A stretch of DNA of 64,000 nucleotides from a virus. This document shows, piece after piece, positions 1 through 64,000 of this stretch (position 1 is the first letter of the stretch; every line of letters begins with the position of its first letter). The DNA is taken from positions 56,931-120,930 of the IMG/VR virus record IMGVR_UViG_3300028920_000041; one strand, 5' to 3'. The position numbers were made by a program, and so were the translations under genes. The notes below the pieces were generated by a model. The model ran no database searches. It saw nothing but the letters and a program-made list of their open reading frames with translations, and had not been told where the DNA came from.

Positions 1-1
1 T

Positions 2-1669
2 AACATTAAGATCTTGAATTCCTCTGGTGTTGTAGAAACCAGTTCGTTTAGCTGGGACATCAGAGAGCCTTATATGATCGGTGACGATATCAACTTTGCT
101 CGTACCGATAGAAAACTCATCAAAGGCACTACCAACTACTATGATGCTGTTCCGACTTATGAGCGGCCTACAGCTATCGGTACTGACGTTGATGCAAACC
201 TGACAAACTTAGCAGGTAAGACAGCGGATGCTTTGACCACTGTCAGGAATGTTAAGCAGGAAGGTATCAAGCTTCGTCCATCGATTACCGATGGTGATGC
301 AACGCTAGCTATTGGTGATGAGACTTTCACCACAACGAACTATCACTTTACTTCAGACGATCTGAATTCGTTTATCACAATCAGTGGGTCAACGGATGCA
401 GACGGTACTTACCGTATTAAGACAGTAACAAGTGGTAACACACTTGAACTTGATGGACTCAATAGCGCCACAGCAGAGGGAACCATTACATGGGTCCTGG
501 AAGCAGATTTGAAGGGCGTTCTTTCTTCCAGGAAGTATGCAGACGCTGCCAATAGGATCGGTCTTCCTATTGCTGATAGCGGCGAGTATGACGAAACAAA
601 CTATGATGCTACTTACACCATGGTTGCCAATGGTGTTTCCGGTGGTGGGTCACCCCAAGAGGAAGATGGGGATGGGATTTATGGTCGTATGTTTGGTGAT
701 GAAAAAGATCCAAACAACACGACTTCAAATGAGGATACCAGGTTCTTTGTCCAGCTTGTTACCGGAGACAATGACGGGACAGCCGTAGACAGCTCGTTAG
801 AGGCTATCTCTGGTAGATCTGGTGCTGCAGCGTCGTTAGCGGGTAGCAATACCAATGTCTCTGGCCTTTCAGGCATGGTAACTGAGGACATTGGTCGATA
901 CATCTCCATTTGGAACCTTGCAGCCGATGAAGCAGGTCACTATCTCATTACTGCTGTGGTTTCTGCTACGGAAGTTACAGTAAGCCGTGGTTCTAGCTTC
1001 ACAGCAGATGCTTCCGGAGCTATCAACTGGCAGGTTTCTAGGCATCCCGATACTTGGGATTTCTATAACGGTGATAGGTACCGCAACGATCAACTTGATG
1101 AAGCGTGGGCAAGAACGCTTTTGGTTGGTGGTCTGGTTTCTGGTAGCGAAGTCACCGGCGCTATTGATGACTTGAGAGAGTTTGTTGGTGCTGCTGCTGG
1201 TGACACGACGCCAGGACTTACCAACACAGGTAACTACTACACGTTTTCAGATCTTGCTAATCCTGCAGATACGAGCCTTGAAGAAGCTGTCAACGTTATC
1301 AACCAAGAGATTGGGTCTAGAGACTACTCTGCAGGTGCTATTGCCAATGTTTCAGGCCTTGCAGACGGACAGGACATCACAGCCAGTATTGAGGCTATCG
1401 CGCTGGCTATCGGTGCTTCGTCTGTAACCAGAACCATTGAAAGGCTTGCTGCTGCTATCCCCAAAAACACAGCTTATACTATCCCGGTAACGTACACACT
1501 TGATGGGACAGGCAACGGTCGGAACCTTTGGGTTTTTGTCAGAGGGGTTCTGCAAGATCCTGGCACCAAAGCTGCTGGAGACAACTACGCTGAAACGTCT
1601 ACTACACAGCTTACGTTCTATAAGCTTGTTTCAAGTGGAGACCACATCAACTACTTCTTACTCCAGTAA
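2..1669 (+). CDS. Tail-fibre/decoration-like structural protein, 5' truncated by window edge
   Basis: The frame is open to the left edge, so the true start lies outside the window (the nearest in-window start is a weak TTG at 14). The product is rich in Thr, Ser, Gly and Asp with no cysteine seen, which is typical of phage beta-structured virion proteins. Two copies of a beta module that recurs across this genome are visible at about 300-500 (core DADGTYRIKTV) and 855-1035 (core EAGHYLITAVVSATEVTV). The C-terminus ends in a compact beta segment (GRNLWVFVRGVLQDPG). It heads a run of closely packed virion-type genes. The exact role (fibre, decoration or baseplate appendage) is inference. Confidence 0.6.
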   Translation, partial: NIKILNSSGVVETSSFSWDIREPYMIGDDINFARTDRKLIKGTTNYYDAVPTYERPTAIGTDVDANLTNLAGKTADALTTVRNVKQEGIKLRPSITDGDATLAIGDETFTTTNYHFTSDDLNSFITISGSTDADGTYRIKTVTSGNTLELDGLNSATAEGTITWVLEADLKGVLSSRKYADAANRIGLPIADSGEYDETNYDATYTMVANGVSGGGSPQEEDGDGIYGRMFGDEKDPNNTTSNEDTRFFVQLVTGDNDGTAVDSSLEAISGRSGAAASLAGSNTNVSGLSGMVTEDIGRYISIWNLAADEAGHYLITAVVSATEVTVSRGSSFTADASGAINWQVSRHPDTWDFYNGDRYRNDQLDEAWARTLLVGGLVSGSEVTGAIDDLREFVGAAAGDTTPGLTNTGNYYTFSDLANPADTSLEEAVNVINQEIGSRDYSAGAIANVSGLADGQDITASIEAIALAIGASSVTRTIERLAAAIPKNTAYTIPVTYTLDGTGNGRNLWVFVRGVLQDPGTKAAGDNYAETSTTQLTFYKLVSSGDHINYFLLQ

Positions 1670-1677
1670 TCAGTAAC

Positions 1678-1899
1678 ATGCTAAAAGCCAACCTCACCCT
1701 TAATCATTTGCTGGAAGATCACGAACTATATCCTCGCAACGGTTTGTGTAAGTCTGGTCATAAGGTTGAGGGTGAGGTTAGGTTCTTTTATATCTCTGGT
1801 GAAACCCTACCAAGCCATAGGTGGGGTGCTTACTGTGAAGGTTGTGTCAAAGCAGCGTTTGACTTGAACCATGCAAGGAAGACTAATGTCAACAGATGA
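1678..1899 (+). CDS. Small Cys/His protein, unknown
   Basis: A 73-residue product with paired metal-ligand candidates: CKSGHK near residue 24 and CEGC near residue 55, resembling a short zinc-binding fold. It starts 9 bases after the upstream stop and overlaps the next gene's start by 14 bases, consistent with one transcript. No Shine-Dalgarno is obvious before the ATG. I do not recognise a family; a structural-zinc accessory protein is the most that can be said. Confidence 0.5.
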   Translation: MLKANLTLNHLLEDHELYPRNGLCKSGHKVEGEVRFFYISGETLPSHRWGAYCEGCVKAAFDLNHARKTNVNR

Positions 1900-2422
1900 A
1901 GTGTCAACAGCTCAAAAGAGGCATGGTACGCTAAGAGAAAACATCGCTAGGCTTAGAGTAGAGCTTCGTTCTTTGCTCGAAATGGGTGCTGGTATAGGGG
2001 ACTTTGAAGTTATCTTGTTTCGGTTGTTGAAAGAGTTTGAGACGAGTAGGATAAGAGCAGAAGCAGCACATAGAGATCTAGAGAAGAAACTAGCTTATGT
2101 GGAAGCAGATATTCGCGCTGCATCGGCTTACAGTGAATCTTTGATTACACTTGTCGAAGGCTATCGCAGCGAAGCCAAACAAAAGCAAGAAAAAGTGGAG
2201 TATAAGCTTACAGAAGATGTTATTCAGAATGTTTGTGCTTGTGGTTGTACGGACGAAGAGGACGAAAAAGAGTGTAAATGTTCTTGTCATCAAGGGACTC
2301 CTTGTGATGTTCCATGGTGTGTACCTTGCAGGGAGATAGAAGGTGTGAAGCCAACACCACATCCACATGCTAGAAACAAAACTACGCCACTCCATGGATC
2401 TGCCCGGCCCGGAACACAGTAA
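1886..2422 (+). CDS. Coiled-coil protein with Cys-rich tail, unknown
   Basis: The ATG at 1886 is chosen because GGAAGA lies just upstream; an in-frame ATG at 1871 has no such site. Residues about 5-110 are a charged helical stretch with heptad-like spacing (likely coiled coil). They are followed by a cysteine cluster (CACGC, CKCSCH, CDVPWCVPC) that could bind metal, and then a polar His/Pro tail. The stop overlaps the next ATG (AATGA), so translation is probably coupled. Family unknown. Confidence 0.6.
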   Translation: MSTDEVSTAQKRHGTLRENIARLRVELRSLLEMGAGIGDFEVILFRLLKEFETSRIRAEAAHRDLEKKLAYVEADIRAASAYSESLITLVEGYRSEAKQKQEKVEYKLTEDVIQNVCACGCTDEEDEKECKCSCHQGTPCDVPWCVPCREIEGVKPTPHPHARNKTTPLHGSARPGTQ

Positions 2423-3147
2423 TGACAGGTCTTCGTAAAGCAGACTTTGTTGATGTTGAGATTGTGGACCAAGAAGAGCTTGGTTCTGATGGCTCTTTGT
2501 CCATATTCACCGGAGCTACTGTTACTTCGTGTACGTCTTCAACAAAGAGGGTTGTCTGTTCAGGAACCCTCTTCATAAACGGTGATACAGATGAAACACT
2601 GGAGCCAAAAGACGTTGTCACAATAGCAGGATCTACAGCCGCAGATGGAACGTACACAGTAGACTCTATTGTCAGTGATACTGAATTTGATGTAGTTGAA
2701 GCTATATCAGACTCTACAGGCGGAACGCTAAGCGCGGTTCACCCTCCAGGAGCTAGGAAAGTAGGATTTGATTCAACAGGCCTTACACATACAACAGCAG
2801 ACAATTTACAAGATGCAATAGAAGATCTAGACGGGGCAATTTCTGATGGGGGTATAACAGAAGCCCAACACGAAGCTCTTGATACCCTAACCCATGATCT
2901 GACAGAGAGCCACACGGTTACTATTACTAAAGCGTCTGGTAAGGTATCTCAAGTACTAGCTGAAGTCACTCCAGGCGGTACGGATATTAGGAAGGTAGAT
3001 ATACTGACTAGAACGGGCGGTAAAGTGAATACTCTTCGAGTCACACAGTATGCAGCAAATGGAACGACTATAGAAAGACAACTTGATTTAACTCTCAATC
3101 GAACGGACGGTAAAGTAACGTCTATCACCGTAGTAAGGACTGTGTGA
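2422..3147 (+). CDS. Virion structural protein with recurring beta module
   Basis: A 241-residue Thr/Asp/Gly-rich product. Residues about 48-105 form one copy of the phage's recurring beta module (core AADGTYTVDSIVSDTEFDV). The middle (FDSTGLTHTTADNLQDAIEDLD) is the short helix-capped segment common in phage fibre proteins. The C-terminal third is a run of repeated beta hairpins carrying R/K-x-x-GK-V-x-x-L/I-x-V patterns (KASGKVSQV, RTGGKVNTL, RTDGKVTSI), suggesting a small beta-solenoid. It probably forms part of a fibre or collar with its neighbours; the exact location is unknown. Confidence 0.6.
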   Translation: MTGLRKADFVDVEIVDQEELGSDGSLSIFTGATVTSCTSSTKRVVCSGTLFINGDTDETLEPKDVVTIAGSTAADGTYTVDSIVSDTEFDVVEAISDSTGGTLSAVHPPGARKVGFDSTGLTHTTADNLQDAIEDLDGAISDGGITEAQHEALDTLTHDLTESHTVTITKASGKVSQVLAEVTPGGTDIRKVDILTRTGGKVNTLRVTQYAANGTTIERQLDLTLNRTDGKVTSITVVRTV

Positions 3148-3148
3148 T

Positions 3149-3778
3149 ATGTTCTTTATTGTCGAAGTAGACAATGACGGGTTCCAGATACTGGACGTAA
3201 ACGGCAACCCAATCATCTCTAAAGATAGGGGTGACGGAGATAGGTTAGGCGTTGATGCTACTATTGCTCCAGGCCAATCAATCAGTTTAGAGCCTGTCTC
3301 ATCTAACGTAAGCCAGTCCTTTAGGGAATACTGTGAGAATGGTGGTTCTGAAGATCTAAGGGTTGATGGGAGTAGCTCTGCTGTTGATTTTGTGGTTAAT
3401 GCTGACGCTACCGATGATATTCGTATAAGTGAAATTCGTTTTTTGTTAACTATAACCAATTTCAGAGAGAATGGATCTATGTTTGGACAAGATCCAGAGC
3501 TTACCAATGGTATCCTCTTGTCTATTAGGTCGAATAGCATTGATAAAGACTTAATCAATATTACGCTATCGGAGCATTTTAGAGAGTTATTTAGTCATTC
3601 AGGAACAACGGTAGATCGTAGCGGCAATAATGATGTGGTTAGTGCTGGTATTTATTTTGGTGGTGCTGTTTCTCTTGTCGGAGGGAGCAGTGATTATGTC
3701 AGAGTTAGAGTTAGAGATGATCTGACTGATAATGAGTATAAGTATTTTACATGCACAGTCACAGGAATCAAAGGTTAG
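3149..3778 (+). CDS. Virion protein, first of three with a shared C-terminal domain
   Basis: A 209-residue product starting one base after the upstream stop. Its C-terminal about 130 residues contain landmarks that recur in the next structural genes: ELTNGILLSI, a hydrophobic strand pair, a G-S-S-D-Y-V stretch and RDDLTDNEYKYF near the end. The gene at 3782-5020 has ELTNGVKVEV and QDDLSGLTAFD at matching places, and that at 5406-6425 has VRDDLSSITEARAY. This points to tandem duplication of a beta-sandwich domain. The role in the particle is not identifiable. Confidence 0.6.
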   Translation: MFFIVEVDNDGFQILDVNGNPIISKDRGDGDRLGVDATIAPGQSISLEPVSSNVSQSFREYCENGGSEDLRVDGSSSAVDFVVNADATDDIRISEIRFLLTITNFRENGSMFGQDPELTNGILLSIRSNSIDKDLINITLSEHFRELFSHSGTTVDRSGNNDVVSAGIYFGGAVSLVGGSSDYVRVRVRDDLTDNEYKYFTCTVTGIKG

Positions 3779-3781
3779 ACT

Positions 3782-5020
3782 ATGCCGGTCACTACTGAAG
3801 AGTCTAAGGGCTTAAATGCTTCTGACGAAGAGACTCCTTTACGGATAGATGTTAACAACCGTTTGTTGGTTTCTACACAAGATGAACTTCATCCTGGTTT
3901 TCTTGCTGTAAAGACAACTGCTGCAGCTTTACCCGCTTGCATTACTTCTACAGGGACAGCGCCTTTTGCTATTGGTGGCGAGACGCTCAATATCAAGGTC
4001 AACGGGGTGGCGCAGTCCGTAACGTTTTCGACGACGCCTGCCACGGCCGGAACGTCAACATCTGACTACGACCCAGCCACCTCGAATGCGTCGAAGAACA
4101 AGTTCAAGATCAGCATTGATGGTGGGGCTTCTACAGAAATTGAAATTAGTAAGAGTCTGACAAGTGGTGTGGCTATAGCCGCTGATATTGAGGATGAAAT
4201 TCAGTCTGAGGTACCTAACGGTGGTAGCGCAACGTGTGACTATGATTCATCTGCTCCGGGTAAATATCGTGTTACAAGCGGTACCACAGGATCTAGTTCT
4301 AGTGTAGTTATTGTTGATTCTGGTAAGAGCAATATGGCTGCTATCTTAAAAATGGGAGTAGTCAATGGAGGACTTGAGATTGTAGGCACAGATGCTAACT
4401 CGTATAGTGTTTATGATGTTGTTGAAGAGCTAAACTCTCAGCTTTCAGATATTAGTGCATATGTTATTGATGGTGATGTTGCAATAAAAACACTAGATAT
4501 AGGGGCTTCTACAACCTTAGAAGTGACCGGAGGGGCAGCCAATACAGATCTAGGATTCACGACAGACGAAGTAACAGGCTCTGCACCTTCCGGAGCAACA
4601 GATTTAGCTGTAGATGGCAGTTCAGTACCTGTGGTTTTTAGAGTACCGCTTCATTCTCAGTACAAGTACGTTGTTACAAGGATCGTTTATGCTATCCGTG
4701 ATGCCTCTGCTTCCAACAATACATTTGGAGGACTCGCAGAGCTAACAAATGGAGTCAAGGTGGAGGTTGAAAACTACAGTGAGCCATTACACGAATGGTT
4801 TATCGTTAAGACGAATTCAGAGTTACTCTCTCGGGCTGGTAGAGGTCAGCTCATAATCAGTGCATACGCTACAGACGATCTTGTGTATGCTGATTTTGTT
4901 CTGAGCCCCGGTATTGTTTTAAGACCCGGAAGCTCTGACACTGTGCAGTTTACAGTTCAAGATGATCTGTCCGGTCTTACAGCGTTCGATATATTGGCAG
5001 AAGGATACTTGTATACATGA
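3782..5020 (+). CDS. Virion protein with inserted beta domain and shared C-terminal domain
   Basis: A 412-residue product. An N-terminal segment of about 40 residues is followed by a domain of the 'basic beta fold inserted in phage proteins' type (ETLNIKVNGVAQSVTF, later LEVTGGAANTDLGF), the kind often inserted in sheath and fibre proteins. The last about 140 residues match the C-terminal domain of the preceding protein (ELTNG, QDDLS). Bases about 3970-4120, coding the first part of the inserted domain, are clearly richer in G and C than the rest of the gene, suggesting a recently acquired segment. The role is inferred only from composition and context. Confidence 0.6.
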   Translation: MPVTTEESKGLNASDEETPLRIDVNNRLLVSTQDELHPGFLAVKTTAAALPACITSTGTAPFAIGGETLNIKVNGVAQSVTFSTTPATAGTSTSDYDPATSNASKNKFKISIDGGASTEIEISKSLTSGVAIAADIEDEIQSEVPNGGSATCDYDSSAPGKYRVTSGTTGSSSSVVIVDSGKSNMAAILKMGVVNGGLEIVGTDANSYSVYDVVEELNSQLSDISAYVIDGDVAIKTLDIGASTTLEVTGGAANTDLGFTTDEVTGSAPSGATDLAVDGSSVPVVFRVPLHSQYKYVVTRIVYAIRDASASNNTFGGLAELTNGVKVEVENYSEPLHEWFIVKTNSELLSRAGRGQLIISAYATDDLVYADFVLSPGIVLRPGSSDTVQFTVQDDLSGLTAFDILAEGYLYT

Positions 5021-5415
5021 GAATTTGTGCTGAATGTGCAGCTTGTTGTCGGTCCCTTATAGTTGAAGAACTTTCTAAGCCAACTAATACGAAGTGTAGG
5101 TTCCAAGACATTGGATGTTTGGTTTACCACAATAGGCCTAAGTCTTGTAGAGGCTTCGATTGTGCTTGGAAGATTAATATGATCGGGTTTGAGTCAGAGA
5201 GCATGAGACCTGATAGGTGTGGTATTGTAGCAACTCCTTGCTCTACAGATCATGGTACTGGGTTAGCTCTTTTCGAAGTATGGTTAGATGCTGCTATAGA
5301 CAGTCGTATACAAGACATCATCATAAAGTACAACAAAAGATATCCTATCATGATAGTTCCTCCAAGTGGCAATAAAGGTAACCTCTTCGATATACATGGT
5401 GCACTATGCGAGTAG
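5017..5415 (+). CDS. YkgJ-type cysteine-cluster protein
   Basis: 132 residues with the layout of the YkgJ/UPF0153 cysteine-cluster family: Cys4, Cys7, Cys10 and Cys11 at the N-terminus (CAECAACC), Cys27, Cys34 (CLVYHNRP), Cys44 and Cys49 (RPKSCRGFDC). Family members are thought to bind zinc or an iron-sulfur cluster; no biochemical role is settled. The start overlaps the upstream stop (ATGA) and its end overlaps the next gene by 10 bases, so it is co-translated with virion genes, an unusual setting for this family. It may help fold, modify or mature a neighbouring protein, but that is inference. Confidence 0.7.
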   Translation: MRICAECAACCRSLIVEELSKPTNTKCRFQDIGCLVYHNRPKSCRGFDCAWKINMIGFESESMRPDRCGIVATPCSTDHGTGLALFEVWLDAAIDSRIQDIIIKYNKRYPIMIVPPSGNKGNLFDIHGALCE

Positions 5416-6425
5416 TAGAGCTTCCAGCAATACGATCTATAGATGGTGTTCCTGTTTCTGCAAAGAGGATTCTTAAACCGGGTCAAGTATCTTTTAAGAG
5501 ACATGACAACAATACAGAGCAGATGAATGTTAATGGAGAGTCTTCTGGTACGGCTCTTGTTGTTTGGAATGGAACCGGAGTAGGCGATACGGGAGGAGAT
5601 TGGTCTGTATCAGGAGTAGGTTCTGAAACTTCAGGATCTATGTATTCAGGTACAAATGGATGGGATACCGGAGTCACGTCTTCTGGCAACAATACAACGC
5701 TTGACAATGGGTCTATGATTGATGTTGATGGCACCTATGATGAATTGAAGTTTTGGTTACAGCCGAAAGCGTATCCTGCAGGATCTAGGTTAAGAGTTGT
5801 GTGGTTGGATTCTAGCAATACAGCTATCGGACGCAGTATTCTAGTATCTAATTACACTGAAGACATGGATCTAGACACTTGGCAACAGATAGCTATACCT
5901 ATCAGTGATTTCAACTTGACGGGAAATGTTCAGAAGCTTCGTTTTATGTACATGAATGCCAGTGGACAGCAGTACTATCTAGATGACATAGATCTAGTCC
6001 ATTCAGGTGGTGGAGGCCCTTATAGATTTCAAGTTGAGGCACCGGACGCTAACACTAGATACCATCTTTCTATGCTCGTGTTGATGATAGCAGGGCCGGG
6101 GTCTTCGTGGAGTCCGTCCACATTTGCAAACATATCTGCGCTTTCAAAAGGGCTATTGTTAAGGCAAAGAAGAAAGTCAGATGGTGAGATCTTGTGGAAG
6201 AGAAACAGTAAAGACAACCTAGCTCTGTTTGGTAGGTACCATCCTCAAGATGATATCACTTACTCAGATGGTACACTTCAGTTAGGTTTTATGATGAAAC
6301 CAGGTAGGGCAGATGTTCTTATTACATATGATGAGATACTAGAGTTTGTTGTCAGAGATGATCTAAGTAGCATAACAGAGGCAAGAGCTTATGCAGAATT
6401 TGGTATAGAAGAGGCTTCATCATGA
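5406..6425 (+). CDS. Virion protein with carbohydrate-binding-like domain
   Basis: 339 residues. Residues about 50-200 look like a jelly-roll carbohydrate-binding module (YDELKFWLQPKAYPAG, TWQQIAIPISDFNL, YYLDDIDLVHSGG; the 'LDDI/DLV' ending is typical of such modules). The remainder (about 205-339) is the C-terminal domain shared with the proteins at 3149 and 3782, including VRDDLSSITEARAYAE. It overlaps the upstream gene by 10 bases and ends in an ATGA overlap with the next. It could decorate the particle and bind host surface glycans; that is inference from the fold resemblance. Confidence 0.6.
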   Translation: MRVVELPAIRSIDGVPVSAKRILKPGQVSFKRHDNNTEQMNVNGESSGTALVVWNGTGVGDTGGDWSVSGVGSETSGSMYSGTNGWDTGVTSSGNNTTLDNGSMIDVDGTYDELKFWLQPKAYPAGSRLRVVWLDSSNTAIGRSILVSNYTEDMDLDTWQQIAIPISDFNLTGNVQKLRFMYMNASGQQYYLDDIDLVHSGGGGPYRFQVEAPDANTRYHLSMLVLMIAGPGSSWSPSTFANISALSKGLLLRQRRKSDGEILWKRNSKDNLALFGRYHPQDDITYSDGTLQLGFMMKPGRADVLITYDEILEFVVRDDLSSITEARAYAEFGIEEASS

Positions 6426-7141
6426 GTGTTAATCTGAAGAGACCCTTAGAGACATCAGACCGTAAGCAGTACATTAGATCTTCAGCGTACACTCTTGGTA
6501 CACGTCTTTACATAGCCGGGTGTGGAGATCACAGAACCAATGGTACAGGTAAGGGGTCTCGGTTTGAAAAGGAACACAGTTCGTCAGGACTTTCTTCTTG
6601 GTATCCTTTTCAATTTAACGATTGGGTGGAATTAGGTGGCGGTGGGATGTGGTATAAGAATGCTGTTTACGGTGACTATGTCACATTCAGAATGTACGCA
6701 CCAGCTACAGAGATAGTTGAAAACGCGGGTAACGGAAACTGTAATGTGCACGCTTCTGGGATCTTAATCCCTGCTAGTGATGATGGCTCACATGATGTGG
6801 ACTTGACAACAGCGGACAAAGCGATTCCTTTGATTACATCCGGTGGATTCTGGGACTGGAGCTATCCGGATACAGGCCTAGGATCTTGTACTCCAGCACC
6901 TTCAGGGACTGGTAACTGCAATTTGGTGCCTGCCGAGGTTGCTATACACACCTACGTTGCCGATGTTGGGATCTTAGGTGATGGTTACTTGAATGTCACT
7001 TTCCCTGGAGTAGACCCAACACGGTTTTTACCGCATTGGAAGATGGCTTGTAGGATCTATAATACAGATGGCTCTCACACTATACAGCTCACATGGGAAC
7101 TTGAGGTAGCTCGAATGAGCGGAGTTATAGACTACTCATGA
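6422..7141 (+). CDS. Putative virion protein, unknown
   Basis: 239 residues, soluble, Gly/Thr-rich with many aromatic residues and predicted beta content. It does not show the C-terminal domain of its three upstream neighbours. Several cysteines (NGNCNVHAS, GLGSCTPAPSGTGNCN) are spaced as if paired. It is coupled at both ends by ATGA overlaps (6422 and 7138). Probably a surface or fibre-associated protein on context alone; no family recognised. Confidence 0.5.
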   Translation: MSVNLKRPLETSDRKQYIRSSAYTLGTRLYIAGCGDHRTNGTGKGSRFEKEHSSSGLSSWYPFQFNDWVELGGGGMWYKNAVYGDYVTFRMYAPATEIVENAGNGNCNVHASGILIPASDDGSHDVDLTTADKAIPLITSGGFWDWSYPDTGLGSCTPAPSGTGNCNLVPAEVAIHTYVADVGILGDGYLNVTFPGVDPTRFLPHWKMACRIYNTDGSHTIQLTWELEVARMSGVIDYS

Positions 7142-7215
7142 GTACAACAGACACAATAGTCATTATTAGTCTGTTTGTGCTGTTTCTGGCTCTAGTTATC
7201 ACAACGGTAAGATAA
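7138..7215 (+). CDS. 25-residue single-span membrane peptide
   Basis: A very short gene, ATG to TAA, coding a 25-residue peptide: polar N-terminus MSTTD, then about 17 hydrophobic residues (IVIISLFVLFLALVITT), then Val-Arg. It sits exactly between two coupled genes: ATGA overlap with the upstream stop and TAATG overlap with the downstream start. That precise spacing is the main evidence that it is translated. It could be a small membrane regulator or a pinholin-like peptide; no function can be assigned. Confidence 0.5.
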   Translation: MSTTDTIVIISLFVLFLALVITTVR

Positions 7216-7538
7216 TGGACTACGGACCTATTTTAGACTGGTGGATCTTGCCTCACTTTTGTTTCTTTCTGTTCTTGGCATCTTCTATCCATGCAAAGTG
7301 GGAACCTGTGTGGTGGGAACACATAATTCTCTGTGTTATGCTTTCTATTGCGTGGGAAGTGCCAGAGTATTTTTTGCAGAGAAAGTACATAGAGACATGG
7401 GTTGTGGTAGAACACCCTGTCAACTCATGGGTGATAGATCCTATTTCTAATGGTGCAGGTTGGTTCGTCGGTACTCTCATTGGTGCGTGGTCCAAATCTC
7501 GTAAGAGGTATTCACCTAGCAACAGGCACCTAAAATGA
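7215..7538 (+). CDS. Small integral membrane protein
   Basis: 107 residues with about three hydrophobic segments (residues about 8-25, 33-48 and 75-92), a WEVPEYF motif after the second and HPVNSWVIDPISNGAGWFVG before the last. The conserved-looking Asp-Pro-Ile-Ser-Asn-Gly turn between helices resembles polytopic VanZ/DUF2585-like membrane proteins, but I cannot place it firmly. The basic C-terminus is probably cytoplasmic. Coupled to both neighbours by overlaps. Membrane location is well supported; function unknown. Confidence 0.55.
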   Translation: MDYGPILDWWILPHFCFFLFLASSIHAKWEPVWWEHIILCVMLSIAWEVPEYFLQRKYIETWVVVEHPVNSWVIDPISNGAGWFVGTLIGAWSKSRKRYSPSNRHLK

Positions 7539-8071
7539 CCCATAGAGGCAGGGGTCCTATAGACATCACGATAGGGTTCTCAACGACTAACAAATTTATG
7601 TCAAGGGTGATCCGGTTTGTCACAAGAGCACCTTGTAGTCATGCTTGGATTTCTTTCTATGATGCTACGCTTGGTATGAAGATGGTAATGCAGGCGGAAT
7701 GGTGGGGGTTTGAACTCAGGCCTTGGAAGAGATGGCAAAAAGAAAACACTCTAGTAGCAGAATTTGGCGTTTATGGAGGTGGCTACTACTCAAGTCTTAC
7801 AGACTTAGCGAAATGGCTTGGATCTCGATACGATTTTAAAAGCGCTCTATTGGTTGGTGTTTCTAGCTGGTTCAAGTATTGGTTTAAGTCAAAATTCAGC
7901 ATCCGGCCAAGTAGAACACCACACAAGCTCATGTGTGCAGAGTCCGTAGTTCGCTTTTTACAGAGTAACGATTGCTCCGCTGTCTATGACTTAGATCCTG
8001 AGACCACTTCTCCAGGCGAGCTATTAAAGGTGCTTTCATCATCAAAGAAGTTTCTAACAAGAGGCCAATAA
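7535..8071 (+). CDS. Permuted papain-like (YiiX/NlpC-P60 type) hydrolase
   Basis: 178 residues with the order of a permuted NlpC/P60 (YiiX/YebB-like) enzyme: a His in CSHAWISF (His36) early, and the candidate nucleophile Cys134 in MCAESVVRFL near the C-terminus. The early Ile-Gly-Phe-Ser start and the His-then-Cys order match that class, whose members cleave peptide or amide bonds, often in cell wall or lipids. It lies between membrane-protein genes and could act in cell-wall opening during infection or lysis. The fold assignment is fairly good; the substrate is unknown. Confidence 0.6.
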   Translation: MTHRGRGPIDITIGFSTTNKFMSRVIRFVTRAPCSHAWISFYDATLGMKMVMQAEWWGFELRPWKRWQKENTLVAEFGVYGGGYYSSLTDLAKWLGSRYDFKSALLVGVSSWFKYWFKSKFSIRPSRTPHKLMCAESVVRFLQSNDCSAVYDLDPETTSPGELLKVLSSSKKFLTRGQ

Positions 8072-8740
8072 GTGCCTACGCTAGAGGACAAGTTCGATCT
8101 AGGTAAGACAATAGGGTCTATTGAATCCAGTGTTGGTTCAATTCAAAACACTGTTGATAAAGTCAACCTCAAGGTTGATTCACTAGGCGACAAACTCAGT
8201 CACTTGAACCATACCACAGTCAAGAAAAATGAATGCTCAGAGGGTTGCGGCAAAGTAGAGAGAAAGGTTGATTCTGTACGTCAAGAGCTTGTAGGGATCA
8301 GACAAGACCTTGCAAAGAAGCAAACACGTAAGGAAGTCCCAACACTCAATTCATTTGCAGATGACACGAAACGATTTAGGGTAAGCTCTGTTATAAGTCC
8401 TGTTGCTATAGAGGAAGAAAAACCTTCTAAGAGGAACATCCTTCAGAGAGTGAAAGATAATGCTGTAGCGATAACAGCGATCATAGGATTCTTGACACTT
8501 GTTGGTGCTGGGTTCTTAAACCTAGCTCGATTCGTTGTCAGAGTAGAAACTGTGTTAGAAGAAAACAAGCAAGCCACAAAAGCACAGACAAAGAAGCTTG
8601 AAAAAGAGATCCGACGTATTGACGAATCCAAGCCCCGTATCGTCTACCTGCCGGCCAGGCCAGATGCGCGAGTCAAGCCAAGACCTGCCCGGCCAAGGCC
8701 TCGGCGCAGTCGTCGGACAAGCCGCCCCACGCCTCCCTGA
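8072..8740 (+). CDS. Membrane-anchored coiled-coil protein, GTG start
   Basis: The GTG at 8072 directly follows the TAA of the upstream gene. Of 222 residues, about 1-90 form heptad-rich helices (IGSIESSVGSIQNTVDKV and onward). One transmembrane helix lies at about 130-152 (VAITAIIGFLTLVGAGFLNL), then a short charged helix, and finally an Arg/Pro-rich tail (PARPRPRRSRRTSRP). The last 110 bases are much richer in GC than the rest. The topology recalls phage spanin- or holin-associated proteins or cell-envelope tethers; no family is recognised. Confidence 0.55.
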   Translation: MPTLEDKFDLGKTIGSIESSVGSIQNTVDKVNLKVDSLGDKLSHLNHTTVKKNECSEGCGKVERKVDSVRQELVGIRQDLAKKQTRKEVPTLNSFADDTKRFRVSSVISPVAIEEEKPSKRNILQRVKDNAVAITAIIGFLTLVGAGFLNLARFVVRVETVLEENKQATKAQTKKLEKEIRRIDESKPRIVYLPARPDARVKPRPARPRPRRSRRTSRPTPP

Positions 8741-8816
8741 ATCGCGGTTAGGGACATCTGACCCATAGGACTGCGGCCAAGCCCAAACTCAGCACACAGA
8801 GGCTCTGAACCCTCCC

Positions 8817-9257
8817 ATGCCGACTCTGACAGAATCCATCAAACAGCTTGGAGCAAATTACGTGATTACCCAAGGCAGGTACAACCTCACAGCGGATGCA
8901 CTTCGGTTAAGAGACATCAAACCAATTCACTGTGGTGATAAGTATGTTTTTGAATTCAGTCTACAGAACCCGGATGGATCTGAATACGACCTTACAGGCA
9001 AGACTGTCAGGTTTACTGCAAAGTATGTGGTTGGGGATGGTGAAGCAAGCGCTATTGTCCAAAAGACAGGCGTGATAACCAATCCTCCAGGAACCGATGG
9101 ATTAGTTACAGTGACTCTAACTCCGACAGATGTATCCGGTCCAGAGTTGATAAGAGGACTTTATGATCTGCAAGTAGCAACAGATGCAACAGACCCTGAA
9201 ACGTTCATTTGGGGTGACATAGAGTTCCTGCCAAACATCACAGAGACAGTGCCATGA
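8817..9257 (+). CDS. Ig-like/BppU-like virion protein
   Basis: 146 residues. The pattern GDKYVFEFSLQNPDGSEYDL followed by TGKTVRFTAKY, VTVTLTPTDV and LIRGLYDLQV resembles the beta-sandwich N-terminal domain seen in BppU-type baseplate and other phage structural proteins (domain resemblance only). A 76-base gap precedes it; no hairpin or promoter is convincing there, and the Shine-Dalgarno is weak. The stop overlaps the next ATG (ATGA). Probably a small decoration or baseplate-associated protein. Confidence 0.5.
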   Translation: MPTLTESIKQLGANYVITQGRYNLTADALRLRDIKPIHCGDKYVFEFSLQNPDGSEYDLTGKTVRFTAKYVVGDGEASAIVQKTGVITNPPGTDGLVTVTLTPTDVSGPELIRGLYDLQVATDATDPETFIWGDIEFLPNITETVP

Positions 9258-9397
9258 ATGAGTCTATAAGAGAAGTGTTGAAAGAGCATTGTCTAACAGA
9301 AGACAAAAAGATTGTAGCATACCACGGTGGACCTAAACCTATCCGTAGATTTGATCCAAAGAGAGTCAAAGTTGTTAAGACAGAAAAGATTAAGTAA
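9254..9397 (+). CDS. 47-residue peptide: targeting-like leader plus ADP-ribosyltransferase-like fragment
   Basis: ATGA overlap with the upstream stop gives the start. Residues 1-15 (MNESIREVLKEHCLTE) are an amphipathic helix ending in Leu-Thr-Glu, like the leaders of the neighbours at 10109 and 11304. Residues about 19-33 (IVAYHGGPKPIRRFDP) resemble the 'YHG...F..FD' start of ADP-ribosyltransferase-like domains common in phage heads, but the protein ends 14 residues later, so no active enzyme is possible. Best read as a remnant of a packaged ADP-ribosyltransferase or a minimal leader peptide. Translation is plausible from the coupled start. Confidence 0.45.
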   Translation: MNESIREVLKEHCLTEDKKIVAYHGGPKPIRRFDPKRVKVVKTEKIK

Positions 9398-9406
9398 AGT
9401 ATATCC

Positions 9407-9541
9407 ATGACAGCTAATTTCTTCTGGGACTGGTTACGCATCGTAGGTTTCCTGACTATAGGTTTGATTGTATCTATCATCATCGCACTTTTTGGTATCA
9501 GTATCTCTCACCAGAGACGGAAAAATGATAACAAATCCTGA
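9407..9541 (+). CDS. 44-residue membrane protein (paralog A)
   Basis: ATG at 9407, stop at 9539-9541. One hydrophobic helix (residues about 11-33, IVGFLTIGLIVSIIIALFGI) follows WDWLR, and the tail is basic (HQRRKN). It aligns along its length with the next gene's product (YLKIIGFVAVCLLIAVLIALIGI, then DKRDEKK), and the two genes overlap by 17 bases in different frames. They look like a tandem duplication of a tiny single-span membrane protein. The role is unknown; small holin-like or envelope functions are possible. Confidence 0.5.
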   Translation: MTANFFWDWLRIVGFLTIGLIVSIIIALFGISISHQRRKNDNKS

Positions 9542-9677
9542 TATTTTGGATTACCTCAAGATCATAGGGTTTGTAGCTGTTTGTTTGTTGATAGCTGTTC
9601 TTATTGCACTTATTGGAATTTACGTTTCAGATAAAAGAGACGAAAAGAAGATAAAGAAGATCAGGAGACGAAGATGA
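9525..9677 (+). CDS. 50-residue membrane protein (paralog B)
   Basis: The start is taken at ATG 9525 rather than an upstream TTG, because MITNPDILDYLKIIGF then lines up with the N-terminus of the neighbouring 44-residue protein. One transmembrane helix (about 12-33) is followed by a strongly basic tail (KKIKKIRRRR), placing the C-terminus in the cytoplasm. It overlaps the upstream gene by 17 bases and the next start by 4 (ATGA). Function unknown. Confidence 0.5.
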   Translation: MITNPDILDYLKIIGFVAVCLLIAVLIALIGIYVSDKRDEKKIKKIRRRR

Positions 9678-10099
9678 GTGCCTTTTGCCGTATCAGAGCA
9701 AACGACGTAGCCGACATTTCCAGACTGGCTCTAGCCAGAGGCCTTGAGCATAACATCATGCCGTTTGAAGGAGATGACTACGCTGATTGGGTTACGGTTC
9801 AGTTAACCAATGATAGAAGCCGCAGAGCTTTCGAGAATCTGTGTGCTGAAAACAACGTTACGGTTGACGGTAGGCAGGTGATCCACCGTATGACCGATGC
9901 TGTGCTAGCAGGCACTTCTCCAGAGCGTGCAATGGATGAAGCTCTAACAGGCGGCATGAAACGAGCTATGACAAACGGAGCTAAGTATACCTGTGGTGAT
10001 TGCGGTTTGCCGATCCCTAGGTACAGAGGCAGGTACCCTACTACTTGCCCGGAGTGCAATGGCGAGTTGACTCCACCCCATGAAAGACCGGCAGAGTAG
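9674..10099 (+). CDS. Zinc-ribbon protein with shared VLxGxSPE helix motif
   Basis: 141 residues. The C-terminus carries two Cys pairs (YTCGDCGLPIP and TTCPECNGEL), a zinc ribbon. Residues about 70-92 hold a helical motif (MTDAVLAGTSPERAMDEAL) that recurs in the products at 10985, 12389 and, in looser form, 13493, although those proteins are otherwise unrelated. The N-terminal about 65 residues look like a small alpha/beta domain. It lies in the cluster upstream of the head protease, so a virion or head-assembly role is suggested by position. Confidence 0.55.
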   Translation: MSAFCRIRANDVADISRLALARGLEHNIMPFEGDDYADWVTVQLTNDRSRRAFENLCAENNVTVDGRQVIHRMTDAVLAGTSPERAMDEALTGGMKRAMTNGAKYTCGDCGLPIPRYRGRYPTTCPECNGELTPPHERPAE

Positions 10100-10108
10100 G
10101 AAACTCCT

Positions 10109-10975
10109 ATGGAACACCTAAAGAGCGTTATCCGTCAAAGTATTTTAACTGAAAGCTTCCTAAAAGAAGACGATGCAGGTGATCCACCCAAGACGCTCAA
10201 AGTCAAAGACACAGCCGGTAAAGATGTTCTGAGCTACTTCTATAGCGGTGTACTGGATAACTACAAGCTAAAGCCTGATCAAGTCATGGCCATGATAGGT
10301 GGTGGTGACATTGATAAAGGCAAACAGATGTTCGTTGCCAACTTCAACACACTTCGTAAAGCGGCGAGCAGTAGTGGCAAGCCTCCCAGAGCTTGGATGC
10401 CTGTCATAAAACCTAATGACATACCAGGCCTTGTAAGAGCGCTCAAAGCAGGCCAGATAGACATCGCTATCCCGCATGCAGATCTCAAGAAGAAAACAGA
10501 GAGCTTTCTATCAGCGTTGAATGACATGTTGACAGAGGCTCCAAAGTATAAAGACAAAGAGATTGATATGGCTAAAGGCAAAGGACAGCCTAAGCCAGCG
10601 CCTGACAAAAAGACCTTTCTCAAGAAAGGGACTATGGACAATGTCAAAGCTGATGACATTGTCAGAGGCATCAAAGTTGCTGAGATACCGGTTAAGCAGC
10701 TAAAGCCGTCTCAAGATGAAATCTATGGATCTAAGATTGCTTTGAACATGACAAAGATGGGACCAACGGTAGGTGGCAAGACTGCTTTTGGTGAGCCTGA
10801 CATCATTGTTACTTCAGATAACTACATACTAGATGGTCATCATAGGTGGGCTACAGCGTGGGCCGGTCACCCAAGCAACAAGATAAAGGTTACTGTGATC
10901 CCACTGCCACTAAAGCACCTGTTCTTGGTTCTGAGAGCATATGGTGCAGCACTTGGCAATCCACAGCAGTCCTAG
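10109..10975 (+). CDS. ParB/sulfiredoxin-like domain protein with head-targeting-like leader
   Basis: 288 residues. Residues 1-16 form an amphipathic leader ending in Ile-Leu-Thr-Glu (RQSILTES), similar to T4 capsid-targeting peptides that are cut after hydrophobic-x-Glu by the prohead protease. A second LTE lies at 141-143. Residues about 185-288 are a ParB/sulfiredoxin-like domain with VKQLKPSQDEIYGSK, TSDNYILDGHHRWATAW (key DGHHR at 242-246) and a closing helix. Such domains bind nucleotide phosphate and in some cases have nuclease or kinase-like activity. The context before the prohead protease suggests a packaged, injected protein; this is inference. Confidence 0.65.
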   Translation: MEHLKSVIRQSILTESFLKEDDAGDPPKTLKVKDTAGKDVLSYFYSGVLDNYKLKPDQVMAMIGGGDIDKGKQMFVANFNTLRKAASSSGKPPRAWMPVIKPNDIPGLVRALKAGQIDIAIPHADLKKKTESFLSALNDMLTEAPKYKDKEIDMAKGKGQPKPAPDKKTFLKKGTMDNVKADDIVRGIKVAEIPVKQLKPSQDEIYGSKIALNMTKMGPTVGGKTAFGEPDIIVTSDNYILDGHHRWATAWAGHPSNKIKVTVIPLPLKHLFLVLRAYGAALGNPQQS

Positions 10976-10984
10976 GAGATAACA

Positions 10985-11293
10985 ATGGTTGCTGAAAAGA
11001 TGATCGAAGCAGTACTCGAAGGTAACACTGCTGAAGATGTTATGACTCAAACTCTTTCAGAGAAGAGCGAAAGAGTACATACCATCTGGCGTCATATACC
11101 CGATGACTGGAAAGCACAGTTTGAAAAAAAGAAGCTTAAAAGGAAGTCTGGCGAAGATGAAGTGATCACCATGATACCTGACTATGGCGAAGTATCAGCC
11201 GGTAAGGGTATGTTCAAGCTAAAGACAATAGAGCCAGGAAAAGCGTCAATCAGAAAAGTCATCAGAGGCCTAACCGGAATGCAGAAGTGGTAG
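10985..11293 (+). CDS. Small protein with VLxGxT motif leader, unknown
   Basis: 102 residues after a good Shine-Dalgarno (GGAGATAACA). Residues 5-26 (MIEAVLEGNTAEDVMTQTL then SE) match the helical motif of the neighbours at 9674 and 12389 and end in Leu-Ser-Glu, a plausible prohead-protease site. The remainder is basic and polar (FEKKKLKRKSGEDE), with a short beta C-terminus. Probably a small head-associated protein by position and leader; no enzyme motif is seen. Confidence 0.5.
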   Translation: MVAEKMIEAVLEGNTAEDVMTQTLSEKSERVHTIWRHIPDDWKAQFEKKKLKRKSGEDEVITMIPDYGEVSAGKGMFKLKTIEPGKASIRKVIRGLTGMQKW

Positions 11294-11303
11294 GGGATCT
11301 ATT

Positions 11304-12014
11304 ATGAACGAAACTATACTAGATGTTATCAGTAAGAATCTTGTAGTAGAAGCAACATCACTTCAACCTGTAACAAGGACTTTTAAGAGGTTTTTGAAAT
11401 CAAAGGTTGTTCCTTATCTAACCAGATCCACAGGGCAGGAGTGGCAGGTTTCTAATCTTGGAGGTAAGTCTTCTGGAAGGTTTGTAAAATACTATGTCAA
11501 TACAAACGGATCTCCAAGGTTAGAAATTAGTTGGGAGTTTGAAGTTGCTAAAGCTGCAAATGAAGATGAGTTCAACCTGAGAATTTACTTCACCAAGGAC
11601 AATAACATACTTGGTCAGTATATTTATGGAGTTCAGGGGCAAGGTAATAGCTATATTAAACAAAACGATTTGAAAGACTTAAATAAGTTGGTTCCAGAAG
11701 TGATTATAACCGCTATAGAAGGATCAAAAGTTACTACAGTTCCCACTAAAGAGATTGAAGCTATAACTAAAGAGATTGAAGCTATAAAATCATTATCAGA
11801 AAGCTTGGATAGAACTTTATCTAAAGTTCAAAACTTTGTTCCAAAGTTTAATGATATAGTTAAAAAAGCTCTTAAATCTAAAGATCCGCAGAGGGAATTA
11901 GTTAATAGCTATAAACTTCTTTCTAGCATAAAAAAGACTCATCTCAGCGGGTATATATCACCACCGGATAGATCAGCTAAGAGTATACTTGAGCGTATTA
12001 AAGATCTATCTTAG
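11304..12014 (+). CDS. Putative head-internal protein with LVVE leader, unknown
   Basis: 236 residues. The N-terminus (MNETILDVISKNLVVEATS) parallels those at 9254 and 10109: an amphipathic helix ending in hydrophobic-x-Glu followed by a small residue. Residues about 30-130 look alpha/beta (GQEWQVSNLGGKSSGRFVKY, LEISWEFEVAKA). The C-terminal half is helical and includes the direct repeat TKEIEAI twice in tandem. Bases are A-rich relative to neighbours. No family recognised; position and leader suggest a protein packaged in the capsid. Confidence 0.5.
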   Translation: MNETILDVISKNLVVEATSLQPVTRTFKRFLKSKVVPYLTRSTGQEWQVSNLGGKSSGRFVKYYVNTNGSPRLEISWEFEVAKAANEDEFNLRIYFTKDNNILGQYIYGVQGQGNSYIKQNDLKDLNKLVPEVIITAIEGSKVTTVPTKEIEAITKEIEAIKSLSESLDRTLSKVQNFVPKFNDIVKKALKSKDPQRELVNSYKLLSSIKKTHLSGYISPPDRSAKSILERIKDLS

Positions 12015-12378
12015 GCTAAATAAAAATCAACATGACAGCTCAAGAGAGAGACAAGTTCGCAAGAGCAGTATTCGACGGTTCGTTCTTCCAGTACTGGAAG
12101 CTAAAGGACATGACTACTCTGGCGATGAAGACATAAACAGTAACTTTCCCATTGTTGCTAGACGGATGAAAGAGGAAATAGACAAATACGATGTCTGGCA
12201 AGTGTACTTCACAAAGCACATGATGGCTATCGAGACATGGCTAGAAGACAGGGAAGTCAAGAGTGAGCCGATCCACATGAGAATAGTGGATGCTATTAAC
12301 TATCTCATCATCTTATGGTCTATGGCAGCAGACCAAGGCCTTATGCCAAGTGCTATAGACGTACCTCAACAAATGTAA
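11989..12378 (+). CDS. DUF1599/nucleotide-modification-associated domain protein, apparent 5' frameshift
   Basis: The conserved core is clear: KGHDYSGDEDINSNFP, then WQVYFTKHMMAIETWL and EPIHMRIVDAINYLIILWSM, the signature of the DUF1599 (nucleotide modification associated domain 1) family found in many phages. The in-frame start is poor (TTG at 11989, inside the upstream gene). A better N-terminus, MTAQERDKFARAVFDGSFF, begins at ATG 12032 in the other frame and would join the core by a -1 shift (equivalent to one missing base) near 12085-12095. Either the gene is broken, the assembly lacks a base, or it shifts frame. The family is linked to phages with modified bases; its activity is unknown. 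Confidence 0.6.
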   Translation: MSVLKIYLRLNKNQHDSSRERQVRKSSIRRFVLPVLEAKGHDYSGDEDINSNFPIVARRMKEEIDKYDVWQVYFTKHMMAIETWLEDREVKSEPIHMRIVDAINYLIILWSMAADQGLMPSAIDVPQQM

Positions 12379-12388
12379 AGGATCTACC

Positions 12389-12982
12389 ATGCCGCCTGCA
12401 ATGGTTAAGAAATGGGCCAAAGAAAAGGGTATGAGTACCAAAGAAGCAGAACGCAGGTGGGCCAAAGCTAAGCTACTCGCTTCAAAGCAAGGTCGCAATC
12501 CAGAAATCACTGGTGTTAACAAAGACTGGGAGTATGTAGTCGGTATATACAGAACTATGATGAAAAAGAAGCCTAAAACAGAGTCTCTGATACACAAAAG
12601 TTTAATCGAGACAATGATCGACCAAGTACTGAACGGCAAGTCTCCCAGTCAATTGATCCATAGTTTCTTTGCAAGTAGTTCGTCAGACAGTACACCGATT
12701 CGGGAAAGTGATAACACTATCAACGTTGGCGATAGCTACGTCCAAAACAAAAATTTGCGTACATTTTTCGACGGTGAGGGAAAACTTAGGTTTTGCACTA
12801 CCGAGAATGTACTAATCAGGCCAAACAGTGATCCTCGATTATTAGAACTTGTTGCATACGCTGACTGTTTGAGTGTTGATAACCCTCTGTTTGATGTGTT
12901 TGAGTCTTACGAGGGTTCGTTAGAAGATTTGTATGATCAAGTAACAAGTGCATACTCTTTGGTAACACAAACAGGTGCATAA
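12389..12982 (+). CDS. Head-cluster protein with phage KEKGMSxxEAE domain
   Basis: 197 residues after a good ribosome site (AAAGGATC). Residues 1-55 form a basic helical domain (VKKWAKEKGMSTKEAERRW, WAKAKLLA) of a kind common in large myovirus virion proteins. Residues about 75-95 carry the shared motif (MIDQVLNGKSPSQLIHSFF). The C-terminal half is acidic and unrelated to its neighbours. The mixture of a basic DNA-facing segment and a cluster-specific motif fits a head-associated protein; not proven. Confidence 0.55.
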   Translation: MPPAMVKKWAKEKGMSTKEAERRWAKAKLLASKQGRNPEITGVNKDWEYVVGIYRTMMKKKPKTESLIHKSLIETMIDQVLNGKSPSQLIHSFFASSSSDSTPIRESDNTINVGDSYVQNKNLRTFFDGEGKLRFCTTENVLIRPNSDPRLLELVAYADCLSVDNPLFDVFESYEGSLEDLYDQVTSAYSLVTQTGA

Positions 12983-12983
12983 A

Positions 12984-13496
12984 ATGCTAGTTGGACAAGA
13001 ATACACAGTCATTGGTTGGTGTAAGAACAGACTGATTTTGCGTGACAAGATCATGTTGCAAAATCTACTAGAGGAAGTCTGTTTTGTTATTGACATGACA
13101 TCGCTCGGATCTATCGGAGTTAATGTTCCTATCGAACTTGACAAGTTGAACAAAGATAAATTCGAAGATGAAGGTGGTTCTACGTCTTGTGTTCTGGCTG
13201 GAAGAGTAGACGCGAATCAAGCTTCACTGGTCTTGTCTACCAGTCACGCAAACATTCATGGCTGGCCAGACAGAGACGTTAATAGAGATGATGGTGGCTT
13301 CTTTTGGTTTACGGTAGGTTCCTGCAGGCCTTTTAAGACAATGAAAGTTGATAACTGGCTACATGAGTACTTGAAAGCTACTCACGTAAAGCGGATCTCC
13401 AGGTGGATTGAGTACAAGGATGGAGTGTTCATGCACTCCGAACAAGGCCTCCCTTCAGGAATTGGAGTATCTTCTGAACAAGGATTCATAGGATGA
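12984..13496 (+). CDS. Hypothetical protein
   Basis: 170 residues from ATG 12984 (an upstream in-frame GTG at 12975 overlaps the previous gene and lacks a ribosome site). Predicted alpha/beta, with RLILRDKIMLQNLLEEVCFVID early, a Gly/Ser-rich middle and WLHEYLKATHVKRISRWIEYKDG late. No catalytic pattern or membrane segment. It overlaps the next gene by ATGA. Family and function not recognised. Confidence 0.5.
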   Translation: MLVGQEYTVIGWCKNRLILRDKIMLQNLLEEVCFVIDMTSLGSIGVNVPIELDKLNKDKFEDEGGSTSCVLAGRVDANQASLVLSTSHANIHGWPDRDVNRDDGGFFWFTVGSCRPFKTMKVDNWLHEYLKATHVKRISRWIEYKDGVFMHSEQGLPSGIGVSSEQGFIG

Positions 13497-13807
13497 TCAC
13501 AGCACAAGAGCTTATAGAGAACTATCTGACTTCTGATATGGATGCAGAGGAAGTTATTGATGAAGTCATTGGACGCAGTAAAAGAACGTTTCGTAGACCT
13601 AGAAAACGAAGGTTCAGGAAGCGTGGCTCTGCTGTAGATCCTATCACCGGAAAGAGGAAAGACCCGCGCCGTAGGCGTCTAATGCGCAAAGTACGTAGAC
13701 GCTTCAAGTCCAAGTTCAAGCGTGCAGCAAAGCTTAGGGCGAGAAAGCTCAAGTCCAGAGGCTTCTATAAGAAGCTTGGCAAGCTTGCCGCTCGCATCCG
13801 TCGATAA
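13493..13807 (+). CDS. Protamine-like basic protein with acidic leader
   Basis: 104 residues in two halves. Residues 1-27 are acidic and helical (MITAQELIENYLTSDMDAEE), a loose match to the shared motif of nearby genes. From residue 28 on nearly every second residue is Arg or Lys (RRPRKRRFRKRG, RRRRLMRKVRRRFKSKFKR). The basic half should bind DNA strongly; the acidic leader may mask or target it. Position two genes before the prohead protease suggests an internal head protein that condenses packaged DNA after leader removal. This is inferred from composition and context. Confidence 0.55.
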   Translation: MITAQELIENYLTSDMDAEEVIDEVIGRSKRTFRRPRKRRFRKRGSAVDPITGKRKDPRRRRLMRKVRRRFKSKFKRAAKLRARKLKSRGFYKKLGKLAARIRR

Positions 13808-14071
13808 ATGCCAAGATACTACAAACCAGTAGATCCAAAATACATCATCAAGATTGATGTCTTGGAACTACCTCAAGTCTATGCAGCAGGTGAAGGACAG
13901 TACGAGCTAAGGCAAGCTGATACTCCAGATAAGTATGAACTACATGATCTATTCTCACTTAAAAGAACGTTGAAAACGATAATGCCGAAACGAGTTGATG
14001 ACATCTTGTGTCGGCTGCAGAACTTCAGAGTTGCCTATTTGAATGTAGCAACCGGAGAAATTACGTCATGA
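13808..14071 (+). CDS. Small hypothetical protein upstream of prohead protease
   Basis: 87 residues, starting directly after the upstream TAA and ending in an ATGA overlap with the protease gene. It has a short beta-strand N-terminus (KYIIKIDVLELPQVY) and a helical second half. No known motif. Tight coupling to the protease suggests a head-assembly accessory, but nothing in the sequence fixes its role. Confidence 0.5.
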   Translation: MPRYYKPVDPKYIIKIDVLELPQVYAAGEGQYELRQADTPDKYELHDLFSLKRTLKTIMPKRVDDILCRLQNFRVAYLNVATGEITS

Positions 14072-15507
14072 CACAACTTGTTGAGGTACAGCCTTTTAAC
14101 TATGCAATCGTTGAAGGGAAGGCTAAGCCTGGAGTCCTTTTGACTCTGGAAGGGACTTTTCAACGGGCTGGTACAAAGAACGCTAACGGTAGGATCTATC
14201 CGTTGCCTCTTTGGAAAAAGTTGATGTCTGATGAAGATGTCAACGAAAGGATCCAAGCCAGAAGGATGCTTGGCCACTTGGACCATCCTTCAAGTGGTGC
14301 GACTTCTCTAAGTTGTGTGTCTCACGTAGTTACAGAGCATAAGCTTCAAAGCGATGGCAGTGTAAAGGGTAAGCTTGAAATACTTGATACACCAATGGGT
14401 CAGATTGCTTCTACACTTGCTAAAGCAGGTGTTCAGTTCGGTGTGTCTTCAAGGGGTGATGGTTCTGTCGAAAGGAAAGGAGATGTAGACGAAGTACAGA
14501 ACGATTATCGACTAGAAACGTATGATCTTGTGTTAAAGCCTTCGACTCCAGGCGCTTACCCTCAGATTGTTGAGTCAGAGGAAAAAGCAAAGGAGAATCT
14601 AGATCTCATCGCACAAGCAGTTGAAGGACTTGTCAATCGCACTAATGAAGTTGATGTGCTATTAGAGTGTCACAAAATAATCAGTGTCCTGGAAGGCTGC
14701 AACGAGCGTCGAGAGCAGATCTTAGCCGAGCTAAAGACAAAGCTTGGTACTGGTCAAGAGGAACAAGAAAAAAGAGAAACTCACGATTCGGAGGGACTAA
14801 AGATGACGGGAACTAATGCTGTTCCGAATGCTCCGACTGCTACGCCACAGCTTACAATTTCTCCTGAGATGAAAGACTATCTCCAGGAATGGGTTGATAA
14901 AGGTGTGGAGGAAGCCGTTGCAGCTAAGAACGAAGAGATTAACGATTTGAACGAAAGGATCGTTGGTCTGGTCAATGAACGAGATGAGCTTGTTTTACGT
15001 ATGGGTGCGGCTGAGCAGTTGATCGAGGAGTTCACTCGTAAGGTCAAATCTCTGAGTGACAATCGCACTACAGACGAAGAGCTTCACGAAAGGTTTGACG
15101 CTTCTGTGTCATTGCTTGATGAAGCGATGTCAAGGTTGCAGGAGCTAGGCGAGACGCAGAGGCGTTTAGCTGCAGCCGAAGAGCTTCTTCAGGCTTCTAT
15201 TTGTCGAGCGCAAGTGGAGTCTGTTGCAGCTAGCATTGAAGAGAAGATAGAAGACCTTGACGAATCAACGCAAGAGACGCTTAGGACGTTGCTTGAGGAC
15301 TGCGAATCTGCCGAGGAAGTAGATAGCAAGTTTTCTCAGCTTGAGAGTCTGATTGAAAGCCAGAGTGATGGTTTTCCGGAGCCTGTTGTCAGGGAACCGC
15401 TGCCATCCAGAACAGGGAATCTGACAGAAGACCAGATCGGTAACGCTCGTTCGAACGGACCTAAAGACTTCATTACCAGTAGGCTTCTTTCGAAGATTGC
15501 TGGTTAA
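14068..15507 (+). CDS. Prohead protease (T4 gp21-type) fused to scaffold/core domain
   Basis: 479 residues from the ATGA-coupled start at 14068. Residues about 10-175 match the gp21/S77 family: GTKNANGRIYP at 35-45, the catalytic-His region MLGHLDHP (His70, His73), VSSRG with nucleophile Ser at 127-128, and a later Asp (YDLV, 153). Residues about 250-450 are long acidic coiled coils, as in scaffold/core proteins. So protease and scaffold are one polypeptide. It would cut itself and head proteins during maturation. An internal start at 14803 probably makes the scaffold alone. The major capsid gene follows. Confidence 0.85.
   Translation: MTQLVEVQPFNYAIVEGKAKPGVLLTLEGTFQRAGTKNANGRIYPLPLWKKLMSDEDVNERIQARRMLGHLDHPSSGATSLSCVSHVVTEHKLQSDGSVKGKLEILDTPMGQIASTLAKAGVQFGVSSRGDGSVERKGDVDEVQNDYRLETYDLVLKPSTPGAYPQIVESEEKAKENLDLIAQAVEGLVNRTNEVDVLLECHKIISVLEGCNERREQILAELKTKLGTGQEEQEKRETHDSEGLKMTGTNAVPNAPTATPQLTISPEMKDYLQEWVDKGVEEAVAAKNEEINDLNERIVGLVNERDELVLRMGAAEQLIEEFTRKVKSLSDNRTTDEELHERFDASVSLLDEAMSRLQELGETQRRLAAAEELLQASICRAQVESVAASIEEKIEDLDESTQETLRTLLEDCESAEEVDSKFSQLESLIESQSDGFPEPVVREPLPSRTGNLTEDQIGNARSNGPKDFITSRLLSKIAG
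14803..15507 (+). CDS. Scaffold protein from internal in-frame start (nested)
   Basis: In frame with the protease, ATG 14803 is preceded by a strong Shine-Dalgarno, GGAGGG at 14790-14795, 7 bases away, and falls at the boundary between the protease and the coiled-coil region. Translation would give a 234-residue acidic coiled-coil protein (MTGTNAVPNAPTATPQ start). The arrangement matches phage lambda C/Nu3, where a scaffold is made in excess from within the protease gene. The site is seen; its use is inferred. Confidence 0.55.
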   Translation: MTGTNAVPNAPTATPQLTISPEMKDYLQEWVDKGVEEAVAAKNEEINDLNERIVGLVNERDELVLRMGAAEQLIEEFTRKVKSLSDNRTTDEELHERFDASVSLLDEAMSRLQELGETQRRLAAAEELLQASICRAQVESVAASIEEKIEDLDESTQETLRTLLEDCESAEEVDSKFSQLESLIESQSDGFPEPVVREPLPSRTGNLTEDQIGNARSNGPKDFITSRLLSKIAG

Positions 15508-15550
15508 GGTCAAAGACGACAACACACAAGTTAAATCAACTTCGGAGGAC

Positions 15551-16972
15551 ATGATGATTATTGGAATTGACGAACACAAGGCAGAGCACAATAAGATGCT
15601 TAGTGTTGGGCACTCTTTGGCCTCGAATTACAACATGACCCTTTACGAGAATGAAAAAGAGGGTCGTAAGATGTCCATGGGGGAGCTTCTGGAAGGCCTC
15701 CCGGAAGATTCTTTGGTTCGTGCTCACACAGCAGTTATGGTTGAAAACACTCGTCGCTATTTCAACTCGCTAGATGAGACAACCAAGCTTGTGAACATCG
15801 GTGATTTCGAAAAGTACGCTTACCCGATGGTTCGGGCGGTGTTCCCGAACCTTGCTGCGCACAACTTGGCTTCTGTACAGCCGATGCTGGGTCCCGTCTC
15901 TTTAGTGTTCTACATGAAGTTCATCTATGGTCTGACCAAAGGATCTGCGGTCGCGGGTACAGACATCATCGAAAACCCGAATCAGAACTATGCTTCTGAG
16001 GATATCGATGAAGAAAACGTCGGTACGGGCACTGGTGTTGCTACTGCTTTTACAGGAAACCTGTCTTACCTTCCGGTGAAGCCTGGTACGGTGAAGTTCA
16101 CAGGCGATGTTAGTGGTGTTCTGCTTGAGGTAACGGACGATGGCAACGGGAACATGATCGGTGATATTGGTGTTGGTACCAATACCATCAATTACGTTAC
16201 CGGCGCTTTCAACTTCGATTTCTCCAGCGCTATCGATAGCGGAGATCCGGTCAATGCTGCTTACAGCTATGACTTGGAAGGTAACGATACCATCCCCGAT
16301 ATTGATATGCAGCTTACTTCGAGTCCGGTTGTTGCCACGACTCGTAAGCTTAGGACTCGGTGGAGCCTTGAGGCTGCGCAAGATCTTAGGAACCTGCATG
16401 GTCTTGAGGCAGAGGTTGAGCAAGTCGCGGCAGTGTCCAATGAGATGAAGTTTGAGATTGACCGCGAAGTGATCGACAACATGGCGGCTATTGCTAACGG
16501 CTCTGTTGCAGCGTTTAGCAAGACACCCCTTACTGGTATCTCGTTCACAGAGCATAAGCTCGGTTTCGTAGACACACTGATTGCTGCCTCTAATGTGATC
16601 TTTGGTGCTACGCAGCGCGCTCTTGGAACGTGGATTATCGCCGGTCTGAATGTCACCAACCTGATCGAGTCCCTTCCGGGCTTTGTCCCCTCGCCACGTC
16701 CAAAGGGAACGAGGGCGGTTTACAAGGCTGGCGTGTTAAATGGCCAGTGGGACATCTGGAAAGATCCAAACTACGGTGTTAACAACTACCTCATGGGGTA
16801 CCAGGGTGATGCAATGTGGGAGGTTGGCTATATCTTCGCTCCTTACATCCTGGCCTACACGACTGCTACGATCATGCTGGATGATTTTGTCGGTCGTAAG
16901 GGTATCTCTTCGCGGTATGGCAAGAAGGCTATTGATGGTAACTTCTACTGCCAGGGCAGTGTAACCGCATAA
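15551..16972 (+). CDS. Major capsid protein (T4 gp23-type) with inserted beta module
   Basis: The start is set at ATG 15551 because GGAGG sits at 15544-15548. 473 residues. Family landmarks: RAVFPNLAAHNLASVQPM, GPVSLVFYMKFIYG, TRKLRTRWSLEAAQDLRNLHG and the C-terminal GYIFAPYILAYTTATIML. Residues about 165-250 are an inserted beta domain (VKPGTVKFTGDVSG, DDGNGNMIGD, NTINYVTGAF) of the same type as the C-terminus of the protein at 19202. The N-terminal about 45 residues may be removed by the prohead protease, as in gp23. Codon use is richer in C and G than neighbours, as expected for a very highly expressed gene. A strong terminator follows. Confidence 0.92.
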   Translation: MMIIGIDEHKAEHNKMLSVGHSLASNYNMTLYENEKEGRKMSMGELLEGLPEDSLVRAHTAVMVENTRRYFNSLDETTKLVNIGDFEKYAYPMVRAVFPNLAAHNLASVQPMLGPVSLVFYMKFIYGLTKGSAVAGTDIIENPNQNYASEDIDEENVGTGTGVATAFTGNLSYLPVKPGTVKFTGDVSGVLLEVTDDGNGNMIGDIGVGTNTINYVTGAFNFDFSSAIDSGDPVNAAYSYDLEGNDTIPDIDMQLTSSPVVATTRKLRTRWSLEAAQDLRNLHGLEAEVEQVAAVSNEMKFEIDREVIDNMAAIANGSVAAFSKTPLTGISFTEHKLGFVDTLIAASNVIFGATQRALGTWIIAGLNVTNLIESLPGFVPSPRPKGTRAVYKAGVLNGQWDIWKDPNYGVNNYLMGYQGDAMWEVGYIFAPYILAYTTATIMLDDFVGRKGISSRYGKKAIDGNFYCQGSVTA

Positions 16973-17011
16973 CCAGTTTTTCAAGTCGCATGCCATCTGC
17001 GGCACTCCTAA

Positions 17012-17056
17012 CCGAAGGGGGTTAGGACTTCGCCCCCTAACCCCCTTCGGTGCTTT
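17012..17056 (+). terminator. Rho-independent terminator after capsid gene
   Basis: A perfect 15-bp inverted repeat (CCGAAGGGGGTTAGG at 17012-17026 against 17036-17050) with a 9-base loop, followed by TGCTTTTCTC. Very GC-rich stem, placed 39 bases after the capsid stop. It should end or attenuate the head transcript. Confidence 0.85.
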
Positions 17057-17080
17057 TCTCTAGCAAGTCAAGGACAGCAA

Positions 17081-17800
17081 ATGTCAGCGTCTGTTACATC
17101 AGATGTGATCAAGCGGTACGTAAGACGCATGCTAGGGGAACCTGTTGTTGAAGTTGAAATAGAAGACGAGACAATAAGCGAGATCATAGAGCAAGCTCTA
17201 GGTATCTATGGAACGTACAAGCCAATTGAAAAAGTAGGTACTCTAAACATCCTGTCTGGACAACAAAAGTATGAGTTGACAGCAGCCGAGGTAGGCAAAG
17301 GAATAATCGAAGTCTTTCGTCCAGACTTGCTAAGAGCACCACTTTCTTTAGACCAATTTGATGTGTTTAAATACCATACGCACTTGCCGAACCTAGATCC
17401 AGGTGACTACTACATGGAACGTCTCTGGTGGAAAGAAGTGCGTATGTCTGCCGGGTCAGACGATGATTGGTTTTTGGACTTTAACTATGATGATGGGTCA
17501 GCGACGTTTTACGTGAATCCTATTCCCAGTAGTTCTTACACACTAAATTACAGGTATGTGGTAGATCCTACTTTGGCACAAGTCCCTGCTAGTGATGATG
17601 ACTTAATCAAGGACTACATCCTAGCTCTTTGTAAAATCGTTGTTGGTGAGATAAGAAGCAAGTTCCAAGGTGTCGAAGGCGCTGAAGGCTCTATTGTGAT
17701 GAATGGTGAAGCCTTGAAAGCAGAAGGCAAAGAAGAGAAGCAGACCTTTGATGACTACTTGGCTAATAGAGGACAAATTATACCACCTATCAGAGGCTAG
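17081..17800 (+). CDS. Neck/head-completion protein (putative)
   Basis: 239 residues, first gene after the capsid terminator. Residues 1-45 form an acidic helix (VTSDVIKRYVRRMLGEPVVEVEIEDETISEII is split here only for description), then a beta-rich body with WWKEVRMSAG and FYVNPIPSS, and a helical C-terminus. The 'helix then Phe-x-Val-x-Pro-x-Pro-x-x-Ser strand' layout and position before the tail-completion genes resemble connector/neck proteins of T4-like phages. Specific equivalence (gp13) is plausible but unproven. Confidence 0.55.
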   Translation: MSASVTSDVIKRYVRRMLGEPVVEVEIEDETISEIIEQALGIYGTYKPIEKVGTLNILSGQQKYELTAAEVGKGIIEVFRPDLLRAPLSLDQFDVFKYHTHLPNLDPGDYYMERLWWKEVRMSAGSDDDWFLDFNYDDGSATFYVNPIPSSSYTLNYRYVVDPTLAQVPASDDDLIKDYILALCKIVVGEIRSKFQGVEGAEGSIVMNGEALKAEGKEEKQTFDDYLANRGQIIPPIRG

Positions 17801-17802
17801 TT

Positions 17803-17952
17803 ATGGGTCAGTTTCCTTGGCAATCTCCTGTTATTGAAGACAGTAAAGCAAAGACTAAGGATAAAAAGAAAGAAGCAAAGACCTCACTAGATCAAGAGGT
17901 AACTGGACTCCGGTATGTTCCGTGGCTTTTCAAGACTGTAAAAGATAAATAA
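17803..17952 (+). CDS. 49-residue Lys-rich protein
   Basis: ATG 17803 lies two bases after the upstream TAG, and TAATG at 17950-17954 couples it to the next gene. The product (MGQFPWQSPVIEDSKAK then a Lys run) ends in GLRYVPWLFKTVKDK. Small Lys-rich linker-like peptide; tight spacing supports translation. Function unknown. Confidence 0.45.
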   Translation: MGQFPWQSPVIEDSKAKTKDKKKEAKTSLDQEVTGLRYVPWLFKTVKDK

Positions 17953-18659
17953 TGCCCACCTTGAGATTTTCTTCTGGTAAAGACGCTAAGTACTTCAGGA
18001 AGAGATCTGCCGAAAAGGCAAGACTGTACTATCCCCCGCTGCGTTGGCTTCTCAACAGCAATACTATCACGTTAAATCTGTATGGGGAGCCTGGTAACCC
18101 TATTTCAGGTACAGACGGAGCTACATCGGTAGCAGCTACACAGCAGTTCACTTCTGCCAGTGCTGATTTTGTAGATGATGGGATCAGTCCGGGTGACATT
18201 TTGGAGATTGAAACGCCAACGTGTAACAGTGGCGACAATGGCAGGTACCAAGTAAGCTCTGTCATTGATGAGAACACACTAGACATTGGCGAGGACTGGC
18301 CTGCAGGTAACCTTTCGAACTTGGTCTATAACGTCCATCTATTGAAAGAACGCTACACAGAACATCCTCAGTTGATCCCGTTTAATGTAAAGCTACGCCC
18401 TACAGAAAAAGAGCTAACCCGGTGGGGTATTGGTGAGAGAAGAGACTGTATGTTTGTAATGAGCATTTACTTGTGTGATGAGATTGGTTTGATCCCAAAG
18501 ATAGGGGATAGGTTCCTTTATCCGTACCAAAGAAGTGGAAGACCTAGAGTCATTCACATGGAAGTCAAAAACCTCTACGAAGAAACACAGCTAACGAATA
18601 GTGCTGTACCCATTGACTATATTGGTTTTGCTGTCAGAACGACCAATAAGTTGCCGTAG
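17952..18659 (+). CDS. Neck protein (gp14-like, putative) with inserted beta module
   Basis: 235 residues. The N-terminal about 50 residues (KYFRKRSAEKARLYYPPLRW) and C-terminal part (RRDCMFVMSIYLCDEIGLIPKIGDRF, then TNSAVPIDYIGFAVRT) resemble the head-closure/neck proteins of T4-like phages. Between them, residues about 52-132 are one copy of the recurring beta module (SGDNGRYQVSSVIDENTLDI, EDWPAGNL), inserted cleanly. At DNA level the module's start shares 19 identical bases with a module in the sheath gene, so the copies may have spread recently. Confidence 0.6.
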   Translation: MPTLRFSSGKDAKYFRKRSAEKARLYYPPLRWLLNSNTITLNLYGEPGNPISGTDGATSVAATQQFTSASADFVDDGISPGDILEIETPTCNSGDNGRYQVSSVIDENTLDIGEDWPAGNLSNLVYNVHLLKERYTEHPQLIPFNVKLRPTEKELTRWGIGERRDCMFVMSIYLCDEIGLIPKIGDRFLYPYQRSGRPRVIHMEVKNLYEETQLTNSAVPIDYIGFAVRTTNKLP

Positions 18660-19205
18660 ATGCCGAGAGCAAAGAGAACAACTAAAGCTGGAGTCCGCAA
18701 AAAGAAAAAGAACTTCACTTCTCTGATCTCTGTCTTTACTGAAGAAGTAGAGCTACACGCTTACAAGTGCAACAAAGAGATAGCCAGAGCATACACCAAA
18801 GAAGCCAAAGAGGTTATAGAGTCACAACGGTACAAATGGGCACCTTTAAGTCCTAGGTATAGAGAAGAAAAGATACAAAGAGGCTACGACCATAGGATCT
18901 ATATCAGAACGGGAGAGTTTTTAGACTCCATATCTTGGGGCGTAACACATAAGAAGGTTTGGATGGGAATTCCTTCCAGAAAGATGCATACAGGCAAGTT
19001 TGCTAGATCTGATGAGCCAGATAGAGAGCCTATTCCACTAAGAAAGCTTGCCCGGTGGTTGGAGTTTGGTACAAAGCACATTCCACCTAGACCTATTTGG
19101 AGGCCTCTTTTAGCAAAGTACGTTAGGTTATATCCTGAGTTTGGTAGGCGGTATCGTACAGCAGCAATGAGAGCTGCTAAGAGAAAAGCCAAAGTCGGTA
19201 AATGA
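18660..19205 (+). CDS. HK97 gp10-like tail-completion/neck protein
   Basis: 181 residues. The signature RKLARWLEFGTKHIPPRPIWRP near the C-terminus is characteristic of the HK97 gp10-like/phage virion morphogenesis group, which joins head and tail. It also has IYIRTGEFLDSISWGV and a basic N-terminus. Starts directly after the upstream stop. The family call is good; the exact interface is not determined. Confidence 0.75.
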   Translation: MPRAKRTTKAGVRKKKKNFTSLISVFTEEVELHAYKCNKEIARAYTKEAKEVIESQRYKWAPLSPRYREEKIQRGYDHRIYIRTGEFLDSISWGVTHKKVWMGIPSRKMHTGKFARSDEPDREPIPLRKLARWLEFGTKHIPPRPIWRPLLAKYVRLYPEFGRRYRTAAMRAAKRKAKVGK

Positions 19206-20122
19206 TAGATCAAATCCTTCTATATGACCAAGCCGTTGTGACGTGGCTGAATAACACGCTTCCTCCTTTGTTGGAAGGTAGGAGTACGCAGATCTTGGTC
19301 TCGACAGCCAGGAAAGCGTATGCTGAAGTTACTACCGCACGACTCGCAGACAATGAGACGTTAACCACACCGAGGATCTCTCTAACACGGCTTGATTACG
19401 TTAATGACCCTATGCGATTCAACTCTAACAGGGTTCGTAGACTGGGATGGTGCTCTACTCCAGTTAACCAATCTTTGAGAAACGCCAAATTCCCAGCGCC
19501 GGTTACTATAAGCTACCAAGTAGATCTATGGACTCGTTTTGCTAAAGAAATGAATCTATGGGTTCAGCAACTGATGTTTGACTTTGCACAACAGTACATT
19601 TACTTGAGCACAAGACCTGACTCTGTTTGGCAAGACAAACTCTTTATCATGTTCTTGGAAGGTGGGATTTCGGATAACTCCGAACTAGAACCGGGTGAAG
19701 GCGATAGGTCTATAAGAAGGACGTTTACCCTGAGAGCAGACGGCTGGATTTTCGATCAGTCTTTCTTGGACACAAAAGTTGTCAAGTCTTTGGAGTTTCA
19801 GTGGTACGACAAAGACCTGGGAACGCAGTACGAGCTGTCTTTTCTTCCACCCTTAGAGGTAGTCGATCAAGGAACGGGCGGGCAAACCACGTTTAGCTTC
19901 ACGGTCCCAAGGCCTCCAGTTTTAGAGCATTCTTTTGTTCTTCAGACATTGATAGGAACAGAAATAGAGCATGTTCAAGATGACGGTTCTGGTAACCTAT
20001 CTGGTGACAATGTCTCTTCAGGAACTTTGAACTATACAACAGGTGAAGTGTCTATCACGTTCTTTACAGCGCCGGATTCTGGTGCTGATTTGACGGTGAC
20101 ATACTTCACAGATCTGAGTTGA
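19202..20122 (+). CDS. Tail terminator/completion-like protein with C-terminal beta module
   Basis: 306 residues, ATGA-coupled. Residues about 40-195 (SLTRLDYVNDPMRFNSNRVR, WTRFAKEMNLWVQQLMFDF, RRTFTLRADGWIFD) look like a tail-terminator fold similar in spirit to T4 gp15/gp3 roles. Residues about 220-306 are a beta module (TTFSFTVPRPPVLEHSFV, DDGSGNLSGDNVSSGTLNY, TGEVSITF) shared with the major capsid protein. Position between the gp10-like gene and the sheath supports a tail-end role. Confidence 0.55.
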   Translation: MIDQILLYDQAVVTWLNNTLPPLLEGRSTQILVSTARKAYAEVTTARLADNETLTTPRISLTRLDYVNDPMRFNSNRVRRLGWCSTPVNQSLRNAKFPAPVTISYQVDLWTRFAKEMNLWVQQLMFDFAQQYIYLSTRPDSVWQDKLFIMFLEGGISDNSELEPGEGDRSIRRTFTLRADGWIFDQSFLDTKVVKSLEFQWYDKDLGTQYELSFLPPLEVVDQGTGGQTTFSFTVPRPPVLEHSFVLQTLIGTEIEHVQDDGSGNLSGDNVSSGTLNYTTGEVSITFFTAPDSGADLTVTYFTDLS

Positions 20123-20124
20123 CA

Positions 20125-20457
20125 ATGATTATTGCTCAAATAAAGAACTTGTATCATGAACCACTTGTTATATCACTCCTTGCCAAGGGCTTTGGAGGAT
20201 CTGTACAAAACCGTCTCATGCTGCAGCTCCTAGTCGGTGACTGCATTGAAGTAGAATACAGCTCTGTTTCACCAGAGCTTATTAGTATGGCTAAAAAAGG
20301 ACGAGTGCAGATTGTAAAGATTACAACTGAAGTTGTTCCAACCGTCGAGCCAGAAAAAATTGATACGCCCCATGACGATCCGTCAAGTGTCAGTGCTGAA
20401 TCTGATGATGTAGAAGAGCAGTTTAACAAAGAACTTGAAAGAGAACTTCTTGAGTAG
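20125..20457 (+). CDS. Small hypothetical protein before sheath
   Basis: 110 residues from ATG 20125 (an upstream in-frame TTG overlaps the previous gene). N-terminal beta segment (LYHEPLVISLLAKGFGG, LLVGDCIEVEYSSVSPEL), then an acidic Glu/Asp-rich tail (EEQFNKELEREL). Not recognised. Sits in the tail operon just before a hairpin and the sheath gene. Confidence 0.5.
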   Translation: MIIAQIKNLYHEPLVISLLAKGFGGSVQNRLMLQLLVGDCIEVEYSSVSPELISMAKKGRVQIVKITTEVVPTVEPEKIDTPHDDPSSVSAESDDVEEQFNKELERELLE

Positions 20458-20462
20458 CACAA

Positions 20463-20480
20463 GTTGGCACTGATGCCAAC
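20463..20480 (+). other. Short hairpin upstream of sheath gene
   Basis: A perfect 7-bp inverted repeat (GTTGGCA / TGCCAAC) with a 4-base loop in the 46-base gap before the sheath gene. No T-run follows, so it is more likely an mRNA-processing or stability element than a terminator. A good Shine-Dalgarno (TAAGGAG) comes next at about 20490. Confidence 0.4.
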
Positions 20481-20503
20481 AAGCAATATAAGGAGAAAAA
20501 CAA

Positions 20504-22738
20504 ATGGCGTTCGTCAGTGCTGGAGCTTATGCACGAGAAGTAGATCTTTCTCTGTATGCAGAGACCATTACCTCAACCATTCTTGGGATGGCCCACACGT
20601 TCAACAAGGGTCCTATTGGTACTCCTACTCTTATCACGAATATTGATAGGTTGATTGCCGAGTTTGGGGAACCCATAGATCCAGGCTCTAGCTCTTCAGC
20701 ATGCCAAGGTTGGTTTGCTGCCAGAGAGTATCTCAGAAAAGGTAATAAGCTTTATGTCAATAGGGTTGAGTCTACAGCTACTCCTGCAGCCTATGCAGCA
20801 CAGTCCGTTCGTGGTGTAACGGATCAAACTCTGGCAACAGGTACAGACGGAGCTACTTCTGTTCCAGCAACCAGAACACTAACATCGGCTACCGGGGATT
20901 TTGTAAATGATGGGATTTTGGTAGGCGATGTTTTGGAGGTTGACGAAGGTGGTGCCGATGATGGGTTCTATGTTTTAACTGCGGTTGCTGCTACGGTCCT
21001 AACGATTGACAGAGACTGGCCTACAGGCTCTTTGGCCGATCAAGACTTCACGGTTTGGACAGCAAAGAAAGAGGAAGGTGAAGACGGTGTTACAAGCGCT
21101 CTTGGCGTTCGTACACTAACCTCTGCAGCATCCACGTTCCAGACCAATGGTGTTGCGGCTGGAGATATCCTCAAGATTGCGGATCCCGGTGACACGGGGG
21201 ATAACGGTGTCTATTACATTGCATCGGTTGACAGCGAAACGCAGCTAACGGTTAACAGGGACTGGCAGGAAGGTGGCCTGTCTACGCTTACCTTTACGGT
21301 TTATGGTCCAAACAGCTCCGGAGCAACAGGAAGCACCGCTACAGCCGGTGAGTTTGCCGATACGAACGCCAAGTTCCAAGATCACGGTGTTCAAGCTGGA
21401 GATATCCTCTGGATTAAGGACGCTGTTGATATTGGTGATAATGGCTATTACATGATCACAGGCCTCAAGACAGGCTCTGAAGATACCACGCTAGAGGTTA
21501 ACGAAACAGCGTGGCCTGCAGGATCTCTGACGGGTCTTACCTATGAGGTTTTTCCAGGCTCTGTTACGTATCAAGGTGCAACAAAGGGAACCGCTTTCAG
21601 TGGTCTCAGAATTATCCCTTCTGTTAATGCCAATGACAATACCAAGGTGGACCTTGAGACCAAAAACTCTGCTGGTACATTCAGGCTTGAAAAAGTCTTT
21701 TCCATGGATCGCACTGATGCGGATACGGTGATGTCTTCTGACAGTGCGTATTGGACAGCAACCATAAGGTCTAACCGGTCAGACATCGTTGCAGGGGATA
21801 CATTTACGGTCTCTGGTGGAGATGATGGGTACACAGGGATCGTAGATAGTGACTACATTGGCAACTCTACTTTAGGTACAGGACTCCGAGGCTTTAGCAA
21901 TGCAGAAGCAATTGACGTAAACTTGCTTGTGTGCCCCGGGCAATCGAGCCAGAACGTACAAGATGAGCTAATCAATATCTGTGAGTCAAGAGCAGACTGT
22001 ATGGCGATTGTAGATCCGCCAGATTGGTCTGCAATCGATACAGTCCAAGAGATTTTGAACTTCCACAATGGGACTCTAACGCGCACTACAGCGCTCAACA
22101 CAACCTATGGTGCTTTGTATTGGACTTGGCAGAAAGTTTATGATGAGTACCATGATGTTGATGTGTGGACGGCACCCTCGGGTCACATGGCAGCAGTCTA
22201 TGCCAATAACGATAACGTTCAGGCTCCTTGGTTTGCCCCGGCTGGATTAAAGCGTGGTAAGCTGACTGGATCTACCGATGTTCGTTACTCGCCCAATCAG
22301 GATGACAGAGACGCTCTTTATGGGCCTGGAGCACGGGTCAACCCCATTGTCAACTTCACAGGCTCTGGGATCTATGCTTTTGGTCAGAAAACACTAACCA
22401 CAGCGACTACAGCACTTGATAGGGTCAATGTTCGTCGGATGCTGCTTTATGTGGAAAAGGTCATTGCTACAGCATCTAGACAGCTTGTTTTTGATCCGAA
22501 TGATGATGTACTAGAGAGGGAGTTTAAGCAGCTAGTAGAGCCTGTGCTGGACGATGTTTTGTCCAGGCGCGGGATCGCTGAGTACCTGATAACAACGGCT
22601 ACGACAGATTCAGACAGAGACAACAACAAAGCCGTGTTTAAGATCTTCATCAAACCGATAAAATCAGCCGAGATTATCGAGATAGTCTTTGCTTTAACCT
22701 CGCAAGGGGCAAATTTTTCTGAGCTTATAGCAGCATAG
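20504..22738 (+). CDS. Contractile tail sheath protein with three beta modules inserted in tandem
   Basis: 744 residues. The N-terminus (MAFVSAGAYAREVDLSLYAE, ILGMAHTFNKGPIGTPTLIT, FGEPIDPG, WFAAREYLRKGNKLYVNRV) and C-terminal half (YTWQ-like YWTWQKVYDEYHD, GHMAAVYANNDNVQAPWFAPAG, RRMLLYVEKVI, VLDDVLSRRGIAEYLI) are typical sheath domains that contract to drive the tube. Inserted at residues about 112-350 are three tandem copies of the recurring beta module, each centred on D-(D/N)-G-x-Y with a W-P/Q-x-G ending. They should form extra knobs on the sheath exterior. Confidence 0.9.
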   Translation: MAFVSAGAYAREVDLSLYAETITSTILGMAHTFNKGPIGTPTLITNIDRLIAEFGEPIDPGSSSSACQGWFAAREYLRKGNKLYVNRVESTATPAAYAAQSVRGVTDQTLATGTDGATSVPATRTLTSATGDFVNDGILVGDVLEVDEGGADDGFYVLTAVAATVLTIDRDWPTGSLADQDFTVWTAKKEEGEDGVTSALGVRTLTSAASTFQTNGVAAGDILKIADPGDTGDNGVYYIASVDSETQLTVNRDWQEGGLSTLTFTVYGPNSSGATGSTATAGEFADTNAKFQDHGVQAGDILWIKDAVDIGDNGYYMITGLKTGSEDTTLEVNETAWPAGSLTGLTYEVFPGSVTYQGATKGTAFSGLRIIPSVNANDNTKVDLETKNSAGTFRLEKVFSMDRTDADTVMSSDSAYWTATIRSNRSDIVAGDTFTVSGGDDGYTGIVDSDYIGNSTLGTGLRGFSNAEAIDVNLLVCPGQSSQNVQDELINICESRADCMAIVDPPDWSAIDTVQEILNFHNGTLTRTTALNTTYGALYWTWQKVYDEYHDVDVWTAPSGHMAAVYANNDNVQAPWFAPAGLKRGKLTGSTDVRYSPNQDDRDALYGPGARVNPIVNFTGSGIYAFGQKTLTTATTALDRVNVRRMLLYVEKVIATASRQLVFDPNDDVLEREFKQLVEPVLDDVLSRRGIAEYLITTATTDSDRDNNKAVFKIFIKPIKSAEIIEIVFALTSQGANFSELIAA

Positions 22739-22752
22739 GCAGGGGTTACGGG

Positions 22753-23025
22753 CTAGGCAGGGGTAGGGCTTTCGATAACGTCTTCGACAGTTTCACCTCT
22801 GCTTAGTCTTGCTTTTATCTCTTTTGAGTCTAGTAGCAAGATCTCTGCAATATCTTCCAAAGTAAACACTTCACCTCGGTATTCAAACAGCTCGGGTTCT
22901 TCTTTCGCTGGTAGGATCAAGACTATTCGTTTAAGAAAGCTGTTTGTCAGGAGTAAGAAGATCTTCGTTGTTGTCAAGTACAACATACTAGCCAGTTTAC
23001 AAATAGTCCCATTACGAATTGACAT
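22753..23025 (-). CDS. Lone minus-strand gene with C-terminal helix-turn-helix-like module
   Basis: 90 residues from the ATG at 23025, which is preceded (minus strand) by the Shine-Dalgarno GGGAG 7 bases upstream; a longer frame exists but lacks this site. The N-terminal half is hydrophobic/basic (LASMLYLTTTKIFLLLTN). The C-terminus, FEYRGEVFTLEDIAEILLLD then KEIKARLSRGETVEDVIES, matches the small DNA-binding 'G-x-x-x-T-L-x-x-(I/W)-A-E-(I/L)-L ... R-L-x-R-G-x-x-x-E-x-(A/V)' module common in phage and homing-endonuclease proteins. It has its own promoter and stands alone against a fully + strand genome: a moron. Function may be regulatory. Confidence 0.6.
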   Translation of the reverse strand: MSIRNGTICKLASMLYLTTTKIFLLLTNSFLKRIVLILPAKEEPELFEYRGEVFTLEDIAEILLLDSKEIKARLSRGETVEDVIESPTPA

Positions 23026-23101
23026 AAGGTGTCTCCCTTTTGACAGTATCTGTTGATGTTCAGGCAACTCTGACTTTTCAGGCAAACCCTACCGGCGACG
23101 A

Positions 23102-23129
23102 AGTATATAGCGTAGATCTCGAAAGTCAA
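23102..23129 (-). promoter_or_regulatory. Sigma70-like promoter for minus-strand gene
   Basis: Read on the minus strand: -35 TTGACT (23129-23124), 16-base spacer, -10 TATACT (23107-23102). It lies about 75 bases upstream of the minus-strand start at 23025 and points into it, away from the tube gene. Five of six bases match the consensus at each box. Confidence 0.55.
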
Positions 23130-23149
23130 CAACATTCAGGAGAAATTTT

Positions 23150-23695
23150 ATGGCTCTCACAAATCCGATGTCTGCGGACCACATAGCTGCAGAAGCAGGA
23201 TCTTTTGAACCCCAAAGGTCCAATAACTTCTCTATAGAAATTGCTCTGGAAGCAGCGGACAAAGACCTTATTATCATGGGTCTTCAGTCTGTACCACTTC
23301 CAAACGAAAGCAATGATGAAATAGAGATCCAGTATCAGAATGAAAAGAGGTACATTGCTGGCCAATACACAATAGACTCGACAACGCTGATTGTCAGAGA
23401 CTTTGTCGATCAGGACACGCGTGGTGCTTTAATGCGTTGGCGAAAGAAAGTCTATGATCCGGCTACAGGTCAGGTAGGCTTAGCAGCGGACTATAAGAAG
23501 TCAGCAAACATCGTCCTTACGGCTCCAGATGGATCAGAAAAGCGCGTTTGCAAGCTCAAGGGAACGTGGCCACAGGCTTTGACCGGTGGAAACCTTGCTA
23601 TGGATGCAAGTGACCAAGTGTTAGTTGAGTTGACCCTTCGGGTAGACAAAGCAATCTGGGATCTGCCCGGTGCCTCTGGTGGGGGTGCTGGTTAG
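23150..23695 (+). CDS. Tail tube protein (gp19-like)
   Basis: 181 residues directly after the sheath region, with a strong ribosome site (CAGGAGAAATTTT). The pattern NNFSIEIALEAADKDLIIMGLQSVPLPNES is not quoted in full, but its parts, followed by RDFVDQDTRGALMRWRKKVYDP and the late KLKGTWPQAL, fit the contractile-tail tube family (T4 gp19 / phage T4-like tube), which stacks as hexamer rings. The C-terminus is a flexible Gly-rich tail. Confident by family pattern plus sheath-tube order. Confidence 0.85.
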   Translation: MALTNPMSADHIAAEAGSFEPQRSNNFSIEIALEAADKDLIIMGLQSVPLPNESNDEIEIQYQNEKRYIAGQYTIDSTTLIVRDFVDQDTRGALMRWRKKVYDPATGQVGLAADYKKSANIVLTAPDGSEKRVCKLKGTWPQALTGGNLAMDASDQVLVELTLRVDKAIWDLPGASGGGAG

Positions 23696-23753
23696 GCCTA
23701 AACCTATCTTCAACTAGCTTACTCAGTCAAACAATTGTCAATAGGGGTGTCAA

Positions 23754-24539
23754 ATGGGGAAAGAGTATATTGGTGAGTTGCAAGTTGCTTCTAAGGGATT
23801 ACTCTATGATGAAAAATTTCCATCTGGAAAGCTTCATGTAGAGCCATGGGGAACCCAAGAAGAGCGGCTTTTGATCTCGCCCAACATAGACTATGATGAG
23901 GTTATAGATAGGCTCGTAAAACGTCTTACCGATTGTCCTATTCCCGCCGACGATCTAACCCTCCCTGACAGGCAACACATTTTCATTTACATGCGGTGTC
24001 TTTCTTTTGGAGGGGACTACTCGTTCTTCTTCCAATGCTCGGAGTGTAAAGAGAAAGTGAAACACTCTATGGATTTGGAAAAAGAGCTTGATGTCAAGTA
24101 CGCTGATGATCCTGAGTTGCTTAGTTCGCTAGGTTTTGATGATGCTGAAGACTTCAAAGAACCCTTCGAGTTTGTGCTACCTCTAAAGCAACAACGGGTT
24201 GGCTGGCGTATGCTTCGCGGCAAGGATGAAAGGAAGGTTAAAAAGTACGTACAAAAGATGACCAAGAGGCATGGATCTGATGAGCGTTATGACTACATCT
24301 ATAGAGCGGCTTTGCGCATTGTCTCAGTAGATGGTAAAGACCTAGAGATTACAGACAAGCTCTCTTTTGTCTCCAGCCTCAAAGGCAAAGATGCTTTAGC
24401 TATTCGTCAGGCAGTGGATAAGGTTGATTTTGGGTTGGACACAGAGCTTGAGGTTAAGTGTCGAAGTTGCGGCTATCCAAATGATCTGATTATGCCGATA
24501 GATAAGAGCTTTTTTCGTCCTGAGCGGTCAGTTATATAG
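23754..24539 (+). CDS. Tail assembly chaperone (T4 gp26-like), short form
   Basis: 261 residues between the tube and tape-measure genes, the standard position for a tail assembly chaperone. It has two Cys pairs (FFQCSECKEK and VKCRSCGYPN), as in T4 gp26-type baseplate/chaperone proteins, and ends PIDKSFFRPERSVI. The coding frame ends at 24539, but a second segment continues in the +1 frame without a start codon (see 24502-24716), so a longer fusion product is likely. The chaperone is expected to bind the tape measure protein during tail assembly. Confidence 0.7.
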   Translation: MGKEYIGELQVASKGLLYDEKFPSGKLHVEPWGTQEERLLISPNIDYDEVIDRLVKRLTDCPIPADDLTLPDRQHIFIYMRCLSFGGDYSFFFQCSECKEKVKHSMDLEKELDVKYADDPELLSSLGFDDAEDFKEPFEFVLPLKQQRVGWRMLRGKDERKVKKYVQKMTKRHGSDERYDYIYRAALRIVSVDGKDLEITDKLSFVSSLKGKDALAIRQAVDKVDFGLDTELEVKCRSCGYPNDLIMPIDKSFFRPERSVI

Positions 24540-24716
24540 CGTCCAAGATCAGGCTAGTATCATAAATGACCTAGTCTTCTATGGAGGTTTTAGTTACGAA
24601 GCCGCCGTAACGATGCCAGTGTTCGAAAGAGACTTTCATCATCAGGAGATAAAGCGCAAGAGATCTGAAGAAAGAGATTTTCAACTAGCAATCCATGGCG
24701 TGAAGAAGAAGAGCTA
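24502..24716 (+). CDS. Chaperone C-terminal extension reached by +1 frameshift
   Basis: This frame is open from 24502 to the TAA overlapping the tape-measure ATG (TAATG), and contains no ATG, GTG or TTG before the conserved part. The product includes INDLVFYGGFSYEAAVTMPV followed by a FERDF-type segment and a charged helix, which resembles the small second chaperone segment found in this place in T4-like phages. It overlaps the upstream frame by 38 bases containing six T in a row (AGC TTT TTT CGT). A +1 slip of tRNA-Phe from TTT to TTC at 24513-24516 would join ...DKSFF to VLSGQLYS... and onward. Strong positional evidence; not experimentally shown. Confidence 0.65.
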
Positions 24717-27122
24717 ATGCCGAACGACAAAAAAGACAATCCGTTTTTCTTTGAAGCTGGGCTTGATGTCTCAGATCTTCAGAAGTCTTTGACAAAAGCG
24801 GAGAAGTCTTATCTGGCGTTTAGCAAGCAAATAGGTGAGACGGTTGAAGGCCTCGAAGAGCAAGAACAAGTCCATAAAAAGGTAGGCGAGAGAGCTAAAG
24901 AGTCAGCGGAGAAAGAAGAGGAAGCCGCTAAGAAGACAAGCAACTGGCTTAGCCGTTTATTCAAGAAAAGACAAAAGTCAGAACGAGATCGCAAGAGGAA
25001 GGAAAAGGATTCAGAGCAGTCTGGAAAAGATAGACTTAGCTTTACCAAGTCTGTAGGTGCTGGCGTTACCAAAGTGTTGCAAAGGGAGCGTTCTGCAGCC
25101 GATGCACTAGGGCTTTCTTTTTCCAATTTAGCAGCTCTTATAGGTGGTGTTACTGTAGTTGGGTTGATCGGAAAAGCTATAAAAGACTACCTTGAATTTG
25201 ACTCTCAGATACGGTCTTTGAATGTTTCGATGGGATCTACTCCAAAGATTATGCAGGTAGCAGCGACAAGCATCCGAGACTTGACAGGCTACTTGAACGT
25301 AACCCGGGAAGAGCTTTCATCCGTAACAAAGCTTATGGGTGAGACCCGGATGTTTGCAAAGAACACAGATGAAGCAGCGCGATCGTTCCGTGCTTTGACA
25401 ATGGACGTTATTCACTTGAGCAAGTCCATGGATGTCTCTATGGATTCCGTTGTTGGCATGTTCGAAAACTTTACAAGAGTCTATAAGTTGCCACACCATA
25501 GATTGAGAAACATAGCAGCATCCATGAAATTCATTCAAGAGCAGACTTCAATCAGTGGTCAAGAGCTTGTCTCGTTTAGTGAAGGCCTTGATGAAGTCAT
25601 CTCCAGAATGATCCGTACAACAGAGGAGGGAAGAGCCCAAGCAACTGCTGACTTGATGGCTATGGCTGGAGTCTTAAAGTATATGGGAGTTCAGCCGCAA
25701 AAGGTTTCTCAGATGTTTGGGGAAGCCATGAAACTGCATTCAGAGCAAGGCGCGCAGTTCCTTTCGTTCATTACAGAAGGTACGGACAAGTCTGCAGAGC
25801 AAGTCAGGCGTATGATGCAGGCAGGAGATATGCAGACGCCTTTGACAATGCTGATTAATAGGATCAAAAAAGAAGGTCCGGAGTACTTAGAGCGTAACGA
25901 AGAGTGGTTGACAGAAGTAACAGGTATGACGTTTGCTGAGCTAAGAAACATACAGCAGTCTAGCACTCAAGGTATGCAAGATCTATTTGAGCGAAATCGT
26001 AAGGAATACATTCGTGGTCAAAAGCATGCAGAGGAAGCACAAAAGAGGCAGCATGCTTTGTCGAAACTGTGGAACAACCTAAAGCGCGTTGCGGAACGTG
26101 TCTGGCTCGGTATTGGTAAGGTGTTTGTGTCTGTAGCATCCAAGGTATCTAACATCTTGGTTCCTGTTCTTCAGAACATGATGGAACGGCTAGACAGATG
26201 GCTCAGTGATCCAAGGGGTGCTGAATCTATAAACGAGTGGGCAAAGCGCTTGGTAGGTTGGTTTAAGTCAATCTACGAATGGGCAGTTAACGCACTCGTT
26301 CCAGCGATTGCCGCTGTTGCAGGTGTTGTCAAGTCTGCAATCAATTGGTGGCAGAATTTGTCTGGTACAGAGCAGAGTATTGTCAAATGGGGAATGGCTG
26401 TTGGTGCTGTAATGACCATGATTGGAGGCAAGACAGGCCTTGTCGTGGGTGCTTTTAGCGCTGCTTTTAGTGTGGGTATGAAGCTTGGTGAAGCCATTCA
26501 CGAGATCACAGGCGGTGCTGATAAACTGCGTATGACTATGGAGTCTTTAAGATTCTACAAGAGGTTGAATAAAGCAGAATCGACTCAAATGGAATTTAAA
26601 GACATGATGCAGCGTGCTAGCCATATGCAGACTGGTAAGAACATTGCCATTGAAGAACTCCAAAGGTTCATAGCATCAGGTGTTATAGATAGCAGTGGAG
26701 CAGTTAACTTAAACCATCCTGTGATTCGTGCCATGACAGCAGATCAAGGAATTGGTCCAGTTAAAGCACTTCAAAAAACCATCTCAAAGTCTTTGGCAAA
26801 TGCAGCCTCAATAGAGACAGCCATAGGATCCAAGGCGGTTACTTCAGGCGATATACTATCAGAAGCTGGATCTTCTTTCCGGATAGCAGCACCTACAGCA
26901 AAGCCTACAGGTGTCCAGGCAGCTCCATCTATGCCGCTTCCAGGGGTTGGTGCACCACCTGTAGATGTCCAACCGGCCGCACCACCACCTTCCCCTGTTG
27001 TCAAGGTCAGCACAGATAGCCCAAAGGAAGAAAGGCTCCTTGGAGAGATCAGAGACACGTTAGTGCGTATCTCTGGTAAGGGTATAGCTCACCCGTCCAG
27101 ACAACTCTTGCATGCTACGTAG
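24717..27122 (+). CDS. Tape measure protein
   Basis: 801 residues. The N-terminal about 130 residues are charged coiled coil (KSERDRKRKEKDSEQSG), followed by hydrophobic spans typical of tape measure proteins (LAALIGGVTVVGLIGKAI near 138; AVGAVMTMIGGKTGLVVGAF near 565). The C-terminus is Pro/Ala rich and ends with a helix that contacts the hub region. Position after the chaperone and before the baseplate hub is decisive. At about 0.15 nm per residue it predicts a tail near 120 nm; this is a family rule of thumb. Confidence 0.88.
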   Translation: MPNDKKDNPFFFEAGLDVSDLQKSLTKAEKSYLAFSKQIGETVEGLEEQEQVHKKVGERAKESAEKEEEAAKKTSNWLSRLFKKRQKSERDRKRKEKDSEQSGKDRLSFTKSVGAGVTKVLQRERSAADALGLSFSNLAALIGGVTVVGLIGKAIKDYLEFDSQIRSLNVSMGSTPKIMQVAATSIRDLTGYLNVTREELSSVTKLMGETRMFAKNTDEAARSFRALTMDVIHLSKSMDVSMDSVVGMFENFTRVYKLPHHRLRNIAASMKFIQEQTSISGQELVSFSEGLDEVISRMIRTTEEGRAQATADLMAMAGVLKYMGVQPQKVSQMFGEAMKLHSEQGAQFLSFITEGTDKSAEQVRRMMQAGDMQTPLTMLINRIKKEGPEYLERNEEWLTEVTGMTFAELRNIQQSSTQGMQDLFERNRKEYIRGQKHAEEAQKRQHALSKLWNNLKRVAERVWLGIGKVFVSVASKVSNILVPVLQNMMERLDRWLSDPRGAESINEWAKRLVGWFKSIYEWAVNALVPAIAAVAGVVKSAINWWQNLSGTEQSIVKWGMAVGAVMTMIGGKTGLVVGAFSAAFSVGMKLGEAIHEITGGADKLRMTMESLRFYKRLNKAESTQMEFKDMMQRASHMQTGKNIAIEELQRFIASGVIDSSGAVNLNHPVIRAMTADQGIGPVKALQKTISKSLANAASIETAIGSKAVTSGDILSEAGSSFRIAAPTAKPTGVQAAPSMPLPGVGAPPVDVQPAAPPPSPVVKVSTDSPKEERLLGEIRDTLVRISGKGIAHPSRQLLHAT

Positions 27123-27130
27123 GATCAATC

Positions 27131-27664
27131 ATGCCAGTTGGAGTTGAAGGTCATATTATAGATTATGACGCTAGGCGAAGTCCTTCCAGGGGTACTGAGA
27201 AAGACTCTGTCAAGTTCTTGTATTATGAAGATATAGAAACGTCTGTAGACACTGTTTATGAAGACCAGTCTGTTAGAGGTAGATCTGAAGAACACGTTTT
27301 CTACTCCCACACTTCAGGTGAGAGCTATAGCTTCTCTGTAAGACTGCCATCATCCGTCAATGAGTCTGACGGATCTAATGCCAAAAAGTCCTATCAAGAT
27401 TATCTCTTTATCAAGTCTTTTGCATACCCGGACTATGGACCCTCTTTCACAGGCCCAACGATCCCACCTAGGAAAGCCATCATCACAATAGGAAGGTGGT
27501 TCAAAGAAGTAGGAATCATAAAGAGCCCATCGGCTACGTTTTCCAAAGTCTGTGATGAGGACGGGTATCCACACTTGATAGATGTTAGGTTCCAATTCCG
27601 TGTTATCAATTCCCGTGCTTTGAGCTTTAGAGATGTCAGAGCAAACAGAGGCAGAGATCTCTAA
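27131..27664 (+). CDS. Baseplate/tube-end protein, putative tube initiator
   Basis: 177 residues. Mid-protein SEEHVFYSHTSGESYSFSVRLP, then YQDYLFIKSFAYPDYG, GPTIPPRKAIITIGRWFKE and VCDEDGYPHLIDVRFQF. The 'Pro-x-x-x-x-I-x-I-G-x-(W/F)... D-x-D-G-x-P-x-x-(I/V)-x-V' pattern is seen in central baseplate adaptor/LysM-type or tube-initiator proteins of contractile tails. It starts 9 bases after the tape-measure stop. The class is likely; the exact T4 equivalent (gp48 or gp54 type) is uncertain. Confidence 0.55.
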   Translation: MPVGVEGHIIDYDARRSPSRGTEKDSVKFLYYEDIETSVDTVYEDQSVRGRSEEHVFYSHTSGESYSFSVRLPSSVNESDGSNAKKSYQDYLFIKSFAYPDYGPSFTGPTIPPRKAIITIGRWFKEVGIIKSPSATFSKVCDEDGYPHLIDVRFQFRVINSRALSFRDVRANRGRDL

Positions 27665-28053
27665 TGGCTGAAACAAACAAAGTCAAAGAGGACAGCCAGG
27701 GAAAAACGGTTTTCATCGAAAACCAAGAACCCAATAGGCCTCTTTCTCGATACAACGGACTTCGAACGCTACTTAATGCGAACCGTTTCCCTGTCATGGA
27801 AACTTGGGAAATGGACGAGATAGAAGAGTCAGAAGACGATACATACTTTCGTGTGACAGTAGAGTTTGCACATAGACCAGACATCATCTCTCAGATCTTT
27901 TACGGTACCGAACAGCTTTATTGGGTCATTGCTTTTGTCAACAAGCTGACAGAGCCCTTTGCACAAACTATTGTCGGAAAGACTTTCAGAATACCTAGTA
28001 GAGAGAACGTATTTCAAACGATCTTGGTTAATCAAAACGCTCGAAGTTCATAA
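27664..28053 (+). CDS. Baseplate wedge protein gp53-like
   Basis: 129 residues. FYGTEQLYWVIAFVNKLTEP then FAQTIVGKTFRIPSRENVF matches the gp53 family (a LysM-like 'Y-G-x-x-x-L-Y-W-V-I-A...N...P-F...G...I-P'). In T4 gp53 ties neighbouring wedges around the hub. The start overlaps the upstream TAA (TAATG) and the stop overlaps the next start, so expression is coupled with hub genes. Confidence 0.75.
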   Translation: MAETNKVKEDSQGKTVFIENQEPNRPLSRYNGLRTLLNANRFPVMETWEMDEIEESEDDTYFRVTVEFAHRPDIISQIFYGTEQLYWVIAFVNKLTEPFAQTIVGKTFRIPSRENVFQTILVNQNARSS

Positions 28054-29525
28054 TGCCAGAAGTGCCAAAAATAGTTGAGCCGTACCATCCTGTTGTACAG
28101 CTACGTTTTGGACGTAAGCCATTCATTATAACTATCCCACCGGATTATTTGGTTGAGTTTACGGCAACAGAGGTTAGGGGAGGCAAGGACCAAGCAACTC
28201 TGGTTTTCATAGATCCTACGTTCGTAAAGATAGAATCTTTCTTGCTCCAATTGGACAAAGAAACAGCGGAGTCACGAAGCAGTAAAGACGTACCTACCGA
28301 TGTTCTTTTCTACAGGTGGGGCTTTCCTGGTTTAGGCTTGGAAGAAAGGCCTTGGCGTCAAGGTGCTATTGCAACGTATACACCAACGCTATCAACAGCA
28401 GGAATGCGGATCTCACTTGATATCTGGGCCAGAGGAACAACCTTCCAGTTCATTACAGAGCCGAAGACCTACAAAGGAAAGATTAGCTCTGTAGTAACAC
28501 AAATGGCCTTAGAGATGGGTTACCCAAAGGCTAATGTTTTTGTAGAAGAGACAGACGATGATGAAATGGAGGAAGATCCAAGAGCTGAATGGTCTGTTAA
28601 GAACCAAAGTCGTGTTGACTTTATGGAATCACTAAAGCAGTCTGCTAAATCAAAAACCAACCCGTCTAAACCCTACTTTTTCAAGCTCTCACTTGATGGC
28701 ACATTCCACTTTCACACGATTGATTTCAGCAGAACAAAGAAGCGAAAAAGAACAGAGCCAAGGATCTTTAAGGTCTTGTTCGCAGGACCAAATACAGGAG
28801 TAACAAGCTTTACTCCAGCCTATAACTCTCGCCGTATAGGAAACTTTGCGCAGACTGTACTTGCTACTACTTATGATCCAAGAACCAAGCAATACCAGAA
28901 ACGGGTTCTGACTCGAAAGACACTTGGACTGCAAACCAAAGATGATCCAAAGAACGCCAGAACAACCTCCGGTCCTTTGGTTAAATCAGATGATAGAGAA
29001 GAGCTTGAAAAGGTTGTTAACGCTGCAACGTTCAAACCAAGTCAACAAGTAGCATTAGGCGGTAGGTGTTCTGGTAAGACCAAACAGATCTATGCAAGTC
29101 CACAAAGAGCATTCGCTTACCTCGAACATAGCTTCAAAGTGCTCCATGAGACTGTTTCAGGTGCCCAATTAGAGTTAGTTGGCTTACCTGAATTTTCAGA
29201 CTTCACTCCCGATGAGCACTATTGCGATGTACACGTGGTCCTGCCACCACAGGCCTACCAGGACGCTGTACAGACCGGATCTTGGCCAGAGCTGTCCCAA
29301 GGGGCCAATGTTCGATCTGGCGTCTCCAGGGATGCACAGCTCGACGTGACAGCCGGTCTGCACTGGTCTTCGGGCCGCTACCAGGTCAAACGGGTCACCC
29401 ACACGATCACCTCGGGCTATACCATCTCTGCAGAGCTTGGAAAGCCCACTATGTTGGTTGGCCCGGATGAAGCCCGAACGGGTCCACCGGCTAAAGCCAA
29501 GCCAGCAACTGTCAAAACAACCTGA
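28053..29525 (+). CDS. Central baseplate hub protein (gp27/gpD-like)
   Basis: 490 residues between the gp53-like and spike genes. Layout fits hub proteins (phage Mu gp44, P2 gpD, T4 gp27): N-terminal beta domain (PFIITIPPDYLVEFTATEV), a middle barrel with SRVDFMESLKQSAKSK, 'RRIGNFAQTVLATTYDP', and a C-terminal beta part 'GRYQVKRVTHTITSGYTIS'. The last about 290 bases (29225-29515) are GC-rich against an otherwise AT-leaning gene, with a sharp border: a possible recombined segment. Confidence 0.75.
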   Translation: MPEVPKIVEPYHPVVQLRFGRKPFIITIPPDYLVEFTATEVRGGKDQATLVFIDPTFVKIESFLLQLDKETAESRSSKDVPTDVLFYRWGFPGLGLEERPWRQGAIATYTPTLSTAGMRISLDIWARGTTFQFITEPKTYKGKISSVVTQMALEMGYPKANVFVEETDDDEMEEDPRAEWSVKNQSRVDFMESLKQSAKSKTNPSKPYFFKLSLDGTFHFHTIDFSRTKKRKRTEPRIFKVLFAGPNTGVTSFTPAYNSRRIGNFAQTVLATTYDPRTKQYQKRVLTRKTLGLQTKDDPKNARTTSGPLVKSDDREELEKVVNAATFKPSQQVALGGRCSGKTKQIYASPQRAFAYLEHSFKVLHETVSGAQLELVGLPEFSDFTPDEHYCDVHVVLPPQAYQDAVQTGSWPELSQGANVRSGVSRDAQLDVTAGLHWSSGRYQVKRVTHTITSGYTISAELGKPTMLVGPDEARTGPPAKAKPATVKTT

Positions 29526-29526
29526 T

Positions 29527-31257
29527 ATGGAAAGCTACGAAAAAGAAGCGCTCTTAGTAGCGCTTGACTCATCCAAGAAGATTTGGCCTGGCTGCTATCG
29601 TGGCAAGGTTGAATCAATTGATGATCCAGACAGGCTTGACAGAGTAAAAGTTAGAGTGTGGGCAATTCACAGAGATGATACAGCGACTCCGGACTCGGCT
29701 CTACCATGGGCAGATGTAAATGAGATAGGCGGTGGAGGTTATGACTTCGGTGGTTACAATCCCCCTCCTGTTGGTTCTAGCGTTTGGGTTATGTTTGAAG
29801 GAGGCGATTCTGATTACCCTGTTGTCATTGGAACGTTTCGTGGTGTACCTAAAAGAGATGACATTAACTCTAATGTATTTCTTGTCAAAGATCAGTCACC
29901 GGTTGTTGAGAGTCCTTGGACTCCTCCAGATGAAGAGACAGAAACACCAAAGGATGTATTTGAAGATGTAGATGGTGGAGATCCTCACCCAACCAAGAGA
30001 GTCTGGCAAAAGAGCTACAAAGGCCACACCATTGTTATTGATGATGGGGATGGCAAGGAGTCTTTTAAGATAATAGACAGGGCAGGTCAGATCATAGAGT
30101 TTGACTGCGCCGTTGATGCTGAGTATGCAGCTAGCAATAATGCACAAAGGGGTGTAAGGGATGCATCCAGGGGAGATCAATTGCCTCATGATGCACTAAG
30201 AGACAAAAGGGCTGCCATTCGTATCAAGGATTTGTCCGGTCAAGAGCTTGTTTTTGATTCACGGAATATGGATGAAAGAATTACATTAAAAAGCAAGAGC
30301 AAACTAGGTGGGGAGAATAAAATTGTACTCAGATCTGGCAAAGGCAAGAATTCCATTGAACTTAGAGACAGCGGTGGAGATTTTGTTAGACTTGACCCAC
30401 ACTCTGACACACCGATTGTTATACAAGATTCTACTGGTAATGGAATCATTTTCGATAAGGCTACAGGACAAGTTCGAATTGTTGGCACTAAGACTAGAGA
30501 AGAGGACTTACCTCAGAAAACCACTACGGTAAGAGGCAAAAAGAGGTCAGACATAAGAGGTGATGAAGTTAAGCAGATCTTAGGCAACAAAAAGACATCG
30601 GTAATGAACGATGTTTTGCAGAGTGTTTTAGGCAATGCACAGGTCTCTTTAGGTGGTGCGTTGAAGATGATGCTAACCAATCAATCACCGTCTGGATCTG
30701 AAGAGAAAGCTTTAGACATCCAAGTCAATAACCCTACAGGTGGGGACTTTGCGTTTCAAACACTAAATGGAAATATTGACTGGAATACTATTCTTGGTAG
30801 CATCCAAATGTCTGTGGATACTACTGGAGATATGGTCACACAATCTGGACAAGTCTCAGGCAACAACAACGTTGACGCTCCAGCCGCTACAGGTAAGGTT
30901 TTGCTTGGTAACGCTCTTTTACCTGTGGGTCCTAATCCTGTACCCGGTGCTAGTCAAGAATCCTTGATCCGTGGCAGCTACTTTAATCAAATGCTGACTG
31001 TATATTTGACAGCTCTTAGTGCTTCGTGGAGTACTCGCGCTGGCGTTGCTGCATCGTTTTCAAACACACTGCCAATAGGGTTGGTTTTGAACTTTATACC
31101 CGCTGTAGGTAACACGCTTTTTACGACATTGATGGGGCCACTTTGGGAAGCTTATGCAGTAGGAGAAACTACGGCATTTGGCGTTCAGTCTGCGGCAGCA
31201 GCGGCTTTGCTAGCAGCACTCCCTGCAACACTATCGACAAAAAGTAGCACACAATGA
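29527..31257 (+). CDS. Baseplate spike protein with OB-fold (gp5/gpV-like)
   Basis: 576 residues; the start is ATG 29527 just after the hub stop. Residues about 18-110 are the OB-fold of spike proteins (YRGKVESIDDPDRLDRVKVR, LPWADVNEIGGGGYDFGGYN, PPVGSSVWVMFEGGD, YPVVIGTFRG). The middle has repeating short beta units (IRIKDLSGQELVFDS, SIELRDSGGDFVRLDP, IVIQDSTGNGIIFDKATGQV), consistent with a trimeric beta-helix spike. No lysozyme domain is present, unlike T4 gp5. The C-terminus is Ala-rich helical (SAAAAALLAALPATLS). Confidence 0.8.
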   Translation: MESYEKEALLVALDSSKKIWPGCYRGKVESIDDPDRLDRVKVRVWAIHRDDTATPDSALPWADVNEIGGGGYDFGGYNPPPVGSSVWVMFEGGDSDYPVVIGTFRGVPKRDDINSNVFLVKDQSPVVESPWTPPDEETETPKDVFEDVDGGDPHPTKRVWQKSYKGHTIVIDDGDGKESFKIIDRAGQIIEFDCAVDAEYAASNNAQRGVRDASRGDQLPHDALRDKRAAIRIKDLSGQELVFDSRNMDERITLKSKSKLGGENKIVLRSGKGKNSIELRDSGGDFVRLDPHSDTPIVIQDSTGNGIIFDKATGQVRIVGTKTREEDLPQKTTTVRGKKRSDIRGDEVKQILGNKKTSVMNDVLQSVLGNAQVSLGGALKMMLTNQSPSGSEEKALDIQVNNPTGGDFAFQTLNGNIDWNTILGSIQMSVDTTGDMVTQSGQVSGNNNVDAPAATGKVLLGNALLPVGPNPVPGASQESLIRGSYFNQMLTVYLTALSASWSTRAGVAASFSNTLPIGLVLNFIPAVGNTLFTTLMGPLWEAYAVGETTAFGVQSAAAAALLAALPATLSTKSSTQ

Positions 31258-31451
31258 ACCTTGACAAGTTAGCCGATTCACTTTCTCAAGATATCTTCGA
31301 TCAATTCCCAAAAGAGACTAAAGAGCACAAAGTTGTTATACGTGATTCTATTGTGAAGATACTCAAAGCATTGCCTAAAGGCTACTCCAGAGAGAAGTAT
31401 ATAGAACACGTTAGGAAAGGGTTGAATTCAGTGAACTATGAAAAAACTTGA
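31254..31451 (+). CDS. Small helical baseplate-operon protein, unknown
   Basis: 65 residues, mostly helical and charged (LDKLADSLSQDIFDQFPKET). Coupled by ATGA to the spike gene and overlapping the following gene by 14 bases. No family recognised. Possibly an assembly chaperone for a baseplate part by position. Confidence 0.5.
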   Translation: MNLDKLADSLSQDIFDQFPKETKEHKVVIRDSIVKILKALPKGYSREKYIEHVRKGLNSVNYEKT

Positions 31452-31716
31452 AGAGGTGATAGATCAGTCTATCAGTGACTTTATCAAAGAGATAGTAGAT
31501 AAGATTGATGATAAAGCACTAACAGACATTGGTCCAAAGATACTTGAACTTTTGGAGAAGAAGAAACAAGGCACTTTGGACTTGAACGATCTGAAGTCAC
31601 TATTACTTCTATATCGAAATGTCATAATCCCTGCTTCTATGGTTCAAGAAGCAAACAAGCTTAGAGCAATCAGCGGAATAGTCAATGGCGCAATGGGTAT
31701 CAGCAAACCTCGCTAA
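31438..31716 (+). CDS. Small helical protein, unknown
   Basis: 92 residues; helical and charged N-terminus (MKKLEEVIDQSISDFIKEIV) and a more hydrophobic middle (LNDLKSLLLLYRNVIIP). Overlaps both neighbours (14 bases upstream, 32 bases downstream), so frames are heavily packed here. No motif identified. Confidence 0.5.
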   Translation: MKKLEEVIDQSISDFIKEIVDKIDDKALTDIGPKILELLEKKKQGTLDLNDLKSLLLLYRNVIIPASMVQEANKLRAISGIVNGAMGISKPR

Positions 31717-32902
31717 TCTACTACCGGGAAGCGTAGATGCGATCTTCGATTCTATTCGTGCGTTAACATCTACTGTATCTGTGCCGCTGACTGCCGTTAA
31801 AACGATAATGAATAAATACAAGCTTGCTTTGTCAAGCTTGCCAGCCTTTGACTTTGTATCCATAGCCAGAGGCCTTGTGGAGGACTTCAAAGAAGACTTG
31901 ATAGGATCTGGCTACTACGTATTGGATATGTGGGACTACCCGGTAAAACAGCTTCAACCTGCTACATTTGGGTTCGATCAGACATACAGCAATGCTGATA
32001 TGTCTGGTCACTTGTTCTCAGAGTCTTTCCAGCAAGACTTGATTAATAGCTTTGATGATACAAAGGATGTAAGTAGGCCACAGTTTTCTGGTAACGTTGC
32101 CATGTTGGTTATTGTAGTGGCTCGCGGTACACTTGATGATATGGGAGTTGATACCGAAGAAGATCATATAGGAGAAGCTTGGAAGGGTTTTGACACTGCA
32201 ATTCATGGCGCGGCAAGAGCAATTGAAGAGATAAGGTGGAAGGCTTCTTTCGGTCTTATACGAAGTGCGGCAGAAGTACAAGAATCAGAAAAAGTAGCAA
32301 CTCGTGTTGCAAGAGCACAAAGAGCCTTTCGTTTACTAACCTATATGACTCAAGAAGAGCTAGATCTACTGCCAAAGCCTCTGAACCCTGAGACTGGAGA
32401 AGCCTTCTTTGAAGGTATGACGGCTTCTGATATAGATTGGGAAGAGGATATTGTTCCTATCTTGGAAGCAGTAGAGAGCAATTTCGAGCCTTACTCTTAT
32501 CCAGACTGGCAGAGTTCAACACTCTATGATGTCTATCCAGAGCTTGCTGATTTGGTGAACACTATCTTCGATCCTGTGATTGAGCTTTTAGAGTCCGGTG
32601 GAACCATAGTTCAGTCTATCATTGACTTGATTGATGCGATTACGGCGAAGTTGAATGAACTGCAACGCATCATAGACGATATAGATGTTTTCTTGGAGCA
32701 GATTGAAGATCTATTGAGTGCTACGGGGTTTCATGCAGTGTTCATTAGTTCAAGTAGCGGTGTGGAAGGGCTAAAAACAGAGCTTGAAAACGCTACAGAC
32801 TTTCCGTTTTCAGGAAAAGGGTTTTATGCCGGAATGTCCATTTTAGTTGGAAGTGATGCTGTAGCACCTTTCACAGCGTTGTTTCAACCTGTTGTGTCAT
32901 AG
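31685..32902 (+). CDS. Baseplate-region structural protein, unknown
   Basis: 405 residues. The N-terminus is hydrophobic/helical (SANLANLLPGSVDAIFDSIR), with a long helical C-terminal half (IVQSIIDLIDAITAKLNELQ then RIIDDIDVFLEQIEDL), probably coiled coil. The final segment FSGKGFYAGMSILVGSDAV looks beta. Located between spike and gp25-like genes. Similar-sized proteins exist at this place in T4-related marine phages, but I cannot name the family. Confidence 0.5.
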   Translation: MAQWVSANLANLLPGSVDAIFDSIRALTSTVSVPLTAVKTIMNKYKLALSSLPAFDFVSIARGLVEDFKEDLIGSGYYVLDMWDYPVKQLQPATFGFDQTYSNADMSGHLFSESFQQDLINSFDDTKDVSRPQFSGNVAMLVIVVARGTLDDMGVDTEEDHIGEAWKGFDTAIHGAARAIEEIRWKASFGLIRSAAEVQESEKVATRVARAQRAFRLLTYMTQEELDLLPKPLNPETGEAFFEGMTASDIDWEEDIVPILEAVESNFEPYSYPDWQSSTLYDVYPELADLVNTIFDPVIELLESGGTIVQSIIDLIDAITAKLNELQRIIDDIDVFLEQIEDLLSATGFHAVFISSSSGVEGLKTELENATDFPFSGKGFYAGMSILVGSDAVAPFTALFQPVVS

Positions 32903-33343
32903 ATGAGCTATACATACACATTCACAGTAGGAGTTGCTCCAGTTGTAAGATCAACAACAGATTCAGACTTTCTAAAGGCTTTTGACTTTCCACTTCAGTT
33001 CAAATCGAATGGTGATTTAACTCTAACGTCAAACGATCGTGCAATTGAGCATGATTTGAAGCATGCTGTAATGCTGCTTATAGGTGGTATACCTCTTTCT
33101 GGGCAGATTGGAAGCAGGGTGCCTACCATGCCGTTTGACCCTAATGATTCTGTTAACAGCGATATCATTGTAGAGGAAATAGCAAGGTCTTGTAGACTAA
33201 ACGTACCTCAAGCTCTAGTTGACAAAGACATATTCATAGTTGAAGAGGATCATAGTGTAAGAGCTGTGGTTCCTTACGTAGCTCCAGGCAGAATGAATCT
33301 GAAGATTTTGAATTTGGCTATTCCTGTGCAAGACATTGACTGA
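32903..33343 (+). CDS. Baseplate wedge protein, gp25-like (copy 1)
   Basis: 146 residues starting MSYTYTFTVG. The gp25/gpW pattern is visible: FDFPLQFKSNGDLTLTSNDR, AIEHDLKHAVMLLIGGIPLS, then FDPNDSVNSDIIVEEIARSC. gp25 initiates sheath assembly on the baseplate in contractile tails. A second relative (39628-40071) begins MSYTYSFTVG and shares FPLQFYPNGDILLDTDESV, so the gene is duplicated around the fibre cassette. Confidence 0.75.
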   Translation: MSYTYTFTVGVAPVVRSTTDSDFLKAFDFPLQFKSNGDLTLTSNDRAIEHDLKHAVMLLIGGIPLSGQIGSRVPTMPFDPNDSVNSDIIVEEIARSCRLNVPQALVDKDIFIVEEDHSVRAVVPYVAPGRMNLKILNLAIPVQDID

Positions 33344-33399
33344 CCTGTCTATAGCTTCTCTTAACCAACATAAGAACAAGCAAAGAAAAGGAGTTATAG

Positions 33400-34977
33400 A
33401 TGGCTGTTCCAGTTGTAACCTGTTCTGCGGATATAGTTCTTTCTTACGATGCATCTGGACGAACAATACAGTTAAATGCATCTGCCACGAATTCTCCAAC
33501 CTCTTGGCAGTGGACAATACTACACGTTCCTCCAGGATCTACAGCTAATGTAGGCACTAAAGGAGATTTTGTTGATGGTGTGTCAGCAGAGCAAAATCCG
33601 CAATTGGAGATAGATGGTGGAATAGACGGGGGTTATTGTATTCAAGCAATGGCTCTAAATGGAGACGGTAGCTCTAGTTCTTTAAATTCCGGATCTCAGC
33701 AGTTGATCATTGTAAAAACCCAAGATGGTGAGTATTCGCTACCTCCGGATTATGCCTATGATTGGGGCGAGCGATATTTGAATGAGACCATAAGAGCTAT
33801 TGAAGCAGATCTAGAACTTGCTGGGGAAACTCCTTTAACAACAAAAGGAGACATTTTAGGATACGATACTGCCAATGCTCGTATTCCTATAGGATCAGAC
33901 TATGGGGTTTTGACTTCTGACAGTGGTCAAAGTCTAGGGGTTAAGTATTCCCGTGTTGTCAACGCTAGTCTTGATGACATGGCTCAAGAAACCATAAAAG
34001 GTAGAGCTTCTGGTGCTGGAACAGGGGCACCTACAGATCTAACTCCTACTCAAGTTACTGCGATGCTGAATGAAGTAACTTCCTCTTTGAAAGGCCTAGC
34101 GCCTGCATCTGGTGGGGGAACTGATAATTTTCTTAGAGCTGATTTGTCGTGGGAAGAGCCAACTTTACCTGTTACGACTAAAGGCGATTTACTAGGGTAT
34201 GACACTACAAAAAATCGTGTACCTGTAGGATCAGATGATGAAGTACTAACGGCTGACAGTGGACAGGGTCTAGGTGTTAAGTACTCTCGTGTTGCCAATG
34301 CTAGTCTTGGTGACATGTTAGAAAGCACAATAAAGGGTAGGGCAGACGGTGCTGGAACTGGGGCACCTACAGATCTAACTCCAGCACAAGCAACAGCCAT
34401 TATCAATGAACTGTCAGACTCTGAAAAAGGCTTAGCTCCTGCATCTGGGGGTGGCACGGATAACTTTTTAAGGGCTGACAAAAGTTGGGCAGTTCCTCCA
34501 GGTACAGGAATAAATCCTCTAACGACAAAAGGGGATCTATATGGCTATGATACAGAAGCTACTAGAATTCCTGTAGGAGTCAATGAGAGAGTCCTCACAG
34601 CGGATGATACAGCTAGCTTAGGTGTTATCTGGCAGGAACCGCAGAAAAGCCATGAACAGATAATTGATTCTAGTTCAAGTGGAAATATTGATACACAAAT
34701 CGACTACCTTGTTTATGGTGACGGCAATCTGGATACGCCTTCTGGTTATGACCTTATGGTGTTTAGAGATGGTGTTAAGATGACGTATTCAGCAACACCC
34801 TCTGCTTCCAATGAGTATTGGTTTAATGATTCTTTGAACGAAGTTCGTGTTATTGGAGATGGTTCTTCCCATCGTTGGGAAGTCTATTATAGATCTACCG
34901 CTGTTAGCGGTTACTCAGCAAATAACCCTGGAACCTTTGGTACTGCGAACTTTGGTACATCCACATTTGACGGATAG
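33400..34977 (+). CDS. Tail fibre protein with Ig-like N-terminus and internal repeats
   Basis: 525 residues after a strong Shine-Dalgarno (AAAAGGAG). The N-terminal about 110 residues are an Ig/PKD-like beta domain (VTCSADIVLSYDASGRTIQL, SPTSWQWTILHVPPGS). Then come two full and one partial copy of a 112-116 residue repeat (PLTTKGDILGYDT, VLTSDSGQSLGVKYSRV, TIKGRASGAGTGAPTDLTP, GLAPASGGGTDNFLRAD), a type common in long fibre shafts. The C-terminal about 100 residues form a separate beta domain. A 56-base leader precedes it. Confidence 0.7.
   Translation: MAVPVVTCSADIVLSYDASGRTIQLNASATNSPTSWQWTILHVPPGSTANVGTKGDFVDGVSAEQNPQLEIDGGIDGGYCIQAMALNGDGSSSSLNSGSQQLIIVKTQDGEYSLPPDYAYDWGERYLNETIRAIEADLELAGETPLTTKGDILGYDTANARIPIGSDYGVLTSDSGQSLGVKYSRVVNASLDDMAQETIKGRASGAGTGAPTDLTPTQVTAMLNEVTSSLKGLAPASGGGTDNFLRADLSWEEPTLPVTTKGDLLGYDTTKNRVPVGSDDEVLTADSGQGLGVKYSRVANASLGDMLESTIKGRADGAGTGAPTDLTPAQATAIINELSDSEKGLAPASGGGTDNFLRADKSWAVPPGTGINPLTTKGDLYGYDTEATRIPVGVNERVLTADDTASLGVIWQEPQKSHEQIIDSSSSGNIDTQIDYLVYGDGNLDTPSGYDLMVFRDGVKMTYSATPSASNEYWFNDSLNEVRVIGDGSSHRWEVYYRSTAVSGYSANNPGTFGTANFGTSTFDG
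33832..34644 (+). repeat. Internal fibre repeats (2.4 copies)
   Basis: In-frame repeats beginning at 33832, 34168 and 34516 (336 and 348 bases, then a partial copy). DNA identity is visible in blocks such as GGTGCTGGAAC and GCACCTACAGATCTAACTCC. Copy-number change by recombination is likely. Confidence 0.65.
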
Positions 34978-34988
34978 GAGCCTCAGAA

Positions 34989-36611
34989 ATGCCACTCCCA
35001 GATCAACCATGGAGCACTTCGTTTCCAACGTCGCAGGACACTCCAGGTGTGGAGCAACCGGACCTTACTCCTGATTCAACTCCAGGTGCGGAGGATGGTC
35101 ATCGTGTTCTTGTACAGCACTTTCATGCTCTAAGAGACAAGCTCCAAGACTTAGCAGACGATCATGGTGATGATTCGAACCTTCCAGCCGGTTGTACTCG
35201 TGACAAGGTAGCAGACCTTGAGGAAGCTGGTTTTAGCAAAGCCGTAGGATCTACAGTAAAGTACTACATTGATGGTACAGCCGGTAATGACTCTACCGGT
35301 GATGGTGCGGCATGGGGAACTGCATTTGCTACATTTGATCATGTTTGGAACAATGTATTACCTGTTGTTCTTAGAGATAAATACATCATCCAATTCCGAA
35401 ACGTTGGAGCTGTTGCAGATACAAATCCCAACAGTGGTATCCATACCGGTAAGATGCTTCTTGGAGCAGATTCCAAGTTCGTTCTTGTTGGCGAAGATGG
35501 GTACAACGTAGTTTCTGCAGGAAGCACCTTTACTGGTGGAGACACCAAAACTGGTACTCTTGGTGCGGCCGGCTGGACTATTAACGATCACGCTGGAAAG
35601 TGGGTTCGTATCACGACAGGACCGGATGCAGGGTATGTTAGAAGTGTTATTAGAAATACAGCAGATACACTTTACTTTAACGTAGATCTAGCTAATACAG
35701 CGTCAGGACAAACATGGGAATGGGTAGAGCCTAACGCTACTGCGTCTGGTCAGTTCACAACGGTTTGGACTGCCGGAACACAAGATGGTGGGGGCGTAAC
35801 TTATGACCATTTCAAACACTCAGGAGATCTATTAGAAGTCTTGGGTTCTCCAGGGGCTGTTTCTTTCGGCAACCTTTACAATGTTGGTCAAAGTCGTGTG
35901 AACCTTAACAAAGAAGGTGGTAATTCCTTTTCAGCGACTGCAGTGAAAACTAGTTCTACTACCGGCGATGATCTTTCAGATGGGGTTGACAGAGGTGGAC
36001 TTTCTCATGATTTATCAGGGACTGAAAACGGTTTGCTAGATCTACAAGGATTGAATACTTTGGATGTTCAGGGTTGGATTGCTGCTGGACTTGAGATGTC
36101 AGATTGTTCTTTGTGGGGAAACCTTGGGAGCAATGGTGATACAGATACTATTCGTGCATCTATTATAAATCCAAGCAACGCAAACCGTTGTGCAATGATG
36201 CGTATGTGCAAGGTTCAAGATTCAACCAAAGGTCTTGGTTTTTACATTGATTCTGAAAGCGGAGGACAGGATGGACTTCGCGCTTTAGGATCTAGTCTTA
36301 TATTAATAGCGGGTATGGAGGCGAATAATTGTGTAGATGGGTTGAGTCTTATTGAGTCTACTATTGTTATGTCTAGAGGTATGACAGGTACTGGAAATTC
36401 CGGTTGGGGTGTTAGAGCAAGACGCGGATCATTCATAGTGATAGATAGGACAACGTCTGACCCGTCCGTGACAGGTACATCAGGCGACGTTCAGCTCGAC
36501 AGCGGCCCGTCTACCTGGGCAGCAATCCTCGCCGGGACCGCCCTGGTAGATCCGGTGGAGTTTTCTTCGGTCTACGTAGACACGACCCTTATCCAGGAAG
36601 CTGGCTGGTAG
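34989..36611 (+). CDS. Beta-helix tail spike/receptor-binding protein (paralog 1)
   Basis: 540 residues. N-terminal attachment segment (HRVLVQHFHALRDKLQDLAD), then YYIDGTAGNDSTGDGAAWGT, the usual opening of right-handed beta-helix spikes. The body has beta-helix-like rungs (LDVQGWIAAGLEMSDCSLWG, SLILIAGMEANNCVDGLSLI). It shares landmarks with the next gene: the F-D-H-x-W-N-N-(V/I)-L-P segment, FRNTADTLY/IRNTADTLY, and STWAA(I/V)..G near the C-terminus, so the two are tandem paralogs. Codons turn GC-rich in the last 150 bases. Confidence 0.65.
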   Translation: MPLPDQPWSTSFPTSQDTPGVEQPDLTPDSTPGAEDGHRVLVQHFHALRDKLQDLADDHGDDSNLPAGCTRDKVADLEEAGFSKAVGSTVKYYIDGTAGNDSTGDGAAWGTAFATFDHVWNNVLPVVLRDKYIIQFRNVGAVADTNPNSGIHTGKMLLGADSKFVLVGEDGYNVVSAGSTFTGGDTKTGTLGAAGWTINDHAGKWVRITTGPDAGYVRSVIRNTADTLYFNVDLANTASGQTWEWVEPNATASGQFTTVWTAGTQDGGGVTYDHFKHSGDLLEVLGSPGAVSFGNLYNVGQSRVNLNKEGGNSFSATAVKTSSTTGDDLSDGVDRGGLSHDLSGTENGLLDLQGLNTLDVQGWIAAGLEMSDCSLWGNLGSNGDTDTIRASIINPSNANRCAMMRMCKVQDSTKGLGFYIDSESGGQDGLRALGSSLILIAGMEANNCVDGLSLIESTIVMSRGMTGTGNSGWGVRARRGSFIVIDRTTSDPSVTGTSGDVQLDSGPSTWAAILAGTALVDPVEFSSVYVDTTLIQEAGW

Positions 36612-36620
36612 GAGATAACC

Positions 36621-37934
36621 ATGACAAAGAAATTTGGTTTTGATCTCAGTGGTCGCAGAAGCATGCAGGCTGACCGGGCGTATGGGTCCCCTGGATGGGC
36701 CACGCAGAACTATTACCTGGATCCTGTCTCCGGCAATGATGATAACGATGGCAGGAGCGCTGGAAGCCCCATCCAAACGTTTGATCATTACTGGAACAAC
36801 ATCCTGCCGGATGTTGTAATGCAGTCCCACACGCTTACAATGGCGGAGGGAGTGGTCTCAGTCTCCGGAACGTATGCGCAGAAGCAACTACTTGGGACCG
36901 CGAGTCTGCGGTTCCAGGGGGATACTACCGGTTTTGATTTTACTGGGTCTGGCGGCCCCCTGTCGGTCAGCTCGGGGAGTTCCGGGGTAATGACATTCTC
37001 CCCCTCGCCTGGTTGGGTTACCAATACGCACGCTGGCAGGATGATCTACAATCACACCAAGGGCTATATGGCGTATGTTTTTAGAAACACCGCCGATACG
37101 CTCTATCTCTACTACGGGTATTCCGTGAGTGCATCGGACTCCGTGGAGTGGTGCAAATTCAAAACGTCAATCGATGGCTACTGGGACATCCGGGTGATTG
37201 GAGGAGATCCCGGTCTTAACGCCGTTCGTTTTAACGATCTAAATCTTACAGGTTTTAGCAAGACTTTCTTCGGTGATGTGGAGTTTCGGTTTGATTATGT
37301 TTGTAGTGAGCAAAACTTGGCCGTTTGGGGGACAGCCATGGGCTGGCGAATGCCTGCGTTTGATTTCTATGACTCTTGCGTGAAGGGGCGGCTACTAGTT
37401 CAGTCTTGCATTTTTGACGCGGAGTACCCGTGTGTAACTGGTGGCCTGCAATTGTATGGGTGTGATCTCCAGTCTTACTACATGGATGGTAAATTTCTAG
37501 GCTCTGGCTATGATCCAGCGATTAAACTCTACCGCTGTGACTGTTTGGAAGAGGACGGATTTGGGGATATCGAGGTAGATCCAAACGGCAACGATATTGC
37601 AATAGATATCAAGAACTGCCCCCTTGTTCGTCTCTACCGAGATCTTAACATTACCAACCCTGGAGCCAACGGTATCCGAGTGCAAAACTCTCAACTCGTC
37701 GTCAGCCACAACGGGTTGTCAGGGGCACCCACATCCTACGGAGTTATTCTGCGACACGGATCCAGGCTTCGTTTAAAATCATTCGTAATTCCTACTCTTA
37801 ACGGGGGAACAGCGGATATATACGACGGCAGCGGAACGTCCACATGGGCTGCTGTCCAGGGAGGTACGCCGCTCGTTAACACAAATGAGATGACCTCGGC
37901 CGTTTTGGATACCATCGCCCTTGAAGACGAATAG
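36621..37934 (+). CDS. Beta-helix tail spike/receptor-binding protein (paralog 2)
   Basis: 437 residues after a good ribosome site (GGAGATAACC). It shares YYLDPVSGNDDNDGRSAGSP, TFDHYWNNILPDVV, HAGRMIYNHTKG, VFRNTADTLYLYYG and GTSTWAAVQGGTPLVNTNEM with paralog 1 but lacks its N-terminal 80 residues. Much of the gene is GC-richer than paralog 1, with several cysteines in the helix body. Likely an alternative receptor-binding spike acquired or diverged recently. Confidence 0.65.
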   Translation: MTKKFGFDLSGRRSMQADRAYGSPGWATQNYYLDPVSGNDDNDGRSAGSPIQTFDHYWNNILPDVVMQSHTLTMAEGVVSVSGTYAQKQLLGTASLRFQGDTTGFDFTGSGGPLSVSSGSSGVMTFSPSPGWVTNTHAGRMIYNHTKGYMAYVFRNTADTLYLYYGYSVSASDSVEWCKFKTSIDGYWDIRVIGGDPGLNAVRFNDLNLTGFSKTFFGDVEFRFDYVCSEQNLAVWGTAMGWRMPAFDFYDSCVKGRLLVQSCIFDAEYPCVTGGLQLYGCDLQSYYMDGKFLGSGYDPAIKLYRCDCLEEDGFGDIEVDPNGNDIAIDIKNCPLVRLYRDLNITNPGANGIRVQNSQLVVSHNGLSGAPTSYGVILRHGSRLRLKSFVIPTLNGGTADIYDGSGTSTWAAVQGGTPLVNTNEMTSAVLDTIALEDE

Positions 37935-37942
37935 GAACGGAC

Positions 37943-38197
37943 ATGCCGAACCCAAACAAAAACTACATCATCAAGACGTGTCCAAGCTGTTCGGACACCA
38001 ACCTTTCCGTACTGCGTGGCCACGCAGAAAGTTATTATGGTCGCAATGCGCAGGGAATTCCACTGAGCGCAAAGATTGAAAGAGGACTCCCCACGCAGAG
38101 CGTTGCAAAATGCAGGGTTTGTTTTGCTACATCGACGTGGAACTTGGTCCAGACTGATCTGTCATCCCCTGATATCGACTACACAGAGCAGACCTGA
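37943..38197 (+). CDS. Small zinc-ribbon protein in spike cassette
   Basis: 84 residues with CPSCSDTN near residue 13 and CRVCFAT near residue 57, a two-knuckle zinc ribbon. GC-rich like the preceding spike gene, suggesting it travels with it. Could be a folding helper or small adaptor; no evidence decides. A 57-base gap with no clear signal follows. Confidence 0.5.
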   Translation: MPNPNKNYIIKTCPSCSDTNLSVLRGHAESYYGRNAQGIPLSAKIERGLPTQSVAKCRVCFATSTWNLVQTDLSSPDIDYTEQT

Positions 38198-38254
38198 TCT
38201 GTTCTCCTGTAGAATCAAGTTGCATGCAATCGCGGTAAGGGTTGAGGTTAGTGT

Positions 38255-39631
38255 ATGAGTAAACAAATCACTCTTTGGACCGCTTCAGCAGACGGTCTTG
38301 CATACAGCTTGGATTGGGGTGCGACATGGACTGAAGTTTCTACGGCTCCCATTTTTTCAGGAGGCATTGTAAACGCGCTTTGGGGGCCACGTGACTCTTG
38401 GAAGATATATGTACTGTATGGCCCGAACTTTGGTGGCCAAGGGGGGATTTGGTACTACGACGAAACGGGTTGGCATTCTGAATTGATAGGGTTCAATACA
38501 GAGCCTATTTATTCTACTTGGCCTACTCGGCGCGGAATTTGGTGTAACGAAGACGATACGTATGTTGTTCATGTCCACAAAGGGATCATCCGGGAAAGAG
38601 ATGGTGCTCCAGGAACTTCTTGGACGGAAACTGTTGTTTATTTTCCTGGTAGCTGGTGGGAAGGATTTTATGATGTTCATGGTAATCCCGATGGGTCTGC
38701 TGTGTATGCTGCTTATAGCGAGACACAGCTTTATAGAAAAGACCCAACCACAGGGGTTTGGGCAAGGGCAACACTTGTACCTTCATATAGACTTCACTGT
38801 GTACGTGTAGTTAGCGATACCGAAGTTTGGATCTGTGGTCAAGGTAACACTGGCGGTCTAGGGCGTAGTGGGAACATTTGGAAGTGGGACGGTGCTACTT
38901 TAACTGAAGAGTTTGTTAAATCAGACCCCTTTGGTACTACGCGAATAACCTCACTATACATGGAGGACGACGGATCTGCGGGTTGGGCCATTTGGCACAA
39001 CAATAATGATCTTTCCTTTCTTCAGTACAACGGATCTGTCTGGTCCGAAGTTCAAGCAGCAGATTTCGGCTCACGTCCTACGGAAATTACTCAGCTTGCG
39101 GGTGATTTGCCAAGTGCAAGACTGGTGCTTGACGACAGTATTCTCGTTGCCTATGACGGCGCGACATGGAGTGTCTTACCTACGTCTTTTCCCATCTCGG
39201 GGGACTTTCTCAGCTTACAGTACCTCGGTCCAGATCTTACACCTGAACCGCCTGCAACAGTACAAGAAAGACCTGCTTACGGACTACAAAGGTATGGCTC
39301 TAGTTCTCTTTATGGCAAATCGTTTACGGATGGTCCACTTATACAAAATCAAGATCCTGCCCCAGACTCTGTTGATAATTCTGTAGACACTCCAATAGAA
39401 ACAGAAGTTAATGGGATATTGTATCCTACAGATCCTGCAACTGTTGTAATCAGAGTAAATGGAGTCATTGCGTGGGAAAGTGACTCACCACAAAATGGGT
39501 ATACAGGCTACAAAACAAACTCTATGAACGGTTTTAGGTACCACTTAGAAGCTCCAGGATCGTTTCAAAATTATTCTCAAGTTGTTATAGAGATAGATGC
39601 AAAAGACACGAATGGCAGTGCTATTACATGA
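38255..39631 (+). CDS. Beta-propeller-like fibre protein (BNR/sialidase-like repeats)
   Basis: 458 residues. Repeating units with D-x-G-x-T-W (SLDWGATWTEV at about 19-29, WEGFYDVHGNPDGSAVYAAY, CVRVVSDTEVWICGQG, IWKWDGATLTEEFV, LVAYDGATWSVLPTS) fit BNR/Asp-box beta-propellers found in glycan-binding and sialidase proteins. The last about 110 residues are a separate beta domain (VDNSVDTPIETEVNGILYP), probably an adhesin-like Ig fold. Located between two gp25 paralogs with the other spikes; a host-binding role is inferred. Confidence 0.6.
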   Translation: MSKQITLWTASADGLAYSLDWGATWTEVSTAPIFSGGIVNALWGPRDSWKIYVLYGPNFGGQGGIWYYDETGWHSELIGFNTEPIYSTWPTRRGIWCNEDDTYVVHVHKGIIRERDGAPGTSWTETVVYFPGSWWEGFYDVHGNPDGSAVYAAYSETQLYRKDPTTGVWARATLVPSYRLHCVRVVSDTEVWICGQGNTGGLGRSGNIWKWDGATLTEEFVKSDPFGTTRITSLYMEDDGSAGWAIWHNNNDLSFLQYNGSVWSEVQAADFGSRPTEITQLAGDLPSARLVLDDSILVAYDGATWSVLPTSFPISGDFLSLQYLGPDLTPEPPATVQERPAYGLQRYGSSSLYGKSFTDGPLIQNQDPAPDSVDNSVDTPIETEVNGILYPTDPATVVIRVNGVIAWESDSPQNGYTGYKTNSMNGFRYHLEAPGSFQNYSQVVIEIDAKDTNGSAIT

Positions 39632-40071
39632 GTTATACGTATTCATTCACTGTAGGATCTTACACAGCCCCAGATCTATCGAGTAGTCTGGATAACGCTT
39701 ACTTGATAGGACCATCTTTCCCTCTTCAGTTTTATCCTAATGGAGATATTCTGCTAGATACAGATGAATCTGTTCTGAACAGTGACATAAGGCTATCAGC
39801 TTTTGTTAGACCCTATGGGATACCTCTTTTCCCCCTAGGTGTCGGGATAGAAGACTTCGCATTTGATCAACTTGATGAAGTAATTAGAGCAGAACTAGAG
39901 ATACATGTATCGGATGGTGTGTCTAGCAGTGTAGATGGGATTGTAATTGACAGATCTTTTTACTTCGAAGAGAGCGAGAACTCTCTTAAAGTCATTGTCC
40001 CTTACGTAAACACAAGAATCAACAAGAACCAAAGTTCAGTGATTGTCACTGAAAGGCACAAGGTTGGATAA
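39628..40071 (+). CDS. gp25-like baseplate protein (copy 2)
   Basis: 147 residues, MSYTYSFTVG start, FPLQFYPNGDILLDTDESVL, then IRLSAFVRPYGIPLFPLGVG and a gp25-like ending. It is less canonical than copy 1. ATGA-coupled to the propeller gene and TAATG-coupled to the gp6-like gene. It may replace or pair with copy 1 in the wedge, or hold fibres; inferred from homology only. Confidence 0.65.
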   Translation: MSYTYSFTVGSYTAPDLSSSLDNAYLIGPSFPLQFYPNGDILLDTDESVLNSDIRLSAFVRPYGIPLFPLGVGIEDFAFDQLDEVIRAELEIHVSDGVSSSVDGIVIDRSFYFEESENSLKVIVPYVNTRINKNQSSVIVTERHKVG

Positions 40072-41789
40072 TGGCACTTGTACAGGCTAAGAGACTTTCT
40101 TATACCAGAAGAGATCTACTGAGCCTTCACACTGAAGTGTCCAAGTACTGGAAGGAGTTTATTCCTGTTATCAACGATACGAGCGAGATGAATTCTGGAC
40201 GTGTCTACCTGACTATCCATGAAGCGCTACTAGACAACGCAAATTTCGCCATTGATCAGAATTTCTTGGAAACCAAGCTTTCAACAGCAAGGCAAAGGAA
40301 AAACATCCTTCGTATTGCTTACATGCTTGACTATGAGCCTACTTCAGTATCTGCGGCTAGTGTTGATTTGACTGTTTCAATGCTTTCAGGTACAGCCGGG
40401 GCAGGTGGACAAGCTATCCCCATCTACACACGGTTTAGATCTGTTGTCTCGCCTGTTGTAGAATTTATTGCTATAGAAGCGTCCACTATACCCGAAGGAG
40501 AGTCTTCAGTAGAAATACAGGTTGTTCAAGGTATACGCATATCAAGGACTCTCACAACTTCGGCAAGCGGATCTGCAAACCAGCGGTACACACTCTCAAA
40601 TGCTAAAACTCCACACAGCTTGGTTGAGATAACAGTTGATGGAAAACTATGGACCAAAGTACAGGACTTTTCAGAATCCGATGATGAATCAGAGCACTAT
40701 AAGCTTGAGTATGATGAAAATGACTATACTACAGTGATCTTTGGTGATGGAGAATTTGGAAAAGTACCGGATAGTGGTGCTGTAATAACATCAGGCTATA
40801 TCCAAACGGATGCAGACGATGGAAACGCTCCAGCCAATACAATTACAAAAGTCATTGGTTCACTTGCTTCTACAATAGGTAGTACCAACGATGAAGGGGC
40901 TTCTGGTGGTGCTGTTAGTGAGACCAACGAATCAATCAAAAGAAATGCCCCGGCAGTAAGGCGAAGCTACAATAGAGCTGTTACACGAGAAGACTATGAA
41001 TCTTTAGCTACAGCCATGGAAGGCGTTTACAAGTCCTTTGCAATACGAGGTGAAGGTGCAAGAACAGACATCTATTTGCTTCCAGAAGGTGGAGGTATCG
41101 CAAGCAACTTTCTGATTAGCTCAGTTCAAACAGAGCTAGACAATAAAAAGGTTGATGGTGCGGTACCTGCAGTAGACACACTTCAGCAAGCTGGCGTTGT
41201 GATCTCTGTGAACGCTGTAACATTTACAAACAGAGTCTCTAAATCAACTGTCAAAGCAAAGATTATAGCAGAGACAGAAGCTAACCTTATCTATACAGAG
41301 CTTACTCGCGGAAGAGCTTTTACACGGTCTGACTTGTCTAAGCTTTATGAAAACCTTGAGGACGGAGATCTTATCGACTACGTTGATTACACTATATTGA
41401 CCCGTGTTCCAAGGGTTGTCAAAAGCAATGCAAGTGCTCCGGACTTCCAAGGTAGGGTGAAGGTCTTTTCTGCAGCTAGCTATGATACCTATCTAATTAC
41501 AGCGACGAGTACAACACAGTTCACAGTGAGCAAGAACGGAACACCACAAACATCGCAAGGAACTGTTGCAACAGAGTACACAACCAGCGGCAGTGAGATC
41601 ACATTCACGCTAGGTGTCTCTGGTGACACTCTGACAGCGGGTGACACATGGATTTTCAAGACTTCTGCTTATGTGGATAACATCGTAATTGATGACAACG
41701 AAGTGATGCAGCTAGAGTCGAGTTCGGACTTGAATGTATCAGTGTTCTTCCCGGGCGAATACGACATTGCCACCAAGAGTGCAATCTAA
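40071..41789 (+). CDS. Baseplate wedge protein gp6/gpJ-like
   Basis: 572 residues. Typical Baseplate_J landmarks: NILRIAYMLDYEPTSVSAAS, GQAIPIYTRFRSVVSPVVEF, FGDGEFGKVPDSGAVI, VRRSYNRAVTREDYESLATA and FTRSDLSKLYENL. These form the wedge that drives sheath contraction. An inserted beta segment lies near the C-terminus (TSTTQFTVSKNGTPQ). It lies in the usual order gp25, gp6/J, gpI. Confidence 0.85.
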   Translation: MALVQAKRLSYTRRDLLSLHTEVSKYWKEFIPVINDTSEMNSGRVYLTIHEALLDNANFAIDQNFLETKLSTARQRKNILRIAYMLDYEPTSVSAASVDLTVSMLSGTAGAGGQAIPIYTRFRSVVSPVVEFIAIEASTIPEGESSVEIQVVQGIRISRTLTTSASGSANQRYTLSNAKTPHSLVEITVDGKLWTKVQDFSESDDESEHYKLEYDENDYTTVIFGDGEFGKVPDSGAVITSGYIQTDADDGNAPANTITKVIGSLASTIGSTNDEGASGGAVSETNESIKRNAPAVRRSYNRAVTREDYESLATAMEGVYKSFAIRGEGARTDIYLLPEGGGIASNFLISSVQTELDNKKVDGAVPAVDTLQQAGVVISVNAVTFTNRVSKSTVKAKIIAETEANLIYTELTRGRAFTRSDLSKLYENLEDGDLIDYVDYTILTRVPRVVKSNASAPDFQGRVKVFSAASYDTYLITATSTTQFTVSKNGTPQTSQGTVATEYTTSGSEITFTLGVSGDTLTAGDTWIFKTSAYVDNIVIDDNEVMQLESSSDLNVSVFFPGEYDIATKSAI

Positions 41790-44746
41790 TGGGTCCGGAA
41801 TTCTTAACACAACTAGAAGCCAGGACAGCGTTAGAGACGCCTCAGATCGTCTTGACGTGGACCTACGATGACGATCTGACCTCCCCACTTTTCGGCGTAC
41901 CCTGGCCCTGGGACGCCATGACGCTCCAGCGCAGCGCTGAGCGCTTCCCAGAGGACGAGACGGAAGGAACCACGGTCCTTTCAGAGAGCCTGTCAGACAG
42001 CCCTACAGAGGCTGTGGGCGATACCTCGGTGGAAGGGTTGACCGAGTACTACTATTCACTTTTCTTGCAATACACAGAGCACAATACAGCAGCAATCAAC
42101 CAAGACCTTGATATTTCCAGGATAGGATCTCAGTTCGGCGCTGTTATCTACGATGAGCGCTTGACTTACACTGAAGGAATAGATGGTGCTTCTAATGCAA
42201 CAGCTATCTTTACATCGGCTGGATCTGAGTTTTTAACCAGCGGAGTACAAGCTGGTTTTATCCTGGAAATCATACAAGGTGCAGGTGCGGATGATGGGTT
42301 CTACATCATTCAATCAGTGGACTCAGAGACTCAGGTAACACTAACCTCTTCTTTAACTCTAACAGATACAAACATTGGATTTGCCATCTACTCACACCAT
42401 GAAAGATATTGGATTGCAGGAGTCAGCTACGACAGAAAGGCTACTCTTTGGAGATATAACACTCACACGGGAATGGTAGATAAGAAAGTAGACCTTTCAG
42501 AGATCTTAGACCTTGACGAATTTGTATCAGCAATGGCTCTTGCAGAGACTATTTCAGGTACGAAGTACTTAGCATTTTTGACTCCAAAACGTTACGTTAA
42601 ACTGCCTGAACCTGCAGACCTTGTTGCAACAGTAGAAAGCTCTGACATCACAACAACGTGGCTCTTAACAGGGATGCCACCGAATCATGTTGTTGCAGGA
42701 GCTTTTTTAGACCTATCTGTATTTCAAGGATCTGATACGGTCTATGTTCTGGACTCAAACAACACAGTAATAAGGCTTTTGACAGAGTCTACAGGCGCTT
42801 CTGCGGGAACCATAGATCTATCTGGTTTAGATGATTCGGACTCTAGCCAACTTCAAGGCCTTGCGCCTGACTACACAAATGACTATTTGCTTATAGGTAA
42901 CAGAAACTATGTTTATTTGGTTGATGAATCACAGACTTCTCCAGACTCTAGTGATGTAGCTTCAATTGTTGTTTTAAGAGAAGACTTTTTAGCGGATATT
43001 GGTCTATATGAGGATGAGTTTACAGGTACTCAGTATATCTGTGTGGCTCACCATGGTGTAGATCAGTTCCGGACGTATGAGATAGAAGAAACAAAAGCAT
43101 ATCTTTGGCAACAACCTTACGTGGCAGACTCTGATTGTGTAGCTTTGTATCATCTTGACGATGAATCTGGGTCTCTAGTTGACGCTACGGCCAATGGTCA
43201 TGATGGTACGAATGGAGGGATGGATTATCAAGCAACAGGTAAGTTCAACTATGGTATTGAGTCTGACAGTGCTACAGATAATGTGGACATAAGTGCTATT
43301 TCAACATCATTTAATGGATCTGAAGGCACTCTTGAGCTTTGGTTTCAAGCCAGTATCGCTACAGTCCTTGACTCTGGAGATAGCACACTCTGTACACTCG
43401 AAGTTGACGCCAACAACAAAGTTACTATAGCGATAGTCTCTGGACAACTGAGCTTCTCTTATGTGGCAGGTGGAACCACTTCGAGTGTTGTTGCTGACCA
43501 TCCATCGGCTGATACTGAGTTTCATCATTATATGATCTCTTGGTCCAGTACTTCAGATGAGGTTAAGGCATTTGTTGATGACAGTCAGTTTGGGACAACT
43601 CAAACAGGTCTCGGTACATGGGCAGGATCTATCGCTACTGCATACATTGGACATAACACACAATCCGCACTTGGTATCTATGATGATGTTCGTATCTCTT
43701 CTGTAGCAAGACAGCGTTACACAACAGTTCAGTCTTATACCTCTGCAAACAAGATGTATGCATTTTCCGGAAGAGATTATGATGCTACTTACGAAGAGGA
43801 CGATCCTCTAGGATTTTACTATAGAGATGAGTTTTTTACAAACAAGTTTATGGGCGGTGATTTCATCATTCGCAATGACTATGAGCCAGAAAAGCTTTAC
43901 CCACAAAACAAAGTCATTGATGACAATGAAGTGATCTTTCGGGGTCCCAGCACGTTGCCCAGCTTAGGCCATACCGGTCGGTTGTCAAGGCTCTTGGGGC
44001 TTTATTTAGACAGGATTGCAGACGCTAGAGAAGAGTGGCTCAAAATCTACGATCGCTATTACACAGACTTTGATAGTATCCAGGCTATTTCTGACCTGCT
44101 AGGTTTACAAGGATTGGATACTCTTAACTGGAACGTTGATAAGCAAAAACGGTTCCTAAGAGTGATGTCTTCTATACTGAAAGCAGGTGGGCGAGCAGTC
44201 TCTTACGATGCATACGCTCATCTCTTAGGGTTTCTTGTTGTTGGAGATCATTTACAGGCCAAGTTTCGATTTGACTCTGTCCATTATAACTCTGTATTTG
44301 ATTCGTTGGTTCAGGCCATTCCGTTTGACACAATGGGGTCGTTTGATACTTATGACGAAAGGTTCCCTTTAGCTCTGCTTCGTTGGAGGATCTATCAGCA
44401 ATCAACAAAGTCATTACTAGGGGCTACCTCGGCTGTAGTTAGCGATAGACTCTTGACAGACGCATCGGCCACGTTTACCAGCACAGCACAAGTCGGCAAT
44501 CTAATCAAAATCTATGATCAGGATTCTACAGGGGATAACGGAAAATATATTATTGAGGAAGTCCATTCAGACACAGAGCTTAAAGTTGATACTGACTGGC
44601 CTGTAGGAGGACTATCAGGATTGACGTACAGTAACAATTGGGAAGTCCCTTATCCAGATCCATGGTCTGATTACTTACTCAATAGATTTGATGAACACCT
44701 TAGCCCAAACTGCATGCGTACAATGCATAGAGACGAAACCGTTTAG
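41789..44746 (+). CDS. Large baseplate/tail protein with gpI-like, LamG-like and beta-module domains
   Basis: 985 residues. It has two copies of the recurring beta module (about 128-210, DDGFYIIQSVDSETQVTL; about 892-960, DNGKYIIEEVHSDTELKV). Residues about 450-650 form a LamG/concanavalin-like domain (YHLDDESGSLVDATANGHDG, GTLELWFQASIATVLDSGD, IYDDVRISSVARQ). Residues about 725-875 resemble tail protein I (SRLLGLYLDRIADAREEWLK, YYTDFDSIQAISDLLGL, LKAGGRAVSYDAYAHLL). So it joins wedge and fibres and may itself bind glycans. Bases 41800-42050 are strikingly GC-rich. Confidence 0.7.
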   Translation: MGPEFLTQLEARTALETPQIVLTWTYDDDLTSPLFGVPWPWDAMTLQRSAERFPEDETEGTTVLSESLSDSPTEAVGDTSVEGLTEYYYSLFLQYTEHNTAAINQDLDISRIGSQFGAVIYDERLTYTEGIDGASNATAIFTSAGSEFLTSGVQAGFILEIIQGAGADDGFYIIQSVDSETQVTLTSSLTLTDTNIGFAIYSHHERYWIAGVSYDRKATLWRYNTHTGMVDKKVDLSEILDLDEFVSAMALAETISGTKYLAFLTPKRYVKLPEPADLVATVESSDITTTWLLTGMPPNHVVAGAFLDLSVFQGSDTVYVLDSNNTVIRLLTESTGASAGTIDLSGLDDSDSSQLQGLAPDYTNDYLLIGNRNYVYLVDESQTSPDSSDVASIVVLREDFLADIGLYEDEFTGTQYICVAHHGVDQFRTYEIEETKAYLWQQPYVADSDCVALYHLDDESGSLVDATANGHDGTNGGMDYQATGKFNYGIESDSATDNVDISAISTSFNGSEGTLELWFQASIATVLDSGDSTLCTLEVDANNKVTIAIVSGQLSFSYVAGGTTSSVVADHPSADTEFHHYMISWSSTSDEVKAFVDDSQFGTTQTGLGTWAGSIATAYIGHNTQSALGIYDDVRISSVARQRYTTVQSYTSANKMYAFSGRDYDATYEEDDPLGFYYRDEFFTNKFMGGDFIIRNDYEPEKLYPQNKVIDDNEVIFRGPSTLPSLGHTGRLSRLLGLYLDRIADAREEWLKIYDRYYTDFDSIQAISDLLGLQGLDTLNWNVDKQKRFLRVMSSILKAGGRAVSYDAYAHLLGFLVVGDHLQAKFRFDSVHYNSVFDSLVQAIPFDTMGSFDTYDERFPLALLRWRIYQQSTKSLLGATSAVVSDRLLTDASATFTSTAQVGNLIKIYDQDSTGDNGKYIIEEVHSDTELKVDTDWPVGGLSGLTYSNNWEVPYPDPWSDYLLNRFDEHLSPNCMRTMHRDETV

Positions 44747-44757
44747 GAGCTTAGCAA

Positions 44758-47700
44758 ATGTCAAGGACACGTTACATTGATTATCGCGCGGAAGACTCGA
44801 CAGAACTCCTAAACAATCAGTACCGAGGGGTATTCGAAGCAGGTGTATACCTAGGGTTCAATGTTTCTACAGGTACAAGCGGCGGTTTTTGGCTAGCATT
44901 CAGTCACGACACAGATCCTGATAACACCGGCGAAGTCTTGGGTGTATTGGTAACTCATGATGGGGTTACGATACAGGAAAACGAAGACCAAGATGATGTT
45001 TGTGTTGGCGCGGCACCTGGCGGATCTGACGAAATCCATTGGGTAGTTGCGTCTTATACGTACAACAAAGCCCTGCCTAATAACGATGTTGTCTATTTTG
45101 TCAAAACGGCTGTAGCTCCTGCAACACCTACTCTGACAGATGATGAAGTACAGCTAGCTGAAATCACCGTTCCTGCAGGATCGATTTCTTATGGCGTAGC
45201 CGGTGTTGATATAAAGACAGTCGCCAAGAAATCCATCTATGACATTAACCTTTACAATCTGTTTTCCAAGTTTGACAAGATCTTAGACCCTGGCATCTAT
45301 GATGGGATGGTGGCCAGTCAAGGAGCTACAGAGCTTCAAGTAAGCCTTTCTTCCGGTGTGTGGATTACTCAGCAAAATGCCCCTATTGTTGAGGCTGCAC
45401 AAGCCGATGTTTTCACATTAACCAACCCTGGAAACGACTCTTATAAGTATGCCTGGATTGTAGGCATGCATAAGAATGAAGACCTAGATCCTCAACCATC
45501 GGTCGATTACCTCCTTGTCCAGGGAACTGCTGTTGCTATTGGTTCTCAAGCAAGCCTTCCTTCAAATTCTGACATTCTAACAGCGGCATCCGCAGTAGAT
45601 GCCAAGTATGATGATAATTCCTATATCAATAAGCTTGGCTATATTCGTATTGAGAACCAAAGTGGTACATATGTCATATCGTACTATCTTGGTGAGACTG
45701 TCTTAGATCAAGAAACGGTTATTGTCTATGGTGCAGAGACTAACTCTCTGAGTAGATCGGGTAAGTACTACGGAGATGAAGGACTCAAGCAAGCTATTGA
45801 AGACATCTATGCTATCAGTAAAGACAGAAGCGATATTCTAAACCAGAAATATACAGTGTTGCTTGATGGTGTGTTCAAGCTTGATGATACCTATTTGACA
45901 ATACCTAGTAACATTCTGCTTAGAGGCTACGGTGCGCCAGCAACCATTGAAAGCGATGAAGGATCAGAGGGTGTTGTTCGTGCAGTTGGCTTTAATGCTA
46001 TTTATAATGCTGCTGATGATACAGTCACACAAACCACTTGGGGTGGGGGTAGTCCACCGTCTGGTTATGTTGCTCGCAATTTTGAGATTGCTTCGACATA
46101 CCGAGTCGGAGAAGACTTAGTAGCACGTAAGCTTAGCATTGGAGATCCTATCATTGCTGTTGATGATGGGACAGCCAACGTCTATCAAGGTACTATCCAG
46201 GGATACGAAACGAGTAGCAACAACTGGACCGTTCGTGTTTATATCTCAGATCAATACAACACAGATGGGAATCCACAAGAGCTAGATTTTACAGTCTACA
46301 AACGAAACTTTGGTTTTGAAAACGTTGATATTGGACGAAAGACCTCGGCAGGTACAGGTGCTTTAGTTATCAACTACGCAGAAGAGATCTATCTTGATAA
46401 AGTTACAGCCAGAAACATAGACTTTCAGCACATATCAACCTCTGTTTTTAGCTCTCTCGAAGTGACAAATGATATTGATGCGTGGGAGTCTTGTGCACAC
46501 AATACATTTGGTATCTTGAAACTTGTGTGTCCCCAGACTTCTTTGACAGTAGGATCTACGACAGACGAACACAACTCTTTTGACTTGATTGATTCTGATG
46601 CAGGTACAGCAGTCCAGACATTGACCTTGCAGGCAGGTATCAACATCTACGGTAAGGTTATCTTGGATGGTGGATCTGGGAGCAAGATAAGCCTTGATTT
46701 AGAGGATTCTATTGTTAAAGAAATAGTGGTTGAAGCTGCAAGTGGTGAAGTGGAAACCACTGGCTCCAACACCTCTATGGGTCTGGTTTCAGCCGCAAGT
46801 ACAGTCACTTTTCTTGCTGGTGCTGGATCTCAAGTCATAGACCTCTTAATAGGTGGTGCAAGTCTTGTAAATAACGGCGATGAAGACAATAAAGTACTGT
46901 CTATGCCTGGTACGACCTACCAAGGCTTTTTAGACCATGCTAACTCTGACAGAAACCTACGCATTATGTCTAATGCTGATCTGTCATGGGATTTAACAAC
47001 AGGTGTTTTTTCCTGGAGTGATGTACTTCGGTTCGATATTCCTTGGACAACAGGTTACTCAGAAATAGCTGCTGGCAGTGCCACTTTGAGTACAGACGGG
47101 GATCGGCTTGTTATTGACGTAGACAGGGATGCTACCGGAGTTTCAGCCGCTACGACTTCAGTGGTCTCTAAGGCAAGTGCAGCAACGAATGCCTGGAAGC
47201 AAGATCTGGTTTTTGTAGCTGTTCGGTATGGCGATACTATCTATCTTTTTGACGGTACTCGAATTGAAGACACACAAACGGTTCAGATAGGATCTACACC
47301 GCCCCCAGATGGCTCTGTTACTCATGCAAAGCTTGGGGGCAGTGCTCTGGCTTTTCACAATGAATTCTTTAGAGACTACATCTCATTAGAGGGTACGACA
47401 GATTGGCCAAGCGAAGCAGTTGTGTTAAACACAGATCTTCGTACCATGACGTATACCATCGGAACAGGTGTCATTCAGTATTCAGATACTATAGACCTTA
47501 GTAATGTTCGTGCTGGCGATATGGTTATTTTGTCCAATAACGCTGAAGACAGTACAGATTGCTGGACACGGGAAGAGATTTACGATGTTGATAACGTCGC
47601 AAACCAGATTACGATCAGCTCTGGCCTAAACTCCCTTGTCGAAGGTGCGGCTACTGTTTGGAATGGTGCTATTGTTCGTGGCGATATGGCTGTTAGTAAC

Positions 47701-50544
47701 TACAGCCTTTCGACAACGGCTTACGACAGAAGTACCGGAAGAGTCACGTTCACTCCAGGCCTCAACTTTTCAGACTACCAGGTCAAAGATGGTTACGTTT
47801 TTGTTGACAACGCAGGTAAGAAACATGTGATTCGGGATCATGACACAACGGGTAATGGTACTTGGGTTGATATTGGTGTCCACAAACGGGATGTCAGTGT
47901 CGGAGTACCTGCAGACTCTTCTTATGGCTCTATTCGAGTGAACAATAACCCCCATGGTATCAACACAGCAGATCTCAGAGCAAGCTCTGGCATGGAGTTT
48001 ATCCCCATTGATTGGTTTGGTCAAAAGGACAGAGTTGATGACTCAGATTTAACTCTGTTTGTAGATACGGACGAAGCGACACAGTGGTACTATCCGGAGC
48101 CACGTGACGATCGCGTTCGTGTATCAATGGATTGCCAAGCTCGGGGGACAAAGAGGCAGTCTGCCGGACATGAAAGTGCCACACCGGACGAGACTTCGGT
48201 TCAAGCCTTGTCCCAGCATTTTTATGATGTAGACGTTACAGCCGTGTGTACTGGCGCAATGCTTGTGGTTGAGCATATAAGCGGAGTGTCTTCAGCGGTA
48301 CCTGTTTATGTTGACGGAGATGTACTTCAGTATAACGCTCGTTATTCTGGATCTGACGAGTGTGCAAATACCTATACTCCTTTAAGACACTTCCATTCAA
48401 ATGGAATTATACAGTACAGAACCCATAGGCTCCCTTTAGGTGTTCACAACATTCGTTGGAGGATACCTCAAGACTTTATTAACGGAAAGAATCCTGTGTC
48501 TGTAAGAGGTATCGTTCTTTTCACAGCGCCAGGCTCAGATGATGAAAAGCTTGTGTGTTCTCCGGGAACATTGGTCAGAGATGGTGGTGTGACAACGATT
48601 TCAGATCCGGAGATTGTGGACCTTCCATCTTCTACAGAAGATTTAGACAAAGGTGGCAGGTCTGTCCTTTATCTCAATACGTCTGATGCTCTTGCGTGGG
48701 CGAGCCAATGGGTAAGAGGCTTTTCTGGTACAGGCACTACAGCAAGCGGCCCGGATATTGTCTCTGTGTCAAATCCCGATGCGTGGCGCATAGGAGACTT
48801 GATGCTTTTGAGTAATGGGACAACACGCTACATTCATGTGGTGACAGTCATTTCAGGATCTACAATCACAGTATCTCCAAACGCAGCATTTACTCAAGCT
48901 GGAGCAACACTAAGATACTATGGTCATGTTCCGTATGACTCTGCTAATGATAGGTATGATCGTCCAGAAGAAGAAGTAACAGCACAGTTTAACTTCGCTG
49001 AGTTTGCCTGTGGTGGCTCTGCAGGAGATCATCGCGGGTCAGCAATTCACAGATCAAGCGATGTCAGAACAGTAAGCTTAGGTGTCCGTCTTTCAGACCA
49101 TGCAACTATTTTGGAAGGCTCTGTAGGGTTTTCAAACACAACAGCCGATGGGGATACAGATATTGGTCCTTTCGATTGGTTGAAGTGGCCTAATAACGGT
49201 ACACTAAGGCTTAGGTTTATCGGTACAGGTCTGTCTTTAGCTATCAAAGGAACGACAGATCTAGGTATTCGTGTGGACGGTGTGACAACAAACCTGGCAA
49301 CGCTTCAAAGCTCTAGCACACGAAAGGGTGACCGTATTGGCGGGACCTATGTTATAGGGGAACTTCCTTATGGCTACCATTTTGTGGATATCATAGATAC
49401 GTCTGGTGCAGCCGATCAAAGGGTGCAACGTGTAACCATCTTCGGCCCTAAGAAACCAACGCTTCCAGATGGGGCGTTTGAGCTATTGGATACAAACATC
49501 CGTGGAGCAACAGATACAGAGCTTGGTTTTGATGTATTGGACGAAGTTCAACAGGTACAGTTTGGCAATATAAACTACGATGCAGGCGCTATTGTGAGTC
49601 TAGAGATACTGGACTCTTTGAGTGATAGTGCAAGTACATTCAACTCTTCTATTGGCTGCAAGGATTGGAACTGGTCTGCAGCCGGTGCGCCTGCTTCATC
49701 TGAATATGAGTTCATGTTCATAGGAAAAGAATTTACCATTGTTTGGGACACACTAACTTTGGGTGATGTTAACCCTATAGATATCCTTGTCAAAGATCAT
49801 GATGGTGTGTTCAGGGCACCTTCTGCCGTTACGGGCTTTACAGTGACCGGTGTTGATACCGTTTCTAGTACATCTGCTATTGCCGAAAGAGAGACTTGGA
49901 CATTTTCTCAAGGTGGAGTCCATGTCATAAGGATTGCAGCGGGTAACGTTGGAGATCAAGTCTATATGAATAGCGCTGAGTTTGCACCTAAACTCCATAA
50001 CTACAGAACAAAGAAGCCTTACGGGTTTGAGCATTACATGCCATATCAGCACAGCGGTTTAGATGTTCGAAACTTGACACCGATACCGGCGCATCTTATG
50101 CCGGTTCCTCACTATCAACATATCCAGTTTTTTACACAGGCCACGGCTATTACCCAAGATGATCAAGTACCATTTTTCTTTTATTGTCCAGGCGGAATGA
50201 TGGAGATAGGTGTTGCTGGTAAGGTTGATCAGGTTACTTCTGCAACTACATGGTCTGTTCTTATTGATGGTGGCTATTTCGATGATTTCAACTTTGTGCC
50301 TAATACGCTTGATACTATTGGTACAGGTGGAGCAAATTTAGCAGGATCGACACTCCATATAGTTTTACCGCCCGGTATGCATTGGGCAATTTTGATGCCG
50401 ACAATAGAAGCTGGAGCAGACGAATTAGACAATGTTTTTTGGTCTGCTAAGTTCATTCCAAGTGGCCACCCGAACCATCTGTCAAACAGAGGGATCTTGC
50501 CAGCCGTAGGCACGCAGGGACGAAGAATCGAAAGGTCTTATTAG
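44758..50544 (+). CDS. Giant tail fibre protein (1928 residues)
   Basis: The longest gene in the window, after a weak GGAG site. Residues 1-200 look like an attachment domain. About 330-720 have beta-helix character (YTVLLDGVFKLDDTYLTIPS, NILLRGYGAPATIESDEG, SSLEVTNDIDAWESC). About 850-1400 contain beta domains with module-like pieces (VRAGDMVILSNNAEDST, WRIGDLMLLSNGTTRYIHVV). Galactose-binding-like parts (LRLRFIGTGLSLAIKGTTDL, YGYHFVDIIDTSG) follow, and the C-terminus (MMEIGVAGKVDQVTSATTWS) is a compact beta tip. Likely the long fibre or a very long tail appendage that contacts the host first; inferred. Confidence 0.65.
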   Translation: MSRTRYIDYRAEDSTELLNNQYRGVFEAGVYLGFNVSTGTSGGFWLAFSHDTDPDNTGEVLGVLVTHDGVTIQENEDQDDVCVGAAPGGSDEIHWVVASYTYNKALPNNDVVYFVKTAVAPATPTLTDDEVQLAEITVPAGSISYGVAGVDIKTVAKKSIYDINLYNLFSKFDKILDPGIYDGMVASQGATELQVSLSSGVWITQQNAPIVEAAQADVFTLTNPGNDSYKYAWIVGMHKNEDLDPQPSVDYLLVQGTAVAIGSQASLPSNSDILTAASAVDAKYDDNSYINKLGYIRIENQSGTYVISYYLGETVLDQETVIVYGAETNSLSRSGKYYGDEGLKQAIEDIYAISKDRSDILNQKYTVLLDGVFKLDDTYLTIPSNILLRGYGAPATIESDEGSEGVVRAVGFNAIYNAADDTVTQTTWGGGSPPSGYVARNFEIASTYRVGEDLVARKLSIGDPIIAVDDGTANVYQGTIQGYETSSNNWTVRVYISDQYNTDGNPQELDFTVYKRNFGFENVDIGRKTSAGTGALVINYAEEIYLDKVTARNIDFQHISTSVFSSLEVTNDIDAWESCAHNTFGILKLVCPQTSLTVGSTTDEHNSFDLIDSDAGTAVQTLTLQAGINIYGKVILDGGSGSKISLDLEDSIVKEIVVEAASGEVETTGSNTSMGLVSAASTVTFLAGAGSQVIDLLIGGASLVNNGDEDNKVLSMPGTTYQGFLDHANSDRNLRIMSNADLSWDLTTGVFSWSDVLRFDIPWTTGYSEIAAGSATLSTDGDRLVIDVDRDATGVSAATTSVVSKASAATNAWKQDLVFVAVRYGDTIYLFDGTRIEDTQTVQIGSTPPPDGSVTHAKLGGSALAFHNEFFRDYISLEGTTDWPSEAVVLNTDLRTMTYTIGTGVIQYSDTIDLSNVRAGDMVILSNNAEDSTDCWTREEIYDVDNVANQITISSGLNSLVEGAATVWNGAIVRGDMAVSNYSLSTTAYDRSTGRVTFTPGLNFSDYQVKDGYVFVDNAGKKHVIRDHDTTGNGTWVDIGVHKRDVSVGVPADSSYGSIRVNNNPHGINTADLRASSGMEFIPIDWFGQKDRVDDSDLTLFVDTDEATQWYYPEPRDDRVRVSMDCQARGTKRQSAGHESATPDETSVQALSQHFYDVDVTAVCTGAMLVVEHISGVSSAVPVYVDGDVLQYNARYSGSDECANTYTPLRHFHSNGIIQYRTHRLPLGVHNIRWRIPQDFINGKNPVSVRGIVLFTAPGSDDEKLVCSPGTLVRDGGVTTISDPEIVDLPSSTEDLDKGGRSVLYLNTSDALAWASQWVRGFSGTGTTASGPDIVSVSNPDAWRIGDLMLLSNGTTRYIHVVTVISGSTITVSPNAAFTQAGATLRYYGHVPYDSANDRYDRPEEEVTAQFNFAEFACGGSAGDHRGSAIHRSSDVRTVSLGVRLSDHATILEGSVGFSNTTADGDTDIGPFDWLKWPNNGTLRLRFIGTGLSLAIKGTTDLGIRVDGVTTNLATLQSSSTRKGDRIGGTYVIGELPYGYHFVDIIDTSGAADQRVQRVTIFGPKKPTLPDGAFELLDTNIRGATDTELGFDVLDEVQQVQFGNINYDAGAIVSLEILDSLSDSASTFNSSIGCKDWNWSAAGAPASSEYEFMFIGKEFTIVWDTLTLGDVNPIDILVKDHDGVFRAPSAVTGFTVTGVDTVSSTSAIAERETWTFSQGGVHVIRIAAGNVGDQVYMNSAEFAPKLHNYRTKKPYGFEHYMPYQHSGLDVRNLTPIPAHLMPVPHYQHIQFFTQATAITQDDQVPFFFYCPGGMMEIGVAGKVDQVTSATTWSVLIDGGYFDDFNFVPNTLDTIGTGGANLAGSTLHIVLPPGMHWAILMPTIEAGADELDNVFWSAKFIPSGHPNHLSNRGILPAVGTQGRRIERSY

Positions 50545-50554
50545 GAGATTTGTC

Positions 50555-51151
50555 ATGGCTATAGAGAATGCAACAACAACGGTTCTAACGATCAAGTCTG
50601 CGCAGTGTCCCTATAGTCCATGCAAGGGACTTCGTCTCTATTTCTTGCATCCTGATACCGGATATCCAACACCTGTTGATGCAATTGACGTTAATATTGA
50701 TGCAAAACGCGTCAAGAATGCTATTGGTGGTGCCAGAGAAAACGATACGCCCTACAACGTAACAGTTACAAGGCAAAAAGAGCTTATCAACGTAGGTCAA
50801 GAGGATGAACGATATAAAGCTACAGATTCGTTTGTGCTTTCAGGTGAGTCTTTAACAGTAGATGAGCTAGAGGGTAACACTGTAATCTTAGACTTTGAAG
50901 ATCCACGCGGACAGAACAGACGAAAGGTTCGGAGAAAGGTAGCGTCAAACACAGAAGACACACTGACTTTGGTCAAACCTCTTCCTATCCAGATCAATAC
51001 GACGCTTGAAGATGTAAATGTGACTGTCTTGACAAAGCAATCAGACTTGACAAGTAGGAAAATCAAGAGACTAGTCCAGAGAAAGCTTTGGAAAAGATAT
51101 ATCTTCATTTGTGATGAGTGCAATAAGCCCTATTTCGTTGACAAGCCATAG
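50555..51151 (+). CDS. Putative fibre-associated protein with Cys pairs
   Basis: 198 residues after a GGAG site. N-terminal Cys motif (CPYSPCKG) and C-terminal zinc-like pair (FICDECNKPYF). The middle is beta-like (YKATDSFVLSGESLTVDELE, NTVILDFEDPRGQNRRKVRR). Unknown family; between the long fibre and the holin candidate. Could be a fibre chaperone or minor tail protein. Confidence 0.5.
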   Translation: MAIENATTTVLTIKSAQCPYSPCKGLRLYFLHPDTGYPTPVDAIDVNIDAKRVKNAIGGARENDTPYNVTVTRQKELINVGQEDERYKATDSFVLSGESLTVDELEGNTVILDFEDPRGQNRRKVRRKVASNTEDTLTLVKPLPIQINTTLEDVNVTVLTKQSDLTSRKIKRLVQRKLWKRYIFICDECNKPYFVDKP

Positions 51152-51160
51152 GAGAAAGCT

Positions 51161-51706
51161 ATGAAAAAACTTCTACAGATCTTATTGGTCCTGGTTTTGG
51201 CTCTGTCCTACTCGAAAACCGTAGCACAGCCGACTACACAACCTGCTTTGCAGCCAACTACACCAACTTCGCAGCCAGTTACAAAAACAGTCGCTAAGGA
51301 GGCTCCTAAGAAGATTGATACACAAGATCTGCAAGCATGGTGGCAGCATCTGGTGATAACGGTGATCTCCACAACCGGTGCTGTAGCCGTACCTGTACTG
51401 ACTACGCTCCTGATAGTCCTGCTGCGTAGGTGGAATATCAAGCTGGAGTACCAAAAGGCAGAATGGTTTGCTATACAGGGGAAGAACTACGCCGAACAGA
51501 TGGCCCGTAACGTACTGCGCGAGGGTAGGGCAGTGGATACGAGCGAGTCCGCAAAGCTGGCACTGCGGTACTCCCGAGAGCTAGCTACGGGTAAGCTCGC
51601 TCCATGGGCTTCTAAGGAGCTAGCAGGCCTTATCGAGGCCAGACTCGGTGCGGACAATCAGTACAAGCCCAAACCCGAGCCCAAAGACCCTACACAAGGG
51701 GCCTAG
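51161..51706 (+). CDS. Holin candidate (signal-like N-terminus plus one TM)
   Basis: 181 residues after a strong Shine-Dalgarno (AGGAGAAAGCT). The N-terminus MKKLLQILLVLVLALSYSKT is a signal peptide or first TM, followed by Thr/Pro/Gln repeats (QPTTQPALQPTTPTSQP). A second hydrophobic helix lies at about 65-88 (VITVISTTGAVAVPVLTTLL), then a charged helical tail (NIKLEYQKAEWFAIQGKNYA) resembling LL-H-type holins. Located at the head of a lysis-like cluster. The holin role is plausible, not proven. GC-rich in the last 250 bases. Confidence 0.5.
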   Translation: MKKLLQILLVLVLALSYSKTVAQPTTQPALQPTTPTSQPVTKTVAKEAPKKIDTQDLQAWWQHLVITVISTTGAVAVPVLTTLLIVLLRRWNIKLEYQKAEWFAIQGKNYAEQMARNVLREGRAVDTSESAKLALRYSRELATGKLAPWASKELAGLIEARLGADNQYKPKPEPKDPTQGA

Positions 51707-51710
51707 CGTC

Positions 51711-51777
51711 CCTCTCAATCGATTCTGGCCGGTCGGGTAGTCCCTGAGACCGGCTGTAGGCCTCTAAGCGATTCTGG
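51711..51777 (+). repeat. GC-rich hairpin flanked by imperfect direct repeats
   Basis: In the 116-base gap after the holin candidate: a 7-bp perfect stem (GCCGGTC at 51728-51734 with GACCGGC at 51748-51754) with an inner GGG/CCC step. It is flanked by two imperfect 17-18 base direct repeats (CCTCT..A...GATTCTGG at 51711 and 51761). There is no T-run, so a classic terminator is unlikely; it could be an mRNA-stability or processing element, or the scar of an insertion. Confidence 0.4.
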
Positions 51778-51822
51778 GGCCGCTAGGGCGCTGACATCTA
51801 CAAAAACATAAGTGGTGATAAA

Positions 51823-52224
51823 GTGGCTTGGTATGGTTGGTTAATACTAGGGATACTCATAACAACTATCTTTGTGTTGATTCTGATTATCATAAAAAGA
51901 GAGCCCGTGATCGTCCGTGGCTTAACAGATGAAGAAAGACACCTGCTAGCTAAGATAGAAAAAGACAGAGACAAAAGGGCTGCAGAATTTGATGCTCTAA
52001 GGATAGTCAGACTTGAAGAAATCGCTAAGAAGCAAAAAGACAGACTACGAAAACTGGAAATGGCATACCATGCTTCCAAGACACTTATTAGTAAGCAAAA
52101 ACAGAGCCAATTCGAAGAGTATCTTAACGATGCTAGTAGTGCTGGCAGGGAACTTGACACCATCCTTAGCTCCAGCACAACCCGAGAAGATACAATCAGA
52201 CTTGATCAAGAGAGTGAGGCTTAA
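51823..52224 (+). CDS. Inner-membrane coiled-coil protein (i-spanin-like), GTG start
   Basis: 133 residues starting at GTG 51823. One N-terminal TM (WYGWLILGILITTIFVLILI), followed by a long coiled coil with heptads (LLAKIEKDRDKRAAEFDALR and onward), like inner-membrane spanins that bridge the envelope during lysis of Gram-negative hosts. The next gene is nested in its 3' half in another frame, the layout typical of Rz/Rz1 pairs. Proof would require partner testing. Confidence 0.5.
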   Translation: MAWYGWLILGILITTIFVLILIIIKREPVIVRGLTDEERHLLAKIEKDRDKRAAEFDALRIVRLEEIAKKQKDRLRKLEMAYHASKTLISKQKQSQFEEYLNDASSAGRELDTILSSSTTREDTIRLDQESEA

Positions 52225-52597
52225 AGCTGGCCAGAAGGCACCATTTGATGGACAGCTTCTAAGTGACGCAGCAGCGGCAAAGCTTTTAGCAGAGTTGTCG
52301 TCCGAAATCAAGTTAGCAGAAGCCGAAATTGAGCATTTGTCAACAACACACAGAATCAAGGTGCAAGCTTTGAAAGACTCTTGCCAAGCCAATGTAATTG
52401 CGGTAAACAGCAAGCTCAAGTCTTGTCTTGACTCATACACAGAAGCTAAGAGACTTCATGATAAGGCTATAGCTAGGCTAAACAGAGATCTCGCAAAGAA
52501 GAACAAGACATCTTGGTATAAGAGTCCTTATTTGCATGTGACATTAGCGGCTGTACTCCTTACTGCCGGAAGCATTGCTGTAATTGCCTTAAAGTAA
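52130..52597 (+). CDS. Nested lysis-cluster protein with C-terminal TM
   Basis: 155 residues from ATG 52130 (other in-frame starts lie upstream at 52013 and 52070). The N-terminus MLVVLAGNLTPSLAPAQPEK may be a secretion signal. Then comes LKAGQKAPFDGQLLSDAAAA, a 'G-x-x-A-P-F-D-G-x-L-L' pattern seen in small phage lysis-region proteins, a helical middle with Cys, and a C-terminal TM (VTLAAVLLTAGSIAVIALK). There is no lipobox Cys, so it is not a classical Rz1 lipoprotein. Overlaps the preceding gene by 95 bases. Confidence 0.45.
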   Translation: MLVVLAGNLTPSLAPAQPEKIQSDLIKRVRLKAGQKAPFDGQLLSDAAAAKLLAELSSEIKLAEAEIEHLSTTHRIKVQALKDSCQANVIAVNSKLKSCLDSYTEAKRLHDKAIARLNRDLAKKNKTSWYKSPYLHVTLAAVLLTAGSIAVIALK

Positions 52598-52656
52598 CAA
52601 CCATGTTAAGGTCAAAATTTGTGATTCCGATAATGATATCAAGGAGTCCTAGATCG

Positions 52657-52665
52657 TTATCCACA
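52657..52665 (+). promoter_or_regulatory. DnaA-box match
   Basis: TTATCCACA, an exact match to the bacterial DnaA-box consensus. A single perfect 9-mer can occur by chance in 64 kb, but here it lies inside the only long non-coding region and close to AT-rich repeats. Confidence 0.45.
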
Positions 52666-52683
52666 GTTTTGGCCAAAAAACTT

Positions 52684-52711
52684 GGTTGTAATCCTTACAA
52701 AACCCTTTTTT
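52684..52711 (+). terminator. Probable rho-independent terminator after lysis genes
   Basis: Stem GGTTGTAA / TTACAA(aa)CC with a 3-base loop and a 2-base bulge (52684-52691 with 52695-52704), followed by CTTTTTT (52705-52711). Located 87 bases after the last lysis-cluster stop. Modest stem strength but a clear T-run. Confidence 0.5.
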
Positions 52712-52993
52712 CAACTTAACTGAGTAAGGAGAAATACTGCTTTAAAAAAATTTGCGGAAAATAAGATTTCTGGGAATATTTCGTTTTGCTGGCGGGTTCG
52801 CTCTTCGATCGACCCATGGGAGTCTCTATCCTTCCCCTAAAGCTTTTACTACGCGATCTATCTGGCAGGGAGTACCGGATAGCACTACGTAGTACCGATA
52901 GGCTGGAAGAATGCCTCTCCGAAGTCTCAATAGGCTTAGCGCCAGCTTTTACAAGCAATACCAGTAAAAGAAAATCTGGAAAGAAAAGGTGAT

Positions 52994-53024
52994 ATGGTTA
53001 ACAGGTATTTAACCTGTTAACCAT
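52994..53024. promoter_or_regulatory. Perfect 13-bp inverted repeat (operator-like dyad)
   Basis: ATGGTTAACAGGT at 52994-53006 is matched by its exact complement at 53012-53024, with a 5-base AT spacer. Symmetry and AT-leaning arms look like a protein-binding operator or an origin dyad rather than a terminator. Confidence 0.55.
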
Positions 53025-53090
53025 GCATTGCATCCCTTTTGATTCCTTCGGATTTTTTGTAATGTTTAATGCATTTTCAATTTTCTTTTC

Positions 53091-53165
53091 GATATTCAAA
53101 TACATGTATTTCAATGTTTTTGATATTCAAATACATGTATTTCAATGTTTTTGATATTCAAATAC
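53091..53165. repeat. 31-bp AT-rich palindromic direct repeats (iteron-like)
   Basis: Two identical 31-bp units (53091-53121 and 53122-53152) and the first 13 bases of a third. Each full unit contains the perfect 14-bp palindrome AAATACATGTATTT. Directly repeated palindromes like this are typical of initiator- or regulator-binding arrays. Confidence 0.7.
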
Positions 53166-53180
53166 TTCTATTTATATTAT

Positions 53181-53460
53181 ACATAGATCTATATACTTAT
53201 GTTATACATAGTTAAGGAGTACTACTAGCACTAGGTACTGGTACTACGAGTAGGTACATATACATAGATCTATATACTTATGTTATACATAGTTAAGGAG
53301 TACTACTACCACTACTACTACCACTAGGTACTGGTACTACGAGTAGGTACATATACATAGATCTATATACTTAACTTATTATACTTACTAAGGAGTACGA
53401 GCACTACTACGACTACTACTCGGTACTACGGACTAGCACTATACACTTAGCAGTACGGAG
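53181..53460. repeat. 81/93-bp tandem repeats of TAC-rich sequence
   Basis: Units start at ACATAGATCT 53181, 53262 and 53355. Units 1 and 2 are nearly identical, except that unit 2 carries an extra 12 bases built from ACTACTACC triplets; unit 3 diverges after about 19 bases. Each holds TATATACTTA, TTATAC, a GGAG-like AAGGAGTAC and GTAC-rich inverted elements. No open frame explains them. Confidence 0.7.
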
Positions 53461-53508
53461 TACGAAATCAGCGCTTGACAAAAACGATAACTCTGAGCGA
53501 GAGTCCAA

Positions 53509-54297
53509 ATGCCTTATTTGTTGGATTTGGCAAGACAACAAAATCTTAAAGGTCCAAATGGAGAATACGCTTGGTATTGGGTGGAAGACAACTCTGGATC
53601 TCCCAGATACACAAAAGGTGGTTTACCGCCAGATGCACCAAATCCAGGTTCTAATGATGTTTGGCCACTTTTAAGAAAGAGGCCTTTAACAGTTTACAGG
53701 TTTATGACCGGAAAAGGACCCAATGGTGCTAGATGCATTGGTTATAGAAGAGGAAACGGATCTAGGTGTCATGCTGGTATAGACCTTTGTGCTAAATACG
53801 GTGACACAGTTGTTGCTGTCGCAGATGGTACTATTGTAAACTTCTATTGGTTTTACAAAGGTGTGTTTGCTCTTTTCATTGATCATGGCAGTTACGTAGT
53901 GAACTATGGAGAAGTGGACAGGAGTAGTCTTTCCAGGTTCAATCTGAAGACACCAAGCTTTGCTGATGGGAATAAGTTAAGACGAACAACACGATTCTAC
54001 ACAGGTACTGATATCAGTGCAGTAGGTAGTTCCTATCCGTGGTTAGCTTCTGAAGGTTCTAGTGTCAAAGCTGGAGATCCAATTGCCATCGTTGGTAAGA
54101 TGGAAAAGAGTTCAATGCTTCATTTTGAGATGTATAGTTCTGGTGTAACCAAGAACAAGCGTTGGACCGGATTTCCTGACTCAAGTCCTCCCAGTGGTTT
54201 GTTGAATCCGACAAATTTCTTACTGTCACTTGCTGGTAAAAAGAGGGAAGCACAACCTTCTGCTAAAGAAACGTCAATTGCTAGTGTCTGTAGATAG
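53509..54297 (+). CDS. M23-type peptidase (endolysin candidate)
   Basis: 262 residues. Zinc ligands are visible: His88 and Asp92 in CHAGIDL and His205 in MLHFEMY. The HxH His that usually acts in catalysis is Met203 here, and the second helper His of the Y-x-H-L loop is replaced by Glu135 in VVNYGEVD. So the metal site is kept but the usual catalytic His pair is not, as in a variant M23 subgroup. No signal peptide; export would depend on the holin. It follows the repeat region and could cut host peptidoglycan in lysis. Confidence 0.65.
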   Translation: MPYLLDLARQQNLKGPNGEYAWYWVEDNSGSPRYTKGGLPPDAPNPGSNDVWPLLRKRPLTVYRFMTGKGPNGARCIGYRRGNGSRCHAGIDLCAKYGDTVVAVADGTIVNFYWFYKGVFALFIDHGSYVVNYGEVDRSSLSRFNLKTPSFADGNKLRRTTRFYTGTDISAVGSSYPWLASEGSSVKAGDPIAIVGKMEKSSMLHFEMYSSGVTKNKRWTGFPDSSPPSGLLNPTNFLLSLAGKKREAQPSAKETSIASVCR

Positions 54298-54308
54298 GAG
54301 CTAAGAGA

Positions 54309-57119
54309 ATGGCTTTCAAGACTCGGCTACGCGGTATCTTTGGTTGGTCTTCGAACAAAAGACCAATGTCAAGGCCTACACTCAAAGATATTGCTCTACA
54401 GACACAGCAAGTACAGTCCGCTGCAGATCGCTATCACAGCGAAATGGACTTTTTACACAGAAGACGACAAGACAGATATGATGTCTATGATGCTATGGAT
54501 AACATGTCTGATGTTGCTTCTGTGCTTGATGCTTATGCCGAGGATGCTGTCCAGCTAGATCCAGAGCACAAGAAGTCAGTTTGGGTAACAGCAAAAAAGA
54601 CTAAAACAAAAAAGCTACTAAACTCATTTTTACATGAAACGCTGAACACTGAAGACTATGTAGAGGGTCTGTGCAGAGATGTTGCCAAGATGGGTGATGA
54701 CTTTGCTCTAGTCAAAGCTCAGAGGGGTAAAGGTGTTACGTCTTTAGTCTGGAGAGATCCTAGGGACATTGAAAGAATTGAAAACCTCGAAGGTATCTTG
54801 ATAGGCTTTGAAGAGACAGCTTTACTTGGTTCCTACAGACAAAGAGTCAACTCTGAAAGACAGCAGGGACGAGATGGCTCCAGTGTGAAACCATCCTATG
54901 AGCCATGGGATGTTATCCACTTTAGGATCTTCAAAAAGAAACGACTGCCGAAAGAGAAGAAACCAAACATCTACGGAACGTCTGTACTAGCAGGTTCAGA
55001 GAGAGTAGCGAAGCAAGTTAAGATACTGGACGACTTGCTTATGATTATGAGGCTCACAAGATCTCTAGACAGATATACATACTACGTTGACGTAGGTCGG
55101 TCACCGGTAGAAGAGGAAGTCAATATCTTACGTCGGTGGAAACAAGCGCTTAAAAGAAAGACCTATTTCGACCCTGCAACAGGACAGTTCGACTCCAGGT
55201 TCGATCCCTATGCTTGGTGTATCACAGGAGATACTAAAATATCTCTACTCGACGGCCGTGAAAGGACTGTTGAGCAACTTGTTGAAGAGTATGGAACAGA
55301 TAAATCTTTTTGGGTGTATTCTAGGGACAAAGAAGGCTATGTTGTTCCAGGGAAAGCAAAGTGTGTAGGCAAGACACGACTTGATGCTGAGCTAGTAAAA
55401 GTAACTCTTGATAATGGTCAGTCTGTCAGGTGCACACCGGATCATAGGTGGATGCTCAAAGACGGCTCATACAAGGAAGCAGAGAAACTAACATCAGGGG
55501 ACAGCTTGAGTCCTCTGTATAGATCTGTCAATAGAGAGGGGTATGAAACCTTCCTTCAGAAGGCTAAAAGAGGTGGTAGGTGGGACTGTACCCATATAAT
55601 GGTAGCTGAAGCTATGTATGGAGCAGAGGCTGTAAGGTACAATGATCCTCCCTTAGACTACACAGGGATTAACAATGTACATCATCTAAAAAAACACAAT
55701 AACAATTCCCCTGAATGCTTGGTTCTTATGGGGAAAGCCGAGCATATGGAAGAGCATAGAAGGTTAAGGGAGAATGATCCGGTTGCTCTCGAAGAATTTG
55801 AATGTAAGAGGATAGAAGCGCTAAGGAAATCAGGATATTCTCCAGCTAGAGCTAAAGCAATGCGGGTTAGGTGGGAAGATCCTTGTTTCAAATCTGTGAT
55901 GTCTCAAGCTGTTTCTGAAAGTTGGAATGATGAGAATAGCAGAGCCAATAGAGTAGAAGCTATCTCTTCCAGGAATAAGAGGTTATGGAGAGATCAAGAC
56001 TACAGAGAAATGATGAAGAGAAGCGCTCGAAAGGAGTTGAGAAGAAGATACCTAGAGCTTGTTGAAGAAGCTGTGTCTATGATGGTCAAAGAGGGTTTCG
56101 ATCCTATGACTGAATGGGATATTGCTAGAGACTATCTTATGACTATAGGGTTGCTACCACCAATCACTCCAAAATGGGAGAAAGCTTTAGGGTACATAGA
56201 ACTTGGGGAAGGTATCCTAGGTGATGCTAACCATAAGGTTGATTCTGTTGAATTTTTGAGTGATCGTGAAGATACTTATGATATTACAGTTAAGGACCAC
56301 AACAACTTTGCTTTGACTGCAGGTGTTTTTATTCATAACTCCGAAGACATTTTTTGGTCAGTAAAGGAGAATAGGAATTCACGTGTCGAAGTACAGCAAG
56401 GGATCACAAACATATCAGACATTGTAGATATTGACCACTTCAGAGATAAGTTCTTTGGTTCTTTAAGAGCACCAAAGGCTTATTTCGGATATGACGGTGA
56501 ACATAATTCTAAGGCTTCCTTGTCAAGCCAGTCTTTAAAGTGGTCTAAAGCAGTGACTTCGATACAAAGAGCTGTTAAGCAAGGCTTGACTCGTTTGTGC
56601 CAGATACATTTGGCTTATCTAGGTCTTGACACAAATGCAGATCAATTTGAAGTCCATATGACACCACCTTCTATTGTTGAATTACTGGATAAGCTGGAGG
56701 CCTGGCAGAATGTGGTTGATGTGGCTGAAAGGATGTCAACGCTTGGTGAAACACTGAATCTTGATAAGTATGACTGGACAGTGTACATTCTCGAAAACGT
56801 TATGTGGTTGTCTAAAGACGAAGTTAAAAAGTTTACTAAGAAGATACCGAAAGATGCACCGCAAGAAGAGCCAGACGATCAGCAGCAGAAACCCACAGAG
56901 CCTCCACAGCCATTTGACACACCGTTTACAAAGCCTGGTGGACAGCCACAACCGGCTGATGTAGTTGGCAAGGGTCCGAAAGAGCCAGAGGAAAAACCTC
57001 AAGCACAGCCTGAAGAAGGCTATGGTGCAAATGGTAAAAGCACAGTACAGCTTGCTAGTATGGAAGTGGATAAGTTGCTTTTAGAGATCAAAGATTACAT
57101 GGAAGCTAGAGTTAACTAA
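54309..57119 (+). CDS. Portal protein (T4 gp20-type) interrupted by an HNH intein
   Basis: 936 residues as translated, 562 after splicing. The N-extein (1-303) has SVLDAYAEDAVQLDPEHKKS, EPWDVIHFRIFKKKRLPKEK, RLTRSLDRYTYYVDVG and KTYFDPATGQFDSRFDPYAW. The C-extein (678-936) starts SEDIFWSVKENRNSRVEVQQ and has DIDHFRDKFFGSLRAPKAYF. Both match the gp20 portal family, the ring through which DNA is packaged. The splice junctions (Cys304 and Asn677/Ser678) fall in the conserved 'D-P-x-x-(W/I)-(x)-E-D-(I/F)-F' portal segment. The Pro/Gln-rich tail may be flexible. The portal lies about 37 kb from the capsid genes, unlike T4. Confidence 0.88.
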   Translation: MAFKTRLRGIFGWSSNKRPMSRPTLKDIALQTQQVQSAADRYHSEMDFLHRRRQDRYDVYDAMDNMSDVASVLDAYAEDAVQLDPEHKKSVWVTAKKTKTKKLLNSFLHETLNTEDYVEGLCRDVAKMGDDFALVKAQRGKGVTSLVWRDPRDIERIENLEGILIGFEETALLGSYRQRVNSERQQGRDGSSVKPSYEPWDVIHFRIFKKKRLPKEKKPNIYGTSVLAGSERVAKQVKILDDLLMIMRLTRSLDRYTYYVDVGRSPVEEEVNILRRWKQALKRKTYFDPATGQFDSRFDPYAWCITGDTKISLLDGRERTVEQLVEEYGTDKSFWVYSRDKEGYVVPGKAKCVGKTRLDAELVKVTLDNGQSVRCTPDHRWMLKDGSYKEAEKLTSGDSLSPLYRSVNREGYETFLQKAKRGGRWDCTHIMVAEAMYGAEAVRYNDPPLDYTGINNVHHLKKHNNNSPECLVLMGKAEHMEEHRRLRENDPVALEEFECKRIEALRKSGYSPARAKAMRVRWEDPCFKSVMSQAVSESWNDENSRANRVEAISSRNKRLWRDQDYREMMKRSARKELRRRYLELVEEAVSMMVKEGFDPMTEWDIARDYLMTIGLLPPITPKWEKALGYIELGEGILGDANHKVDSVEFLSDREDTYDITVKDHNNFALTAGVFIHNSEDIFWSVKENRNSRVEVQQGITNISDIVDIDHFRDKFFGSLRAPKAYFGYDGEHNSKASLSSQSLKWSKAVTSIQRAVKQGLTRLCQIHLAYLGLDTNADQFEVHMTPPSIVELLDKLEAWQNVVDVAERMSTLGETLNLDKYDWTVYILENVMWLSKDEVKKFTKKIPKDAPQEEPDDQQQKPTEPPQPFDTPFTKPGGQPQPADVVGKGPKEPEEKPQAQPEEGYGANGKSTVQLASMEVDKLLLEIKDYMEARVN
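55218..56339 (+). mobile_element. Intein with HNH homing endonuclease domain in portal gene
   Basis: 374 residues (304-677 of the precursor). Splice blocks: N-terminal CITGDTKISLLDG; block B TPDHRWMLKDG with its T-x-x-H at 376-379; C-terminal block DTYDITVKDHNNFALTAGVF then IHN before Ser. The HNH-type endonuclease sits in the middle: NNVHHLKKHNNNSPECLVLM followed by EHMEEH (about 457-483). The endonuclease would spread the intein to intein-free portal genes. It looks complete and active by motif. Confidence 0.88.
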
Positions 57120-57394
57120 TGTGGAAGGCACTGGCGTCTGATTATGAGAGGTTGATGAGCGCTGAAGTAGCACTCAAAGTGTGTCCAGAGTGTGGCCTGA
57201 ACCCTTTTGTACCGTTTCTTAGAGGACAAGTCAGAGCGGGTGTTGTCAGAAGTTGGTCAGAAGATCTCAAGTCCAGTATCCACAAAAGACTACCAAGAGT
57301 ATTTGCTGTCATTTGTTGTAAGTGCAAAGAGGTTGTGGCTTATGAGAATATAAACGGTGAGTCAACGCTGAAAAAGAAGTACAGAAAGCACTAA
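57119..57394 (+). CDS. Small zinc-ribbon protein between portal and head gene
   Basis: 91 residues with CPECGLNPF (about 22-25) and ICCKCKEVV (about 67), a zinc-ribbon pair. TAATG overlap with the portal stop and TAATG overlap with the next start. Not recognised; may aid head assembly by position. Confidence 0.55.
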   Translation: MWKALASDYERLMSAEVALKVCPECGLNPFVPFLRGQVRAGVVRSWSEDLKSSIHKRLPRVFAVICCKCKEVVAYENINGESTLKKKYRKH

Positions 57395-58353
57395 TGCTAT
57401 TTCTAGGACATGAACACAGTGGTTGGTGTGAGCATACTCTAGATCACAAAGAGCATGTTCTAGAGCAATACATAGAGCGAAGGGCTGGCGAGTTAGGTCT
57501 TTCTGAGACAATCACGCCCTATGTGATTCAAGAGCTAAAAAGAAGGCTTGAATTTAAGCATAACCTAAGATCTATAGGAAGCTTAGAAGAGTCCAAAGCC
57601 TTCTCCAGTGCAAAGCCACGAGGCAAAGGATCTAATACCAAGCGAAGAGATATACGCAACCTGCAAGGTGGTAGCAGGTTCAAATCATCTCAAAGGCAGC
57701 ATGCAAGGATTGCAGGCAAACGACTTGAAAAAGAGGTCAAGGACTTTGCGAAGCACATAGAAAAGCAGGTACAGCTTTATCAACAAGAGTACTTGTCGTT
57801 TACTCGATTAGGTACTCGTTGTTCCATTGCTTTCAAGTCTACTGTTGAGGAAGTCTTTAAGCTAGGTATGAAAGCAGTAGGTCTCGTTAAACCAGCCGGT
57901 TCGTCTTATGACTTAACAGATAACGAGAAAAAGTGGATCAAGAGCTACATCCGAGAGGAAATGAAGTACTTTAACAAGTTCTTGAGACAGATAAGAGACA
58001 AGCCAGGCAGAAAAGATGTAAAGAGAAGAATAGGACTATACGCTAGCTCTTTGAAGTCTGTTTACGAGGCAGGACGCTTGATGTCAACCGGTCCAGAGGT
58101 TCTGATTTACTGGACGCTTGAAAGTTCTAATCCTTGTCCGGATTGTATTTTGTTAAGCAAGTACAATCCATATACTCCAGATACACTTCCCTGTACTCCG
58201 AAGAGTGGCAGTACTCGGTGTTTGAGTCATTGTTATTGTAAATTGCGGATCGATAAAGCGACACCTTACCAGGTTAGAAAAGCAAGAGAGAAACACAGGA
58301 AGCCTAGTTGGCTACTAAAGAAGATAAGAGACCAACGGAAGAAGAAAACCTAA
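57394..58353 (+). CDS. Head morphogenesis protein (Mu F / SPP1 gp7-like)
   Basis: 319 residues. The C-terminal Cys cluster ESSNPCPDCILLSKYNPYTP then STRCLSHCYCKLRID is the hallmark of the phage Mu F-like minor head protein family (CPDC ... C...C.C). The N-terminal half is charged and helical (KRLEKEVKDFAKHIEKQVQL). Such proteins sit at the portal/head and take part in early morphogenesis or ejection. It directly follows the portal operon, as in many phages. Confidence 0.75.
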   Translation: MLFLGHEHSGWCEHTLDHKEHVLEQYIERRAGELGLSETITPYVIQELKRRLEFKHNLRSIGSLEESKAFSSAKPRGKGSNTKRRDIRNLQGGSRFKSSQRQHARIAGKRLEKEVKDFAKHIEKQVQLYQQEYLSFTRLGTRCSIAFKSTVEEVFKLGMKAVGLVKPAGSSYDLTDNEKKWIKSYIREEMKYFNKFLRQIRDKPGRKDVKRRIGLYASSLKSVYEAGRLMSTGPEVLIYWTLESSNPCPDCILLSKYNPYTPDTLPCTPKSGSTRCLSHCYCKLRIDKATPYQVRKAREKHRKPSWLLKKIRDQRKKKT

Positions 58354-58613
58354 GCCTTGGTCGTAAGCGATACGGCCGGATGGTTCGAATGTTCCGTGAA
58401 GGTTTTCTATCCATCTGTGTCTATAAGAATGTCTATGAGAAACGGACTTTCTTTGATGTTGTTGTGTACAGAAAGATTAAGACAAATGGAGGTTACGACT
58501 ACAAGAGAGGAACGAACTTGAAGCCGACAGATCTACCTGTGCTGTCTAAGTTGCTGACGGAGGTACAAGATTTCTTGGCGGTTACAAATCTCGAAGAAAA
58601 TATAGTACAGTAA
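58308..58613 (+). CDS. Small hypothetical protein, TTG start
   Basis: 101 residues from TTG 58308, with AGGAAG 5 bases upstream, overlapping the previous gene by 46 bases; an in-frame ATG lies later at 58380. Beta-like middle (FLSICVYKNVYEKRTFFDVV) and helical acidic end (LSKLLTEVQDFLAVTNLEEN). Unknown family. It closes the portal-side cluster before a short hairpin. Confidence 0.5.
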   Translation: MATKEDKRPTEEENLSLGRKRYGRMVRMFREGFLSICVYKNVYEKRTFFDVVVYRKIKTNGGYDYKRGTNLKPTDLPVLSKLLTEVQDFLAVTNLEENIVQ

Positions 58614-58614
58614 G

Positions 58615-58627
58615 ACCCCATAGGGGT
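58615..58627 (+). other. Short GC hairpin between head and next operon
   Basis: ACCCC-ATA-GGGGT, a perfect 5-bp stem right after the stop at 58613, with no T-run. Weak on its own; may act as a processing or pause site. Confidence 0.3.
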
Positions 58628-58657
58628 ATATCTATCATGGGGAAGCCTTGACCCTCG

Positions 58658-59464
58658 TTGGGTTATAGGCTATTTTTGCGTCTAACTCTTTTGGTATCCT
58701 TCATGTCACCATCCATTGGGTCCGCTGAGTATCGGGCGCTGTCCTTTCGAGATCAGCTAGAGATAACAGCGCTCAAGCTGTTTGATCCAGGCAAGTATGA
58801 AGAGCTTCATGAAGGTATTGTAAAGAAGAAAGACCCTAGCGGCCAAACCTGGACCCTCCCGTATCCTCCCCTCCCAGATGATCTAGACGTAGCAGATTTG
58901 CCCATAAGTGTTCTTCGTAACTATTGGGCAGGCTATTCGTGTCTCTATAACGCTAAGTGGTATGCAGAGGATTACAAGGGACTGACACCACTTGATGACT
59001 ATGGTATTGATGCTAAGAAGATGGTGAACATATGGACGTTTACTTTGCCACTTTTTTGTGTAGATCCAGCCGTTCATTATGCTTTTTTGTGGCTAGCCGA
59101 ACGGTACCAGTCCACATCAAGAATTCATTTGGTTATTTCTGCAGCAAAGGTTTACTTGAATCTTTATATGCGAATGTTGGAAGATACGTCTCATGACCTT
59201 TTCAAGGGTAGGAGTACGACAGATCCAAGAGCTGTTGTTAAGGCGTCTCTAATGGAGTATAACACTATCTTCAACTTTGTTGGGTTGAATAACTATTGTC
59301 CTATTGTGGAGGAGTGTCACGAATTGACGTGGTTCGAAGTTGGGGAGTTTTCGCTATACGAGAAGCCTAGGCAGAAGGGAGGTAAGTGGTTTTATCCGTT
59401 GATCCCGGCTGGTTTATTTACAGCACCTAACTTTAGCATAAAGACATGGCAGTTTCTGAAATGA
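58658..59464 (+). CDS. Secreted/periplasmic protein with signal peptide, TTG start
   Basis: 268 residues from TTG 58658. MGYRLFLRLTLLVSFMSPSI then GSA makes a convincing signal peptide with a likely cut after Ala23. The mature part starts EYRALSFRDQLEITALKLFD, is mostly helical with several Cys (YSCLYNAKWY, LFCVDPAVHY, NYCPIVEECH) and has YQSTSRIHLVISAAKVYLNL, reminiscent of helical periplasmic domains. No catalytic motif recognised. An exported phage protein at the start of the replication operon suggests superinfection exclusion or envelope modification, as an inference. Confidence 0.5.
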   Translation: MGYRLFLRLTLLVSFMSPSIGSAEYRALSFRDQLEITALKLFDPGKYEELHEGIVKKKDPSGQTWTLPYPPLPDDLDVADLPISVLRNYWAGYSCLYNAKWYAEDYKGLTPLDDYGIDAKKMVNIWTFTLPLFCVDPAVHYAFLWLAERYQSTSRIHLVISAAKVYLNLYMRMLEDTSHDLFKGRSTTDPRAVVKASLMEYNTIFNFVGLNNYCPIVEECHELTWFEVGEFSLYEKPRQKGGKWFYPLIPAGLFTAPNFSIKTWQFLK

Positions 59465-60921
59465 GAGTGAAAAGGGGTATTGTCAAGTCCACAGTCACAG
59501 ACTTGACAGAGAAAGAGCTAGCTGTTATACAGAACTACTTTAATGAGTTTGAATGTGGCAGCAAGTTGTTTAACGAAGATGACAATTCTGTTCTATCTGG
59601 TTTGACGACATGGCTTGAGAGGCAAGGACTTGATATAGAGATAGACGAAGATCAGTATCCTGAAAAGTTTGACATAAGGCTTATTGATGTAGATGACACG
59701 ATCCTTGAGCAGAGGACTTTAAGAGATTACCAAGTTGCTGCAGTGAAAAAAGCGCTTCACTTTGGCCGAGGAATTATCCAGGTGTCAACGGGTGGTGGGA
59801 AAACAGAGATAGCTGCAGCGCTCTATGCACATCTAATCTTCTATGGCTACGCACAGACAGCAGTCTTTTTGGTACCTACTGTGTTTTTAATGGAGCAGTT
59901 AGCTAATCGGTTAGAGATGTTTGGTTTTAGTTCTGTTTGTCGTGTTGGTGGTGGTAATAAGTTCAAGCCAGATCATGAGATTTATGTGTTTGTAGTTGAT
60001 TCGGCGTACAGAGGCTTGAAGAAACAAGAAATCAAGGAGTACTTGGAAAATGTGGATGTGCTGATACTGGACGAAGCACACCATGCAGGCTCAAACTCCT
60101 GGACTCAAGTGTGCGAGACCTGCCAAGCACCTTACAGGTATGCTTTCACAGCGACAGTCTATGACGATCCAAGCCGATACAACAAGATGGACTTAACACT
60201 GATAGGGTTAACGGGACCTATTGTCTACGAAGTACGGTCCAAGGAACTTCGAGAAAGGGGCTATCTTGCAGATCCATTGGTTACTATCCTTTCAATGAAA
60301 GCACCAAAGGTTAGAGCTTGGGACTGGGACAGTGTCTACAAGATAGGAATCGTAAGAAATAGGTTAAGGAATGATGCTATAAAGAAGCTAGCTTGCAAGT
60401 GCTACGAAGCAGGCAGTAAGGTTATGGTGTTTGTCGGAAGAAAGAACCACGGGCATAGTCTGGCAAAGTCCATTGCTTTCCAGCTTGGGTGTGATGTTTG
60501 CTTTGTGCATGGTAACAGCACAGCCTATATCTACAAGTCGATGGATCGTGTGAGTCGGCAGAAGTGGTCTGTAGAGGATGTAGCGTCCTATATCAACGAA
60601 AAAGACAGAGCAATTCTTATCACGACAACGGTTCTTGATGAAGGCTTAGATGTTCCTGTGATTGATGTTTTGATTATGGGAACTGCTATGAAGAAGTATA
60701 GAAGGACTGTTCAGCGTTGTGGACGTGGCATGAGACCCAAAGAAGGTCATAACAAGGTTTATATCTTCGATTTCTGGGATGATTGTCACCCATTTTTAGA
60801 GAAGCATTCCAGGTACAGGCTCTGGACGTACAAGTCAGAATTTTTCGATCTGTCCAAGTCCCTGGCCGAGACATCGCAGGTGATGGGGGTGGACATTTTG
60901 ATTGACAAAATGGCCAGTTAG
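59461..60921 (+). CDS. SF2 DNA/RNA helicase (UvsW-like)
   Basis: 486 residues from ATG 59461 (ATGA-coupled; an in-frame ATG at 59446 is possible). Helicase motifs: QVSTGGGKT (Walker A), LILDEAHHAG (DEAH), FTATV, ITTTVLDEGLDVPVIDVLI and QRCGRGMRP. The N-terminal about 90 residues form a small extra domain as in T4 UvsW. UvsW-type enzymes unwind R-loops and branched DNA and move replication from RNA-primed to recombination modes. Assignment to SF2 is solid; UvsW equivalence is likely by size and context. Confidence 0.8.
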   Translation: MRVKRGIVKSTVTDLTEKELAVIQNYFNEFECGSKLFNEDDNSVLSGLTTWLERQGLDIEIDEDQYPEKFDIRLIDVDDTILEQRTLRDYQVAAVKKALHFGRGIIQVSTGGGKTEIAAALYAHLIFYGYAQTAVFLVPTVFLMEQLANRLEMFGFSSVCRVGGGNKFKPDHEIYVFVVDSAYRGLKKQEIKEYLENVDVLILDEAHHAGSNSWTQVCETCQAPYRYAFTATVYDDPSRYNKMDLTLIGLTGPIVYEVRSKELRERGYLADPLVTILSMKAPKVRAWDWDSVYKIGIVRNRLRNDAIKKLACKCYEAGSKVMVFVGRKNHGHSLAKSIAFQLGCDVCFVHGNSTAYIYKSMDRVSRQKWSVEDVASYINEKDRAILITTTVLDEGLDVPVIDVLIMGTAMKKYRRTVQRCGRGMRPKEGHNKVYIFDFWDDCHPFLEKHSRYRLWTYKSEFFDLSKSLAETSQVMGVDILIDKMAS

Positions 60922-60960
60922 GCGGTACGACCGTGGGAACCCGAGATCAGAGAGACAGGC

Positions 60961-61248
60961 ATGAAACCTACACAGGTACGTGTTGTTATTCGACAAAAGC
61001 TTAGTGTTGGGTGCTATGAAAACATCGAACCGGAGGTAGAGATCTGCGCAGAGCTAGAGCCAGGAGATGATCCCGCCAAGTGCCTTTCTCAGCTTCACCA
61101 GTCCGTACAGGCAGCGTGGGCCAAGCAAGCGTTGACAGAGCTTGCGTGGGTTGCCCAACGCAGGAAGCTTGACAAAGAAGAAAAAAAGTTTTTTGAATAC
61201 ACGAACGTTACTAACTCTACTAGATCTCAACTCAAAGGTTTGCTTTGA
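60961..61248 (+). CDS. Small hypothetical protein before helicase
   Basis: 95 residues with two short helices and a beta N-terminus (RVVIRQKLSVGCYENIEPEV), then a helical end (LDKEEKKFFEY). A GC-rich patch spans the end of the previous gene and this one. Size and place could fit a helicase loader or small single-strand-binding helper, but no motif supports either. Confidence 0.5.
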   Translation: MKPTQVRVVIRQKLSVGCYENIEPEVEICAELEPGDDPAKCLSQLHQSVQAAWAKQALTELAWVAQRRKLDKEEKKFFEYTNVTNSTRSQLKGLL

Positions 61249-61251
61249 TTT

Positions 61252-62703
61252 ATGCTCGATATGGAAGACCCTAAATACAAATTTCAGGAACCTTTTCAGC
61301 GCAAGATAGCCGCACTTTGTCTCAAGGACCCTGTATTTCTCCAGGACTATGAAGATGTCGTAGATCCTAGGTTCTTTGAATTTGATTACATCTCCAGTAT
61401 TGTTCGCATCGCTAAAGGACACGTTGAAAAGCACAAAGAACTCCCTTCCAAGTCTACGCTAGTAGAGTCAGTGAAAGAACATTGTGACACCTACCGAGTC
61501 AGTGAAAGAGACTCCCAGGAGATACTTGACAAGCTTGAAACACTCTACACGATAGATGTTGCAGATCCATCCTCTGTAAAAGACAAAGTCATACGATTTG
61601 GTAAACGCCAGGCTTTAAAGTCTGCTGTTATGGAGATAGCAGACTTAATTGACACAGATAGTGAGTATGAACGTTCTGTAGAGCTAATAAACAATGCGAA
61701 TCAAGTAGGTCAGAATACCCGTGACCTTGGCATACAGGCTTTTGGGTCCTTTAGTGACTTGCCAAGGCTTTTAGCCGAAGAAGGAAGTTACGATCCTGCA
61801 AAGAAGATTTCTACGCTACTTCCATCATTAGACAAAGCTATCTATGGTGGCCCTGGAAGGAAAGAGGTCTGGGTCATTATGGGTCTGTCAGGGTTCGGTA
61901 AGAGTCAATGGCTTGTCAATATGGGTGCGGCTGCTATTAACCAGGGATATAATGTTGTTCATGTGACGGTAGGGGATTTAGATCAACTCGACGTGATGAC
62001 ACGCTATGGTGCCCGACTAACGCACCTGCCTATTGAGGAAGTGGCCGGTAACTCCGAGGCATACAAGCGGTGTGCTCAAAAGATTGATAAGTTCACCGGT
62101 AGGTATCTAAGAATCAAGTACTACTCTGCAGGCTCTGTAACTACCGGAATGATCAGAGCTTACCTTTCCAGGCTTATGGCGAGAGATGGGATCAAGCCTG
62201 ACTTGATTCTTCTTGACTACCCGGACAAGTTCCGGCGAATGCATGAAAATGACTATACGAACATGGGAATCATCTATCAAGATATCTGCGGTATGGCTGG
62301 AGATTTTAACTGTGTGATCTGGGCTGCGTCCCAAGTCAAGCGTTGGTCGGCATGGAATGATGAGAAAGAGTACTTGACACAAGACAAAGTAGCGGATTCG
62401 TTTCACAAGGCTCAAGATGTTGATGGTATTGTAACGTTTAATCAGACGATGGATGAAAACAACCGAGGTCGGGCGAGAGCTTGGGTCGATAAGGTACGGC
62501 GAGGAAAGAAGCAGTTTTTGATACACCTTGAGTGTGATTTTGCGAAGAGCTACTTACGAGAAATGACACCTCAAGAGCTTGCAAGAGAAGAAGAGTACTT
62601 AGCTGTAGATCGTGAAAGAGAAGCTGAGATAAGAAAGCAGACTAGAAACAAAGCTAAAAGGAACAACGCACTAGAGGCTAAACGATTGGAAGAGGAACGA
62701 TGA
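61252..62703 (+). CDS. Replicative DNA helicase (DnaB-type, gp41-like)
   Basis: 483 residues. N-terminal helical domain (RKIAALCLKDPVFLQDYEDV), linker, then the ATPase: IMGLSGFGKSQW (Walker A at about 211-218), KPDLILLDYPDKFRR (Walker B), WAASQVKR and KVRRGKKQFLIHL as later motifs. Sits beside a primase gene, forming the primosome pair. It should encircle and unwind DNA at the fork. Ends in an ATGA overlap with the next gene. Confidence 0.85.
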   Translation: MLDMEDPKYKFQEPFQRKIAALCLKDPVFLQDYEDVVDPRFFEFDYISSIVRIAKGHVEKHKELPSKSTLVESVKEHCDTYRVSERDSQEILDKLETLYTIDVADPSSVKDKVIRFGKRQALKSAVMEIADLIDTDSEYERSVELINNANQVGQNTRDLGIQAFGSFSDLPRLLAEEGSYDPAKKISTLLPSLDKAIYGGPGRKEVWVIMGLSGFGKSQWLVNMGAAAINQGYNVVHVTVGDLDQLDVMTRYGARLTHLPIEEVAGNSEAYKRCAQKIDKFTGRYLRIKYYSAGSVTTGMIRAYLSRLMARDGIKPDLILLDYPDKFRRMHENDYTNMGIIYQDICGMAGDFNCVIWAASQVKRWSAWNDEKEYLTQDKVADSFHKAQDVDGIVTFNQTMDENNRGRARAWVDKVRRGKKQFLIHLECDFAKSYLREMTPQELAREEEYLAVDREREAEIRKQTRNKAKRNNALEAKRLEEER

Positions 62704-62909
62704 GACTAGTTGTTACTGCTAATGAGTATTTGTTTAACAGATTCAAGGAACTGGCAATCTCGATAGATCAGTTGAAGGGCATTGTTCAGAACGATATTCA
62801 CATAAGTCAGAGACAGTTTGCTACATGGCGTAGACAAGCCAAGCAAATTGAAAATGAGTACAGGGTGCTTATCGAAAGAACAATAAACCATGTGCTTGAT
62901 GAAAACTAG
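62700..62909 (+). CDS. Small helical protein between helicase and primase
   Basis: 69 residues (KELAISIDQLKGIVQNDIHI then SQRQFATWRRQAKQIENEYR). Helical with a basic Arg/Gln stretch. Three bases separate its stop from the primase ATG. May be a primosome helper or DNA-binding factor; no family seen. Confidence 0.5.
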   Translation: MRLVVTANEYLFNRFKELAISIDQLKGIVQNDIHISQRQFATWRRQAKQIENEYRVLIERTINHVLDEN

Positions 62910-62912
62910 CTA

Positions 62913-63863
62913 ATGTTTAAGCTCATCTCATCTTTGGGCAACTACAGACAAACGACAACAGGGGAATACAACTTCTGTTGTCCTCTATGTGTTCGCAGGG
63001 TAGGGCAACCTGATAAGAATTATCATCTCTATGTCAACCCTACACGGTACCTCTACGGGATCCGAGGTTGGTTCTATTGCCACCGATGCAAGGCGAAAGG
63101 ACCCCTACATAGACTACTCAACAATAGCGATACATCAAACCATGCTGTATCAGAATGGTCATCTTTTGTCTTAAAGCTAAGGGGAGCGTTTAAGAAAGAA
63201 AAAGAGCCTAAGCCTAGTGTGTCTTTGCCGAAAGACTACGTAGAGATGATCCAGGGTACACAGGCTTATGAATACTTGCAGAAAAGGGCTATCACAGACG
63301 CTCAAATAGAGTTTTACAAGATTGGTTTTGGAGTAAAAGACATAAGACAGCTCGAAAAAGAAGACAGGCCGAACTATGCTGGCAGTGGCCGAATCATCTT
63401 TCCAGACTATGATGATGATGGGGATTGTGTTTATTGGGTTGCCAGGACGTACAAAGGCCACAAAGTAAAGTACAAGAATCCAGCAAAGAGCAATGCACGG
63501 GATAAGATCTTCAACTTGTCAAAGGCATCAAGGTACCAAACCTGTGTTATTGCGGAAGGGGTTATATCTGCTATTGCCTGTGGGTATAATGGCATTGCTA
63601 CTTACGGGAAAGAGGTTACTCAGCAGCAAATAGATATGCTTGTGTCAGTGAGTTTCGATCATTACCATATAGCTCATGATGGGGATGCTCGTAAGGAGTC
63701 GTTGCATTTGGCAGAAAGGCTGTCCTGCAGAGGGTGTGATGTTTCTTTGGTCTGTTTCAGTAGAGACGAAGATCCAGCTAGTGTTAGTAATATGCTAGAG
63801 AGAATTCAAGGATCTATGTCGCTATCTTTTAAGAACAAACTAAGGTTTAAATTAGGGTATTAG
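62913..63863 (+). CDS. DNA primase (zinc-binding plus TOPRIM)
   Basis: 316 residues. Zinc-binding N-terminus (Cys23-Pro-Leu-Cys26, later CHRC at 56-59). Residues about 190-300 are TOPRIM-like: CVIAEGVISAIACGYNG with the Glu, and HDGDARKES with the Asp-x-Asp. This is the layout of T7 gp4/DnaG-type primases without a fused helicase; the DnaB-type helicase gene lies immediately upstream. It makes RNA primers for lagging-strand synthesis. Confidence 0.85.
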   Translation: MFKLISSLGNYRQTTTGEYNFCCPLCVRRVGQPDKNYHLYVNPTRYLYGIRGWFYCHRCKAKGPLHRLLNNSDTSNHAVSEWSSFVLKLRGAFKKEKEPKPSVSLPKDYVEMIQGTQAYEYLQKRAITDAQIEFYKIGFGVKDIRQLEKEDRPNYAGSGRIIFPDYDDDGDCVYWVARTYKGHKVKYKNPAKSNARDKIFNLSKASRYQTCVIAEGVISAIACGYNGIATYGKEVTQQQIDMLVSVSFDHYHIAHDGDARKESLHLAERLSCRGCDVSLVCFSRDEDPASVSNMLERIQGSMSLSFKNKLRFKLGY

Positions 63864-63876
63864 TTTTAGATATGAC

Positions 63877-63905
63877 TTGACATCAAACTGGAAGTGGTCT
63901 ATAAG
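63877..63905 (+). promoter_or_regulatory. Sigma70-like promoter after primase
   Basis: -35 TTGACA (63877-63882, perfect), 17-base spacer, -10 TATAAG (63900-63905, 5 of 6). It would start RNA near 63912, only about 6 bases before the ATG at 63918, leaving the GAAGGGG ribosome site upstream of the start point. It could drive a leaderless message or be fortuitous. Confidence 0.5.
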
Positions 63906-63917
63906 AAGGGGTTTCGA

Positions 63918-64000
63918 ATGAGAGCTTTACGGATACGGATGGTAGGCAAGCAGGACGTTAATAAGGATGATTACTATTTTACGACTACTCATGTTCCTGC
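63918..64000 (+). CDS. Partial CDS at right edge, unknown
   Basis: ATG 63918, preceded by GAAGGGG 8-14 bases upstream; reads MRALRIRMVGKQDVNKDDYY and runs off the window. Only about 27 codons are seen, so function cannot be given. Its position in the replication cluster suggests a DNA-metabolism or nucleotide gene. Confidence 0.45.
   Translation, partial: MRALRIRMVGKQDVNKDDYYFTTTHVP

Follow-up and report, generated by a model that had tools for sequence, protein, structure and literature searches.

Candidate capsid-targeting leaders on unrelated basic proteins of an uncultivated T4-like phage

Introduction

Experiments have identified the proteins carried in T4-like heads in a handful of phages. 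In T4, the internal proteins IPI, IPII, IPIII and Alt possess capsid-targeting sequences that are cut by gp21. This protease cleaves after L/I-x-E, the first ten residues of IPIII are enough for targeting, and the T4 internal proteins are basic (PMC9026906). In an uncultivated virus, several small proteins encoded upstream of the prohead protease gene begin with a short segment ending in hydrophobic-x-Glu, and the question arises whether these segments are packaging tags of the T4 type. The viral record (G000) comprises 120,930 bases; the window, the whole stretch of DNA that was analyzed, spans 64,000 nucleotides (G000:56931-120930), and L002-L004 denote stretches of the same record outside it.

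Results

Setting of the locus

Judged from its sequence, the G000 phage is an uncultivated T4-like myovirus. The window contains the T4-like marker genes for a prohead protease, a major capsid protein (phrog_138, E 3e-50), a tail sheath and a portal protein. No relative of G000 was found by a nucleotide search of the phage collection or by single-protein scans of viral contigs with the protease and with the 10109 protein; relatives were retrieved when the major capsid protein was used as the query against the viral contigs. The portal gene (window 54309-57119) possesses an intein-like insert with a match to HNH endonucleases, and a terminase-like protein in L003 (3480-6800) seems to hold a similar insert. 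The features of the locus are listed below; type A designates the leaders, type B a different motif, and a slash marks the predicted leader end.

9254-9397, plus strand: ORF of 47 aa, consisting of a type A leader (9254-9301, MNESIREVLKEHCLTE/D) and a 31-residue basic remnant
9674-10099, plus strand: zinc-ribbon-like protein with internal type B motif (9884-9943)
10109-10975, plus strand: 273-aa basic protein with a ParB/sulfiredoxin-like domain in its C-terminal part, preceded by a type A leader (10109-10153, MEHLKSVIRQSILTE/S)
10985-11293, plus strand: 102-aa protein, not type A; residues 4-22 (10994-11050) form a type B motif
11304-12014, plus strand: 220-aa basic protein of no recognized family, preceded by a type A leader (11304-11351, MNETILDVISKNLVVE/A)
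12389-12982, plus strand: protein with internal type B motif (12608-12667)
13493-13807, plus strand: very basic 104-aa protein (pI 12.0) with degenerate N-terminal type B motif
14068-15507, plus strand: LxE-rich gp21-type prohead protease (phrog_207, E 3e-46) with a scaffold-like C-terminal half
15554-16972, plus strand: major capsid protein with LYE in its N-terminal part, predicted to be cut after about 15649; LYE/LWE at the equivalent position in four close relatives
L004:2552, upstream of the window: type A leader MPGRVESIRQVLRSTLLE/S
L004:3113, upstream of the window: type A leader MPGKVESIRQVLRESLLKE/A
L004:3706, upstream of the window: type A leader MPDTVQESIRDSLRATLLE/G
L004:12099, upstream of the window: type A leader MIQESTLDVFKKLVLTE/A

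Seven N-terminal leaders form one family

The initial annotation had proposed four leaders upstream of the prohead protease gene. Those at 9254, 10109 and 11304 are present as described; the fourth, TQTLSE at 10985, attained a profile score of 2.7 compared to 24-33, and the protein belongs to type B. The larger half of the leader set lies outside the window, at G000:40054-54578, where four leaders are found in a bigger gene cluster. All seven leaders are N-terminal, 15-19 residues long and end in hydrophobic-x-Glu, the ending being LxE in six of them (LTE, LTE, LTE, LLE, LLE, LKE) and VVE in the 11304 protein. We give the family consensus as ESIR-VL---LLxE.

The seven leaders had been chosen by eye ahead of scoring, and in a leave-one-out profile each of them outscored all 1395 N-terminal placements in other proteins; merely 0-7 of 41,442 14-mers anywhere scored as high as the left-out leader. 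When a family model, itself built from the seven leaders, was run against all 120,930 bases in six frames, exactly these seven were returned (E 8e-9 to 4e-6), with zero matches in the replication half of G000. The bare tripeptide [LIV]xE at positions 9-20 was not enriched in the stretch of the initial annotation (5/12 proteins vs 3.0 for shuffled N-termini, p 0.13); it was found in 8 of the 17 proteins of the upstream cluster (3.6 in shuffles, p 0.005) and was at or below expectation in two control sets. It is the mutual similarity of the seven leaders that goes beyond chance.

As had been stated earlier for the leader-bearing proteins, the mature parts of the seven display no detectable mutual relation (best blastp E 0.07); paralogy of the whole cargo as a source of the leader likeness was consequently rejected. 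The pI of the mature cargo is 9.5-10.5 in all seven cases, while 17 of 125 other proteins reach a pI of at least 9.4. The amphipathic character ascribed to the leader helices is present but modest, their hydrophobic moment ranking at the 73rd-96th percentile of other N-termini. In the AlphaFold model of the 10109 protein, residues 2-13 of the leader form a helix, which is part of a tail modeled with low confidence and separate from the folded part. We regard the leaders at 9254, 10109 and 11304, together with the four upstream copies, as one real leader family.

Protease and cleavage sites

The C-terminus of the protease carries a conserved REPLP that is followed by an LTE/LQE/LNE site in relatives. 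Near the N-terminus of the capsid protein, LYE or LWE occupies one position in five related phages, and LAE occurs nearby in other relatives. The presence of a gp21-type protease and of LxE-type capsid sites, combined with the known specificity of T4 gp21, predicts cleavage after the final Glu of the leaders.

Cargo and neighboring proteins

The 10109 protein matches phrog_2859 (E 5e-9), and the DGHHRW motif of its ParB-like domain is invariant in 15 homologues. A first-pass Foldseek search with this protein was not significant (E 4.9) and no PDB sequence match was found; in a structural second look, 18 of the 18 listed entries were ParB/Noc/Srx/SbnI-type proteins or unnamed chains (Z 2.8-5.5). 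The ADP-ribosyltransferase-like cargo that had been suggested for the 9254 ORF was not borne out: its remnant gave no family match, including to any ADP-ribosyltransferase, and its best phage tblastn match had an E of 6. By tblastn, no phage homologues were found for the cargo of L004:3113, L004:12099 and 11304. The cargo of L004:3706 possesses a HEATH motif (zincin-like). L004:4497 is weakly similar to PARP (Pfam E 0.003, below cut-off), has an Mrr_N-like end and carries an internal type B motif, not a type A leader; L004:8984 has a DnaJ-like match below cut-off.

Among the other genes of the window, 9407-9541 and 9525-9677 encode adjacent small membrane proteins that are seemingly duplicates of each other. 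A phrog_6802 match at 11989-12378 is in a reading frame that has no evident ATG start, with a nearby ATG (12032) in a different frame, which may reflect a frameshift or an unusual start. A SAM-decarboxylase-like protein (12984-13496; Pfam match below cut-off), with an orthologue in the related contig L006, is encoded among the head-cargo genes.

Homologous cargo in other phages

Hundreds of relatives of the 10109 ParB-like domain are present in viral contigs, and we located homologues by their cargo sequence, not by their leader. In 17 of 21 ParB homologues, sampled at rough steps down the homologue list, with some loci possibly sharing ancestry, and with starts assigned by a first-ATG rule set after viewing where GTG or TTG was offered, the N-terminus contains [LIV]xE with its Glu at residues 7-20 (shuffle mean 6.0, maximum 13 in 5000); the corresponding figure for control proteins is 17/97. 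The leaders of the homologues differ from one another in sequence. That of the L147 homologue is MKHIKTYQEFINE/D, which we take, by inspection only, to be close to the capsid-targeting leader of T4 IPIII; the window leaders display no likeness to the IPIII leader by inspection. Another cargo homologue starts with MKSFNEFLNE/K. In two unrelated contigs, L187 and L188, the prohead protease gene is followed after 4 and 11 bp by the start of the ParB-like gene, whose neighbors begin in a leader-like fashion as well (MKRADLRKLIQPMVKECVRETLLE/E and MANVIAESKLRLIIEEEIRGTLAE/T). A gp21-type protease is encoded in 8 of the 20 ParB-homologue records, many of which are fragments.

Homologues of other cargo conform to this pattern. 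The homologue of the L004:4497 ART domain in Stenotrophomonas phage RAS14 carries the leader MKIQTLLQLLNE, followed by AETKPILAYH (MKIQTLLQLLNE/AETKPILAYHATS), and that in L106 carries MKINSILESVLNE/R. In Salicola phage SCTP-2, the L004:9342 domain has paralogues that begin with MKVKHITQYLFE/S. The best independent support for the leaders is, in our assessment, this comparative evidence, i.e., homologous cargo with [LIV]xE leaders of its own in unrelated phages.

Three further observations concern other genomes. Phage SCTP-2 (L104, L105) encodes a domain with a TKWC[TI]A-type motif seven times, mostly behind a near-identical N-terminal leader. An ATP-grasp-like protein adjoining the ParB-like gene of L147 (L147:1820-2839) has the leader-like start MAILSFEQWSITE. 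In the huge phage LR756501 (L096:3509-4945, minus strand), three repeats of a DPY(G/C)EE-W...(F/I/L)NE linker are present, which could be protease sites between packaged domains.

Conservation among close relatives

The phage represented by L006, whose capsid protein is 79% identical, keeps the protease, the capsid protein, the basic protein, the SAM-decarboxylase-like protein and the type B proteins, and is without the type A genes 9254, 10109 and 11304. In the records of the relatives, no type A leader was found except for one weak match (L090 at 3969, MSYGEYTVNESLRAVITQQMLQE/A, E 0.03). From their absence in L006, the type A genes can be considered accessory. The internal-protein genes of T4 are accessory likewise (PMC9026906).

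A second motif marks the same gene clusters

Type B is a 20-residue motif with the consensus xxMIEAVLxGxxPxxVVxxx, whose pattern suggests a hairpin-like arrangement of helix, Gly turn and helix. When a type B profile was built from relatives only (L006, L008, L009, L015), the top nine of 132 G000 proteins were all encoded in the two head-cargo clusters. By six-frame search, the motif is strong in eight G000 proteins: it is N-terminal in 10985, L004:7527 and L004:13691, internal in 9674, 12389, L004:562 and L004:4497, and near the C-terminus in L004:54. The L006 orthologue of 9674 has a motif-like stretch at the equivalent position, and that of 12389 starts with the motif. The basic protein at 13493 is real and strongly basic, but it possesses a weak type B motif instead of a type A leader; the motif is strong in its L006 orthologue and in the equivalently placed basic proteins of L008, L009 and L015. 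The L009 record contains four type B copies, each in a different protein. By eye, type B resembles a motif of T4 gp67/gp68; this assignment was rejected by the profile, which scored bits below zero and under many shuffles.

Because the motif marks the same clusters as the head cargo, a role of type B in the prohead core is plausible. It is conceivable, although on balance we would not expect it, that type B serves this phage group as a further, portable module for head docking, one that works from any position in the chain and anchors diverse proteins to the prohead core alongside the cleavable leaders of type A.

Discussion

Most likely, the type A leaders are T4-type capsid-targeting sequences that load basic cargo into the prohead and are then cut by the gp21-like protease. 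During prohead assembly, the short N-terminal leader helix would dock its cargo protein to the scaffold core, and the gp21-like protease encoded nearby would cut after the final leader Glu (LTE, LLE, LKE or VVE), so that unrelated basic proteins would remain within the head. Among these would be the ParB/sulfiredoxin-like protein, the HEATH-motif (zincin-like) protein and several orphans; a putative PARP-like ADP-ribosyltransferase with an internal type B motif sits in the same cluster. The packaged proteins would probably enter the host along with the DNA. Docking, cleavage and packaging are deduced here from the likeness and placement of the leaders, from the protease and the basic nature of the cargo, and from the equivalent leaders on homologous cargo in unrelated phages. 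The earlier proposal of T4-type leaders cut by a gp21-like protease is, with the exception of 10985, well supported by the leader statistics, the protease, the capsid LxE sites, the basic cargo and the homologues; of the 9254 example, hardly any cargo is left. Counting against it, the VVE of 11304 lies outside the strict L/I-x-E specificity of T4, the type A genes are missing in L006, the leaders were chosen by eye ahead of scoring, and the bare [LIV]xE pattern is common.

The genes had also been viewed as an injected effector set. This view reaches further than the data: packaging of the leader-tagged cargo in the head is likely, but injection and effector action are suggested solely by analogy with T4 Alt, IPI and the polyvalent ParB/ART proteins; delivery of the cargo as effectors seems to us somewhat probable. 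The leaders might instead target the head while the cargo is structural, i.e., consists of basic proteins that condense or neutralize head DNA and do not act on the host. All mature cargo is basic, several cargo proteins lack a recognizable enzyme domain, and T4 IPIII affects head morphogenesis (PMC9026906). However, the ParB/Srx-like, the PARP-like (weak Pfam match, E 0.003) and the HEATH-motif proteins of the clusters look enzymatic, and polyvalent phage proteins that are packaged typically contain domains of this sort (PMC5512222). We consider a structural role of the cargo possible but rather unlikely.

According to a refinement that is compatible with the capsid-targeting interpretation, a single scaffold-binding helix, 'hI..VL', would exist in two forms, of which type A is cleavable and removable and type B is retained in the protein. 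The starting cores are similar (SIREVL and MIEAVL), both motifs are present in the same two gene clusters, and the relatives-only type B model weakly matches three type A leaders (E 1.1-3.5). These matches, however, fall short of significance, the refined type B model misses the type A leaders, and about half of the type B copies are without a following hydrophobic-x-Glu; we find it doubtful that the two motifs are forms of one helix.

That the leaders are oligomerization or partner-docking helices of a non-head complex, their hydrophobic-x-Glu being incidental, appears improbable. LxE-ending helices are common, as the 17 of 97 control proteins illustrate, but the leaders are exclusively N-terminal, the cargo is unrelated and basic, and the clusters lie in the virion gene region; moreover, homologous cargo of unrelated phages carries different leaders with the same ending, and in two cases its gene directly adjoins that of the protease. 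A chance combination of short hydrophobic N-termini with a common tripeptide, although in line with the lack of tripeptide enrichment within the stretch of the initial annotation alone, is strongly disfavored by the leave-one-out profile, the uniform basicity and the homologue survey, and we judge it very improbable.

If the capsid-targeting interpretation is correct, the leaders would represent new packaging tags, with type B as a possible position-independent docking motif. A leader family that can be recognized in sequence, and that is supported by homologous cargo with equivalent leaders elsewhere, would allow head cargo to be predicted in uncultivated genomes, and it would connect a T4-type delivery route with the 'polyvalent' domains of the ParB-like and ART kinds. 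In the open-licence literature, we found no earlier description of such leaders on ParB-like proteins.

Several known systems invite comparison. T4 gp67 and gp68 are, like the window proteins, small and encoded just upstream of the protease gene, and both gp68 and the 13493 protein are very basic in their C-terminal part; the type B model, however, matches neither T4 protein. SPN3US and phiKZ process several unrelated inner-head proteins after Glu, as is predicted here, but most of the propeptides there exceed 100 residues, and SPN3US has the motif A-x-E (PMC5694885). Packaging in phage heads has been predicted for polyvalent proteins that contain DdrB-like ParB, ART and metallopeptidase domains (PMC5512222). 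The G000 clusters hold the same kinds of domains; while polyvalent proteins combine up to 15 domains in one chain, those of G000 are mostly separate proteins, several with a leader of their own.

The closest parallel is provided by the capsid-targeting sequences of T4. In both systems, the leaders are N-terminal, about 10-20 residues long and end in hydrophobic-x-Glu, the cargo is unrelated and basic, a gp21-type protease is encoded, and the accessory genes are variable. G000 differs by its ESIR-VL---LLxE family in place of the IPIII leader, by one VVE site, and by seven copies in two clusters, known here from sequence alone, with ParB-like and other cargo. The principle of a packaging tag is thus known from T4, whereas the leader family, the set of two clusters, the support across phages and most of the cargo are new.

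Follow-up and report, generated by a model that had tools for sequence, protein, structure and literature searches.

How is a reading frame translated that carries no evident start codon ahead of its conserved core? In the 64,000-nucleotide stretch of DNA analysed here (the window), taken from a virus record of 120,930 bases, such a frame lies at +1 to a putative tail assembly chaperone gene and runs up to the tape measure gene. It is very probable, from homology, the slip site, the startless frame and selection, that one mRNA gives two tail assembly chaperones by way of a +1 shift, in line with the first-pass annotation of this DNA, which had proposed a two-part chaperone before the tape measure gene.

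Layout of the tail gene locus

The chaperone gene follows structural genes for a tail sheath protein (20504..22738, plus strand; phrog_23, 2.2e-79) and a T4 gp19-like tail tube protein (23150..23695, plus strand; phrog_4542 tail tube protein, 1.8e-16; phrog_45, 6.1e-16; PF06841, 2.6e-6, slightly below the family cut-off), and precedes the gene for the tape measure protein (24717..27122, plus strand), which was assigned from its position and from matches to phrog_1533 and phrog_28 (tail length tape measure, E 1e-3). The ATG of the tape measure gene (24717-24719) overlaps the TAA stop codon of the +1 frame (24715-24717), forming the sequence TAATG. In the nearest relative that reaches the slip site, L002 (58% identity), a gene that appears by eye to be dUTPase-like, together with a small ORF (L002:7016-7525), separates the chaperone tail from the tape measure gene, whereas the window has the direct TAATG. 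The 744-residue sheath protein (20504-22738) apparently contains, by eye, three copies of a domain with the pattern TDGATSV...DDGI..GD.LE....GDNG.Y.V.....LT....WP.G.L, and the ORF at 17952-18659 shows one copy of this repeated domain, suggesting an inserted domain common to two structural proteins. Between the sheath and tube genes lies a minus-strand ORF (22753-23085, 110 residues) in a late region that otherwise occupies the plus strand.

Two predicted products related to gp26 and gp51 of T4

The zero frame (23754..24539, plus strand) encodes the predicted short product, a TAC-N or T4 gp26-type protein of 261 residues with a CxxC zinc ribbon. It matched PF12322 (T4_baseplate) with an E-value of 2.2e-15 and 57.4 bits against a cut-off of 24.5, which identifies the N-terminal domain, and phrog_150 with an E-value of 7.5e-19. 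The N part and the tail were folded separately with AF2, and the model of the N part (mean pLDDT 90) is ordered to about residue 250-254, the position of the slip site, beyond which confidence drops. When this model was compared with 350,542 PDB chains, the HK97 tail assembly chaperone 2ob9 came first with a weak, non-significant match (E 1.2, prob 0.38), and in a viral structure library it matched gp26-type proteins of many myophages, the best being that of SP-15 (E 9e-20).

Translated from the slip as far as 24714, the +1 frame (24502..24717, plus strand) would give the long product its C-terminal domain (TAC-C, the gp51 C-terminus type), and it is closed by TAA 24715-24717. Re-reading of the coordinates agreed with the first-pass annotation that the chaperone frame ends at 24539 and that the +1 frame is open from 24502 (to 24714) up to TAATG. 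The accompanying statement that the +1 frame is startless holds for 24502-24612, where no ATG, GTG or TTG occurs, but not for the remainder, as ATG 24613 and GTG 24619 fall inside the conserved core TMPVFE. The tail of the window alone gave no family match above threshold in Pfam and PHROG profile searches; with the fused protein, the score against phrog_150 rose slightly and the end of the match moved from 233 to 271 of 282 profile positions. The tail of L002 and one tail of the Mel-JY01-type family matched phrog_634, 'baseplate hub assembly catalyst' (2.7e-5 and 0.008, respectively). The AF2 model of the tail consists of three helices with a core above 90 and found weak matches in the viral library (E 1-4), including P-HM1 gp51, the hub assembly catalyst of ZZ1 and several named tail chaperones.

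T4 gp26 and gp51 are paralogues that both belong to PF12322, and gp51 has an additional C-terminal domain (phrog_634). In single pairwise profile comparisons with hhalign, the alignment of the fusion with gp51 crosses the junction and reaches profile column 320 (E 2.4e-9), whereas the alignment with gp26 stops at column 268, the slip site (E 1.8e-10). The tails matched the C-terminus of gp51 (E 1.7e-5; cyanophage tails, 1.2e-9), which identifies the C-terminal domain, and gave no match to the gp26 profile. Because gp26 aligns as far as the slip site and gp51 across it, the short product would be the counterpart of gp26 and the fused product that of gp51, and, as judged from these profiles, the +1 frame encodes a predicted separate helical domain that is homologous to the gp51 C-terminus. 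The name chaperone, which had been a guess at first pass, is now founded on this homology. T4 and the window thus share the same two-part protein, gp26 (TAC-N) corresponding to the zero-frame product and gp51 (TAC-NC) to the fusion including the C-terminal domain, but T4 makes the short and the long form from two duplicated genes whereas the window would use one gene and a +1 shift. Vladimirov, Gautam and Davidson, in 2022 (Virology 566:9-15), are said to have named genes 26 and 51 as a short/long pair, and with this precedent the pair was dropped as a new idea. Vladimirov 2022 is summarised in PMC10274946, and papers citing it report that some T4-like phages have a short gene together with a fused long gene and that others have T-rich -1 signals.

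The slip site, its relatives and selection on the shifted frame

The candidate slip site AGC TTT TTT CGT C (24507..24519, plus strand) was read directly from the sequence and comprises the codons AGC 24507-24509, TTT 24510-24512, TTT 24513-24515 and CGT 24516-24518, followed by C 24519. Among the window's 43 ORFs, TTT TTT C occurs in frame a single time. A point against the frameshift explanation is that the rarity of CGT is no more than moderate, at 8.2 per 1000 and in 11th place from the rarest of the 61 codons seen. L002 has TCG TTT TTT CGT C followed by a startless +1 tail, and GXN1 has TTC TTT CGT C, where only the second Phe codon can slip because the preceding codon is TTC. The site common to the window and GXN1 is UUU_CGU_C, the P-site codon being the second of two Phe codons.

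Just two members of the window's closest family extend to the slip site, and neither a DNA-level search of phage records nor a scan of genome contigs yielded a match or relative. Ten divergent relatives aligned together proved too variable to serve as a scanning query, and scans with several queries provided about 226 distinct usable related loci. All divergent phages compared have an out-of-frame tail, in +1 for SP-15, LIS04, immuto, Mel-JY01, LR756508 and GXN1 and in -1 for LR756511 and RAS14. A +1 tail was found at 152 of the approximately 226 loci, namely in the families of Mel-JY01 (67/67), immuto (64/64) and LR756508 (15/17) and in the window, L002, SP-15, LIS04, GXN1 and S-SCSM1. The frame overlap of all 152 +1 loci contains a YUU_Y codon, though the site finder searched for YUU_Y itself and the informative part is the fixed place and the context, which is almost throughout TTT or CTT with TGG CCT (sites TTT TGG CCT, CTT TGG CCT or TTT_C). 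The slip codon in the +1 families is CUU_U in part of the immuto family (about 29 loci) and UUU_U in the others. CCT follows the site at 67/67 loci of the Mel-JY01 family, whereas in the rest of these genes it makes up 25% of Pro codons, an invariance that two-frame coding would be expected to produce. The first-pass annotation had looked to relatives for conservation of T6-C and of the missing start; L002 keeps both, the wider family only partly.

The same loci bear on whether RNA polymerase rather than the ribosome slips, losing one T from the T6 run, in which case a mixed mRNA pool would yield the long form. T-runs are known sites of slippage in bacteria, and a run of T6 in the window and of T7 in many relatives would allow it, but homologous sites with the same +1 tail have no such run (TTT CTT TGG at 28 immuto loci, TTC TTT TGG at 12 L8 loci, and TTT CTA), and the element shared across sites is the YUU_Y codon rather than the T-run. 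Transcriptional slippage was rejected on the basis of these sites and is regarded as very improbable. The YUU_Y sites would fit a +1 re-pairing of the P-site tRNA.

Start codons were considered in the same set of loci. An ATG, GTG or TTG lies between the slip and the core in 29/67 relatives of the Mel-JY01 family and 23/64 of the immuto family, where a minor independent start is possible; neither the window nor L002 has such a codon there. In the LR756508 family, L118 and L123 depart from the +1 arrangement: their tail lies in another frame and has an ATG of its own directly past the stop. In cyanophages, T_TTT_TTC, in which the preceding codon always ends in T and so completes the classic -1 heptamer, is present in 75/76, and an ATG in 73/75 of the tails; their gp26-gp51 locus belongs to the same family and has a slip motif where the gp26 gene ends, but differs from the window in that the shift would be -1 at T_TTT_TTC and that the tail could also use an ATG. 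S-SCSM1 (L094, near 3180) is the sole +1 cyanophage among -1 relatives, which may reflect a true switch or a record error. A reading in which the tail of the window forms a gene by itself, reached by re-initiation or through a non-standard start codon, would be in keeping with L118, L123 and Cygsa01 (TAATG), which appear to use a separate tail gene, with the downstream ATG of nearly all cyanophages and with the habit of annotators of naming the tail baseplate hub assembly catalyst. However, neither the window nor L002 has an ATG, GTG or TTG ahead of the conserved core, a start at 24613 would lose half of the tail domain, and a separate gene leaves the conservation of the slip codon unexplained, so that we give this explanation very little credence.

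The +1 segment had been described at first pass as looking conserved, and in four related families purifying selection acts on the tail frame, with a median pN/pS of 0.13-0.26 compared with 1.2-3.6 in the two other frames (pairs 70-93% identical and not independent of one another). Between the window and L002 synonymous sites are saturated and the direction of the selection signal is the same. Although a single-base shift is the typical result of a sequencing or assembly indel, and a decaying gene might look alike, the identical shift is present at the same site in contigs of unrelated samples and in cultured phages, and the shifted frame is under strong purifying selection; because the shift recurs, error or decay is refuted in practice and retains a negligible probability. 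A +1 shift at TTT-C, as claimed at first pass, is supported by the homology, the retained site and startless frame, and the selection on the tail frame.

A stem CCTGA/TCAGG (24519/24549) had been put forward as a helper of the shift, but the minimum free energy structure of the window pairs CUGA 24520-24523 with UCAG 24528-24531 and adds a larger downstream hairpin (z -2.2), L002 has no comparable downstream structure signal (z -0.2), and the +1 families give little structure signal, with a mean z over 70 bases downstream of -0.5 to -0.7 compared with -1.5 in cyanophages. The stem was therefore rejected as a conserved stimulator. The small CUGA/UCAG hairpin directly 3' of the slip site (24520..24531, plus strand) was predicted in the window only, and its function is doubtful. 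As the +1 families have no conserved stimulatory structure, the shift rate may be low.

Proposed mechanism and comparison with known frameshift systems

Most ribosomes would terminate at 24539 and release the short form of 261 residues (gp26 type). A fraction would slip by +1 when peptidyl-tRNA-Phe sits on UUU 24513-24515 with CGU (Arg) in the A site, re-pair with UUC 24514-24516 and continue with GUC (24517-24519), then CUG, to 24714, producing a long form of about 320 residues that would gain the helical C-terminal domain (gp51 type). On the model of lambda G/GT, coating of the tape measure protein would fall to the short form and recruitment of the tail tube protein to the rare long form, and neither would remain in the virion. 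The occurrence and efficiency of the shift, the precise codon used and the roles of the two forms are points that we infer. Lambda gpG/gpGT likewise provides a short and a frameshifted long tail chaperone directly before the tape measure gene, but shifts by -1 whereas the window would shift by +1.

The first-pass annotation had implied that a +1 shift would be a distinct variant, which is not supported, as +1 shifts in tail chaperones and a bacterial UUU_Y site are already published: the tail chaperone of HSTV-2 was reported as very likely shifting by +1 and UUU_Y as a bacterial site prone to +1 shifts even where no stop codon is present (PMC5009743), and forward shifts are described among SEA-PHAGES tail chaperones (PMC10274946). 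These are +1 shifts, very likely so in HSTV-2, in a tail chaperone gene as proposed here, but in different phages and proteins. The +1 site of influenza A PA-X is UCC_UUU_CGU, and there a change of UCC to AGC before the site reduces shifting; this precedent counts against the window, which has AGC, though here, unlike in PA-X, a further TTT stands directly before the TTT that would slip. Neither a stop codon nor an evident structure accompanies the +1 shift at the PA-X and amalgavirus UUU_CGN sites, as would be the case here, but these are eukaryotic viruses, whereas the window relies on bacterial ribosomes and has a different preceding codon. The CUU_U +1 site of prfB has the same codon as about 29 immuto-family loci, the next codon there being UGG. 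The prfB shift requires an in-frame stop codon and a Shine-Dalgarno-like element.

In a tree of the N part, whose long branches make the deep order unsafe, the direction of the shift switches several times, with at least three changes of the +1 label on well supported branches, and the duplicated genes of T4 form one group (99/93). On balance, we favour the reading that a large, mostly uncultured T4-related branch uses a +1 shift at sense-codon YUU_YNN sites that have neither a stop codon nor a clear stimulator, among them a PA-X-type UUU_CGU on bacterial ribosomes, and that a single chaperone family has moved between a +1 shift, a -1 shift, a downstream gene for the tail and duplication of the gene to obtain the same short/long pair. 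In the open-licence literature, no report was found of a conserved stop-codon-free +1 shift at YUU_Y, with UUU_CGU as at the influenza PA-X site, in the gp26/gp51 family; what would be new is the direction and site of the well-supported shift in this chaperone family, frameshifted tail chaperones being already known. In 2016 the frameshift was presented as a conserved trait of tail chaperones in long-tailed phages, T4 being the exception (PMC5009743), and the present family connects T4 genes 26 and 51 to this system, with intermediate states visible. It also provides more than 150 natural cases of a simple, putative bacterial +1 site, from which the determinants of UUU_Y slippage could be worked out.

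In public genomes such as those of SP-15, LIS04, immuto and S-CAM8, the second half of the chaperone gene is mis-annotated or missing. In these records (L003, L004, L005 and L095, respectively) the tail is given as a short hypothetical ORF that starts inside it, or is unannotated. The fusion of the window is predicted to span SFFVLSG, and that of immuto ...SFFGLTPEYR or ...SFLGLTPEYR, according to which codon slips. For SP-15, the predicted junction sequence of the fusion is ...ELPINSEFFTPDSTTK.

Follow-up and report, generated by a model that had tools for sequence, protein, structure and literature searches.

The portal gene of an uncultured T4-like phage very probably (we would put it at about 0.9) carries, in the part encoding the clip of a T4-type portal, a class 1 intein that excises itself from the protein and whose HNH homing-endonuclease domain would spread the element. 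Our analysis concerns a window of 64,000 nucleotides (positions 56,931 to 120,930 of IMG/VR record IMGVR_UViG_3300028920_000041) from a virus record of 120.9 kb that is linear and possibly incomplete. Most likely, judging from its sequence and its relatives, the intein splices and has served, in the past or to this day, as a homing element. Self-splicing inserts that bring a DNA-cutting domain of their own are familiar genetic parasites, to which the window adds an insertion site, in the T4-type portal clip adjoining the DNA-entry loop and with natural empty alleles.

An intein interrupting a T4-type portal gene

The interrupted gene and the parts of its insert are as follows (positions in the window):

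54309-57119: open reading frame of 936 aa, stop-free; T4-type portal (gp20 family) interrupted by the intein
54309-55217, + strand: portal N-extein of T4 gp20 type, 303 aa; matches PF07230 over residues 53-298 (E 4e-43)
55218-56339, + strand: class 1, HNH-containing intein, 374 aa; matches PF14890, with boundaries taken from the empty-site alleles L010 and L096
55218-55532, + strand: N-terminal splicing (Hint) half, residues 1-105; TIGR01445 match, pLDDT ~97, Foldseek matches to solved inteins
55530-55775, + strand: HNH endonuclease domain, residues 105-186; phrog_7545 match, with a strand-strand-helix at 152-186
55680-55757, + strand: HNH core, H155-H156, N163, H176 and H180
55776-56228, + strand: helical repeat-like tail, residues 187-337, which varies among the aligned relatives
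56229-56339, + strand: C-terminal splicing half, residues 338-374, ending in His373-Asn374; TIGR01443 match, pLDDT ~97
56340-57116, + strand: portal C-extein, 259 aa, beginning with Ser+1; lies within the two-stretch Portal_T4 match

The intein is in frame within the 936-residue reading frame, from CITGDT at its start to VFIHN at its end, followed by Ser, and holds no stop. Each of the other five frames has 12-47 stops across the same stretch, and none of 500 base shuffles of it stayed open. The Intein_splicing family PF14890 matches residues 311-677 of the reading frame (E about 2.9e-20 to 2.6e-19, above the cut-off), and two further profiles, TIGR01445 (E about 4e-13 to 1.7e-12) and TIGR01443 (E 0.003), match at opposite ends of the intein, above their cut-offs.

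Both boundaries are independently proved by two intein-less relatives that read straight through the junction (marked here by a slash): RFDPYAW/TEDEFW in L010 (IMG/VR 3300035130_000240) and RFDPYAW/SEDEFW in L096 (IMG/VR 3300027917_000131), in both of which the portal protein is continuous. The contig of a third relative, L097 (IMG/VR 3300017971_001616), starts inside an intein and leaves it through AGVFIHN/SEDEFW, at the same insertion codon; the last 36 aa of the window intein and this one are 67% identical. Translation and the empty-site relatives thus show the coordinates (55218-56339) and the length of 374 residues given in a first-pass annotation to be exact to the base, and every residue it had named (Cys1, T-x-x-H, the HNH residues, His-Asn followed by Ser) was found.

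Joined together, the exteins form a protein of 562 residues. The N-extein is 66% identical to the intein-less portal of L010, and the C-extein is 59% identical to that of L097 and 50% to that of L096. Assignment to the T4-type portals (gp20) follows from the Portal_T4 domain PF07230 and from a T4-like neighbourhood that includes a Gp23 major capsid match (E 3e-57) and sheath domains; the Gp23-type capsid and T4-type sheath proteins lie at window positions 15497-16972 and 20504-22738. The phage is T4-like, yet distant from every named phage that we searched. A search of the record found a single copy of the portal gene, so that portal supply should depend on splicing of the intein, if the record is representative.

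Residues expected of an active intein are in place. In a family alignment of 36 intein relatives, Cys1, Thr73 and His76 each recur in 90% or more of the sequences, and His373 and Asn374 are invariant; the window intein has all of them, with CITGDT as block A, T73-P-D-H76 as block B (the T-x-x-H motif of class 1 inteins) and a Ser after the terminal Asn. AlphaFold, run on the 36-sequence alignment, predicts a Hint fold with both splicing halves at pLDDT ~97 (a run from 4 sequences gave pLDDT 48 and was discarded in its favor), and Foldseek matches the model to the PI-PfuI, NrdJ-1, Mtu RecA and Ssp DnaE inteins (E 4e-7 to 3e-6). Splicing would proceed along the usual class 1 route, by an acyl shift at Cys1, transesterification onto Ser+1, cyclisation of Asn374 and a last acyl shift that would leave a Trp-Ser peptide bond in a 562-residue portal.

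Between the splicing halves, His155, His156, Asn163, His176 and His180 are present, every one of them shared by no fewer than 90% of the 36 relatives. The HNH domain is mostly predicted at pLDDT 75-92, matches the phrog_7545 HNH endonuclease (E 1e-5) and, through the family profile, the homing endonuclease I-HmuI (PDB 1u3e, E 1.5e-4), which is homologous over the HNH domain and, unlike the window element, has no splicing domain. I-HmuI is encoded in an intron. A phmmer search of the bare HNH stretch against the PDB returned only a zinc finger, which we judged a chance match. Five helices are predicted in the tail (188-204, 209-219, 222-236, 239-250 and 260-291; pLDDT mostly 50-70), where no Pfam DNA-binding domain matched; this tail is presumed to be the DNA-recognition part. 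By analogy with the known family, the HNH domain, together with the tail, would cleave portal alleles that lack the intein, close to the junction, and the element would spread when such a break is repaired from the intein-bearing copy.

The first-pass annotation had described a full-length HNH intein, and this description is supported, the residues for splicing and those of the HNH core being all intact. Some features nevertheless suggest that cutting activity could be lost: the loop from the His-His pair to the Asn has one residue fewer than most relatives have there, PF01844 (Pfam HNH) had zero matches in a scan of the whole record, the window intein included, and HNH_3 matched five of seven family members, the window copy not among them. 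An element that still splices, with an endonuclease that is dead or free of selection, would descend vertically with the portal gene and persist because precise loss is rare. We regard this as less likely than not, and less probable than an element shaped by homing: all five residues of the HNH motif are intact, and two other intact members, the terminase (TerL) intein of the same phage and L146, have an equally short loop.

The insertion site and its distribution among relatives

Aligned with T4 gp20, the junction comes at about 330/331, inside the clip domain (279-358, limits from PMC4493910), which docks the terminase and the neck, and a few residues ahead of R338 of the inner clip loop that faces the DNA. 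Before splicing, the insert of ~42 kDa should block the docking face of the portal.

The claim that this site is highly conserved holds for some measures and not for others. In an alignment of 72 T4-type portals, conservation of the 7 residues centered on the junction ranks only at the 57th percentile; the position immediately before the junction is variously M, L, I, V or W, and the one immediately after it T, M, L, D or S. These portals were chosen for reading frames without an intein signature and are uninformative on intein frequency. Conserved sequence adjoins the junction: the motif ED-x-[FY]-x-P-V-R begins one residue 3' of it, and conservation four residues downstream is at the 92nd percentile of the 72 portals. 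The DNA fares better within the close clade, where identity over the 30 bp at the junction reaches the 84th-94th percentile, and it is this that counts for an endonuclease. Many distant portals have Met, Leu or Asp at the +1 position. These residues would not permit splicing unless the +1 codon arrived with the insert.

Four close relatives, including the window, can be compared at the site: two are filled (the window and L097) and two are empty (L010 and L096). Such a patchy distribution fits a homing element, and this difference among close relatives also counts against purely vertical descent with a dead endonuclease. The intein of L097 shares the gene, the insertion codon and the intein lineage with that of the window; it has a shorter helical tail, and the contig covers no more than its final 88 residues.

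Other observations fit recent transfer less well. The two alleles that carry the intein show no sign of a co-conversion tract, and their flanks are highly diverged: over the first 60 bp to the right of the site, identity of the window is 58% to L097, 67% to L010 and 70% to L096, and this high divergence weakens the test. Divergence from L097 is alike for intein and extein, which, with the missing tract, is also what an inactive, vertically inherited endonuclease would give. The codon usage of the intein is as near to that of the phage as the codon usage of the exteins is. With no signal in the flanks, fitting codon usage and like divergence, an old acquisition followed by losses explains the data as well as transfer does. 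The proposal of the first-pass annotation that the site favors homing between phages thus finds support in the presence of the intein in two of four close relatives, and none in the flanks or in the divergence of intein and extein.

Among the sites that we compared, the insertion point in the clip domain appears to be new, the portal inteins of the C1 mycobacteriophages being known to us by description only. No description of this site was found in the literature searched.

The terminase intein and the environmental family

A family search of the 120.9-kb record gave two inteins only, the one in the portal and a second in the terminase gene, which lies outside the window (G000:C1:23480-26797):

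G000:C1:24191-25435 (L004:5191-6435): second HNH intein, 415 aa, in the terminase large subunit at Walker B

Its junctions read FGGL/C...VHN/CDEAD, and the two inteins are 43% identical over the first 198 residues. This resemblance could be taken to mean that one is a recent copy of the other made inside this genome, which we find highly improbable. A tree of 45 inteins places the two apart: the portal intein joins L134 (IMG/VR 3300045131_003274) and site 3 of LR756508 (95/81), and the terminase intein falls elsewhere. A tree in which the two are forced together is worse by 26 log-likelihood units, though the AU test does not reject it (p 0.19); recent copying between them is left unsupported.

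Several known elements resemble the window intein in part. L134 and LR756508, its nearest neighbors in the tree, are portal inteins of the same HNH family (L134 is 47% identical to it over 289 columns), and differ in their insertion sites, at positions 251/252 and 374/375 of the portal profile as against 315/316 for the window. Bacillus phage SP-15 (KT624200) encodes in ORF SP15_022 a full-length match (1-374, E 5e-26) that is also the best viral Foldseek match and has the same block order, an HNH domain and a repeat-like tail; it is only 28% identical and sits directly ahead of the terminase P-loop, not in a portal. A first tblastn search had suggested it as a portal intein at the same site, a candidate we dropped on finding that the reading frame is a terminase. 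Kelley et al. (2016, PMC5050341) describe portal (PORT) inteins in six mycobacteriophages of subcluster C1, together with many mycobacteriophages whose terminase has an intein. The C1 phages thus share with our phage an intein in the portal gene and, within the same phage group, terminase-like inteins (PMC5050341); none of their portal inteins matched the window intein by sequence, and the likeness is one of description only. Terminase inteins are also described in crAss-like phages (PMC7886860), phage Mic1 (PMC7156551) and Rak2-like phages (PMC5259590).

A pattern search of IMG/VR for close copies of the window intein found none. Three family members, used as queries against IMG/VR, returned 80 relatives, and the 79 newly read loci, a few of them near-copies of one another, were classified with terminase and portal profiles built in this analysis. 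Roughly 41 of the 79 lie in terminase genes and 12 in T4-type portals (together about two thirds), a terminase share that may be biased upward since two of the three query inteins came from terminases. Most terminase inteins occupy one place in the nuclease domain (DHPxGG/C...VHN/SKDvsDAvaG); across L134-L212, HNH inteins pile up at this DHPxGG site in many different phages. Portal insertions, taken from IMG/VR and from huge-phage records, are grouped in a few zones that comprise about a dozen positions, to which the window site is added. Among the matches, the latter (profile 315/316) is common to L097 only; the portal intein of LR756511, considered as a possible same-site case, was excluded as it lies at 105/106.

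That a single phage has inteins in both portal and terminase, each an essential part of the motor, and that most of the environmental relatives found sit in one or other of these genes raises the question of a regulatory function. A regulatory role has been proposed for the terminase inteins of phage Mic1 (PMC7156551), and conditional splicing of the portal intein might, together with that of the Walker B intein, time the assembly of the packaging motor. We consider such a switch very unlikely: presence of the intein among close relatives is patchy, and those that lack it have to package all the same, the selfish model covers the same facts, and no regulatory feature was found. At least as unlikely is a wider version, in which one HNH intein family lives chiefly in phage packaging motors and the Walker B and portal clip inteins delay assembly here until two condition-responsive splicings have taken place. 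Terminase and portal clip are two parts that dock on each other, and with each interrupted, assembly would wait under this version. A splicing element that spreads, or once spread, by homing is the reading that we retain.

What the survey adds is an environmental family of HNH inteins, most of them residing in terminase or portal genes and, among portals, spread over about a dozen sites, and it makes the question of why packaging genes gather inteins countable and testable. It also calls for caution in annotation, portal and terminase, both phage marker genes, being often interrupted.

Further interrupted genes turned up alongside the family. In the 484-kb phage LR756508.1, the portal gene (L008:1027-5187) holds three inteins of 150, 141 and 458 aa, and another intein ends in the reading frame immediately upstream (L008:1-945). 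A portal from IMG/VR 3300035661_000269 (L108:5338-8019) holds two small inteins at positions that are also used in LR756511 and L158. Listeria phage LIS04 (L116, OQ999172.1:32367-32855) has an intein signature adjoining the terminase Walker B motif in a frame with stops; this intein is decayed, split or broken by an intron. Finally, the P-loop of a terminase from IMG/VR 3300037478_000708 (L102:2542-5721) is interrupted by an intein-like insert of a different type (GVGK/GLATSD..VTHN/TT), which PF14890 misses.
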